A model generated the notes under the pieces. That model saw only the letters and a program-made list of their open reading frames with translations. It did no database searches and was not told where the DNA came from. The translations under genes and the position numbers were made by a program. A stretch of DNA of 64,000 nt from Chionis minor (Eukaryota > Chordata > Aves > Charadriiformes > Chionididae). Of the stretch, positions 1 through 64,000 are shown piece by piece; the stretch's first letter is position 1, and the number at the start of each line of letters is the position of its first letter. Location of the stretch: assembly GCA_013398295.1 (NCBI GenBank), contig VZSF01008857.1, positions 62,001 through 126,000 of the forward strand, read 5' to 3'.

Positions 1-2429
1 GAAAGATCCCATGTCATCTTTTCTGCTTGAATTCCCCGATGCAAGACGAAGGATGCCCAGGACTTTTCCACTCTGCAAGTAACTGCATCTACAAGCAGCA
101 CTGGAGTCTCTCCTTGCTCTCCTCTGCAGCATTGCTCAGGGTGTCACAAAAAATCTCTCATAAGCAGATACCATGAAGAGCAACTACCTTGTTTTCAGCT
201 CCTGCCCTGGAAACTACCAAACAGTGCAGCACAGATGAAACCACAGCTTCTACTGTGAGGCAATAGTATCATGACTCCTGTGGCACATGCTAATTTCTAC
301 AGAACTTCGGGCAGATGAGAGATGTAGCCCAGCTGTGCAAGCCACCTGTGAAGGAATTCCAGGTGAATTCATAGTAACAGATGGAAAATGCTGACAGACT
401 GCTTCCCCACCCCCACCCAAGGGGAAAAGGATTTCAACCTTAAAACAACAACAAAAAAAGATTACTGACCAGGATATCCCAGCTACCTTAACTCTGACTT
501 TAGCAGTCAAGTCTTACTTTGGGTGACTCAGGATTACTCAGCTATCAGGACAAATTATCAAGCCAACCCTTTCACTTTGACACTAAGAAATAATGACTCT
601 CGTGACATTTCTTCCTGTTCACTTGCTTGCCAAATAACATTGTTGATATCTTCTTTACAAAATAAACACCAGCTACCAGAACATGATGTACAAGCAATTT
701 GCTCCAGCTTCGCTCGAGTACAGATAGCAACAGTATAGTTTAAGTCATTTCCCAGAAACTCTAAATTCAAGTGATTAAATATAATCAGCATAACTTTTAT
801 GGCATAGAGTATTCTTAGGCATCTCCATTTTAAAAGAAGCAAAGTAGCCTCTGAAAATGCCATACAGCAAAAATACCCTGGAGAATCGCAGGCATCCTGG
901 AGCTTTGAGGCGAGATATAAAGCCCTGCTACCTAGTCTGGCCCCGCCACCTGGCAATCAAGTGAATTATAGACCAGTTAGCCTCACGGATACAGACTGAG
1001 ACTGGCTATTCACGCAACCTCGAAGAGGAAAAGGGAAAGCTTAAAATAATCTCTCTTATCTAGGCTGAGTCTGATTTATCCTACTATCCATGGCAATTTC
1101 AAAGCTTGTATTGAAGGGCACTAGGAAGCGTGTCAGATATCACAGAGCAATTCCTCAGCAAGCAAATAGGTATGGAAGGCACTATCCCTGGGACATTTGC
1201 CAATATCCTTCTCCTTGAGTGCCCTACGGTAGGGTTGCGTACTCAAGATCCATTTTATCCCCACCTGGCAATGTGTTCTAATGCTCTACTGTAAATTTCA
1301 TTTTACACCAAACAATTTGTTTTACATAATACATAAAACCTTACTCAACTCCATCCCTATGTACTGCTTCCAACAGAACCCACTAGCAAACATGGAAATA
1401 AAACAGGTTAGAAATGGTGCAGAGGAACCTTTACCTTCTGTCCACCATCCGTTAGGGATTCAGCAGTCAGCTTTAGTGACTCATCACAGACAATGGACTA
1501 CCTGGGCATGCTGGACCGGCCCTTCAGAGTCACCGTGAGCTCACTCTGCCTTGCAGGGGCACCCTTGCTGGTGACTGTACTGGAGCGCAAGCTGCTTAAA
1601 GCTACCCGTTCCTTACACTGTGTGTTTGTTTGAAAATAACCTGTAACCAACTCATGCTACAGACTGACTTAAGAACCTCCCAGCCTTAAAACATAAAGCA
1701 TGCCCCCCAACAGCTCCCAGAAAGCAAACTAAAAAAGCCTGAAAACCGCTGCTGTGCTGACTGCTGAAATCTGCTAGCCATGTTCCTGCTTATCACTCAA
1801 GCACTGGTGGTGGCCCCCACCCCAGCAGATGGGACAGCATCCTAACCTACTATACTTCAAACTAACTAGCTGGCTACTTCAACTAACACAAGCACACACT
1901 TTATTCCTCAGCAACCTCTTTTTACACTGAAAATGCTTGAAGGAGCTGAATAAAAAAGTAAATAAATTAATCTTCCTTCCCTCCAACCAACTCCAACACA
2001 GTAAACACAAACAAGTAATGGCTGTTGCCATTTCTCAGAGAAATTTTTGTAAAAGCAACGCTATGTACATCAACTCAATAGCAACTGTGGTAACATTTCA
2101 AAGTCATTACCCATACAGTGCACAAAAAGTAAATCCTATAGCCTCTACTTTCTTGAAGAAGCAGAGGAGACTCAGGGTGGATAACGTAAGCCAATACATC
2201 TAGGAAAAATCAACATAAGCCGGGCCTATGCAATGCTGAACCCAGAACCGGCAATTACAACTTTGAAAAGAGACCGCCAGGTCATGCATGACAGTTCTCC
2301 ACAATCAGTGGCTCAAACTGGGGCAGCTGCCCAAAACAGATGACAAAAAATAGAAGGGTATAGCCAGTCAGAGCATCTGTCCCACATGTGGCCCTGGTCT
2401 CCGCACCAAGGCTGACGCAGAGAGAAAGG
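1..2429. other. Intergenic, no gene seen
   Basis: AT-moderate single-copy-looking sequence. The open frames here are short, lack splice-site support and resemble no family I know. No RNA gene or clear mobile element was recognised. Confidence 0.5.
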
Positions 2430-2890
2430 TAATTACAATGATTGGAGGAACAGGGGCTCATGGGGAGAGACCGACGGGGCTGGGATTTCCATCTGGAGGA
2501 CAGAAGGGTTCGTGAGACTTGAAGGATTACAATCCATCTTAATAAAACCCATAAAGGCAGTAACCAAGCTGAATGTGCAGCTCTTGCCAGGCATAGTTAT
2601 TTGCCAGACCCTGTAACTTTAGAAGTGGGGGCTCCCGTGGAAACTAGCAGCAAAGTGGGTTAGAGCAGACAAAAGAAAAGACTTCTTCACACTGTGAGCG
2701 GGGAAATTCCAGAGCCTGCTACCACCAGTGGCTGTGGAAGCAGCCACGCTCAGCAGGTTCAAAATGGGACCAGATGAATGCATGGACAACTGATCTGTAA
2801 CCAGAAAATAGAGGACCAGGCAGGGGTGTAACCCATCTACAACAGCCGTGGCTTCTGGGGGACTGCGGGAGGACTGGACCCACAAAACTG
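2430..2890 (+). mobile_element. Old CR1 LINE 3' fragment
   Basis: The stretch reads like the non-LTR retrotransposon CR1 in its older, reptile-type form. Landmarks are a segment about 'agcagacaaaag...acttcttcacac' near 2665-2690, then 'gtggctgtggaagcagccac' near 2730 and 'cagcaggttcaaaatggg' near 2752, followed by a degraded tail. These correspond in order to the end of the CR1 reverse-transcriptase reading frame and its 3' UTR. It is strongly diverged, with no intact frame. Family is recognised by eye only; subfamily is not assigned. Confidence 0.6.
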
Positions 2891-5305
2891 TCTAGGCTTG
2901 CAAGCTTTCCCCAAAGCAGCCTTTCCTATTGCCTCCACAGGAGTCTGACTGCTGGCCTAACCAATTAGGGCATTTCTCACGTTATTTTTATTCCCATGCA
3001 CAAATCTCTTGGCTTTTGTTAGATCCACAGCCAAACAGAAGATTCAAATTCAGAACTTCAGTTTGTACACTGTCTTGATATTCATGCACATATACAAGAT
3101 CCTGAATGGATGTTACTTTCATTACACATACTTCTGGATTATCTTTCTTTTCCATTGAAATACGGGCTGCCTTTTGGGACCCAGCCAGCTGACTTCAGGA
3201 GACAGTGCTGCTGAACTGCTGTCAGCTGCTGCACTGGAATACAATACCATCCGCCTGACGAGGAAAACAATTCTTAACATGTTTACCATGAACGTGCCAG
3301 AGGTTAACACCACTGTTTGGTGTGCGTAGACGACAAGCAAATAAGCAGGCAAACGCTCTCTCACACAGTGAGCAACTTGGGAAAGGACAAAACAACACAT
3401 TTGCAGAGTACTGTGCAGTCATCCCTCTGCACATGTGCATTTCTATATATAAAGCTTATTTTCAAAGTTATAAAAAGGGGATTTAAGAAAAATCATTAAC
3501 CCATCATCAGAAAACCTGTCCTCTGCCTAAGCCTGAAGTTCTCCATCAATATGCAGACAATGTCTTTTCCTACTAGAGTGCGGGGATACTAAAGTAACTT
3601 GGAGATAAGGCCTGTATTACTAGAAATTATTTCACAGCAGAAACTTCATGAAGACTTTACTTTGAAACTACTGCTTCTAGCAAGACCAGAAAACTTGGGA
3701 GATCACACCAGAATTAGAAAGTGTCTGCATGCCGTGTCTAAGATTGAGCCACATACCTTTCCTTCCCAAAAGGCTATTTTGATAGCAGACTCGGATCAGC
3801 TTATTTACAGGTTTGCAGGTCATTTTTTAACTTGTCAAAACATATGCCAGGCATGTGTACAGCAGCCAGATAACGTATCATTTAAGTAATTTCTGAAAAC
3901 AACATGCAGAAACAAACATTTAATACAGATGACTATCACTTATACTTTGATTTTGGCTTCATACTACTATCTTTGCATCACTGTATTTAATTATACTCCA
4001 CATTTCCTTCATGATTCATCATTGCATAACAAACTAGATAGCCACTTTATGGGTGTGTTACAGGTTTGCACAATTAACTGTGTCTATTGGACTGGAAATG
4101 ACGATTTGTATTAACTGAAAAGATCATGTGGCTGCATAGTTTGTGGGTGTTGGTTTATTAGAATGGAAAGTGCCAATTAGAGTAGGAGAAAACAAAGACA
4201 CACTCATTATGTTTTAAAGAGAAGTATCTATGACTTCCTGGAAATGTTAAAGTTTATCTGGGATAGGATTCCCAGCTGCTAAATTACAAAGAAAATTATT
4301 CTTCCTGTGTTTACAAGCACGTAGGAATGGCAAAGGAGGAAGCGCAGGTGACAGAGGGAGAACAAAACACGTAGCAATCCAGGAACAGGACCAGAGAGGA
4401 TTTTCCATGTGACGGCCACCTCCACCATTGCCACCACCTCCCGCCCCTGCCCAGCAGAGTCTATGCCCGCTGCAGGCCACGCACATCGGTCACACAAGCT
4501 GCAGCGGGCCATACAGACTCACCAGGGACCGGCTGCTCTACCCTGAGTCTGTAAAGACACTCGGCAGATGCCGGGAGGAAGAGAAGCCGTTTCCAGAAAG
4601 AAAGGGTAGCTCTCAAACCTGCAGTGACCCTGGGGAGCAGGGAAGAGAGTGTGGTCTCAAGACGACGGTGACTTCAGGACTCGCAGTTGCTGAGGTTTGG
4701 CCATGCCACAGTCCCCCTGGATGCAGCCTTGCCACCCAGACCTCGCCCCGCGGCTCTCCCTGCAGAGCTACTTCCAGCCAACCAATAGGTATACTTTTTT
4801 CCTCCCCATATTTTAAGCTCAACAGCAAATTCAGTTCGATTACACTTTACTCTTCACACTTAACTTTCAACAGTCCCAGTTTTAACCCACAAATCTGCGT
4901 TAAAAATGTCAAATGCCTCTGAACTGACTAAAGGTTATATATTTGACTACGGTACTCACACCATTTTGATTAAAAATTAAAAGGTGATGCTTAGGACAGA
5001 ACATCATTTAACTTAAGTAGTTATAATCAAAGATGTGCTAAAAACTCAAGCTATTTAGTTGCTCAAAAAAACGCCCCCATCATTTGGATTCACCCCTCAA
5101 ATCAAGCATGAAATATTTCCCATGAATTTTCTGCAATGTACTTAAACCCAATAAACTGTATAAATGAATTATCCCTTGTAAATTTCTTAAATTTGAACAT
5201 AGAAGGGAATTCCAATCAGAGTTTGAGAAAGTTCTTGCTATATTCCAATGTGGTATATTAAAGGAGAACAAAGTATTTTTTTAGTTTTCTTTTTTTTGGA
5301 GTGGT

Positions 5306-5334
5306 GGGGTAGAGGTGGGGGGGTGAGGGAGGGG
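5306..5334 (+). repeat. G-rich tract with G-quadruplex pattern
   Basis: Four runs of guanines lie within 29 bases (5306-5309, 5317-5323, 5327-5329, 5331-5334) with loops of 7, 3 and 1 bases. This fits the G3+N1-7 quadruplex rule. No gene is attached to it. Confidence 0.6.
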
Positions 5335-8117
5335 AACTGAGGAAACACAATTAAGTTATTCCCTTAATTTGTAATTTTATAATTCTATCCATGTTTATGT
5401 GAGGTCTACAGACACTGAACAGCAAACCAAGACCCTCAAAAGGTCCTATTTCTCGCTCCTAAAAGTAGATTGTTATTCCTACAGCATTAATAAACTCTGA
5501 TTCACCTTGCAATCCCCCCCATCCCCCCCGACTGCACAGAAGAGCCAATACACATAAAATCTCAAGTGCACGTCATGTAGAAATACTCTCACAAGATTGT
5601 AGTAGCAATCAAGTAGCTTATTTTAATGCAATTATGTGCAAAGGTATCTGTCTGTCAGGATTTCTACTGTCAGTCAGTACATCTCCAGCTTTGCTTTTCC
5701 TGCCAACTTACATTGGCGAGAGCTGGACATTCCAACAGCTGCCGCAAGGTTCAGAAGTAAGAACCAAACACAGGAGTTCACTCTGCAGTATTTCTCAGTG
5801 CCTTGAAATGTTTTGAGACAATCTGATCTTAAAGGCATGATCTTAGTTTTTTCTCTAAACCTTGCAAAGGTTATTTAGATCACACATATAAATCCTTAAC
5901 AAGAGACAGGGGACTAGAGACGCTAACATCTAAAAATACTTCTAAACAAATATTTTAAATATCAGTTATGTTGATTAATCTTTTTTCCAGCAAAATCATT
6001 AGGTCCTGTAGTGCTTGGCTTCTCAGAAAATTTGTGTTTTATTAGTAGGCACAAAGATTCACTCGGGTAAGTAAGCATTAGACTCTGGAATTAAAGATGT
6101 CATTCATAAATAGACATTAAAAACACAAGTCAGATTTTGACATGACAAAAAAACAGAAGCAAGTTCAGCAGCAGTGTCTCACTTTGTTGGGTATGTCTGT
6201 AGCAAAGGATCAGTAATCAGCAAATACAAGCATACATCTCAAAATACAAATGATCAACAGACTGTTGTGTCCCCTTCCACATGCCCTATATAGACAGAAT
6301 CTCACATATGAATAAAATTAACTTTATACTATTTGGGGAATCAAGTTAACCAAACTATTAATTTCAGCAAGTATACACTTAGAACTGTTTCTAAATACCA
6401 TTTCTATATATATAGCTTTTCAAATGAAATTACTGGTTCAGAATAAGAACCAGCTGAGCTTTATCCCCACTGTCCTTTCTGCTCAATGTGCTCTTACCTC
6501 CCTGGCTCAGCAAAACCACACTGTTCCACCTTCAGATCTTGTAAAATCTATGAAATCTCCTTCCCCTGCTTACAGAGGTCTCACAAACACCCACCTGATA
6601 CATAAGGCATTCCAAGCTTCCCTGGGTTATGTTTTTAATGGCATGCTGTACTTCTAGGCTCTCAGTTTTGCTTACTATTTATTTTGTAGAGATCATAAGC
6701 CACATCTATTGATGACACTCTATAAATAAACAATTTTATGAAAAGAACAGACTATGGCATTGCCTTTAATAGGTAAAAAGGATAAAACAAGTAATAGGCA
6801 AAAAGGATAGACCAAGCCATCAAAAAGATGACTGCTACCATTCTTTCCAATCTCAGTGAAGCCTGCAACTATGACTGTAAAAGACGGATGACTTCTGAGC
6901 TTGCCAATACAAAATACCCAAGAGTTATAGGTGCTGACAATATTTGGTTATTGTTCAAGAATGCCTGTTCAGTCTTGACAAACAAGGGTCTGGCCACAGC
7001 AATCCACACATCTCACGCTGTGCAATACAACACAGTGACCCCAGCAGAAAAAGCACACTGAAAAAGAAATAGTATGATAGACAAAGGTAACAGAACACGA
7101 CACGTTCTTGAGAAGGATGAAAAGGAACTTCAGTGGTGCTGCAGACCCCAACAGCGCACATGGGTAGATTCCTGGAACTTACCCCAAACTCTCATTATGC
7201 GTAACACTACACTTGTGTGAAACCCTGTGCCTAAAGGGCATAAAAGCACAGCCGAGCCAGTCAGCTGACAGCAAGCCCTCTGGCTCTGTAAGGAGGGAGA
7301 TGGGATGCAACAGGGCAGTTAGACTGGGATTTGAGTCAGCTCCTCTGTTTCTGCTGATCCGCCCAGCATCCTACAGTGGAGCGTCTCTCAACACTGCCCT
7401 AAAAGCATCCAATCGAACAGGGATTAAGTGAGCTCCAGGTTATTTCACCAGACTACAGCTCGGCTTCCTGATGACCAGTTTACATGCCTGAGAGCAAGAA
7501 CGAACTCAGCCTGGGAGGACTGTATAACAATGTCCCTACAGCAGCAGGATAGATGTAACATTTCTGCAAGGCATTCAAATATTACAGAATAGATGGTAAA
7601 AAACAGATGTAGCTATGGCCATTTCTGAGAAACACAAGCGTGAACCACCAGCTGTTTTAAATTTATTGAGTTCCATTCCAGCCTAAGCTGCTACAGAATC
7701 TGTGGCAATCTTTGTGTCCTTTTTTGATCTCTTCCCTCACTCAGTTTATGCTTATGTACTGAAAAAGTCTGAGCACATGATTACCCCATCCAGGCAACAT
7801 GCCTTTGAAATGGCTTTTTAATCTAGACTCTCCACTCCCTGACAGACTGACTTTTGCAGTATGTCTGTATTTGCTGTCTAGACACTTGAATATGCTAACC
7901 TCTAATTTAGCCCTCCTTTACTGACCCATGAGTTTCCTCCCTTCTGTGGGTCTTCTGGCTAAACTGGAAATGCAACACACTCATTCTGCCCTATACCTGC
8001 CTGGTGTAACTGCATTCATACAAATCTGACCAGTGCAGCAAGCAAATGCTCCTCATTCACCAGCAATGATGAAGCCTTACACTGAGAAACTGCTGTAGTG
8101 CTCTCTCCTAATCTTGT

Positions 8118-8157
8118 ATGCGTCTCTAATGCGTCTCTGCAGACGCATCTGCAGAGA
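8118..8157. repeat. Direct plus inverted repeat
   Basis: The ten-base unit atgcgtctct is repeated at 8118-8127 and 8129-8138. It overlaps a perfect nine-base inverted repeat, tctctgcag (8134-8142) and ctgcagaga (8149-8157), around a six-base loop. An overlapping palindrome, atgcgtct...agacgcat, uses the same bases. It could form a small hairpin; function is unknown. Confidence 0.7.
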
Positions 8158-8275
8158 CAAGGACCTGTGCTGAATCTTTTAAGCGGAATTAAATTATTGT
8201 GTACCCAGTTACGTAGGCAGAAAATGATGGAAACGTTCCAGTTGAAATATGAAATGGAGAACAAAATACAGGTGT

Positions 8276-8420
8276 ATCCTAACAGCAGCCATAATGCCTC
8301 AAATCCCAAGGTCCACCTAACCCAGTATTGCCCTAGCATGGGGAAAAAAGGAAAGGAGATGTTTAGGGGCAGTGGACAGCATTCTCTCCCAATTCCCAGC
8401 AGTCTGATACAGGGCACTTT
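8276..8420 (-). mobile_element. Probable old CR1 tail
   Basis: Read on the minus strand, positions about 8345-8280 give 'tactgggttaggtggacctt' followed by a diverged 'gg.tttga..cattatggc' segment. That resembles the conserved CR1 3'-end phrase (tactgggctagatggacc, then tggtctgacccagtatggc) found in reptile and bird CR1. The rest is heavily decayed, so the 5' limit is a guess. Confidence 0.4.
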
Positions 8421-11400
8421 CTCTACAGCCTCAATTGATTTTTCTTTCATCAAACTCTCCGTACCTAGTTTCTGAAGCCATGTAAAACTTCTGGCATTTG
8501 CAGCATTCAGACAGAGATGTAATCAAGGTGCACTGATGAGAGCTCACAAAAGCCATGCTGTACTTCCACTTTAGATAGTATGTTTGCATCACAAACCACT
8601 TCCATATGCCCGAAGCATAAAAGATTTGTTATCTGTGTCAGTTTCTACAGATGACTTAAGAGGCAATTTAGTGTTATCCAATTGCTTTAAAGTCTTGTAT
8701 AGGGTGAATTCACACAAAGCCTGAGTAATGGCCCCTGTAGAGGCTGAATTTCAGCATCAGGTCTGCACAGTTATACTACTGAACAATAGTAGTAGTATAT
8801 TGTTACTACTACTGAGTAGTAGCACCCTCACAATGCTAGAGTCTGCACTGTTAGTCTCTGCATAAGCCTTACACTCATTGTCTCTGTCCCTTTCTTGCAC
8901 ACCTACGCATCTTTCTCTATCCCACAGTAAGTATCACAGTATACATCGTACAACATCCCCTGTACAGTAAGAATAGAAGATGTATAAAGTTTAACTGCTT
9001 ATAGTTTGGGCAACATGATTTCTCCAGCCATGTACCAGCACGAGTTTACTCCCACTGCACCAGTCCCTGACTTGTTATCAGTTCAGCGAGACTACAGCAA
9101 TTCCATATGTATTGTTTTTTCCCCCTCGAATTAACAGATGCTCAAGTTTATTTCCCTCACTTCAGTGTGACAAATGTTCAAAACTTAGGTAACTAAGAAT
9201 TTTATTATCTGCATACTTTGTTTAAATTGTCATAATGCATGCATCACTAGAGTAAGTGTACCACCCGTACTCCTTAATCTCAATATTCGTATGTAGATCC
9301 ACTCTGTCAGACAACCACAAAACAGAAGATAAAGACCTGAATAAGACCTACAAAATCAAACTAAGTAATGATTGCTCAGTGTAACTTCTAACTGTGCACA
9401 TCTTGATTCTGTTTGAGATACAGGCTGTGATTTTTAAGGAACAGGTAAGAGGGACATGACAACTCATTCATTTTGGAAGTCAGTATGAAAGCCAAGGCCA
9501 ATGTACTGAATCTATCATTGATAATGATCAAAATCAGGACTTTTCATGATGGAAAGATTTATCCATAGACCACCTTCTGCATTGTTTTTTGCTAGGTTTG
9601 CTTTTTCAAAGCAGTCCCTTACTGAATGGTTCATAAATGCAACATCTGAAATAACTAAAGTGACAGATGGTCTTGGCTCTGCAGAAGCACCTCTGGAGGT
9701 GCTGTAGAAGTGTATCTACAACACCCTCATCCACATAACTAGTCATGCAAAAAACTAGCACCACAGCATCCAACTTACACTTTGTTTACCTCTCTACAGA
9801 AAAGCTTTTCCTCCCTGATGATTTACCACAATTACTTTTTCTAGTCATTAACAAGGCAGAAGAGTGTCTAAGCTACTCATTCCCTTTCAGGTAACCAGAC
9901 CGGAGGCACACTTACCAGAAAACATGGGGAAAAAAATCCCAAGCTTCCTGCTTAAGAGCAGCTGCCACGAATAAGTATGATTAAGCAATAATACAGCAGC
10001 AGCTACTGTAAAACAAAGTTACTGTTTGTAGAAGCTGGTTCACCAAAAAAATCACGACCGCCTACAGAATGACCATACAAGAGGTATATCAGACATTCTA
10101 CATTAAAAATATATATCTATTATTTCCCATTATAGTCTTTCAGTATGAAATTTTACTTTCAGAATTTTCTAGCTTCCTAAAGAGATTCTGCCTTTCACTT
10201 CTCCAGCTGCTGCTTACGTTTATGCTTTTCTCCTCTCAAGACAAACAGAAATAGCAACCAAAAATTTGTTGTTGAAACTGGGAAATATCAAGGGAATCGA
10301 GATCATTGAAAAGGCACATGCTGCAAACAAGCTAGAAATAGGACAACTCCGATCAAAGGACATCTAGTATCTCAGGGATTCCCTACGCAAAGGGAATCCT
10401 TGGATGAAAGGAAATATGAATAGAAGTCTATGATACTCTTTTTTTCACATAATTCAGACATTTCATTTATTAAGCAGACAAGTCTGCTATCCATCTCCAA
10501 AACAAGGTACACAAAAGAGGTTTAAAGCATCTTGTAATACTACCTGAGCTGTTTTTTTAGCAGGCTTATTATTAACTAGTATTAACCAACCAGGATGTCC
10601 AAGATTACTTAGGAGTTAGTCTTTAGGGCAATTAGCAAATGGCAAAGAGTGGTTTACACATGCCTACAGAACAGTGAGTCCTGAAATAACTTCATATTGC
10701 GAAGAAGGAAGAGAAACTAGAATGTAACTGTTGGTACAGAATTCATTTTCCTCTGTGCACAAGTCAGCACAGAAACTACTACAAGTGACACCATTAGTAA
10801 ACATTTTTATTTAGTAGAACAATCAGAAATTTAAGGCAGTGGGAGTTTAGTGAACAAAGGCCATCAGTAAAGTCATTTAATAGTAAGAGACAAAAATTCC
10901 ATACAATTACATGCACACAAACTAACTCATAAATTATTTAACAGAGTAAAACCAGGCTTACTGACAGATGTACAGAGGCCATAGGGTAACATCTGCAGGG
11001 AAAGCCAGAATGACCTTTATCTGGACCACAGATTCTCAATTAAAAAGCCTCGTGTTCCACCAGGGAGCCACTGCAGAAGCTTGTCCTACTGAAGTCGTGT
11101 CAACACTCTGAAACGCATTTTTAAAAAACGTTTGTCCTTTGTATCCATTCGCAACATTTAGGGCTATTTACACCATGAGTATGTACATCAACATACCAGA
11201 ATTTAAAACAAAAAAACAGAGAAAGAGAAGAGAAAGAGATTTTCTTCTCAACACATATATGCAACCAGGGCAATGTAAACTGAACGTAACTCATATTGCA
11301 TGCACAGTTCATCTCCAGAAACAGTCAGAGTCTTCAAGTCCAGAGCAACAGAAGCACAGCAAAGCATTTGGAAGAAGTCTTTGAACTCATACAGTTCAGT

Positions 11401-12382
11401 ACAAACCATCAGCAGTTGCTACCTCCCTCTAAGCATGTGTCCAGAACACAACGTAGGGCAGTCTCACCATTAACAGTGTGCCCTAATTCATCAAAAACAC
11501 AAGACCTCATTTGTCTACTCTCCTCCTTTCTTCTGATGGCTTCCACACCCCCTTATATTCTTTTCACTTTCTCCCACCTGTGTAACATGTTCAGCCAACT
11601 TTAGAGGACCTCTTAATTTCTCACATCCAAGGAAAAAAAAAACCCACCCACCAGAAATCTCTCCTAGTTCATAATCCTTGCCTTTCTTCTCGTGTCACCT
11701 TCACTTGTACAGCAATACAGCAGTTCTTATGATACAGATATGCAGTAAGAGAGCTTACTGTCCCCAAGAGGGTCACAGGTGGGGGACTTTTGCCAGAGGT
11801 CAACAGAAGCCCCAGAAGAGAAAGCAGAAGTCAGCCGCAGACGTGCACCACATCATCCAATGAAATCAAGCATTCTTCCCTTTTAGCAATATTAATAACT
11901 ATTCCAGCTCAATGAGTATAGCAGATACATTGTGTTAATCCTGCCCTTAGCAACTCTAAATGCTGGGAGTTTGAGTCCCACACTGACATTTCTTTGTCCA
12001 ACAAAGAAATGATTGCACTGTACAGCAAACCTGATCAACAAACAGGTTCACGTTTATCCTGTAATAAATAGTAACACCTGCAAATGTTCACAGAAGTCTT
12101 TACACAGCAGCTTTCACTAAGGATCCTACTGCTCTAAGCACTGCATTTTACCATCACAAAATACACTGTCAAATCTACGATAACCCACTTATGATTAGTT
12201 AAGAAGCCCAATAAGCCATTACACAGGAAGGTGGATTTATTTCAACGCAAACTTCAGGAACATCGGCATTCACAATAGCAATTCAACGGTGAAAACATTG
12301 GTGCTGTTTTCCTTCTGGCCATACCGAAGGGCAAGCGTTCCCTGTAACTGCAAAACACCCGCACACCAAAAGCACGGCGCAA
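8421..12382. other. Intergenic upstream of ERRFI1
   Basis: No supportable gene. It contains the hairpin at 8788-8813 (listed separately) and otherwise ordinary AT-moderate sequence. GC content rises abruptly at about 12.34 kb where the ERRFI1 CpG island begins. Confidence 0.45.
8788..8813. repeat. Perfect 10-bp inverted repeat
   Basis: agtagtagta at 8788-8797 is the exact reverse complement of tactactact at 8804-8813, with a six-base loop. A further copy of the trinucleotide follows (gagtagtag, to about 8822). It looks like a trinucleotide tract that inverted on itself. Confidence 0.75.
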
Positions 12383-13340
12383 GGCCCGGCTCCGCCTCCC
12401 CGGCCCGGCTCCGCCTCCCCCGCCCGGGCGACGCCGCTGCTCCGCAGGAAAAGCTGCGGCGCGCACGAAGAGGGAGGAGAGTGCGGGGCTCCTCACCGCC
12501 GAGGCGGCCCCAGCCCGGGACCGCCGGCTGCGGGTTCGGGGCGGGAGAGCGAGCACTCCCCGGAGTCGGGGGCAGCTGCCCCAGGGAACGGCTCCCGAGC
12601 TGAGGGAAGAGGTCTCCCGCCTCCAGCCCGGCCGGTGCGGCGGGGCGCGCAGATCTCCCCGCGGAGCGGGCCCCTGCGCGGCAGCTGAGCGGGGTGAACG
12701 GCCCTGGCAATGTCGGGAACGGAAACCAGGCAGGCCAGGGCGCAGCAGGACGAGAAAGGGCCTCCCTGCCCCGAGAAACGGGGACCAGGCGACGCGCGGA
12801 AGGACACTGGCCAGGGGAGCGCTGCTCGGCTCCTCCACGGCGCATCCGCTGCTTCCCGCGCCGCCGGCGGGAGCACAGCGCTCCGAAGTGACGAAGCGCG
12901 AGCTCCGCGGGGCCACGCCGCCTCTGCGCCGGCCGCTGCTCACTCGCGCCGCCGGGCCCAGCCACGGGCGGTAGATCCCGGCCCCGCACCCCGGTCACGC
13001 CGTCCCAGAGCCCGCTGGGGGAGGGCGCCTCTCGTTCGGCCCGGAGGCGACAGGCCCCGCAGATCCGGGCGGGGGCGGCACCGCGCCAGCAGCGCTGCCT
13101 GGAGGGCGCAGCAGCGGCCGTTCCCGCAGACGGGCCCGGAGGAGCGGCGAGCACTGCCGGGACCCGCTGCAGCCTCCGCCCGTGCCCAGCGAGGTCCGCA
13201 CCCTCCCGCCTGGAGGCCGCCACAGCACCTTTACCGGCCCACGCGCGGCCATCGCCCCTTTAAGGCTATTCACGGAGGGAGCGCAACGTGCGGAGGGGCG
13301 CGGCCGGCGGGCGTGGCTCCCTAGCGGCCCCGCCCCCCAG

Positions 13341-13347
13341 TATAAGA
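13341..13347 (+). promoter_or_regulatory. ERRFI1: TATA-like box of ERRFI1
   Basis: TATAAGA sits within otherwise GC-rich DNA, just after a GC-box-like cgccccccag. About 110 bases downstream is a clean splice donor (13457). That spacing fits a transcription start near 13370-13375 and a short first exon. A TATA element would suit a gene known to be an immediate-early, stimulus-induced transcript. Confidence 0.6.
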
Positions 13348-13371
13348 GGGGCCGTCCGCGGGCGGCACGGC

Positions 13372-13456
13372 AGTGACCGGGCGCAGTTGCGGCTTGGCGC
13401 ATGCGTGTCGCGCCGGCGGCCGCGCGGGGACATGAGGAGTTGCGCGACGCTTTGGG
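13372..13456 (+). other. ERRFI1: ERRFI1 non-coding exon 1 (start approximate)
   Basis: The 3' edge is defined by the donor GGG|GTGAGT at 13457. The 5' edge is inferred from the TATA-like box. No ERRFI1 coding sequence lies here; the start codon is in exon 2. The exon contains two ATGs (13401 and 13432). If spliced to 20373 they would give upstream open frames of 17 and 19 codons before the stop, ending in early exon 2. Confidence 0.6.
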
Positions 13457-13576
13457 GTGAGTGACGGCCCCCGCAGCGGCACCTCCCGCCGCCCCGCGCT
13501 CGCGCCGCTCGTTGCCATGGCGGCAGAACGCCCCCCGCTACCGCGGCCGCTCCCGCCCGCCGCCCACCTGAGCCGC

Positions 13577-13678
13577 NNNNNNNNNNNNNNNNNNNNNNNN
13601 NNNNNNNNNNNNNNNNNNNNNNNNNNNNNNNNNNNNNNNNNNNNNNNNNNNNNNNNNNNNNNNNNNNNNNNNNNNNNN
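13577..13678. other. Assembly gap (102 N)
   Basis: Unknown bases inside the CpG island, just downstream of exon 1. Gap size may be nominal. Confidence 0.99.
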
Positions 13679-13968
13679 CGGGTTGCCCGCGTTCGGCCGG
13701 GCCGCCGCGCCTGGGGTGGCCGGGCCCCTGGCACAGAGTCGCGGTCCCGGCGCGGCCCACGCCAGCGGACGCGGGGGAAGGCGGCGGGCCGCGGCCCGGG
13801 AGGTGCGCTGGGGAGGAGCGGGAGCGCGTTTTCTGCCTTTGTGCTGGCGGGGGGTGGGGGCGAGGAAGAGGCACCGGGGGCCTAGACCTGCCGCTTACCT
13901 GCGGGGTCGGGCGGGGAGGTGTCTCGGGTGCGATCCCCGCCCCGCTCGCCGCGGACGCGCCCAGGTGG

Positions 13969-14013
13969 CAGGAGCCCCTCCGGGTGGGANNNCAGGAGCC
14001 CCTCCGGGTGGGA
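13969..14013. repeat. 21-bp duplication flanking NNN
   Basis: The same 21 bases (starting caggagcccc, ending gggtggga) occur at 13969-13989 and 13993-14013, separated only by NNN. This is most simply two contig ends that overlap and were joined without merging, not a biological tandem repeat. Confidence 0.8.
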
Positions 14014-14949
14014 CCCGCCCGCGGCCAGCGGTGCCCGTGGCCGCGTTCTTGGAAATGAACACGGCATGCCGTGCGTTTCCTTCCTGACCCGAAACGGAAT
14101 CGGTGCCTCCTCTCACTCGCCGCCGAGCTGCTCCTCTCGCTCCTGTGAGTAAACAGAGACCAGATCGTGGGCTCAGGCTCTGTGCTTCGCACTCTAATTT
14201 AGGATGGCTTAGTTTAGAATAAACACTTCTTCACGACCTAATACCCCAATACGCACTTATCCTCGATTTTCTAAAATAGCCAGTCTGTGGTGTTTAAATC
14301 CGGAGACACCACTGTGCCTTTCAAGTATGTATTCACAGTGCATCTCTCAAGCATGTGTGCCTGCCGTGGACACACATACTAGGCAAAGTGAGCAGTCCAG
14401 ACTGACTCCAAAACTTCAGTGGTCTTGTGTCACTAGCATGCAGACTAAGGGCCCTATGCAGTATTGCTGAAGCAATAAGCAAAAAGGTTGTTATGCTTGA
14501 TGTAAAGATAGACGCACTTAATTATATATTGATCAACTGGATGGGAAAGGCTGTGGGGGCAAGGTCTCTTTGGTCGGTTCGGGGATACTTGAGTCTTTGT
14601 CATACTTGACAGGTGAACTGTACCTCTGCATCACAAACATGTTTGTGAATTGCATTTATAAGCTACCAAAACTTTAAAAGAGGAAATCAAACTGCTCAGT
14701 TCACCCACGTTACTTTATGCACAAACCTAGTTTTCTTTCCTTAGTAATTTACCTATACGGGACAATTTTTAAATTTTTTTTTTTTTTAATAGAAACCTAT
14801 CTTTTGGGGGGGTATATGTTCTTAGTGAAGCCCTTTGTGTGCCATCCTCTGAAATACAGGAATTATTTCAGAGGAAAACAGTTCCACTTCTCTGTAGTGG
14901 AAAACAAAATTAAAACTTATCACAGCATGTCTAACACTATGGCTATGAC

Positions 14950-14956
14950 TGAGTCA
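14950..14956. promoter_or_regulatory. AP-1 / MARE-like site
   Basis: TGAGTCA within tgacTGAGTCAGCta, which is close to a Maf recognition element as well as an AP-1 site. It lies 1.5 kb into ERRFI1 intron 1, a plausible place for a stress- or growth-factor-responsive enhancer. A single motif is weak evidence. Confidence 0.3.
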
Positions 14957-17354
14957 GCTATAAAGGAATATTTTTTTCCTGACTGTAAGCTGGCTATATT
15001 CACATTAAAATTTTCAGGAGGGTGAAGTACTTAAGCATGCATCTGAAATCTGACAAGCAGAGGCAAGGCAATTGTCTTGCTATTTAATTATTAGTTTTCT
15101 ACTGGCAATTTACAGGTTCCTCCCAGTTGCTGTGTAGGACCATGAAATGGTAGCTCAAATTTTAACTGAACTTAAACTCGTTGATGAACAGCAGTTCTTT
15201 GAATATATTCCAAAATAGCTGACTATTATAATCTAAATACATTGTTTATCTGCTATTCAGTAGATTTACCTCTTTAAATTTATGCCCATCATGATTTGGG
15301 GTATACCTCTAGAATTAATTTTATTTGCAGCCTCCTATGATTTGAGCAGCATTTTTATCCATCTTCACTATGTGGTCATAGTCATAATTTATCTGCCACA
15401 AAACAGTCCATTTCTGGTTGGCAGAACACGTAGAAAAATCTCTCAAAGTTAAGAATATGCCTCATTTATATAATAACTGTAAAAAATATAGTTGCTATAA
15501 ATGGAAACATCTTCTGAGGCTTGTATCTGAGCATGATTTGGCGTATGACTCGGAGGAATACTGAACTGCACCATGGAGGTTTGGTGCATAGTAAATAAGA
15601 TCTTATTATTTGTTAAATGATTAGATTTAAACTAACCTTGTGAGACTGTTTCTGCTAGGTGTTGGTTGCTGAGCATTCATCTAGTTGCAAAGACAAAAGC
15701 ACTTAAGGGGTGATATGACCACTAGAGAACCAGGATTTTTTTTTAAGTATGTGGAGTTCCAGAAAGTATACCAACAGCTCATAAGCTTTTTAAAGGCCAA
15801 TTAGAAGTCTGAAATACTTAAATATTAAAAGAGGTGGCTCTATGTTAAGTATTTATGTTAAATAGAAAGTCAAAGGAAAAAAGGAAATTAGATCACATTG
15901 TCAAATAAGGAACAACTAGCTAGAGCTGATGACTTGTAGTGCAAAAATGTGCCCCTCCTCCTGTGAATTGCTTCTGAGATTTATTAAAGATATGTGGTGG
16001 CAAGGTGAGCAAAAATAGGTTGTGCATTTAAGGTAGCCACATATCTTCCCATTCCAAAAGTGGTAAGTCTTACTTTCCACCCCCACCCTTTCTTCCCCAT
16101 TTCTTAGAAGTAGTATTTAAGCTGCTTGTCAAGAGTGTTGCCTTTATAAAATTTGTCCAAAATTTGTGCAGGTATTCAAAAATCTATACAGCAAATTGCT
16201 GTATTCTGTACCTATTAAGTGAAACATTCTAGAGCATGCTTTGTTGTACTGTGTGTACCAGAAAGGTTTTCTTTATTATGAACCTGACTCACCTCAATAT
16301 TTGGTTGCATTGGGGCTGGGAGAGCAGGGAACAGAGTAACAAGATTCTCTGTGTGATCAGTGATAGGTGTTGACCTAAAATGTATACAAATGCTGTAGTT
16401 TCTAAATAGAGGATTACTATTGCTATAACACAAGTATTTAGTGATATGTTTCAGTATGAAAACTGTATACTTGGGATGTTTTACATAACTCTACTTTGTG
16501 TCACAAAAAATTTCCAATATATACCCATATACATTCCTCACTATGTAGATACCCTACTGTTTATGGATATATTTGACCGTTTTCAGCTTACACGTATCCA
16601 TCCTACTATTCATCACTCATCAGTTCAAGTCTGAAGGTATATTTGGCCTTGGGAAAAAAAAAAATCAATCTTGTCTCCAATATTTAAAATATGTATTTGT
16701 TAATGTGAACAGGCATGAACAATTAAAAATTACCTCCTTTGCACAGTTACCTTGCCTTACAGTGGGTGCTGTTGATAGCTTCCTAATGTACTGACAAACC
16801 TTTGAATTGCCTTGGCTTGCATCTGCCCTGTAGAAATTTCTAGCTATAGTTAGTTTGAACTAACTCAGTTTCTTTTGAGTAACGCTGAAACGGTAACATC
16901 TTCAAAAGTGCTAACTGCTTCAGTCTTTCTAAGTGCCATAATCTATGCATAACTAGGCCAGACAAGCAGAGTAACTGGAAACCCATTCTGTTCACATGAG
17001 CAGCAAACAAGTGTGAGATCCAGAATGTTTCATTACTGCATAGCGTCCATTTTCTTTAGGAAATGTAGTTTGATTTTTATTTATGGTTAAGTTTAGATCC
17101 TTAAGTATTTAAGGAGGCAGGATTGGGCCAACAGTTACAGTGGAAACCATTGACGCTTATATCTTCATGACGCTTTTAAAGCCAATTACTAGAAAATAGT
17201 ACCTCGTGAGTTATGTACCACTCAGCTTTAGTAAGAGCACACTGTATAAAATACAGCATTTGTCCTCAATTATATGTCCTCACGGCTCCCTCTTTAAGAT
17301 ACTGTTTCTTCAAACAAGGTTATGCACTTTTAAAATATAGGAAACATGGAAAAA

Positions 17355-17500
17355 GTAACAAGGTGGTTTAGTGGAAGAGCACATGCCTTACCTCTCTTGA
17401 TACTCCCAGCCTAAGGCATGGAGGACAATTTCACAACTCTGTCCATTCACAACTCATCACTGCAATGTTGAGGCAAGTCACCTTCTGTGAATTGACAAAG
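17355..17500 (+). mobile_element. Possible MIR-like SINE remnant
   Basis: 'gtggtttagtggaagagcac' resembles the tRNA-derived head of MIR elements (box-A-like tggtttagtgg). About 110 bases later 'tgaggcaagtcaccttctgtg' resembles the MIR core phrase around 'gggcaagttacttaacctctctg'. The middle is not recognisable. This is a weak call. Confidence 0.25.
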
Positions 17501-19324
17501 AGGTCATTGTTAGAAGCAGGCAAGTTTTAGGGCTGCAAAATTTGTCTGTGTTTTATTTTTTTAAAAATAAAAAGTTGATTTAAACAAGCAAAAATTTCCT
17601 TTTCCTAGAGTATGTAAATATTTAAGTCCATTTCAGAAGTTGAGCTTAGCATTCCAAAGGGATTTCAGAGAGGTGATTGTGCAACTATCAGTCTTGAGAG
17701 CCGAGATTTAGACAGCATTCAGAAAGCTGACACAGTAATTACTAGCAGTGGTTTTGGCGTGGGATCTGATGGAGGTTGGGCTTCTTAACAAGCCCTGCAA
17801 GGGTTGTACGTTATCATAGCAAGTGCATTACATGTGCTCTCAAACTACAGCAATGCCACCCCCCCTTCCTGTCTCATTTTTTATATCATAATCAATGTCT
17901 CGCTCATGGTCTTGTCAGATCTTGTATGTGTGCTGAGGTGGAGTACTATCATTTGCTGACTAATCAGTTGTTCTGTATCAGTGATTTTTCAACTTGTGAC
18001 TTGCATTTGACTTCAAAAAATACTGAAATCAAAGTGCAAACTCCTCCATAGGCAGTAGCCTTAAGTTCACTAATTCAGTCTCCTCCATTTCTTTTACAGA
18101 TTCATTGCTAATATGATAGTATCTGAGGCACAAAAAAAAAATATATATCACTGCTCAATACTTTGTGAGCTGATGTGATGGATGTTTGATTTGTGAATAG
18201 CGTTAACATAATAGGAAGTAATTTTAGAACTGGTGCTATACTTTTACTGTGCCGCTAAAGTCTTTTTGACAAATAGATTTCTCCAGTCATCTGCTCACCC
18301 ATAGACAACGGTTATGCTTGCACTCACAGAACTGGAAGGAAGAACTTCTGTTACAGGACTACTAGAGATTTTGAACTCATTTGCTAATCAGAACTATGTT
18401 ATTGCTTCCTGGGGCTGTATGTTTATATTTAATTTTACTATGAAACTCTACAGTGCCCATTACTAGGAAGGGTCCAACTTGACTGTGTGATGCAAAGATT
18501 TCCAGGGTTAACTAGCTTTTAAGGACATTGTCTGAAAAAGAAGAATATAGTCTTTACTAAAATCGAGAGGGCTGAAGTAAGTCGGACTAAGACGCTAATG
18601 CTCTTCTGCAGCAGATAGAACACTGTTCTGGCTCTTGTTTGCTTCTTACTAAAGCTAAAGACCCTCCTGTCTAGAGTTCTTCTTGAATGCCTGGATAAAA
18701 TACACTGGGTATCTGGTAATGAATAAAAAAAAAAAATCCCACTTCTGTTGACACAAGGGTGATCACTGGTAGTCATGATCAGTAAAACCATCACACTCTT
18801 TAAGAGAATGTGATTAGGTCTTGCATATTACAAACATACATAGAGTCAGAAGCTATTTTGCATGTACTGTTTGCTTGGATGATCAATACTGGACCCAATT
18901 CAAATTTGGAAAAGTACAGCAGAGTCATTCTTTCTCAAACAAGTGTTTATAAAAGGCAAATAGTGTTAGATTGCAAATTAATCCTGAGGCACCTGGTTTA
19001 CAGTCCTGCTTAGGAGTCTGCCTATCCCTCATGTTGCAAATAAATACAATGGATCTTTCGTCTTAAAGGAAAAGATGTAGAATGCCTGGGTTTTTAACAG
19101 ATTTACCATAAGCGTAAGCTATTACTTGTTTCTGTACCCTGTTTTCTTGCACTGCCATACTGTGAAGGGTTTTTTTAGCATGTATACTGCACTGATGTAG
19201 CTGGCCCTCAATTGTTGGTTGACTTTTCTTCAGGTGGAATTGTTTCTTTTGGGGGGAGGAGGAAGGAAGTTCATGTTAAACTGGTCATATTCTTGATTCT
19301 CCAGAGAAACACAAACCAAACTGT

Positions 19325-19425
19325 CTTGGGTGGGTGGTATGTTTTGTGTTTTTTGGCGGTGGGGTTTTTTTTTGTGTGGGTGGGGTTTTTTTGGTTGGTT
19401 TTGGTTGGGTTTTTTTTGGTTTTGT
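19325..19425. repeat. T/G-rich low-complexity tract
   Basis: About 100 bases made almost entirely of T and G runs: repeats of ggttttt, gggtgggt, ggttggtttt. It gives an apparent hydrophobic or VGFF-rich open frame that is an artefact of the composition. Confidence 0.75.
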
Positions 19426-20372
19426 TACAGCCATCTAACACCATACTGTACTTGCTGAATTTAGGATATTTGAGTAGATGAAGCACAGACCCAGAGAACG
19501 TATTTCTTTATAGTCTTGGACTTAATTTCTCCTGCCTTCAGAATGTTCGCTACTTTTACACTGTCCCCCCAGTAACCCATTTTGAATTTCCTAAACAAAG
19601 CCCCATAAGTCAATATGTTCCTTAAACTATGGTTACTTATATAAAGCAATTACCAACACATTTATTTCTCTTGTAAATGGGCCGGGTAAAGCTTTGGTCA
19701 CACATTCAAAATAAATCTGAATACAGCAGGACATTTTAAGTTGAGATTATTTCAAATCACTAGATTTCCAATTTGAAATAGCTAGAAGACTTGAGGCTGA
19801 TTTAAAGTATCTTAATGCTGAAGTTTGTTAACAATAGTGACTTCCTTATAGAAAGAAGTTTTGGAGTTCTGATTTAAGTACTCGGCAATTCCATTTTTGG
19901 AGCAATGGCCATTTGTTAGGCAATTGAAGGTAATACTTAAAAACAGACTAGGCTGTTATATGGTGGCTACACTGGAAACCATAAACTCAATTAGAAAAAA
20001 GATAGAACTAAAGATAGATGGCTACTAGAAAGTTAAAGAAATCATTCTGGAAAACTTATTTTGCCTGAATAACTGGCAGTTTATGTACAAGAACTGAAGT
20101 TGTTGATGCACATTTGCCATATATGAATAACTTTACTGAACACGTTTTCCTTTTTTCTATATAGTTTAATTCTGTAAGAGAACTTACCTATTTTGTACTT
20201 TAGTTTCGCAGATGCAAAATAACAAATTTGGTAAAGTTCTCCTATCGGCACGTATTAGGACAGAAGGCCTTTCTACAGAGCTATTTAATTCCTTGAAATA
20301 CTGAAATTTCAGATAAGAGATGAACTCCTCAAGTTTGCATTTCTGATATTTGTGTCCTCCTCTCTTTTGAAG

Positions 20373-20569
20373 GGAATGAAAACTGCAGGAAACCTGTCAA
20401 GGGCTGAATTTCTAGGGTTGTGAGACATCACCAGAGAGCAGTACACAATGTCAACTGCAGGAGTTGCTGCTCAGGAGATGAGAGTCCCATTAAAAACCGG
20501 ATTTCTTCACACTAGTCAAGGCATGGGGAATCTGAAAACCTGCTGGGGTAGCCACAGTGGATTTGAAAA
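20373..20569 (+). CDS. ERRFI1: ERRFI1 exon 2 (coding from 20448)
   Basis: The acceptor tctcttttgaag ends at 20372 and the donor gaaaa|gtgagtg begins at 20570. Codons 1-40 plus two bases; the asparagine at 41 is completed in exon 3. Bases 20373-20447 are 5' UTR. Confidence 0.88.
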
Positions 20570-22561
20570 GTGAGTGAGGCTACAATTTGATCTCTTGCAT
20601 CTTCAAGTATATGAGATGAGCATTAAGAATACTTGTACCAGTATCAACCTATGGTTTACTTACAGTGAAGGCTTTTTTTTTTTTGTAGTACTTTCTTTAA
20701 TGTGGACCCTATAGCAGTGGCATATAATTTGAATCCATCAACAGAGCAACATTTACCACCCATCGGTAAGTATAGACTAACACATACGTATTTAGGTAGT
20801 GTAATGGAAAAAAAAACCACCTCAAGTCTTCACCAAGACATCAATTGCTTTCTCATTCTGGATATAAGGCTGCCCTCTGGTGATGGAATGCAAGCATTTC
20901 AAGAAAATATTGCTACTGAAGTCCAACACCCCCCCCCCCCCCATTTTAAATAATACGATCAAGTTAAAAGAAATAAACAAAACCCCCTTTTCTTGTACTT
21001 AGAGGCCTCTGAGTTGCCATTACACTTCTGACAGAAAAGTCATTCAGTAAAACATCATTTGTTCTATTGTAGTCCTCTGCTGCGATCTTCGTAGCTGTAG
21101 CTCTGTAGCTTGGGGTCTCTTGAACTACATCATTTAAGTGGAGCACTGGCCTAAAACAATAAGGTAATCAGCTGCTCTCTTAACTAAATGCATAAATCCA
21201 CAACCAGAAAAGATCTATAATAGCTATGTTTTGTTACTGGAGTCATTAAGCAGACATTACTTATTGTTGTATTAGAAGGAATTAAATAGTTAAATATGCA
21301 GTGGCAAAGTCATGTGCTAGAGTGTTACTTAGAAAAGTGTTTCTGAGACTTTCTCACTTTTTTAGGGCACTCTTCCAACCATGTGTCCATGAATGACCAC
21401 AGCTTTGCTGAAAGTTGCAAAGTCCCATCTCAGAAATCAAGTCCACCTCCTGTAAGTCCCAAAAATGAACAGCCAATTTCAAGATACGAAGACCATCTTG
21501 TTCCTGGCTTCAGTAAACTGTCATTAACCATGGGCTGCGTTTCTGAAGAAACACCTCCTCATATGCCAATAAAAAATGGACCAATTCAATTTCTGTCTGC
21601 ATCTTCCAATGACCGTAGTTCCAGACCACTACCCCCTCTGCCTATTGCTGAAGATGTTACTCCAGATGAGGTTGACAAAGAGGTGGAATTCTTGACTAGC
21701 TCAGATACTGACTTTTTGTTAGAAGATTATGAACTTCCTCCTTTTAAATCCAGTGCTCCAAGCCGACGGAGCTTTAGGGGCTGTGGACAAATCAACTATG
21801 CATACTTTGATACTCCAACAGGACCAAAAACAGAAGATGCCAACCCTACACAAAGCCTAAATGGATACGTATCCAGTATTTATCCTCCTCCACAGCAGCT
21901 GCATCGACGTTTGCGAAGGTCCCATTCTGGGCCAGCTGGATCTCTTAATAAACCAGTAGTAAGACTATCTGGACACATAAACAGGTCTTCTCCAAACTCT
22001 GATGAAGATAAACCAGAGATTCCACCAAGGGTTCCTATACCTCCAAGGGCTCTCAAACCAGATTACAGAAGGTGGTCAGCAGAAGTTGCTTCTAGTGCAT
22101 ACAGTGATGAAGACAGGCCTCCGAAAGTTCCCCCAAGAGAACCTTTATCACGCAGCAATTCCCGTACACCGAGTCCCAAAAGCCTGCCATCATACCTCAA
22201 TGGGGTTATGCCCCCCACCCAGAGTTTTGCACCTGATCCTAAGTATGTCAGCAGCAAAGCTCTACAAAGACAATATAGTGAAGGATCTTCCAACAGGGTC
22301 CCTTGCATTCTTCCGATTATTGAAAATGGTAAGAAGGCCAGTTCAACTCACTACTATCTGCTGCCTGAAAGACCTCCATATTTGGACAAGTATGAGAAAT
22401 TCTTCAGAGAAGCAGAAGAAAGTAGCTCTAGCACAGACCTTCAGTCCTGGTCTAATGACTGTACAGCCACTTCAGCCCCAGCAAAACTGGACTCAAAAGC
22501 TAGAATGGACATAGCTGGTCATCTGAAACGAAAACACCTGTCTTATGTGGTTTCCCCGTAG
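20448..22561 (+). CDS. ERRFI1: ERRFI1 (MIG6/RALT), ERBB receptor feedback inhibitor 1
   Basis: Cytosolic adaptor that is induced by growth factors, then binds the EGFR/ERBB kinase domains, blocks their activation and promotes receptor endocytosis. The coding sequence joins 20448-20569, 20689-20765 and 21366-22561 (1395 bp, 464 residues; the human protein is 462). Visible along the protein: an N-terminal block VPLKTGFLH (the CRIB-like region in mammals); the SH3-ligand stretch RPLPPLPI at about 153-160; the 14-3-3-type site RRSHSGP near 250-256; and PPRVPIPPR near 286-294. The ERBB-binding segment starting [15 protein letters not shown] is at about 313, and its paired tyrosines ([11 protein letters not shown]) are at 396-397. 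The C-terminus is [11 protein letters not shown]. All introns have GT-AG ends and phases agree. The start ATG gives the conserved [10 protein letters not shown] opening. It is tail-to-tail with PARK7. Confidence 0.96.
20689..20765 (+). CDS. ERRFI1: ERRFI1 exon 3
   Basis: 77 bp between a T-rich acceptor (tttttgtag, ending 20688) and donor g|gtaagt. It encodes the conserved [12 protein letters not shown] block that follows the CRIB-like region. Confidence 0.92.
20929..20942. repeat. C14 homopolymer
   Basis: Fourteen cytosines in ERRFI1 intron 3, a likely sequencing and length-polymorphism hotspot. It is not part of an exon. Confidence 0.9.
21366..22561 (+). CDS. ERRFI1: ERRFI1 exon 4 (last coding exon)
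   Basis: The acceptor ctcactttttttag ends at 21365, and the frame runs open for 398 codons to TAG at 22559-22561. It holds all the proline-rich ligands, the 14-3-3-type site and the whole ERBB-binding region, as in mammals where this exon encodes most of the protein. Confidence 0.96.
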
Positions 22562-23925
22562 TCTCTGGGAGCATCGTCTCTACTTAGTTGTTCAGGATGG
22601 AGCTGAACTTTATCATGTTACAAAGTTCTTAAGGTTCTGAGATAATGAAGTAGGACCAGTTTGTCCTCCGAGAACTGGAAAGCGGATGGTAAAGTCCTCT
22701 TATGCTGCATATCTCTGATGTGTTTCTTAAGACTGTTTTTTGTCTTGGTATGTATAGCTGAAAACCTACAAAGATTCCATAGAAACATATGGAGGGATAG
22801 TAGTCACAGTTGGCCAGTTATATGCTACCTAGGTGAACGTGTTTGGTAGTCAGGTTATTAAAAAAAAATACCTAGCTTTGCTTACAAGTAACTTATAGAG
22901 CTGTCAACAGAGCAGATAATGCAGTACAGTGTTTGTATCAGGCATTTCCAAAACTTCTTTCACACAGTAACTCTGCCGAGAACATACTCTATCTTCTTTG
23001 ACTAGGATATGCCAACCTCGTAAGAAGGTAACTGTGAGATCTGATATCCACTTCAAGACTTGGCAAGCATATTGGAAGTGCATTTCGAAAGATAAATCTC
23101 TTTTAAAATATAATTTGACACTAATAGACTTTTAAAGTGAGTTAGGTTTTGTGGATTCTTTCAGTTGCTAGACACACTTGGCACAATTTTGCAGTTTTCC
23201 CTAGGAGAGACCTGGACAAGTTACTGCTAAGCTGCTGCTGCTCTTTTTGTTCTCGATCCTAGAAAAGTGTGAAAGTGTTCTGGAAGTGGCAAAGGATATG
23301 AGCGGCTATACAGTTGCTATTAAGTAGGCAGTAACAACTACATGCTCACCTAGAGTCTGAAATCCTGACTGTATTAAATACAGAAACACAGCACAAGCTG
23401 GTCTTGTGTGTTGGTGTTTCTATTCAGTATTTTAGGGGAGGAGGAGGGTATGAGGAAAAGAGATTATTCCATTTATGAACAGTGTCAGTCCCATCTCTCG
23501 CTGCTTCAGATGCTGCTTCTTGCTGTTTAATTTTTCCTCATTGTGCCTCAGCAATCCACTAAAGTTCATTGAGGTGCCCCATTTGTGACATGAGGTGCCA
23601 CATTAGCAGTTGTGATTACATTTATCCTCTTACAGATAAGCACAAGAGAAAGGGTGCTCCTAACGGAGGTACAGAAGGTGAATGTGTTCCTCCTAACAGA
23701 AATAAACAAGCTGTTTACAGTTTAAACTGCTGAATGAGATGTTTGAGCTATTTTAAAGCTTACTTTTTATTTGTTTTAGTACAAACTAAATGAAGGTGAA
23801 ATACATGCTATAGAAATGCACTGATATTTCTGCATCGTGTACAGTATTGAATAAAAAAGAATTCACTTTGTATTTTGAATATTGTCATGTCTTGAGTTTA
23901 ATAAAGTTATAAAATACTTATTTAT
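22562..23925 (+). other. ERRFI1: ERRFI1 3' UTR
   Basis: A T/A-rich tail of about 1.3-1.6 kb after the stop codon with no further open frame of note. It contains scattered ATTTA-like elements (for example around 23769 and 23919), which would suit the short-lived mRNA expected of an immediate-early gene. The end depends on which poly(A) signal is used. Confidence 0.6.
23850..23905 (+). terminator. ERRFI1: ERRFI1 poly(A) signals
   Basis: AATAAA at 23850-23855 and again at 23900-23905. Further copies at 24024-24029 and 24150-24155 could serve longer isoforms. Which one is used cannot be told from sequence. Confidence 0.55.
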
Positions 23926-24174
23926 GATACATTTTGGTTTTTGATTTATTGAATGGCGTATGCAATTGTGCATTTGAGTTCTGCATTTACTGGAAGGTTC
24001 AAAGTGAATAATGTTAAATGTGCAATAAATGTTGAATTCAGCTTGCATTTAAGGCTTCTGCAGAAGAGTTCAATAACTCACATTGCACACCATTAGCTTT
24101 AATTCCTTCTTACTACCTGGTAGCATGGTGTCTATAGTTTTGTGCTGACAATAAAACATCATGTAAGATTTAAG

Positions 24175-27100
24175 TTATTTGGCCTATCATTATTAATAAC
24201 CTTTGTTATTTCTAGACTCGCCCATACCATGCTAGGCACCATTGTACAGAAAAGGGCAGTAGTTTTCCTGTCTTCAATTTCTCACCTGTTAAAAAACAAC
24301 TAAATTGTACATTAAGGGTGACTGAAGAGGAGCCACTCATATTCTGAGGGTAAAAAAAATTTTGAGCATAGCATGGTAATTTTTTTTTCTTCTTAAGAGG
24401 AGAAAGAAATCACAGATACTCATCACAAAGCAAATATATTTAACTGTAGTATGTGAACCATGGATAAGTTTTTTGAAGATACAAAGCATCCCACAGGTTT
24501 GATCTTTTATCTGTGCATGCAGGTAAATACTTGTCTTCATCTGGCAGTCCTCGCATTTTCTGTGAATGAGTTTGTTTCAGAATAAAGCGGGTTACTATCC
24601 TTGGAATTATACTTGATGGAAAAAGCGTCAGATGTAGTTTTTCAGTAAAGCCTAATTACTTGGCTTTTATAGCTGGAGAGACTGCTAAGCTGCATTTAGG
24701 TGGTGCTTCAAAACCTATTGCTGTGCCATAACACTGCTAAGAACCCACACAGATTGGCCTCCAAAACATAAACAAGATATCTAATCCTGTGCAAGGCTGT
24801 TGACTATAGTGTTCATCCTACTGAAAGCTCTGCTTCCCATCCACCCCCTAGATTTTTCTAAGGTGGAAAAAGTCAAATTGGTACTTGCAAGCTTCCCCTT
24901 AAATCTGAGCAGCTTTAACCCTAGGACCCCAAAATAACACACCTTCTCAGGTACCTGACCTGTATGCCACACAGATTGCGGCAAACGCATCAATGCTGCT
25001 AAGCTGCAGCTCATTCCCTGTCGATTGTGAGACTTGGCGCGAACTCAGTAGTTATCATTTCAGTAGAACTCAGTCTAAAACCAAGCAACTGCTCTGCAAA
25101 TCTCTTCTAGCTTTTGCCTCTGGGTCACACTCCATTCCTGATACTTGGAACCCCCCTTTTAGCCTAGGTTCCTGTGCTTGAACAGACTGCTCTTTTCTCC
25201 TTACCTGGAGGCACTTGAAATCCCCAAGGCCTCAAGTCTCAGTTCTGCCCTTAATAGCATTTACTGTCAAATTAGTAGCAAAGCCACTCTTGGGTGGGAA
25301 AAAGAAAGCTTCCCCATCCAGATAATCCCACAATAAGCATCTCCCTGGCTTTCAGTGGGATTGTTTTGGCATAAAGCATTTGGGGAAAAGCCACATGGCC
25401 AGTGCACACACTGAGAAATGAACCTCTTGATAGGGAGGACAGCCCAGGCACTCTGTATTTCTGGATGTATGAGGCATTGCATTTGGATGAAGTGGAACTG
25501 TGAGTCAGAGCCATTGCACTTGCTGCCAGGTCTTGTTCACTGTTCTCTTTGTGAATACAGTGATGGGATAAACTTTCTGTCCTAACTCATTACACTTCAT
25601 GCCAGCCTGGTGTTACTGCTTAGTGTTTGCACAAGGCAAGCCAAAGAGACTTCTAAAGTGACTAACAGCTGAATATGTCTTTGATATAAAATGGGGTATT
25701 TGTTACAATTTCTCCAGCCACACACCCCAACACTTATTTTCACTTCTGCTAGCAGTGGAAGTTCCCTAGTCATTGGGCTAAAACCTTTTCTGCTACTGTA
25801 GCAGCAAGACTTATTTTTTTACTTCCTCAGAATAAGACCTACTTCTGAGTACAAACTATTTTCATACTTACAGTGCTGAAAAGTTCAAAAACCTTATAAA
25901 CTTGTACTTTTTAATGGTCTTCCATAACCCTTTCTGCAATTCAAAAAAAAAGTGTAAGACTTTTAACATAACCTCCATTATAGTTTTTCTCCTAGAAAAA
26001 TAAAATAATTGCATACTCCTTTCCTAAAAGTATTGCTATTGCCTACTCAGTCCTGAGTATTAAAAAAAAATAAATGAAAATTACTCTGTAGTGATGCTAT
26101 CTTTCCTACTGTGTGTCAGCTAAATAACAGCACAGTGTTAAGTCTCATTCCAGAAGTTAAATGGTGAACTTGTGTTTAGTGCAGCCATAACTGAAGGAAA
26201 ACAGACTGAAGCCGAATTGCAAATAGTGACTGGAACTGTTTGGGTAAGAGCAAGACATTCAAGTAGGTTACAGATCTCACATGTTTCTTCAGTATGAGGA
26301 AAATACTTTATAGGCAAGTCTTACAGTATTTAAGTAACTTGGCCATTTTCCCCTTTAAAAATCCAAAGTAATATGATTTCACTGAGGACTTGGTCCACAG
26401 TTCAGTGGTTTTCTCTGGATGACAANCCTCACTTGTATATTCTTAGACACAGATTCCTGTGCTTTGGGGGACAAAGTTTGCATGATCCAAAAATCGTATT
26501 CTGTTTTCCAAGGAGTAATTAAGGCTGTAGAGCTGTGGGGGAAGCTTTGCAGGTTCTGGCCAGAAGAGATTTCTCTGCTCATCCCCTGACACGTGGTAAG
26601 ACTTGTCAGGACACAACGTGCTTTTGCAACAGCCTGATCACATGTTTGAATATTTAGAGCTTGGGCTCACCTGGGCAAGGCCTGACAGCTTGCCTCCAAG
26701 GAGGAAGCCCCTTGCCAGATAGATTTGACTGGAATAATCACACTTCAAAGCAGTTATGATTTGATACACTGAAGTCTGAAGAGTCAAGGAATTTGTGTTA
26801 AAGCAGGGAAGAAGGATGTGAAACTAAGGAAAGGCAATGCTTTCCCACAACCTCCGGATTCAAGAAGTGGGCTACACATACTGTTTGCCCCCTCCCCCTG
26901 CTACCCCCCCTTCCCAGCAGTCTCTTTCGTGCCTCAGCAGCACAGTTGTGGTCACCCAGCCATGCCAGCAAGGACCCATGGGTCCCAGGAGGTAAGGGGT
27001 AAAGGGAGTTGTACCAAACAAACAGGAGGGCTGGATCCAGAGCAGCCCTATGCCGAACCCATGATCCTTGAGCAGACCTCAATGAGATGTGGCTAGTGGC

Positions 27101-30100
27101 AAAGTTGGTGAGAAGGGGGGGTGTGTGTGTGTGTCACCTCTCCCCGTGGCTCAAAACTGTCAATATCACAAGCAAAAGCACACTGGTAAGTAACCAGTGG
27201 CACCAAGAAGTACCTCTCATATCTACCTTGTGTAAGGGTCAGTGCTGCCTAGTGCTGCTCAGCTGCTCTGATGTTGTTGAAACACCCCTCACTTGATGAG
27301 TTTCAGACTAGCAAATCAACTCAGAGGAGCTGAGTCTAGCTGGTAGCTAAAGGGTACGATGTTTGCCCCAATATACCTTTTCCTGAAAGGAAGAGGCTGT
27401 GTTAGTACCTGGTGACTTGAAAAACCCATTAGCTTAACTTCCACCACATTAACTTGCTCTTAAACAGATAATGTCAGGAAATAATACACAGTTCTAGTGG
27501 GAGGTCATTTAAAAAAAAAAATCTTTCTATCGTCAGTTTCTCTTGCATCATAAGAGATAAAGCAAAACAGAAAATAAACCTGATTTGGAAGCATGCTGAT
27601 TGACAACATAATTAAGTTCTACAGTCATTTAAAATTACTGATCGTTGTTGTTGCTGTCATTATTTGTTTCCCATTCACTCCCAGACTGCAATAGGCACAA
27701 TTGCTGCTGTACTGAAACTGCAGAAGAGCTCTCACTGAGATTGCATTTCCTTCTGCTGCAGCCTTGGTTTTGTTTTTAAACAGTCTGTGTGAAGCGGCAG
27801 GTTTGACATGATAAAGGAAAGCATCCATCCAGTCCAGGACAAAGACACCAATTTTGCAAGGGCAGTTATTACAGTAGGGAGTAGTTGCTGATGGTGTTCA
27901 AACTGCGTCTTGTCAGGAATTCAGGCTTAAGATGATGACCAGATCAGTCACAGAATTCCCACCCTTCAAACTCATGATTACAGACTGCAGCCCTTATAAA
28001 CACTTTTAATAGTACTACAAGTTGTATGTTAAACACATACTCTCTAGATTACTGTCAAGAAGGAAATTTGAGATGGAGGTAACATGCATAATTTCACCTG
28101 CTTGTAGGGTCTCTGTAGTTAGGTAACCTATTGATTTTGTGTGTGTGTGTTGAGTGTTCCTGGGGTAAACTTGATTTTTTTTTTTTAAAGTAGCCTGATC
28201 TTTTCTTTTCTTGATAGCTTGCTTTCCAAAGCAGGTTATATTCATTTAAAACTGAAAACATACAGCAATTTTTCTGTTTCTCATAGCTCCTTGGCACTGA
28301 AAATCTAGCACACGAAGTTTAATTATACTTATTAATATTTGTTAAATAGCACTGCAGAGATTTCTGGCTGCTGAGCTTGTGATTAGCATTTGTAAGCTGA
28401 AAGAGGTGTTATCCCCACCCATCCTGCATTGTAATTCAGGCCTTGCATAATCCCCACCCAAATGCCTATTTTCATCCACACAGCTCATTATTTTTTCTGA
28501 ATCATATATGGAAGCCACACCCGTGATTGCTCATAGACTGTTGCTGTAATATTTATATATTGGTGTGCACCTTGATCCCAGTTGCGGTTAATTTTGGAAA
28601 AGGTGTTAGGTATTCCAGATTTCAAGTGGCATGCCACTGAAACATGGGAACCATTACTGCTATTCATTTCCTTACAAAGTGATTCAGAGGAAGAGATGCT
28701 TCTGAGTTTACAACCTGCAGCTTCTTGCTGAACATTAAAACTGTCACCCATAAATTGTTAGCATGTGAAAGCCTCAAAGGAAGAAGAGTGCAAATATACT
28801 GCCATGAAATAACAGAGAAAAAAACCACACCAGATTACCCCACCATCACCACCCTGAATCTGATCAAGGATGCTAACCACTGCACATAAAGCCATCGTGA
28901 TAAAATACTGAGGCCTTCCACGCACAAAGTCTTTGCATCAAGCATAGGATCATCAGGATTGACAAAGAAGAATGACCTCCTGCCCACCGCCTACCCAGGT
29001 GAGAGAGTGTCATGCTCCTGTTACCAAAATATTTACTTTACCTTTGTTAATATGTTTATTATGCTCACAACAACTATAAGGGCGGGGTCAGCACTAGCGA
29101 GTGCCCTTCTGAAGGCGACCAGAACATACAACCAGCCCTATACATTTTGCAGTCATTAGGTGTAATGCACTTAGCAGTCATTAGGCTGTTGGGGAGCTTA
29201 CCAGCTCCAGGGAAGTTCACACTAAGGACCACATCAGCTCATGCCGCAGAGTCCAGCTGTCACATGGCAAGGTGCAAGGGAGACACAAGCAACCAGCAAG
29301 TGGACCTTTGCAAGGTTACTCATTGCCTTGCAATCCTCGTGTTGTCATTTACTGGCTGTTAAGCAAGGTCCAGAGGAAACCCAAGGCTCCGACCATATTA
29401 GGTTGCACTTGGTGACTTCATATGTCATCTATCATGTTTACAAGTTATTCAAGAAAAGTTTTCCTGCATCCTGGTTGGATGCCTCTGCAGTTATAGCTTA
29501 AGGAATTTGAATTGTGATTGTGCTGTTATGATTCAGAATGCTCCAGCACAGTGATAGGCACATGGCAACGCAGAGGCCTTTAACAACTCAGAACAGAGAT
29601 GAGATTACAGCATGCACCTCAACACATTCTGTCATTTTTATTAAAATAGCCTAAACTTCTGTTCAGGAGGGCTGTCTTCTCACAGACTATCTTTTCACCA
29701 TGCTGAAAAAACCTAATGAACTGAAGTGATCACTTCATTAAAAGCCACATGGACAGACAGCCTTGTCCAAGACACACACATTTAAAAATGGATGGCAGCG
29801 AGGAGAGTGCCTGGGAGCTCCTGCCTTTTACAGAGGCTGATGGACAACTGGCATGGGGCTCTGAAGATGAAGGGCTAGCCTGAAGGAAGCATTAAATGTT
29901 TAGCTCCTAGCTTCAAATTAAATGGTTTAATGCTAAGTGTTTTGTTAAAGACTGACAGTCTAAACATACATGTTTTTATGGGTGAGGAGACCATGTGAGG
30001 CCATTTTCTTCTATAGGTTTTTAATCAGTCATACGATGCCCTGTGCTGGATGCAATACACAGTACCACTGTTCTGTGGGACTAGCCAAGGACCCCATCCT

Positions 30101-30540
30101 TCCTCAAGCAACCTTTCCACTGGAGGAGCCGACTACTCCTGCTGGGACAGGGACCACGGGCAGCAGTCCCACCCTGGCTTTAGGGGACACAACATGGCGC
30201 ACGGGAGTTAGCTTGAGACTGCTCAGCCTCTCAGGGTGGTAATAACTGAACAGGCCACTGCAGGGTGCTCTGGACACAGTGCCTCTCCCAGGCCACGCTT
30301 CTCCTGTCATCTAAGCTTAATCAGACCAACTTGGTCAAAAGCAGCCTCCACGATAAGACAGGATGCTATCGTGTGCCCTGGAGCAGCACAAGGAGTAAGG
30401 TGGCTGTTTTACGAGCAATCCAGTTTGCAATTTAATGCCCGGGCTTTACATCAGGCCATTCAGCCCCACACAAGGGAGCAGGCCGTGGGACACACGCGCA
30501 GACCCCTGGCTTTCTCAAGCAGTACGACAGGATGCAGCCA
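24175..30540. other. Intergenic between ERRFI1 and PARK7, left part
   Basis: No gene supported. It contains an isolated N at 26426, a C-rich run at about 26888-26918 that gives a G-quadruplex pattern on the minus strand, and short TG dinucleotide tracts at about 27119-27133 and 28137-28151. Open frames are short and have no family resemblance. Confidence 0.45.
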
Positions 30541-30559
30541 GGCTCGTTGGCTCGGAGAA

Positions 30560-30790
30560 CCCAGACAGGCTGTATGTGCCCCCCAAACGGGCTCTGCACA
30601 AAGTAACGCACAAGCGGCTGAGACCGTCCACCCGGAGCCAGAGCGGCCAAAGCCCGCGGCTCCTCCGCTAATCTGCGGACACCGCGGCCCGTAGGGAGGA
30701 CGGCAGAGACGGAGCTCACTGCGGCCCCGCCCCGCCCGCCCCGCGTCGCCGGCCCCGGGAACCGGAGGGTGGCCCGTACCGGGCTGCCAG
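30560..30790. promoter_or_regulatory. Orphan CpG island
   Basis: About 230 bases of CpG-dense DNA with GC-box sequence (ccccgccccgcccgccccgcg near 30724-30744), flanked by ordinary sequence. It lies 6.5 kb past the ERRFI1 3' end and over 6 kb from PARK7, so neither gene explains it. It may be the promoter of an unannotated transcript. Candidates around it are the minus-strand frame at 31657-32262 and the plus-strand TAS1R relic 3 kb away. Confidence 0.55.
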
Positions 30791-31656
30791 GGCACGTCAC
30801 CCTTGGGGCCTGGCAGCAACTCATTTGAAAGCTGATGGCAAAGCCTCTGTCTTTGTAAGCCCATACAGGATTCTAGAGCTGAATTATTCCTAGAGTTTCC
30901 TAGTACAAACATTCATTTCTCTTCTGCGCAACCAAAAGGAAGGGAAAGTACTCCTTTGCAGAACACAGTGGAAGAGCAACCAGTTAATAACACATCAAAG
31001 GTGGCAATGAGAGAAGTTAGCACAGATAACTGCATCCTCTGCTGCCAGTTCTCTTAAGAAACAGCAACTCCCCACCAAACAGCAGATTTCCATTTAAAAA
31101 CACAAATGTGACAGTGCTGTGCCCAACAGTGGTCAGGCTCATCACTGCTCAAGGCAGCTTGCTCCTACCTGCCAGTCACTATCTCGCCTAGCTGGTCACT
31201 TCAGTGTGAGAAGGCTTTTCCCAATTTATACACAAAATGATACAGGAGAAAGCAGTAGTCAGAGTAGAGGTGTGTGCCTGTGGAAATCAGCAATGCTTTC
31301 TCAGCAGAGCTCATTTTAACTTGGAAATGTTTTAATATACAAAAGTAGGCAGCTCCCGGAGTTGACAGTACTTAAGAGTGCAATGTGTGCAGTATAAAAA
31401 GTGGCTTTGAAACTACATAGGGACTAGTCTCCCAAAATAACTCATTGAAACTTAACAGCATAGAGAAATCAAACACCTCAATAGAAAATCTCGGTAGAAA
31501 CATGCCTCTTAAAAGAGTCCAGCAATTCAGAAATTCCTAAATTCTAGAAGCAAAAATCCATAAACAGCACCTTTAAGAACTAAAGTGCTTCCAACTAAAC
31601 TACAGAGCAGAAAGTAGAATCCTTGTTGCCAGGTTTAGAGCCAGCAAACAATGCTG

Positions 31657-32262
31657 TTACTGCCCAGCACCAAGCCCTGTATTCTTAAAGAGCAAACACA
31701 ACTGTACTGACTGGCAGGGAATAACAGCTGCAGCTTCTCCATCAAGATCAGACAAACAGAGCCAAAAGCAACCGCGAGGCCAGGCAGGGCAGTACAGCAC
31801 ACCAACGGGGGGCACAGCCCCACAGTACCTGGGCGAGGAGAGCCGAGTGGGGTCTGGGAAAACAACAGTGTCAGCCAGCAGTCCAGCAATGGACCATCCA
31901 GCAGCTCTGAAGCAGTGAGGCAAGTCCAAAGCCAGACTGAGAAGCCTCCTCAGCAAGTTAGGCTCATCAAAAGCTAGAGCTGACCCGAGCCTCAGCTTAT
32001 ATGGAGCTCCTGGCCTGTGGACGGGGGTGCTGAGAGGGCCCAGGTGAGGCTGGTCAGGTCCATGATGGGCTCTCAGCTCCCACAGCTGCCACTTAACCCT
32101 GGTAAAAAACTGTTTCCAAGCCGTTTGAAGGAATGATGGCCGCTGCTTAAGAACATTTTCACTTTTAGGGACCGGCAGCAAATTTAGGCTTATACTTTGG
32201 GTATCCTGAAGAAGAAAGCAGTCTGTCTCAAGCACGTGGGGCTGTAATGCACATGACCTCAA
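31657..32262 (-). other. Unexplained 201-codon open frame, possible LTR remnant
   Basis: An uninterrupted minus-strand frame of about 600 bp outside the CpG islands, beginning with an ATG at 32262. The product (leucine- and proline-rich, opening MRSCALQPHV) matches nothing I recognise. The same strand has a TATA-like ccatataag at about 32005-31997. The texture recalls an avian retroviral LTR, but I could not find matching termini or a target duplication. It could be chance. Confidence 0.25.
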
Positions 32263-33803
32263 AAGCTCTTATCAAAAACCTGAACACTGAATCAAGGGAT
32301 TCCTGGTCAGAATACAGGACACTGATGGACAGCTCTCAGTAGGGAACTTCACTGATGCTTTAGAACAGAATTATTTCTCTTTTCACTAAGTCTTGAACAG
32401 CAAATAGAAATGAAGAATTAAGAAAAATTCAATTTGCTATTAGTCTGGGAGGATTAACTCACAACATTACACTTAAATTTATACTCTGCTGAAAAATAAA
32501 GATATTTAAATATCTGGGGCTATAGTCGGAGTCAAACTACACAGTTAATAGCAGAAGAAATCCTCTGTTCAACACACAGCAGCTGAAGTTTTCATTGCAG
32601 AAACACCTGCAGAAAACACATCTGTTTGCATTCAGGGGATTCCTTTGATTCAGAACAGCAGCTTTACAAGATCACAAGGTACAGGGAGAATCCCAAAGGA
32701 AATTCTGCCATGACCATCAATGAGGAGAGGAGGGTTGTGGGCTTTAGAGTTATTACTGAACTGAGCACACACCTGAACTGTGGGCAAGTTCCGGCTGTGG
32801 CACAGTTGTTGCCCGTGTAAACTGTAGAAATAGTTACACCACCGATATTCAGAAATCAGAAAGATTTGCTTAGAAAATCATTATGTCCCTAGTCCTGATG
32901 GGAAACTTCAGGAGCTGAGGAAAACGTCAGTGTTAGCACTGTTACAGAAGTATTTCTAGACCTAAGTCTGCTCTTCAGAAAACAAGTGCTTGCATGAGAT
33001 CCTCAGACACCTTAACTTCTTCCTCCCTCTACCATTACTGGAATGGCCTTGAATTAAATTAAGGGCTACGTAGGGAGGAATTATTTAAGGTTATACAAAG
33101 GGTATAATTAGAAGCTGTTGAATGAAGTTAAGCAGAAGAGTAACAATCCAAAGTATAAAAGCTTGCCTCAGTCAGTGACACCTTTTAGCACACAGAACAG
33201 TTTTGTAGAAAGAATAAAGGCTCTAGAGCTGCTAAAGAGACGGAGTGCAATACAGCCCACTGCAATACCTAACTGCTGTGCCACCCAGTGGAGTCCTCAA
33301 CGCAGCCAGACAATGCAAAGGAATTACGTTACCTAAAAAATAGGATACTGAGTTTTACAAGTCTGAACCTATCGTCATGTATGTCAGCCCTGTTTGCCAA
33401 AGCGTGGCCAGAAAAAGACAAATCAATAATACTGCCTTCCCTTCCTTGGATGCTTCTCAAGAGATGGCAGGGAAGAGGCTGAAGGCCAGATAAATTGTTC
33501 CAGCAGGGGCAGCCTGTCCCTTTTTGCTGTCCTTCCCAGAAACCTTTTAACTTCCTGCCATGTGGCGATGCTGCAAGAACTACAGAAACTCCATGAAAGT
33601 TCAGAGCTGAGAACTGTTAGCAGAGGAAGTCATTCAGCGGAGAGATCAGAGCAGCAGGTAGACGTGTCTGTGCTGGGCCCTGCTTGGCTCTCATTTTACA
33701 TATTTTACTGCATTTCACACAGATGTACCACATGCAAGACCACATTCTAAACTTGCTAAACTATTATTTAAAATTTCAGGCAACAATTTATTAATTCACT
33801 TAG

Positions 33804-34690
33804 TGTTTTGTTGCTTATTTTTCAAACTTCAAACATTGCATCCCATGTCCTACTAAAATGTAGTCTCCATGTAACAGCAACGCATCCTTTTTTTTCTGGA
33901 GGTAGAGTATGTGAACGTGAATGATGGTATGGATGCAGTGCTTGTGGTTATTTCTGTGGTTGGCACCTTCCTACTTCTCTGTTACGTGCGTATCTTTCCA
34001 ACCAAGTCACGTGTCATCCAGGCTGCTGGAAGACAGCTGTCTCTTATCATTTTGGGATTGTTGCTTATATCTTGCATCACAATGCATCTTTCTGTTGAAA
34101 GAACAAACAAACCAATCTGATTAAGTACCCATTTTTTGCTATGACACTCACTGTGGGTTCCATGTCTTGCAGTTAGGTCATACCAAACAGTATGGCTAGC
34201 AAGCTGGCCAAGGCTTGTAATTACTGGATGAAGCATATTCTCTCGTGTACTTTTACAGCTATAAGTACTAGTGTGCAGGCTGGTTTGCATCCCTTATGGT
34301 TGTGTTTGTCTCCACCTATTTGAAAAGTAATGACTTTCTCTCTCTAGAAGATCCTTTTTCTGTTGCTCGGAGGGACATATTCTTGGGTTAGGATTTGTGT
34401 GTGCTTACAACACAGTGCTGTGCACTTGGGTTTCCCTGTTTGAAGAGAAACCTGCCAAAGAACTGCAGCAAAACCAGACTGCTCACTCTCCACATTCTTT
34501 GCTTCTGGTTCAGAGCTGCTTATTCATTTATAAGCTCCTTCATTCTAAAGGAAAATATTTTTCAGCATTGCAAGTATTCACTGATGGCACTAGCATGTAT
34601 GCCATCTTCTGTACATTCCTGTTCCTAAGTCATATAATACTTCTCAATTCAATAAAAGAGCTCACTCTCAATTATGCATTCAAGCCTACA
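33804..34690 (+). pseudogene. Broken TAS1R-family taste receptor (TAS1R2-like), last exon
   Basis: TAS1R proteins are class C GPCRs forming sweet and umami receptors. Their last exon carries the end of the cysteine-rich domain and all seven transmembrane helices. This stretch follows that order. CRD end: CFVAYFSN then CIPCPTKM*SPCNSNASF (33804-33890), where the invariant Trp codon reads TAG at 33861-33863. A frameshift falls at the T8 run 33888-33895. TM1-TM2 (33896-34117) has VEYVNVND, then RVIQAAGRQLSLIILG, ending in TGA. TM3: FFAMTLTVGSMSC, frameshift, LAVRSYQTV (34166-34192), frameshift, MASKLAKACNYWMKH (34192-34236), closest to TAS1R2. TM5-TM6: NLPKNCSKTRLLTL (34449 on). TM6-TM7: GKYFSALQV (34550 on). 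At least four frameshifts or stops make it non-functional. Earlier exons were not found convincingly. Family call is fairly firm; subtype is tentative. Confidence 0.75.
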
Positions 34691-34699
34691 CCACAACCA

Positions 34700-36610
34700 G
34701 ACTCAAGAGAAAACCCCCACACTGTTCTTGAGAGATGATACCAGGCATACAGCAGATGCTGTGACTACCTTCTCAGCAGGAAAACAATCAATCCCCCAAA
34801 CCCTCCCACTACCAGGGAACAAAGCTAGACAAGAGTGGATGCATTCTCTTTGTCTGAAGCCAAGTTCTGTGACAGCTAATAGCCAATTACCATAGGCTGT
34901 AAAACTAAAGTGTGCCAATAACAAAAGGGCACAAAGTTTCTATCATTCATGAAACACTCAGCAGAAAAGTACCTCATCTCAACTTTCGGCAGCACATAAA
35001 GGGGATTTTAGGAAAAGAGGTATGTAACAGCTAGGGAGCCTCCATATGAAATAGATAAGGAGAGAGGAAAAAGCCATTCCACAAACTGGCTTTTTTTCCC
35101 CGCCTCAAACCAGCAAATTGCTTCTCAGCACTTCACCTAAGAGGAAAAGTAGCATAATCTTAGTCGATACACCTCTCCTAACTTAAAGACTGAGTTAATG
35201 ACACCTTGGCAGAGAATCCATGTAAATTCAGATTTGCTAGACATCTGCAATATAAAAGGTTGAGAACAGGGTCAGTTTTATGAAGGAAACTGTGATGCTC
35301 GCAGCATTACCACATTTCATTAACCAAGTCCTTTTTGCTGCATGTGATGAAACAATCTGGAAGTTAACCATACACAATGGACTCTAAGATCATTTTACTG
35401 AGTGCTTTTCCTATTACTACTTTAAAAGGAGTGTAAAAGCCCAAATGTACAGACTGAAAACCTCATTTTCTGTGAAGTGAACTCTCTCAGCCTTAGAATA
35501 AAAAATAAAAATGTATAAACAAATTTCGGGCCACTTCATTAGTGCTTGGTATTAAAAGATTTCTGGAAGCCTTAACAATACAAGCATGGAAATATTTTCC
35601 TTCTAATGCTATAAAGCAGTACTACAGCCCAGGAATGCAGAGTTTTTCCTGTATTCTGAATCATGCCCATTTACAAACCAAGTGATTATTCCAGATCCTA
35701 GGACAAAGAATCTTTCCATCATTTGGTTTACATTTGCATGGCACTACCAGTTAGACGTGCAGATTTAATGAACAAACATGTCCAGTCTTACATAGATTAC
35801 AACTTTTTGCATATCTTGAGCATATTTCAAAGCTAGAGAAACAAATGGAAGATTTCCTAACCAAATTAGCGGCAGAGCATATAGCTAAAGCAGTTCTTCC
35901 AGTAGACACCAACAATGTTGAGACATTTCTTAATTCTAAATTTGCAAAGTACCTATGTATTTCATTACCAAAACGTAGTAATTGAGAATGAACTCGTTTC
36001 CTATTAAAATAGGCAAGTATAAAGGCACCTATGCAGTCATTTTCTAAAGTTCAGACTGTACACTTCAGATGTATGCAGAACCAGGTCTCCAGGTACTGTG
36101 GTAACTTCAGAATCCAGTGAAGTGCCACCTTCTAAGTGTGATTGCTGACAGAGCCACACAACAGCAGTTACTTAGTAAAATAAAGGTAACAAAGACAAAA
36201 ATTGATCCCAAATTCTTAATTCTCACAGGGATGCAGCTTCACTACTTCCTCCAGAGACCTGTCCAGCAACTCCTATAAACTGACATATGGTCACTTAAGC
36301 CAGGCTTGTAGAAAGTTCCGATTTATAGTAAGCAGAAACAAGCACCGCTCCTGGTGGTAAGCTACCGAGTCCAAACTTTCTGCTTTATGCTGATGATTAG
36401 CTGCCTAAATAGCTCAATGGATCTGCAGTCATTTAATGCACAAGACAAATTCTAACAGTATATAGGAACTCCAGGGTGCCTGACAAGGTTAAGATATTCC
36501 TGCTTTTAATTTAGTTTGATACTGTCTCAGAATTAATACTAGTTATTTGCCTTATTTGAACACAGGAAACTAAATGCTATTTTCACAAGTTCTAAGTTAC
36601 AACTTAATCT
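34700..36610. other. Intergenic between TAS1R relic and PARK7
   Basis: No exon or element recognised. AT-moderate sequence with only short open frames. Confidence 0.45.
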
Positions 36611-36615
36611 ATTTC

Positions 36616-36812
36616 GTAGAATCCCAGAATATTCTGAGTTGGAGAGACCCTCAAAGATCATCAAGTCCAGCTCCTCCCTCTGCACGGGGCAACCTAGAAG
36701 TTAAGCCATGTAGCTAAGTGTTGTCTAAATGCTTCTTGAACACCAACAGGCTTGGGGACATGACCCTCGGGAGCTTGTTCCAGTGCTTGACCACCTTCTC
36801 ATTTCAGCTCAT
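36616..36812 (-). mobile_element. CR1 LINE 3' end, minus strand
   Basis: Read on the plus strand this is the reverse complement of a CR1 tail. It starts with the terminal-repeat side (tagaatcccagaatattctg), then agttggagagaccctcaaag, atcatcaagtccagctcctc, cttcttgaacaccaacaggc and gagcttgttccagtgcttga. These are the familiar phrases of avian CR1 in the correct order. It sits just beyond the PARK7 poly(A) signal. Confidence 0.88.
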
Positions 36813-36948
36813 ACTTCAGAAGAACTGTGTCAGATTCTAGACAGAAGTTGTTTTGAATAGTACATTGCTAGCCATAGTGGTAAAAAGGTTTCATAGGTCT
36901 GAGTTGGGAGAAAACACACAAATAACACACAAACATGGTTGCTTCATT

Positions 36949-36954
36949 TTTATT
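36949..36954 (-). terminator. PARK7: PARK7 poly(A) signal
   Basis: AATAAA on the minus strand, about 280 bases beyond the PARK7 stop codon. This gives a short 3' UTR of about 300 bases, as expected for this gene. Confidence 0.65.
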
Positions 36955-37235
36955 TACTCGGCAAACACTTTCCCATGTGACTTTTAAATGCCATCCAAGA
37001 GCTAACTAAGATTATTAGGTGCTGGCTGCTTTTTTGTGATGAAGCTTTTTGCTAACAGAATCTTTTTCCAGAAATAAAGACCATTAGTTTGTTAAGGTAT
37101 CACAGTTTAGGTAAGTACAGTTGCTAATTTCACCCACAATTAAATGGTATTTACAACAGTGCATCTTACAGTTATTCTACAAAGGACAAGACTCTTCATC
37201 CAAAATTGTGCTACTCCCTGTCCCACACCAGGGTT

Positions 37236-43001
<5,766 letters not shown>

Positions 43002-43003
43002 AT

Positions 43004-45263
43004 CTTGAGGGGTTGCAATTAGGTGCGATGGTTGTGAAGGGAGGCTAAGGGGGACAGGAAGCAACAATGTGGTTAGAAGGCAAATCCCTAGCATGAATCC
43101 TTCCTAACGGTGAAGTTTAACAGTGAGCAATTTGCATTATCTTTCATTTAAGCCACCTCAAAACAGTTCACTAGCTTTCATTAATAATCATAGCAATCCC
43201 ATTTAACTGAAGAGCTTTTTACAAAGAATTCATTATGATATTAAGGGATTAAGACATTTGTGCAGTGGGAGGCACAGCACATCAGCACCAGAACAGGAAG
43301 CAGCTTGGCCTAATCAAGACTTCACATGACTTGAGTCTGACAGAGAGAAGGGTTCAAGGTGGGTGGCAGAGTTGTTTTCGATTTGCACACACTCGCTCAT
43401 ACCCAGACTAGTGACTCCTACCCAGGTCAGCATTTATAAAAAGGGCTTGCATGAGCTTTGACCTCATGTCTGGTATTTAGTTTCCACACAGCACGCTTCA
43501 TGAAGAGTTTCCTGTGACTTATAATGACTCGACCAGTGCCCCTGCAAAACCTGAGCAATACATTTTCTGGGTATTTCACAATTTTGTGGGGGAGAAACAT
43601 GTGTGCACATGTGTGATGGGGGAGCAAACCACAGAATTTAGCAAATGGAACAAACTAGGCTTAAGACCTTTTTTTTTTTTTAAGCACCTAAATTCAAGCT
43701 GAGGTGAATGGCCAAATTTCCATTTGAAGGTTAAGTTAAAGGAACTTTAACTACATCATGTAAAATGCACACTAACTCATACTGGTCTGACAGAAGTCTC
43801 TGAAAGCCTCTGTGGTGTGAAAAGGCATTTCACAGGTCATTCACTCTGTGAAACAGGGCATTCCTCCTATGTGGGGACTTTCCATCCAGAAATGCACGTA
43901 GCACCTGGCAGCTCTTTATAGAAGATCCACATTTAGTTGCCTATGCGAAAGAAAACTATCCCCTCATCCTGCTTCAACATCATCTGTTTTCAGATTCACT
44001 CCTGACTGTTAGCCTCATTTAGAAAGACACTGTTTCTAGAATGCAGTAATATACAGTAGAATGTCCTGTAGCATGCAGAACCAGGTCAAGCAGACTAATT
44101 CAGTGTGTCAGGTCCTACTTTTAGGGCAGCTTTATGTACTGTCAAATGCAGGCCAACTGAACAAATACACTGAAATCACAGGTACTAGTAATAACTTCAT
44201 GACAACCTGGAGCTTCTTAATAATTTGTCTTGAACATGTATGTTGAGTCTGCAAAATTATTTTTTGTATGAATTTGACTAACTAGCAATGGGCTACCTGA
44301 ATAGCCACAATGCAGAAATACTACATTTGCTTCTTAATGTAGAAAGATACCCTAAATCATAGTTTGTATCCCTCTCTTTCATTAATTCTTTAGATGCAAA
44401 CAGGCACCTCCTCCTGAAAGCTTTTCTCTTTCCCCTAATCCAGCAAAATGCAGTCTCTCCCTCTCTAAACGTCCTTAGACATTTATCGTAATACACTGAC
44501 AAATTCCTGAGCATTAGTACTATTCTTTACGTGGGTGCATATGTAAATAGCTTTCACACTGTAAATGCTACCAGGGCAAGACGGTTTTCCAAGAAGGCAG
44601 AATCAAATTACATAGACAGAACAGCCACTTCATTTAACAAGCCATCTATGTATAGCAAATACAAGTCCTCCATTTGCTTCTCAGTGCCAGCATATGCACA
44701 GGCTACCTCAAGCCTTTAAGCTAAACGTTTTCCCCTGTGCGGGTACGTGCACATTTCTCAAGATGCCAACTTCGGCAGATGGTCAAATCGGACCTCTAAA
44801 AGTTCTCTGACTTTAAAAAAAAAAAATCACACCCTTCAACGCGCCGACCAAACCGCTAGCCACGAGGCAAGGGCAGTCTTACGGGCCGCCAGCTCGGCCA
44901 GCCCGGATGAAAGGCCGCGTCCCTCCATACTCTGGCGTTTATTTTAGGACACGGCGCCATTCGACGCGGCAACGATCTCAGGAGGCTGCGGCACCTGCAG
45001 CCGCAGGGAGCAGCGGGGAGCTCGGTCCCGGGAAGACAAGCGAGCGGCCTTCCCACCCTGCTCGCGGCCGCCGCGGAACGATACGTGGAGCCACCGGGGC
45101 TGCTGAAGCACCGCCCCCCCGGCGCCCTGCGGGGCCCGTGCGGCCCAGCCAAACCCCCGCCCCCCGAAAGCGGCGGCACGGCACGGCACGCGGCCCCCCG
45201 GTGGCCTCCTCTGTTCAGAGCCGGCGAACCGGGCCCGTCACGGCGGGAACGGCGGCGACTCAC
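43004..45263 (-). other. PARK7: PARK7 intron 1
   Basis: About 2.3 kb from the donor at 45263 to the acceptor near 43004. It carries a consensus NF-kB site (43873-43883), otherwise nothing recognisable until the CpG island begins at about 44.85 kb. Confidence 0.7.
43873..43883 (+). promoter_or_regulatory. Consensus NF-kB site
   Basis: GGGGACTTTCC, a perfect kappa-B element, lies in PARK7 intron 1 about 2.2 kb upstream of the first recognised TNFRSF9 exon. TNFRSF9 is a known NF-kB-induced gene in activated lymphocytes, so this could be one of its enhancer elements. Chance occurrence cannot be excluded. Confidence 0.45.
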
Positions 45264-45300
45264 CTCAGCCGAGGCGCGGGTGACTCTGGGTGGCCCCGCC
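45264..45300 (-). other. PARK7: PARK7 non-coding exon 1 (5' end approximate)
   Basis: On the minus strand ...CGGCTGAG|GTGAGTCGCC gives an excellent donor, with 45264 as the last exon base. No coding sequence precedes it, as in mammalian PARK7 where exon 1 is untranslated. The 5' end is guessed from the GC boxes just upstream. Confidence 0.6.
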
Positions 45301-45330
45301 CGCCGCTGGCCCCGCCCCGCCCCGCCCCTT
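45294..45330 (-). promoter_or_regulatory. PARK7: GC-box cluster of the PARK7 promoter
   Basis: Several overlapping SP1-type GGGGCGGGG boxes on the minus strand lie directly upstream of the exon 1 donor. No TATA box is seen, which fits a housekeeping CpG-island promoter. Confidence 0.6.
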
Positions 45331-45389
45331 GCGGCGGTCGCGTCGCCGCTTGCCGAGCGGTGCGCTTTCCGCAGGTCCCTCAGAACGCA

Positions 45390-45595
45390 CCTTCTTTACG
45401 CTGAGGGTGTGAAACCCTCGGCCGGGCTGCCCAGAGAGGTGGTGGTGCCCCACCCCTGGAGGTGGTCCGGGCCAGGCTGGACGGGGCTCTGAGCAACCGG
45501 GTCCACTTGGAAGTGTCCCTGCCCAGGGCGGGAGTCGGACTTGCCGGGCCTGTAGTGGTCCCTTCCCACCCAACCCATCCGGTGATTCAAGGACC
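45390..45595 (+). mobile_element. CR1 LINE 3' fragment in the CpG island
   Basis: Familiar CR1 phrases run in order: tctttacgctgagggtg, gggctgcccagagaggtggt, cccctggaggtggtc, ccaggctggacggggctctg, agtgtccctgcccagggcgg, tcccttcccacccaacccat and ggtgattcaa. It is unusually GC-rich for CR1. It sits about 100 bases upstream of the PARK7 GC boxes and about 500 bases before the first TNFRSF9 exon. Confidence 0.85.
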
Positions 45596-45874
45596 CCGCC
45601 GGCCGCTCTCCTGGAACTGCTGCGGGCTCCGCTCCGGGCACGGCGGGTCGCGCTGCCCGCACTGGGCTTCACGCGCAGCCCCCGACAGCCTGCTCCGGGC
45701 ACGCACGGGCTGAAGGGCGCGTTCGCTCCCCGGTCGCACCGTGCTCGAGAAAACGGCATATTCCCGCTGTCCTTCCCCTCGGCCCACGCGCCCGCGCGGG
45801 AACGGCGGGGATTGGGCGCGGGGAGCCGCAGGGGGCGGGGTGGGGCGCGGCGGGCACCTCCCGCACCGGTGGTC

Positions 45875-46013
45875 NNNCCCCCCGCCCCGCCTCAGGCGGC
45901 CCGGCCCGGTTACGGCCGCGCGGCGGGGATCGGTACCTGCCCGGGCGCTTCAGGCACGGCATCTCCGCCCGCGGCGCAGCTGTCCGCAGACATGTCGATG
46001 CCGCCCACCCCCN
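45875..46013. other. Assembly gaps near TNFRSF9 5' end
   Basis: NNN at 45875-45877 and a single N at 46013 lie where the signal-peptide exon of TNFRSF9 is expected, so the 5' end of that gene may be misassembled. Confidence 0.9.
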
Positions 46014-46014
46014 G
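45976..46014 (+). CDS. TNFRSF9: Tentative end of TNFRSF9 first coding exon
   Basis: A donor ng|gtgagg follows 46014. In the frame required by the next exon, the preceding codons read SCPQTCRCRPPxG. That supplies the cysteines expected just before the GTF that opens the next exon. However, the cysteine spacing is not the usual CxxCP, an N falls in the last full codon, and no signal peptide is found upstream. The left edge is arbitrary. Treat as a hint only. Confidence 0.25.
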
Positions 46015-46095
46015 GTGAGGGCCGGGCCTGGTCGGGCCGGGGCGCCGGGCGCCGAGCGCGGCCCCGCGGCAGCCACCCTCTGTCTCTTCCCGCAG

Positions 46096-46212
46096 GTACC
46101 TTCATGGCGAGCGGAGACTGTGAGCGCGGCGTGGTCTGCCGGCCGTGCCCGCCCGACACCTTCTCCAGCGCGGCGGGGCTCCGCGGCTGCACCCTCTGCC
46201 GGAAGTGCGAAG
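46096..46212 (+). CDS. TNFRSF9: TNFRSF9 exon encoding cysteine-rich repeats 1-2
   Basis: 117 bp from acceptor cttcccgcag to donor aag|gtaccg. It encodes GTFMASGDCERGVV and on to CTLCRKCE, entering in phase with one base from the previous exon. Confidence 0.9.
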
Positions 46213-48891
46213 GTACCGCGCGGCGGGGTCCGGGGGAGGCCGCGCAGCCCCTCCGTTACCCCGCCGGGGTCAAAGGCGGTGCGCTCGTTTGTCAGCTGGC
46301 CGCGAGTGGAAACGGCCCCGGCCAAACGACGCGATGTGGCTGCGGGGCTGCTCGCTGAAGCCACCAGCCTGATTTTTGGAAGAGCAAAGGCCACCAGCCC
46401 TCGCTGTGCTGCACTGGGTCTGCCTGAGCGCCTCTGTAACCTAGGGCTCATTTCCACCTTCCAGGAAGATTCCAGTATTTAAAAGAGTGTTCCTCAAAAA
46501 GTGATGCTGAGTGCACGTGCAAGGACGGGTATCGCTGCAGTGGTGAGGGCTGCTCCCGCTGTGAGCGAAGCTGCGGCGTGGGCCAGGAGAACACCAGGAG
46601 CGGTAAGGTTGCCTTTCCCCTCCAGCTTAAACCTCTTGTGCTCACGGCACTGGACACATCACTACTCTTGCACAGTGTGGAAACAACTAGAGTAAGGACC
46701 TCGCAAGATAAGAGCTGCTGCTGCTAAACAGTTTGCGCGGTGCACGTAGTGGGCACAGCAGCAGACAAACCCACCAAACTATGAGCCCTCCTGCAGCTCA
46801 AATCATGCACCGGTTAGTTCCCTTTGCGTGGCAGCTCTTTTGTCACCAGCATGTGGGAAAGTGAGCTGGGAACTCTGGAGTTAGACGTGATTTGTGTCAT
46901 CTTGTGCCAAATAAACTGGCTCTGTAGCTGAGTACTGTGCTGTTCCGTAGCTCACAGGGAAAGACTTGCATACTCAGAGCAGCTTATGAATTAGTAAGTC
47001 TACGGATGCAGATCGTAGGCATTGTACAAGAAGGTAAAAACAACGTTTCACGTGGTGTTTTAAATGCTCATCTTGTACAAATTTAATTGTCCTTGTCTGT
47101 TGAAGGTTGCCAAACTTGCCGCTATGGAACTTTTAATGATCAGCCCAATGGTTCCTGTAAAAACTGGACAAAGTAAGTAATCTAAAGATAAATGCTGCAG
47201 CTATTACCCTTGACTGAATTTTTTCACATGATTTTTTTTTTGTTGTTTCTGTTTTGCTTTAAATATCTTTCAGGTGCTCTGCAAACCAGGTCCTGGAGCC
47301 TGGAACTGCAGAAAAAGATGTCATTTGCAAACACACTTCAGATAATCCCACTTTAGTCACTACTCTACCTACGATGTCTCCTGCAGTTCCATTTTCTATC
47401 ACTGTGCCAGGTGAGTCATTGTATAATATTGCTTATAGAGCTAAAGAATTATGACCCACTTTGAAACATACTATAGCTCATTCATTTGCCATTTAAAGCA
47501 AGAGTCTCTTCCTCTATCCATTTCCAGTGCTGCAGACTTATCTAGAAGCAGAATTGGAGACAAAGTTGTCAGCTAATTCAAGGGCAGTAGAATTTTGCTC
47601 TGTAACGCTTCTTAGAGAATGTTGTTTGCTCCCTAGGGAAGGACGTCCAGATGGACATTGTCAGAATTTCTCTTACTGTAGCTGGCCTGTTGTGCATAGT
47701 GTTTCTGCTGCCCTTGTGTGTATGCTTCAGTATCTGGCAGAAAAAGAAACTACATGCTGTCTTCAAGAAAAGTAAGATACATACAGTCTTCAATTCCATT
47801 TCTCTTTTTGAAACTAGACAAAAATCAGAAATCCAGGTTTTTAAGTATCTTTCAAAGATAGTTGCAGATAGCTTCATTTTTTCCCCCTTGTAAATCAGAA
47901 ACAATAACTGAAAGGAAAAGTTTAGGATTTTTTATTGCAGAAAGTACTTAACTACCTGTGGGTGTTCTATCAACATTGCAGGTTAACTGCATGCATATCC
48001 ACAGAAGTGAAGTATTCATGGGAGGTGAAAAAGCTCAGATGAGCCTTGCTGATCTGGTTAAGGGTCAGTTCTGTTTATTACTTCCAAGTACCATCCTTGG
48101 CACGCATGGCAATAGCACTTTTCAGTTCTGTCATCTGAGAAATGGTACATGTGGCCTGGAGTGAGCATCTTTGAACTCTGATTGCAGCAGAAGAGGGTAT
48201 ATTGGTCAGGACATACTGCTACACAGATGCAAAGTCAGCCTGAATCCATCACTGCCCTCTGAGAGCTAGTAAGCCCCAGAGAAGCTCAAGAGTTCAGCAC
48301 AAAGATGAGGTGGCATTGCATCCAACACAGTTTATAGTTGACATTTTTTGTTTGTTTGGGTTTTTCTGTCTCTTCCTCTCCCCTTTTCTAGAGATAAGGG
48401 CTTGATCTTCTAGTGTAATTCTAAATACAGGAGACAATAGACTAATGCTATTTGTCTAGACTATAACAAATGCTATTTGTTTAGACTCCAAAAGTCTAAA
48501 CAACTCTGTGTTCATCTTCCTTTTATTTCTATGGCAAACAGCACTAGAAGTCCCTGTTGCATTAGAAAAAGCATGAAAATTAGTATTTGAAAGTATGAAA
48601 ATTAGTTTTATCAGATGTACATGCTGTAGAGGAATAATTTTAGATTATTGAATCACTTGAAAGAATTCTTCTTGCTGACTTCCTGGAGTTGTGACTGAGG
48701 AAGGGCGAAATAAGATAGCTGAATAAATACAGCAGGATGTGAACATTTGATCTTTTTCTTTAGTGCATACCACACCTGAACAGTCAATTCAGGAAGATGA
48801 TGCCTGCAGCTGCCGCTTTCCTGAGGAAGAACAAGGTGAATATCAGCACCATGGCAAATCCACAGAATTCAGAGATCTTCTGGTGAACTAG
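46096..48891 (+). CDS. TNFRSF9: TNFRSF9 (4-1BB/CD137), TNF receptor superfamily costimulator (5' end missing)
   Basis: Type I membrane receptor on activated T and NK cells. It binds TNFSF9 and signals through TRAF1/2 to NF-kB. Recognised exons are 46096-46212, 46465-46602, 47106-47172, 47274-47410, 47637-47771 and 48764-48891. All are GT-AG and in phase, giving 239 codons before TAG. Visible features: cysteine-rich repeats (CRPCPPDTFSSAAG, CTLCRKCEG, ECTCKDGYRCSG, CSRCERSCG, CQTCRYGTFND) that match the order of human 4-1BB; a Thr/Pro-rich stalk; one membrane helix (LTVAGLLCIVFLLPLCVCF); a lysine stop; and a tail with IQEDDACSCRFPEEE, the TRAF-binding region. The tail runs about 18 residues past the point where human 4-1BB ends. 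The signal peptide and first cysteines are not placed; the region before 46096 is gapped. It is divergent from PARK7, as in mammals. Confidence 0.92.
46465..46602 (+). CDS. TNFRSF9: TNFRSF9 exon, cysteine-rich repeats 2-3
   Basis: 138 bp from acceptor caccttccag to donor g|gtaagg. It encodes RFQYLKECSSKSDAECTCKD through CGVGQENTRS. Confidence 0.92.
47106..47172 (+). CDS. TNFRSF9: TNFRSF9 exon, cysteine-rich repeat 4 start
   Basis: 67 bp from acceptor tctgttgaag to donor aa|gtaagt. It encodes CQTCRYGTFNDQPNGSCKNW; human 4-1BB has the equivalent GTFND motif. Confidence 0.92.
47274..47410 (+). CDS. TNFRSF9: TNFRSF9 exon, repeat 4 end and stalk
   Basis: 137 bp from acceptor tatctttcag to donor g|gtgagt. 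It encodes CSANQVLEPGTAEKDVICK followed by a Thr/Pro/Ser-rich juxtamembrane stalk. The preceding intron is only 101 bp. Confidence 0.92.
47637..47771 (+). CDS. TNFRSF9: TNFRSF9 exon, transmembrane segment
   Basis: 135 bp from acceptor gctccctag to donor a|gtaaga. It encodes a single hydrophobic helix of about 22 residues ending in WQKKKLHAVFKK, the basic cytoplasmic stop-transfer. Confidence 0.92.
48446..48501. repeat. Direct repeat with hairpin in last TNFRSF9 intron
   Basis: A 17-base unit (tgctatttgtytagact) occurs at 48446-48462 and 48471-48487 with one mismatch. The second copy ends in gtttagact (48479-48487), which pairs perfectly with agtctaaac (48493-48501) over a five-base loop. Confidence 0.75.
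48764..48891 (+). CDS. TNFRSF9: TNFRSF9 last coding exon, signalling tail
   Basis: The acceptor tctttttctttag ends at 48763; stop TAG at 48889-48891. It encodes the TRAF-contact motifs SIQED and PEEEQ and the conserved CSCRF. After these the frame continues for about 18 residues. A possible donor caag|gtgaat near 48835 could instead end this exon early. Confidence 0.9.
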
Positions 48892-49046
48892 AAATTGGAC
48901 TGTCCAGGTCAACCACATTTGAATTCTCTTTCGGAACACAGAATAAGAACCTGTTTACATAAATAGAGAGGGTATTGGAATCTGTGAATTCCAGAGCGCT
49001 AAATAGCCTAGCCCTGAGGACAAAGTGCATCTTTTCCATCTCTTTA

Positions 49047-49056
49047 AATAAATAAA
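49047..49056 (+). terminator. TNFRSF9: TNFRSF9 poly(A) signals
   Basis: Overlapping AATAAA hexamers at 49047-49052 and 49051-49056, about 155 bases after the stop codon, predict a short 3' UTR. Longer forms are possible. Confidence 0.6.
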
Positions 49057-49059
49057 TAG

Positions 49060-52000
49060 AAAATCTAGTTTGCTGACTTTCTTCTTCTGGGACTAGAAAT
49101 CATATTTCTAAGAAGTGGTACTTGACCTACACATAGAAAGAAGTACTGCACTTAAAGCCATTCTGCCCTTCTATTACTGCTTTTCTGGTCCCCCTTATAA
49201 ATGGTGCCTGAGCCATAATTTACATGCAGTCTGTAAGCATTTGATGCTAGAGAGGAGATCTGTAGTACATAGGAGAGGCACATGTGACACTCATGGTCTC
49301 TATTACCGTTACTAGTCACCCTCTTGAGTCTAGAGCTGCATTTCCTCCTAAAGTTTGGCTCAAACCCAACAGCCTTGGGATTTGTGTGCAAATACAGAGA
49401 CACCTCATTTCAGATCCCACCAGCCCTAGAAATGCATACCTGGCATGCCCACTGCACACCTTCTTACATGTAGGGGAGAGGAAGCCATAAAAAAATCTAG
49501 AGCTGCAAAGTGTTTCATAATAGCTTGCATCTGCTGTTGTATTACACTTATTGGCTTAAGAGAGGCAGTGGAAACACTGAGAAAAGCTGTGGTTGACTTG
49601 ATCTTAGAAATAGATGTTACTGCGCAGCTGGACTGCGACACCTTCAGTCCTACATCATTCAACTTTGATCTTTTAGGTGATGTAAACATATCATGTACAT
49701 TGCAGATGTGGTATATGTAGCTGTGATACGTTTCTGGTACTATTTTTGTAACTGAGGTTGGAAACATTTTGACATCAGACACTGTATCTGTCTCTTTGAT
49801 CAATTCCTGTTACTTTGAAGAGAAAAAAACTGCATGTTTGAGTCATGGCATTCGCAACAATCTTTTTAACCTTTTACAAAATGAAATATTTTATTTCTTC
49901 AGTAAGTATTATTCGAAAAAATAGAACAAAACCCCACCAATATGTCATGTAAAGGACGATTTTCCCCTCTACATGATCTTAACTTAGAGAATTCTATTCT
50001 TGTGTTTGAAGAATGACAACCAATTTCTCCACTCATCAGGAGATTAAGATTATGATTATTTTCACCAAACTACACTTACACATTTTGATAAACTTGTATA
50101 CAAGTAAATATAAAACAGTATGTGAGAAAGTAAGTGTTATACCGAAGCCTGAACTGTGACGTTAGGTATATTTAAATAAATCTTTCTTTTAATCCGTAGC
50201 CCAAGTCTTCTGTTACTACTTTCAACCATGAGAACTAAGTTGTGACTATTATGTCACGTTCACAAACTTAAAGACATGGACAGGTCACATGAAAAGCCAC
50301 CAATCTGTTCATGAATCAGAGTGGACCTTTGCACCAGCGGATGATATCTTAGAACAGGATAAAATAATTCTGCTTGTGATTAGTTTCTAATCCACACATA
50401 AGATACAAGAATTAGTGCACGCATCCTGTAAAAACTCAAACCAACTGGTGTTTTCTCCTTGGAAAAAGAGATACTAGTTGAAATAGTACATTTTGTTGGT
50501 GCATTCTGCATATATTTTGAAATGCTCCGGAGACAGTGCAAACCCGATATTTTCCTTTTCCGTACCTGAAGCAGAAGGAAGTCTACTTACTGAACAATGA
50601 GGTGCTCCTTACAACACGTTTTCCAGACAGTTTGATTTTGCTGTGTTACACTTCAGGAGCGGCATAAAATTCAAAACAAAGCCCATGGAGGGGAAAAAAA
50701 CCTTAACAAAAATGCAAATTGATTTTTGAGAATAAGGGACTCATTTACACCAAAACTGACTTTTTGGACTATTTCAAGGAATAGTCATTCACAGAAAGAA
50801 AATACGTTCTGAATAAAGTGTCAGGAGCTATTTTCATTCCAATCAAAGGATTATGTGGATAACTCTATAGGTGGCTTCTGTCATTTGAGAGTTCAGAAGC
50901 CTGAATTAATGATAAAACACTTTGTTGGCACAAGAATTTGTTGCCAAATATATTCAGATATGCCTGCATTTCACAACAATGCACATCATCTGGCCACAGA
51001 CGGAGAGTAAGAGATTGGCCCAGTGTGTACTTCTGTGAAATACTTCAGTTACATCTACAAAGCAGACCTGTTTATAAATAAGAACCAAGAAGCCCTGAAA
51101 CAAAAGATACCTTATTTTCAAAAGTGAAATAAATCGTGGGTCAAATGGAAAGATGAGACAGGGGCGCTTTACATTACAGACTGCAGTGCTTGCTTCCTAC
51201 CAGAATGCCTTGGCAGCAGTGCTGTATCTTCTGTGGTCATCACAGAACTGAAAAATAAATACAGGTGACTTAATCTGTTTTGCCCCTAAGTCTCAGAGCA
51301 GGACATTACACTTCATAGCAAAAGCAGCACTGTAAATACCAAGATAGCTGGAGTGTTTAGCAGTTTTCAGATTTATACAATATTCAAGTTCTTAGAATTG
51401 TGGCTTTCTATAAAAAACTCAAATTATAGCCATAGAATCACATGCTTCCTTGAACATAATGCATTGTTGTGTAATTTGCCTTCACTGTGATTCCATAGAA
51501 CAAATGTATTAGAAGCTTGTTCCCATTCTAGACCCCACATAAATAGATATTTTTATTTAAAAGTACTAAAGAATGTGCTTAAATCCTCCTTTTCATTGTG
51601 CATGTAACAGTCACAGCTGTAAAACCGCTTCTGACAGCATGCTATGGAAATGCAATGGGAAGACTCATCAACTAAGTTTGTTCGGAAACTTGCATCTGGG
51701 GAAAAAAGCCACACATTTGTAACTTCCTGGTTTTTCCTTTTAAAATTATTCTTTTGTCTTCTGAAAAAAATCCGTGGCAGCCAATAAAACTTCAGCCAAA
51801 GCTAGATAGTGTGCAGATCAGTAGTTCACAAGTGGCTAATATACAAGCCACAGAAGCAGAAAGGTGTAAGGCATCTGATCTAAATCATTCAGGATGCCAC
51901 ATGGAATTTTTTGGAATATTTTTTTCCCCTCAAGCTTTTGTAAAAGTGTTGCACAGTAAGATTTAGAGATCATCAATGACTAGATTAAAAGAAAGGTTGT

Positions 52001-55000
52001 GAGAATTAAGCTTCTACTAGCTTTCCTGAACAGAATTTGTTGCTGAATTTGTCTGTTTCTCAACCCAGAGGATGAAAGCCTTCCTACACGCATGTTGAGC
52101 ACTGTAAAATCCTTCATCCAGCAAGGATGAAGGGGAAGAAACTGGACTATGTATCTCTGATGAATGGTAATTAGGGCAGAAGGAAGGCAGAAGTAAAACC
52201 TGACTGTCCATAATTCAGGACCAGAGCCGAGGAAAAGAAGTATTTTTTTGGTGATAGCAAATAATTTATAGATCATGTGCATCTTGGCTTCACAGGGAGC
52301 TTTTATTGAACATATAGATTCTTTAATACCTGAAGAAATTTACCAGTTCATCTAGAAATAATGCAGATCAGTCCTTCTAACTCTTTGAGCTCTAAATGTT
52401 GTCTGCTTTCTGTGAATGTCTCTTTTCTCAATAGACTCTTTAATTTATTATGTAGCAAGCAAAAAGGAGCTGGGAATGCCATGACGACTCTCAAGCAGCC
52501 CAGGTGGCCGAGGATGAGGTAACAGGCCAGATGTAAGATTTCGGCATTTCCATTTGTTTTTCTTGGAAGTCAGAAAGTGTCCTCTCAGCCAGCCTGTGTG
52601 TGGAGGCCCAGGTGATGTCAGGCAGAGTTCTGAAGGCATGGAAAAAGGAGACAAAACTTCTTTAAAGATAAGTTTAAGCAGGGGAGCCTGCTGCTTTTTT
52701 ATTGCTTCCAGAACCAGCACCATTTCCTGGCACAGTTACTGGCATCAGGAATTAAAACCTTGTTTGTCACATGTCTTGGCTTCATAATTTCTTGCAAGAG
52801 TTGTGTGGCTAAGGAAAACAAAAGGCTTGTAGCAAAAGGTTTTCTGTCTCTCACGTCCCTCTTCTACAGGCACACTTGTGCATTTCTGTGCCTGATACTT
52901 CTGGATGATAGAGACTCTGAAACTCTCATAGTTCCTCTTGAACATATAATTGTCATATAATTTTTTAAAAGCAGAGTATGATTTTTTTATGTTCAGTCTT
53001 TCTATCAGATCCTTCATAGGACAGAAGCATATTCTTTGACAGTCAGTCTGAAACTAACACTAACGATGCAAAAACCCAAACCACAACAACTCTGTAGGAG
53101 ATTGTCCACTCTCAAGAGACTTAACACGTAGGCAATAGTATTAAACAGGCAACTTGTACCACTCCACTTGCATTTTAAACAGGTGATAAAAAGTCAAGGT
53201 AAGTTTCACTATTAAAATTATACAAAGTCCCACTCTGTCACCAAGCGTTACCTCAGTTTCTCTCTCAGCTACGAGCAAGCTTTCCCTGATAGAGTGCTTT
53301 CTTCAGAGTGTGTCAAAGGAGGTTCTCCATCCCACAGGTTTTGCGGTAGCTGTGCATCAGGAACAGATGGCTAAGCATCCTTCTGTCCCTGGAACTGGCA
53401 TGAAAAAGGTTGTTCGATACCGTCATTGCCCTCACTGTAAATAAGAACTTTTAATACTATCTATAAAGAAAATGGAAATTCCCTCTAACCTCAATTTGGC
53501 AAGAGTTTGTTATGATATCACCTACTACGTTTCCTTTCACCTTCTAGATCCTGGGTGCCTGCCAGCTAAAGCAGCAGACTATTCCTGTGACACTTTGAAA
53601 CAAACTGGGTTATATTTTAATGTAAAGAACACCACCTGAACACCCACTGAAATCAGGGAAAACCTCTCCTGTTTGTCTAACCTGTTTGCATTAAGAAAAT
53701 AAATCAGGTTTTATTTGATTTCCCAAGTGCGAAACCCCATACAAAACCACCGACTTCAATTTAAGGATGACTTATCACAGTTACCATAACCTGTTAAATC
53801 TACTCTCAGTTTACATAATCCAAACTGAAACAAGACATTTTAAAACTGAAATAAAATGTCTGAGTCACCCATTTAAGTCAGTTTTAAACCAAATGTTAGG
53901 TTACATTAGCTCACTTTTCTCCTGCACACAAGCTTTTCAGCAGGTTTAGAACAAACACAATTCTGGAAAAAAAGAGGAGGGTGGGTGGATGGAGAGGTGA
54001 AAGAGACAATTTGCCTTTAACTATAACATTATAGACTTGAGAAACATGTTTGGTTTTTTTTAAAATCATCTTTCTAATATTCCCAGCATTGATATTTTGA
54101 TAATTTCCATTTAGAACAAATATAAACTGTTTAACTTGAAGAGAACACTAAATAGTCCTGTAAGTAGGCAAAAAACCAAACCAAAACAAAAAACCGTATC
54201 ATGCTACTTTATGCAAATTTTAGAGCACCTTTGAAAGAGTCAAACATAATTCTAGAGAAAATGTACATACATGCCCAAAGCAGAATTTAGTTAAGTATCT
54301 AAAGCATAATATATTTTTCTTAAATTAGAATGGAAAATACAGCGAACAGGTATACGAAAGGAGAGATGGAAAGAAATGTTAACTCCAGATGAGCTGCAAC
54401 ATTGCAGTTCAGCACCACAGTTGTCTTATCAAGTTACAATCTCATCAAAAGGCCAAAGAGATTTTTTTTTCACCCTGATTTACATTATCAGTGTTACAGC
54501 CACCCTTAATAATGCATCTTTCTCACTTGCTGTGATACACCTTAGTAAGTGTATTAACTTAAGGAGTAGAGGTGTAGCCACAGAAAATCCTTGATGACTC
54601 CCTCAAACTTATGAGTTCTAATAAGAGAAAAGGAAGCTGTTGTCCTTTTCTTTAACTTGAGAGTCAAAGGATTTAGAAACCTGAAGAGGCGCTCTCCTCG
54701 GGAAGGCAGTGGATATGGCAGTAACATATTCTGTTGTTGTTGCACCTCACTATGTTTGCACTCATCAGTATGAGCTATGATCAGAATGCTCTTACAGGGA
54801 ACAGTGAGGCTGTTAACATGGAACATTTGTGTGTTTTCAAGAGTGATTAAGTATGCCTAAAGGAATTACAGAACAGGGAAAGGATTTACTGTGCTGTAGC
54901 AGTACTAACTATCCTACCTTATATAACTGTTTCTGCACCTTCTTCCAATCATTCCTAATGACACAAGAAGAGATCATTATGTAAATAAAACATTAGTATG

Positions 55001-58000
55001 GTGGCAGAAACAAATAGCAAATGAAGGCGGCTTTGGAGGCTTCCTGCACTATCCTATTTCCACAGATGGTGCTTGGCAATGGATTATTTCCTTTTTAAGG
55101 ACAACTCCTGCTTGTCTTGTATAGGACTTTTAGAAAAGCTACACAGGTGCCAGGACGGGATACTACATGCATGCTCTAGGCTTTGTAAAGTAACCCACTT
55201 CCTCATCTGAAAAGGTCAAGAATACAGCTGAGCAGTTACAAACCAGCAGAGATGCCTCCCATCACCCTTCTCCAGCTTAAGAAAGGAGGGATGTCACAGG
55301 GACTAGTGGAGAAATGGATGGAATGAGAGCAGGAAAATAAAAGGCATCTAAAAGCTAGCTCGAGTGTTGTTCTTTGCAAAGATCTGCAGCACTTCCTCCC
55401 CTGGTCTTGCATATCCTTCACCTCCTGCTATAGGAGCATTCTTCTTAACCAGATCGTTCTTCTGCACATTAGAAAGAAGGAGCCACACTGCTGACAGCGA
55501 GACCACAAAGACAAGAGACAGGACTGTGCTAGAATGAGCACATCAGATGTATATCCTTTAGTTGTGATACAGGCCATAATCCCACTCTTCCAAGCATAGA
55601 AACCATATGCTTCTTATTTCCATCTCTCTTCTGCAGACTCTGCTCAGAAGTAACCAGTTGGTTCTGCCTGTTACAAGCCTTACTCATAAAAAAATGCATA
55701 CGTAGCAAAGGAATAAGAGTAACAGGCTCAATACGAACTGCTCTTCAGAACTCTCTTATATCTTGAGTCTGCCTTGGGAATTCTTGCAGGAAATGGGGTT
55801 TTGCTGCCATTCCTTAGTTTCAATGTAGAAAGAAACATTCAACTTGCCAAATGAGAAGACAAAGATCTGATATCTCCTTCTCTCACCTTTGTTAATTCCT
55901 ACTCCTGTTGATCACTTCCATCCCCAGGGACAGTTTTCCACTCTAGTCAAAATCAGTCAGAAAGTCAGTCATCACAGAGAAAAATACTGCTTGCAGCAAG
56001 AATTATTTGATAAACGGGAATCCATCTCTAAAACAGTGAAGGGAAGATTCCACGTGGCTGACTGCCAAGAAACATGCATTCATTTACAAAATAACCTTGA
56101 AAGAACTACTTTAAACCTCAAGTTGCCCAGTGAGACCTATGCCAACTTCCCCCCGTTAAATACACGTATTTGTCCTGAAATGTGAATCACCGAGCCTGCA
56201 GAGATTCCATTTAATTAACAAAAAAACTCCAAGTAAGGAAGGATTAAAGGGATTATGCACTTGGAAAGCAAAGTAAAAAATTAAAGTCTGCTTTTGTGAA
56301 CCATTCATTTACTGCCTACGCTAAGACAGTTAAATGCCAATGATTATTAGGATACCTCTTTAATTAGTCAGTGGCTCCTGCCCACACACTGAACTTCTAC
56401 AGAACTACCTGAAATTTGTCCTCTAATATCAGTTGTGGATATTAGGGTGGTAAGTGATCCTAAGCCTCTGTGGTAAAAAACAGGAACACTGTGTGTACAC
56501 CAATTGTGAAAATCTGCACAGAAAAATAAAGAAAAGCATAAGGACACCTCTGACAGAATTGCCTTTGTTCCATCCCCAGGGTAGACGCAAGCCCTCATCC
56601 TCTTGCTGTTTTAGGTAATGAAAGAGGGCATCATCTTCAAAGACAGCAAAATCTTAATAAATTTCTCATGAAATAGTTTGTAACAGTTTTGTAACAAGAA
56701 AATAATCCGGTCAAGCCCTGTGCAGTTAATACAGTATGAAGTAGTCTCAAGCAGCGAAAACTGGAAGACAACTCATACGCGTCATCCATGTCTTGCAATT
56801 TGCTGCTTTAGTATTTCTGCACTTCTTCACTTTGAGCCCGAAAAAATGCAAGACAACAGCCTGGCCTGCCCACCCCATCATTCAAGTTACTAAGAAAAGA
56901 ATCAGAAGGGTACCACTGTTTTCCTTTTTGACATTAGTAGTACTACTTTTTTTAAAAAGTTCCATGTGAAGCCCGAGGCGACGGAAATATTAAAGCTGAA
57001 GTTCATTTCTTTAAGACCTCAGCTATATAGATGTCTGTGCAGGCAGGATCCAGGACATCAATTTGTATGGAAAAACCCTCAATAATCTACTTAACAGAAA
57101 ATAATGAATTATCTAAGTTTAAGAACATAACAAGAGTTAAAATATCATAGTAGGCTGCAGTTACCTAGTTCTGCAGCAGGATTAGCTTAATAATTTCATA
57201 TTACAACCTAAATTAAACCGCAGGAACACTGTGCTATTGTTTTAGAAAGAAAAATATAATATCTACTGCTGATAAAATTACAAATATACATATATTCTAT
57301 ATAACAACAGCACTTGCACAGAAGTCCAAAGATGCAAAGATACCCTAGCATAAAACTCTACAGTGAATATCCAGGAATACAAGGTACTTGTGATCCACAG
57401 TTGCAGAAAAAAGCAGGTTCTTATATAGTATTATAAACAAAACCAGAGAAAGGTAATAATTCAATTATGTTTAGTAAGGTCTGTATGTCTGTACTGTAAT
57501 ATATACAGATAGAAGGGTACTGTTAAACCTGCACTTTGTTTCACTGTTTTTCTAAAGAATCATACTAACTAATCACCCACAGTGAATATAAGCGTGTGCA
57601 TTTGTGAGCTTTATTTTGTAGCAAATCTGTTGCCTCCGACAGAAGATGCAAGCATGGCTGTTCCCATCATCCATAGCAAAAACTGCTATAGACACATAGC
57701 AAGCACAAAACTCAATTTCTTCTCTCCAAGAAAATCCCCAAAACTATCTCAACAAGAATTGCTCCCTGATATGTCCCCTAGACCACATATGTATCTTCAT
57801 GCCATGCTCAAGGCCTTAAGCCTGAGGTTTCGCTCTTGCAGACAGACTAAAATTGATTTATTTAAATCATAATAAAATAAAAATTGCACAATCTGTACTG
57901 AGATAATGTAGTGATGGACAGTAGAATAAAAAAATTATCTAGCAATTTTATATGAACCCCCAGCAGCGTCACGATATACATCAACCTATAGTTTTTATTA

Positions 58001-61000
58001 TCTTGTCCTCAGAGCATAGGGCTATTCCCTCACGCTCTTCAGCTCTACAATGAGCAGGGGTTCTGTTTCAATGCCTGTTCAAGTTAAATACTACTTAAAA
58101 GTAGTATTTGGTTCCTACCAGTTATTTAAACATTTTTGGGAAAAAAAAAGCTATCAACATGGTACTCTCTATTTTCAGTTACAAAGGACCATACCTAATA
58201 GGAATCATTCAAGCTAATTATCCTGAGAACAAATATAGCAACATCACTGGATAGTTCAGCAACTGTTCCCCACTGCTAAGTTCACCCCTACAGATGCTAT
58301 TGGACAACCTGGGAACACAGACCAACAGGGACAGGTCCAAGAATGACTGGAAGTTGGTATCTCTTGAGACCAGAACCACAGGGAGGCAGAGATGCGAACA
58401 AGCTGATGTACTCAAGGATGCAGGAGAACAGAAAGCAAGGATAAACGCCACAGTCCTGTTTGCTGAGGACATCCATTTTCTCACCAAGCTAGAAGGCAGT
58501 TGGTAAGGGGGCAGGTGGAAGAGCTTCATTTGGCGTATTCGTTAGTTCTCACACCACAAACGTCGCACAGCAGCCGCACGGGCTCCGGCAGCCCCGTGTC
58601 ACCTTCCGTTCCCTGTCCATGGTCCTGTGCCGAGGCGGAAATGGGGACCGAGTCCCGAAAACACCTTCCCGAACCCTCCCTTTAAAAGCTCCTTTCTTCC
58701 CACTCCCTACACTTCCACCTACAGCACACAGACAGACAAGGCTGAGCACTGCACACAGAGGAACAGCACCGGGAATGTAACGCACAGGCAGGAAGGGAGA
58801 AGAAAGGTAAACTAGTACACAGAATGGAAAAGGGCGTATGAAAGGACTAACAAAAGGACTGCTACATAAAAGCCCCATGAAGGTCGAAATTCTGTGCAAA
58901 ATGCTTTAGCTGTGGTTTCAGAGAGTTAAACCATTTAAAAAAGGCAGGCCTTCCAAGGTTAACATGGGAAGAAGCCTGGACTGCTTCTAGAAATGCCAAG
59001 ACAGAAAAAGCATTAGGAGAAGTAAAACAATGGTCATAGTAAACGAGAAAGCAGGGCAGATGATACCACTCTTCATCCAAGAAGCATTCAAGAATGAAGA
59101 CTCTGTCCTGAACTGATTGTCTGCTTTACTTTGATCCACATAATTGTTGTGGTGCTCTTTAGTAGATAAAGCTTCTGATGCAGTTCCTATACCAGCAGTG
59201 ATGCTGACTTCTATCAGCAAAGCTACTCAAGAAAAACTAATGTCTAAGAAATACGTTGTATGGATATTTCCTCCAGAGTAAGTGTCCCTCGACCTTGTAT
59301 AATTATTCTTAAAAAAACCCAACAACAAGATAAGAGTTCTCTGAGAAAGCTATACACATGCAAGAAGGGAAGAGAAATGAAACATTTTTCAGAAGAGAAA
59401 AATGGGGGGAGGGGGGAAATAAACAAAACCAACGCCACACAGTTACTTTTCCACTATTTACTTGTCTTTTCTAAGTCTGAAGTCTATGCCCCACTGCCTG
59501 CTCCAGTGGGCTTGTCCCCCAGGCCGGCTCCCTGGGCATTCCAGCCCTTTTGGGAGGTTTCTCAGCGCCACCTCCCGGGACAGGAATTCCAGTGCCCCAC
59601 CCAGGGACAAAGCCAGCACGAGCAGAAAGAGAAGGGTTCTGTTCTTTCCAATGTAGTTTGAAAAAACAAGTTACCTGTTACTGGTCGAGTTGTACTAGCT
59701 AGCTGTTAAAAAATACAGCCGCACAAAAGCGAATCTAGCCCTATTCAGAAAGCCAAATAGGAAAATGTAGTCACCCATCCCAGTTGTCACCCTTCTCATG
59801 CTCCATGCCAGGAAGGAAAGGATTGCTGCTCTGTGTCTAGGATTAGAGCCGATTTGGACTACTCTGGATTATTGGAAGGTCTCTAAAAATCCAGTACTTT
59901 GCCTTGAAAATGCCTCACAGACTTCTCCGCAAGAAAGAAGCCCAAATTGGAACCTTTTACTGGTCCCAAGTGCAGCAGCACTGCAGAAGTAGACAGGCAC
60001 CTCTGAAAAAAGTGAGCCTGAGTCTGCTGCTTGCTCAGTAGCTGGGATTGATGAAATGAGGGTGTAAGTATGGACAGTCACTAACAGCCTATGCCTTTCA
60101 GCAAGGCTGCTTTGTACTCCTTTCTGTGCATTGTGCTGACCAGAAAAGTAAGATAAATAAGTTTTTTATTCTGCTTTTGTCCAGATCATAAATTCTTACT
60201 AGGGTTGAATAGAGTATTTGGGATACCTTGGGAGAGCAGGGGAAAGGTATAGAGAGAGTTCTATTCTTTAGAATGCTGCAGAAGTGTTTCTCTCTTTCCT
60301 TATACCGTCTGCTTTCATAATTTCAGTTTTAAAAATAAACCGTAATTTCATAGTTAGTTCCATTACATTTTTTGTGGAAGAAATCTTATTTCAAGATCTG
60401 GTCTCTGCTCCTCTGTTTGCGGCTGCATTATCCAGAATCTGATTCCCATAAGATATTGATGTGCTATATTTCCAAGCTTCAGTCATGCCAGACTGACTTT
60501 CCTTCATGTCAAACAGTATGAAGCTTCAGTTTTCTAATTCTGTAGTGCTGAGAGGACAGGGGAATTAAGGCTCAGTTTGTCAAGCTTCACTTGGAGAATA
60601 TACCTAGACTACAGTGTGTGCTAGGCTAACAGGGCCAAAAATCAAGAGGGTTTTTTCCCCAAACTGGTGGAAACTATACTACAAAGGAGCAATGTTTTGG
60701 CAGCTGTGATCCTGTACTAGAGAATTTTTAGACCACTTGCCAATTCTGTAGCAAAATAAAATATCTTCAGAAAGGCCTACAAACCTGCCATCTTCTTTTA
60801 CACAGAGGTATGTGTTCAGTTAAGCACACATACTCACCTATGCACCTTCAGCCCACCACACACCAAGAAAACCTAGGTCAGAACCTCTCAGAGATCTTAC
60901 ATAACTTTAAGAGAAATTCAGAAAATAGAAATACTACTGTGCCTACCCAGATACACCATATAGTGCTAGAACATACCCCATATGCACTACCTTGCAGTTC

Positions 61001-62817
61001 GCACACCGTGGGCAGAAGCATCTTCAAAAAAGGAAGTTAACAGCAAGTGCCCAAATTATGGTTAGTTTTTTTCCTTTGTGAGTGTCCCAACAGGCTATTT
61101 TTAGTACATTCTAAAATGCAGAGTATATATAAGGCAATGCAGGCTAGTGGCAGGAAAAAAACCTTATTGTACATATGATCTCACAAGGCAGCTATTTCAG
61201 TATGCAAAATAGATCTGATAATCATGTTATGAAGCTGAATAATGAGCTAAAATGAGAAATTTTAAGTTAAAGTTAACCTCATAGGTGTTAATGAGGACAG
61301 ACATCTGATAAACCAGCAGTGACAGCAAAGCAAAAATCCCAAATCCCCTAAATTATTTCCTAGACCCTAGCAGGGAAGTAAGTGACACTACAAATATTTT
61401 TTTCTCTCACACCACCCAACACGTATAGCTCCTTGAAACGAGATGTTAAGTCAAAAATTCTAGTAGAATTCAGGGAAGAGCTGGACATTTATATAATAAT
61501 AAACTCAACTGCAATTACAGTGTTAACACAAAAACATTCTACTGCATGCCTCTCTTCATGCAAGCTAAATTCAAGCCAAAAAGTTAGTCCAAAAGTTATA
61601 CCCTAGAAAAAAGTCCCTCATATATATCATATCATACAAATGCTACTGCTAAGTCATGTTTTCTCTGAAATTTCTGCTACTGCCAACTGTCTCAATACTT
61701 GACTAAAATAACAACTTTTGCTTAGTTTTCATAAAGCAATTTAAAACAGGACAAAGAAATTTTGCATTATAGATTAGATTTCATCCTTATTTTACTCAGA
61801 AAGTAGATAATTTTTGGGATTGTTTTTCGTTGGGTTTGCTGTGTATTTTTTTTTTTTTTAAGTTTTCTTGAATTCATTATCAACTTATTCTTCAGAAGCT
61901 GTTTTAAGTAAAGAATAGTTGTTGATAATTAAGGACAATAGGACAAAATATACTTACTATTCAGAGTTTGCTCAGTAATTTATCTGGACTACTGCTGCCC
62001 TGTTATTTTAAACTGAAGCGCTGGAAAGAAAGTCTATTAGCATAAATAAGAACATAAAACTGTTTTCCCACAAAATAGTAGTTTTGATAAAAATTAAAAC
62101 AGTTTCTTGCAAATAATTTTCCCAGTTTTCAAAGTGCAATTCACATTTACTTCCCTCACCCATGTATTCAAGACTTTTGTACCTTTGTTTAGGATGAGCT
62201 GTTTCTTTGCTTTGCATGATGACGTGTGCGCTGTCCCCTGAGGAAAATGCCTTTGACATTTTGGTAGAGGAAACAGTGTCTAAATGACAACTTCAAATCT
62301 GAGCAAAGGCAATAAGCTGTGGGCAAGTTGCCCAGCTTCCACATGACGCACTTCATGATGGCTCTAAGAGGGTGAGTCTTCCTTGAGAGAAGACAAAGGA
62401 CATAAGTTGCTTGAAGAGTGCTTCATTAGCTTTCCTTGGAGGATGCTCAGAGCGAATATTGATAATGCCATTGTCATTGATAGTTCACTGAAGGAGAAGC
62501 ATTTGTACAGAGCATCCAGCACCAACAGTGAGATCATGCATCAAATCAGACCTAATTACTGTCTGCAGTTTTGGAACGTAGAGTTGCATGACTCAGATGA
62601 GGAGAGAGAATTCCTCTTTATCTACTTATTTCTCTTGTAGGGAAGCACAGGGAGAGGGGCACATAAAATGTATTAGGTTAATTCTGTAGAGAAATTCTTT
62701 TGTCATATCCACCCACTTCAGCAAAGAGAAGTCCAGAGAAACAGGATTTGTAGTTCAGATATCTGTAGCACATGTTCTATAAGCCGATACTAGACCTCTC
62801 TGTACACACATGATGAT
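49060..62817. other. Intergenic beyond TNFRSF9, no gene seen
   Basis: Nearly 14 kb without a supportable exon. In mammals UTS2 and then PER3 come next in this direction. I looked for the urotensin core CFWKYC in plus-strand frames and did not find it. A small GC-richer patch lies at about 58560-58680. Remaining open frames are short and unlike known families. Runs of A or T and short AT-rich tracts are common. Confidence 0.45.
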
Positions 62818-62950
62818 AGAAAAGTTTAGGTTGGAAGAACCTCTGAAGATCTCTCACTTTTCCAACTCCCCACCTCTGCACTCAAAGCAGAGCATTTGAA
62901 CTTATATGGGGATGCTCAGGGCTCCGTCAAGCTTAGTTTTGAAATTCTGT
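62818..62950 (-). mobile_element. CR1 tail fragment, minus strand
   Basis: Plus-strand text aaagtttaggttggaagaac, ctctgaagatctctcac, then actcaaagcagagcat and ggatgctcagggctccgtca is the reverse complement of a CR1 3' end (acct-rich tail, then gagcagggg region). It is diverged. Confidence 0.6.
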
Positions 62951-63807
62951 CCCATTCCACCCTTGAAGCTATTCAAACTTGACTGGACACACTCCTGGAC
63001 AAGGGAGTCACTCCCGTGACCTGCTGGAAAGCAGCTCTGCAGAGAGGGACCTGGGAGTCCTGGTGGACAAGTTGACCATGAGTCAGCAACGTGCCCTTGT
63101 GGCCAAGAAGGCCAATGGCATCCTGGGGTGCATCAAGAGGAGTGTGGCCAGCAGGTGGAGGGAGGTCATCCTCCCCCTTTACTCTGCCCTGGTGTGGCCG
63201 TATCTGGAGCACTGTGTCCAGTGCTGGGCTCCCCAGTTTAAGAAAGACAGGGAACTGCTGGAGAGGATGCAGTGAAGGGCTACAAAGATGATTAGGGGGC
63301 TGGAGCATCTTTCTTACGAGGAAAGGCTGAGGGAGTTGGGTCTCTTTAGTCTAGAGAAGAGAAGGCTGAGGGGGGATCTCATCAATGTTTACCAATACTT
63401 AAAGGGAGGGTGCCAGGAAGAGGGGGCCAGTCTTTTTTCAGCAGTACCCAGTGATAGGACAAGGGGCAATGGGTATAAACTCAAATACAGGAAGTTCCAT
63501 CTCAACATGAGGAGGACCTTCTTTACTTTGAGGGTGGCACAGCACTGGAACAGGCTGCCCAGAGAGGTGGTGGAGTCTCCAACTCTGCAGACATTCCCAG
63601 CCCATCTGGACGCCATCCTATGCCACCTGCTGTAGGTGGACCTGCTCTGGTAGTGGGGTTGGACCAGATGATCTCTAGAAGTCCCTTCCAACCCTTAACA
63701 TTCTGTGATTCTGTGACAAACTGCTCTGGCTGACCCTGCTTTGAGCAGGGGGATTTAGACTAGATGATTTCCAGAGGTGCCTTCTGACCTCAAACATTCT
63801 GTGATTC
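62951..63807 (+). mobile_element. Older CR1 tail, split by a younger CR1
   Basis: The left part (62951-63002) reads ccttgaagctattcaaactt and gactggacacactcctggac. The right part (63717-63807) resumes with actgctctggctgaccctgc, agcagggggatttagactag and caaacattctgtgattc. Joined across the insertion, these follow the normal order of a CR1 3' end. Confidence 0.75.
63003..63716 (+). mobile_element. Younger CR1 LINE, 5'-truncated
   Basis: About 710 bp of CR1: the C-terminal part of the reverse-transcriptase frame followed by the 3' UTR and the terminal repeat attctgtgattctgtga (63700-63716). The translated frame shows the family phrases [51 protein letters not shown] and [21 protein letters not shown] single in-frame TGA at 63273-63275 breaks it, most likely from a CGA arginine codon by CpG decay. 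The copy is 5'-truncated and cannot move itself. It is the best-preserved CR1 in the window. Confidence 0.93.
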
Positions 63808-64000
63808 GCAGAGTCCACAGCTTTTCTGGACAACCTGTTAACCATGCATGTGTGGGGCACGCTCTCTTTGCATGCTTTATTAGAGCTGCAGCAGAAATAC
63901 ATCTGACCAACGTCGCTAATTTGAAGGTAGTCCTAGGAGCCACAGAATTTACAATACAAAAATTAATCTTCATCAGGAAATGTTAATAAAGAAAAAAGGA
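63808..64000. other. Window end, nothing recognised
   Basis: Short unique-looking sequence after the CR1 cluster with no exon or element seen. Confidence 0.4.

Follow-up and report, generated by a model that had tools for sequence, protein, structure and literature searches.

Here we describe the remains of a TAS1R taste receptor gene (class C GPCR) in a window of 64,000 nucleotides (the whole stretch of DNA analysed, C3076:62001-126000 of a 1.15 Gb assembly). A plus-strand segment at 33804-34701 is genuinely the last exon of a TAS1R gene that died long ago; it spans the terminal part of the cysteine-rich domain (CRD) through the C-terminal tail and lacks a readable frame. It probably derives from a lineage deeper than amniote TAS1R2 or TAS1R1, and may mark an old receptor site beside ERRFI1.

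Homology to TAS1R is collinear on the plus strand and spread over all three frames, passing from the CRD end through TM1-TM7 to a CIQxYT tail. With a custom-written local aligner that tolerates frameshifts and stops, a 47-row TAS1R profile reaches 326 half-bits at 33804-34701, while the rest of the window gives at best 59 on the plus strand (outside 33.0-35.5 kb) and 72 on the minus strand, and 400 dinucleotide shuffles of 33601-34900 give a mean of 47 and a maximum of 77. This difference, together with the frame changes and stops, identifies the segment as a dead TAS1R exon. The frame-aware alignment that the original prediction had suggested as a check thus upholds its reading of a dead TAS1R, and the phrases it quoted are all found on the plus strand in the order it gave. 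The predicted start is retained, but the end moves from 34690 to 34701, because the tail PKSY...CIQAYTTTR sits in another frame. The parts of the relic and the flanking genes are listed in Table 1.

Table 1. Coordinates in the window of the TAS1R relic, its parts and the neighbouring coding exons
Feature	Position	Strand	Basis
ERRFI1 coding exon	21347..22561	+	PF11555 Inhibitor_Mig-6, E 4.4e-9
TAS1R last-exon (exon 6) pseudogene, whole	33804..34701	+	Profile alignment, shuffles
T-rich tract, start of exon-6 homology	33804..33823	+	Read from sequence
CRD end, CIPCPTKM*SPCNSNA	33804..33884	+	Strict reading, aligned rows
TM1-TM2 block	33887..34108	+	Strict reading; Pfam 7tm_3, E 5.7e-5
TM3 blocks, two frames, KYPFFAMTLTV / VPCLAVRSYQ, RS(F/Y)Q motif	34111..34186	+	Aligned rows, strict reading
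Intracellular loop 2 MASKLAKACNYWMKH, TM4, part of extracellular loop 2	34189..34362	+	Strict reading
TM5-TM6 blocks, two frames, CSEGHILGLGFVCAYNTVLC / LKRNLPKNCSKTRLLTL	34364..34511	+	Strict reading
Extracellular loop 3 GKY, TM7, C-terminal tail CIQAYTTTR, two frames	34514..34701	+	Strict reading
PARK7 coding exons, converging on the relic	37239..43001	-	tblastn, human DJ-1 as query, six matches

The strict reading (frameshift cost 15) divides the relic into nine blocks with 8 frame changes and 3 stops, and at this strictest setting no open reading frame is present, making it a pseudogene. The number of frame changes depends on the frameshift cost (34 at 7, 17 at 10, 10 at 12 and 8 at 15); cost 15 provides the strict count, and cost 12, at which part of the block LPKNCSKTRLLTL falls into a gap, was used for trees. 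One stop (33861-33863), in the CRD end, occupies the position of a Trp in most TAS1R rows, and in-frame stops at 34321 and 34345 lie within the block spanning loop 2, TM4 and extracellular loop 2. In TM3, the RSFQ motif, invariant in 11/11 TAS1R rows of one alignment, appears as LAVRSYQ (F to Y), and the relic tail CIQAYT aligns to IQxYT of TAS1R rows. The T-rich tract at the start of the homology is possibly what remains of the splice acceptor region, with the closest AG directly 5' of it (33802-33803).

Comparison with single proteins used a panel of 280 listed by three protein searches (including the best 120 of 241 and the best 120 of 713), which score 39 to 252 against 33601-34900. Twelve of these, aligned to both strands of the whole window, score 101 to 203 in the relic region and no more than 78 elsewhere. 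Human T1R3, mGluR2 and T1R1 sequences score 47, 77 and 150 on the relic, respectively. In a Pfam search, the TM1-2 stretch alone matches 7tm_3 in register (23.3 bits, under the curated cut-off of 33.5; residues 7-63 of the 73-aa piece against profile positions 3-61), and none of four other relic pieces matches this family.

Scores alone are insufficient for assignment to TAS1R, since CaSR and GPRC6A rows score 132-187 on the relic (up to 187 and 168, respectively), and the raw score of one CaSR row (187.2) is on a par with that of the sauropsid T1R1 profile (186.8). Some relic residues resemble CaSR or GPRC6A, and a PDB search with the TM1-2 piece returned 15 sequences, all of them mGluRs with E 0.34 or worse and none a TAS1R. 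An origin from another class C receptor (CaSR, GPRC6A or V2R type) is nevertheless highly improbable in light of the placement tree (55 rows, 107 placements compared). Attachment to the CaSR branch is 26.3 lnL worse (AU 0.0036) and to the GPRC6A branch 28.7 lnL worse (AU 6e-6), and both are rejected in AU tests with 2000 resamplings, a number that the program itself deems too few for reliability. The deep TAS1R stems are within a few lnL units of one another, and a position outside all TAS1R rows (6.7 lnL, AU 0.115) is not rejected. Both VRS(F/Y)Q and the tail motif IQxYT, which the relic shares with the TAS1R rows, are TAS1R traits. Another comparison took 18 columns in which CaSR and GPRC6A lack the state found in most TAS1R1, TAS1R2, shark and fish rows and bird T1R3 differs from it. 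There the relic (read at frameshift cost 12) shows the majority state six times, including the R and Q of VRSFQ, the T1R3 state four times and neither eight times. The rejected CaSR and GPRC6A branches and the TAS1R motifs led us to discard non-TAS1R class C receptors as candidates, with V2R represented by a single sequence, which grouped with CaSR.

The position between ERRFI1 and PARK7 is borne out by the Mig-6 domain match and the DJ-1 matches, the first PARK7 exon also matching DJ-1 chains of the PDB (E 9.4e-13). The relic lies between the 3' ends of the two genes, 2.5 kb past the last matched PARK7 codon. TAS1R2 is located between ALDH4A1 and PAX7 and TAS1R1 at NOL9-ZBTB48 (PMC6110252), and TAS1R3A neighbours DVL1 and CPTP; the relic has none of these neighbours, in agreement with the original prediction that the site is not the mammalian TAS1R2 neighbourhood. 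In manakin, a T1R1-matching protein (P0227) carries the name telomere zinc finger-associated protein, suggesting one gene model that merges TAS1R1 and ZBTB48, and supporting that neighbourhood in birds.

The relic had been considered most like TAS1R2, and perhaps a fossil of the lost bird sweet receptor; the first claim fails and the second is unsupported. The best TAS1R2 row scores 184, compared with 190-252 for 2 turtle T1R1, 10 amphibian T1R1 and 10 cartilaginous-fish rows, a comparison that is not decisive alone because 184 also exceeds the scores of most bird and mammal T1R1 rows. Placing the relic inside amniote TAS1R2 costs at least 39.6 lnL (AU 0.009 or less, 2000 resamplings), and the grouping of the relic with turtle T1R2 has p 0.0004 (mixture model, 10000 resamplings). 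On these values we rejected amniote TAS1R2 as a candidate, and with it the place beside turtle TAS1R2, where a bird TAS1R2 would be expected. This rejection is not caused by decay alone in six control runs, in which simulated decay of turtle T1R2 gave +18 to -5 lnL for the stem and +46 to -6 lnL for the tip relative to the best of nine deep stems, compared with -40.9 for the relic; in this control the ancestor's own row was kept in the tree, each setting had two runs, and the deep stems were chosen after the placement results.

That the relic is the lost bird TAS1R2 (sweet subunit) after relocation is thus very unlikely. PMC10869828 does record the loss of TAS1R2 in birds, the exon layout is the same, the loop MASxL...WMKH resembles gecko TAS1R2 (P0021), and the test does not reject a stem attachment to T1R2 as a whole (p 0.13). 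Against these stand the rejected placements, the different neighbours, the turtle T1R1 scores of 233 and 252, and GKY of extracellular loop 3, which is missing from the two TAS1R2 rows shown. At 8 columns diagnostic for T1R2 versus T1R1, the relic is split 3:3, with 2 matching neither.

TAS1R1 of turtles, amphibians and birds also shares the exon layout, together with GKY in loop 3, and gives the best score among the 280 panel proteins (turtle T1R1 P0268, 252). Groupings with turtle and bird T1R1 (p 0.066) and with all T1R1 (p 0.15) are not rejected, and the TAS1R1 last exon was not found in the assembly with two T1R1 queries. These observations are compatible with the relic being a TAS1R1 copy, or TAS1R1 itself, in this lineage, but the pattern of identities makes this unlikely, as do the NOL9-ZBTB48 home of T1R1 and the zinc finger name carried by the manakin T1R1 model. 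The relic shares 31% identity with each of turtle T1R1, amphibian T1R1 and the fish T1R2-like rows; shark rows (30%), palaeognath T1R1 (29%), mammal T1R1 (28%), turtle T1R2 (26%) and GPRC6A (24%) follow, and bird T1R3 (20%) is the lowest of ten groups. In simulated decay with indels (run at 0.32, 24 runs each, and read by the same alignment program as the relic), own-family identity is 46.6 +- 2.9% for turtle T1R1, 43.0 +- 3.1% for turtle T1R2 and 53% for emu T1R1 (this last simulation being less decayed than the relic by score, 308 versus 256), whereas the relic has 31%, 26% and 28% to the same families, respectively. The near-even identity across TAS1R branches is not reproduced by decay of turtle T1R1 or T1R2, which speaks against the amniote sweet and umami subunits. 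In addition, decayed turtle T1R1 favours its own stem by +15 to +109 lnL in 6 runs, compared with -17.4 for the relic. The poor fit to TAS1R1 is therefore supported, though not settled.

We infer instead a deep TAS1R lineage. In the tree of the recovered residues, another check proposed with the original prediction, the best place of the relic is at the base of TAS1R2 plus TAS1R1 (support 84) or of fish T1R2-like plus TAS1R1 rows (80), both weak values. The relic branch is very long (1.78 changes per column), and long branches drift toward deep positions. Simulations of a deep lineage, with shark and fish rows as proxies, scored 145, 152 and 208, compared with 232, 232 and 236 for the relic. 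The alternative first suggested, a different TAS1R subfamily that birds and mammals have lost, becomes the better of the two ancestries proposed with the rejection of amniote TAS1R2. Candidates are TAS1R7, TAS1R5, TAS1R4, TAS1R3B, or a stem relative of TAS1R1 or TAS1R2; no TAS1R4, TAS1R5, TAS1R7 or fish TAS1R3 was recognised among the panel matches listed (280).

TAS1R7 fits by description rather than by sequence: it falls outside the T1R3+T1R4 cluster of TAS1Rs, it arose early, and its presence in lizards implies that reptile ancestors had it; however, it is reported only from axolotl and lizards, and the novel TAS1Rs of anole lie side by side (Nishihara et al. 2023, PMC10781636). TAS1R6 of cartilaginous fishes scores high on the relic (202-245 for 10 rows, the T1R6 label being our own) but is reported only from those animals (PMC10781636).

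The position of the relic points first to TAS1R3B. In fish, ERRFI1 is "always next to" T1R3, with PAX7a often downstream, according to PMC5931979, and in axolotl and bichir TAS1R2A is adjacent to TAS1R3B (PMC10781636). The relic adjoins ERRFI1 as fish TAS1R3B does, a likeness of position only, with 22561 to 33804 in between. By analogy, the ERRFI1 side may be an old TAS1R site, the relic being one of its members. The relic could then be TAS1R3B, the T1R3 paralogue kept by fish and thought lost in the amniote ancestor (named in PMC10781636); grouping with T1R3 is not rejected (p 0.25), and IQAAG of the relic resembles VQASG of bird T1R3. The sequence nevertheless makes a receptor of the T1R1/2/5/6/7/8 side likelier, leaving TAS1R3B a rather doubtful identity. 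As judged against bird and human T1R3, T1R3 is the least similar of the groups, and the relic has VRSYQ where bird T1R3 has IKSLE. At 40 columns where bird T1R3 departs from the common TAS1R state, the relic has the common state in 20, the T1R3 state in 6 and neither in 14. TAS1R3A was set aside as a candidate, as its neighbours differ and a T1R3 with open exons is present elsewhere in the assembly (C214:573377-577605). We found no report of a TAS1R relic between ERRFI1 and PARK7 among the titles and abstract openings examined in open-access PMC, and the text of PMC10781636, figures aside, mentions neither gene.

For the deep-lineage origin, we regard it as about an even call that the relic preserves an ancient TAS1R lineage (TAS1R7-, 5-, 4- or 3B-type) as a genomic fossil at its ancestral site beside ERRFI1, and that the bird lineage retained one more T1R, in addition to TAS1R1, 2 and 3, well past the supposed loss of that receptor in the amniote ancestor or outside lizards. 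TAS1R subunits pair with a T1R3/T1R4-type partner and sense amino acids or sugars. As a member of this family, the intact gene would have specified the seven-helix part of such a subunit, and the receptor would have sensed ligands of these kinds. The gene has since died, its other exons presumably lost by decay or deletion, and the relic most likely now does nothing, as its broken frame permits no product and no sign of a new function was observed. When decay was simulated by substitutions alone, the shark and fish proxies reached a target identity of 34% (relic, 31%) after 0.14-0.18 substitutions per site. At about 2 substitutions per site per billion years in birds, this gives a decay age of the order of 100 million years, which is a guess.

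The T1R repertoire of bird ancestors and the timing of its losses have been deduced mostly from absence, and a placed relic is a physical trace of one such absence, open to comparison between birds, crocodilians and turtles. If the relic is not TAS1R2, reptile ancestors would have had more than the three usual T1R receptors, and the ERRFI1 neighbourhood would be a place to look for others.

The last exon is the longest and best conserved TAS1R exon, and here it is an orphan: no Venus flytrap domain exons were found in the window or in the flanks searched. Searches of the window for ligand-domain exons gave at best 65 with ten single proteins (inside a TNFRSF9-like cysteine-rich region at 46.2 kb) and no more than 55 with profile parts of the ligand-binding domain (46 or less 5' of the relic), and the flanks C3076:2001-62000 and 126001-158627 gave at best 63.5. 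The other exons have presumably decayed past recognition or been deleted. Genome-wide, class C 7TM matches occur at no fewer than 16 places, without a V2R expansion. Together with the assembly size and the CR1-like frames described below, this suggests a bird genome. Ten of the 16 are CaSR, GPRC6A, one T1R3 (the gene on C214) and seven mGluR-type loci, while two match the panel weakly and four do not. Suboscine T1R1 (P0072), kiwi T1R1 (P0231) and turtle T1R2 (P0106) have last-exon matches only at those ten places, with 31% identity or less, so that neither a TAS1R1 nor a TAS1R2 last exon was found in the assembly with these three queries; for TAS1R1, gene loss and an assembly gap are both possible explanations. 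The genome searches did not return the relic itself, as its broken frame would lead one to expect.

Beyond PARK7, TNFRSF9-like frames are visible by eye at about 46.1-47.9 kb on the plus strand, one of them matching the TNFR cysteine-rich family at E 0.0039, which falls short of the curated cut-off; a place beside PARK7 is what the mammalian gene order predicts for TNFRSF9. CR1-like reverse-transcriptase frames, likewise seen by eye, lie at 62967-63635 on the plus strand, their two ORFs being without a Pfam match. The window also contains runs of N at 13577-13678 (102), 13990-13992 (3), 26426 (1), 45875-45877 (3) and 46013 (1 base).
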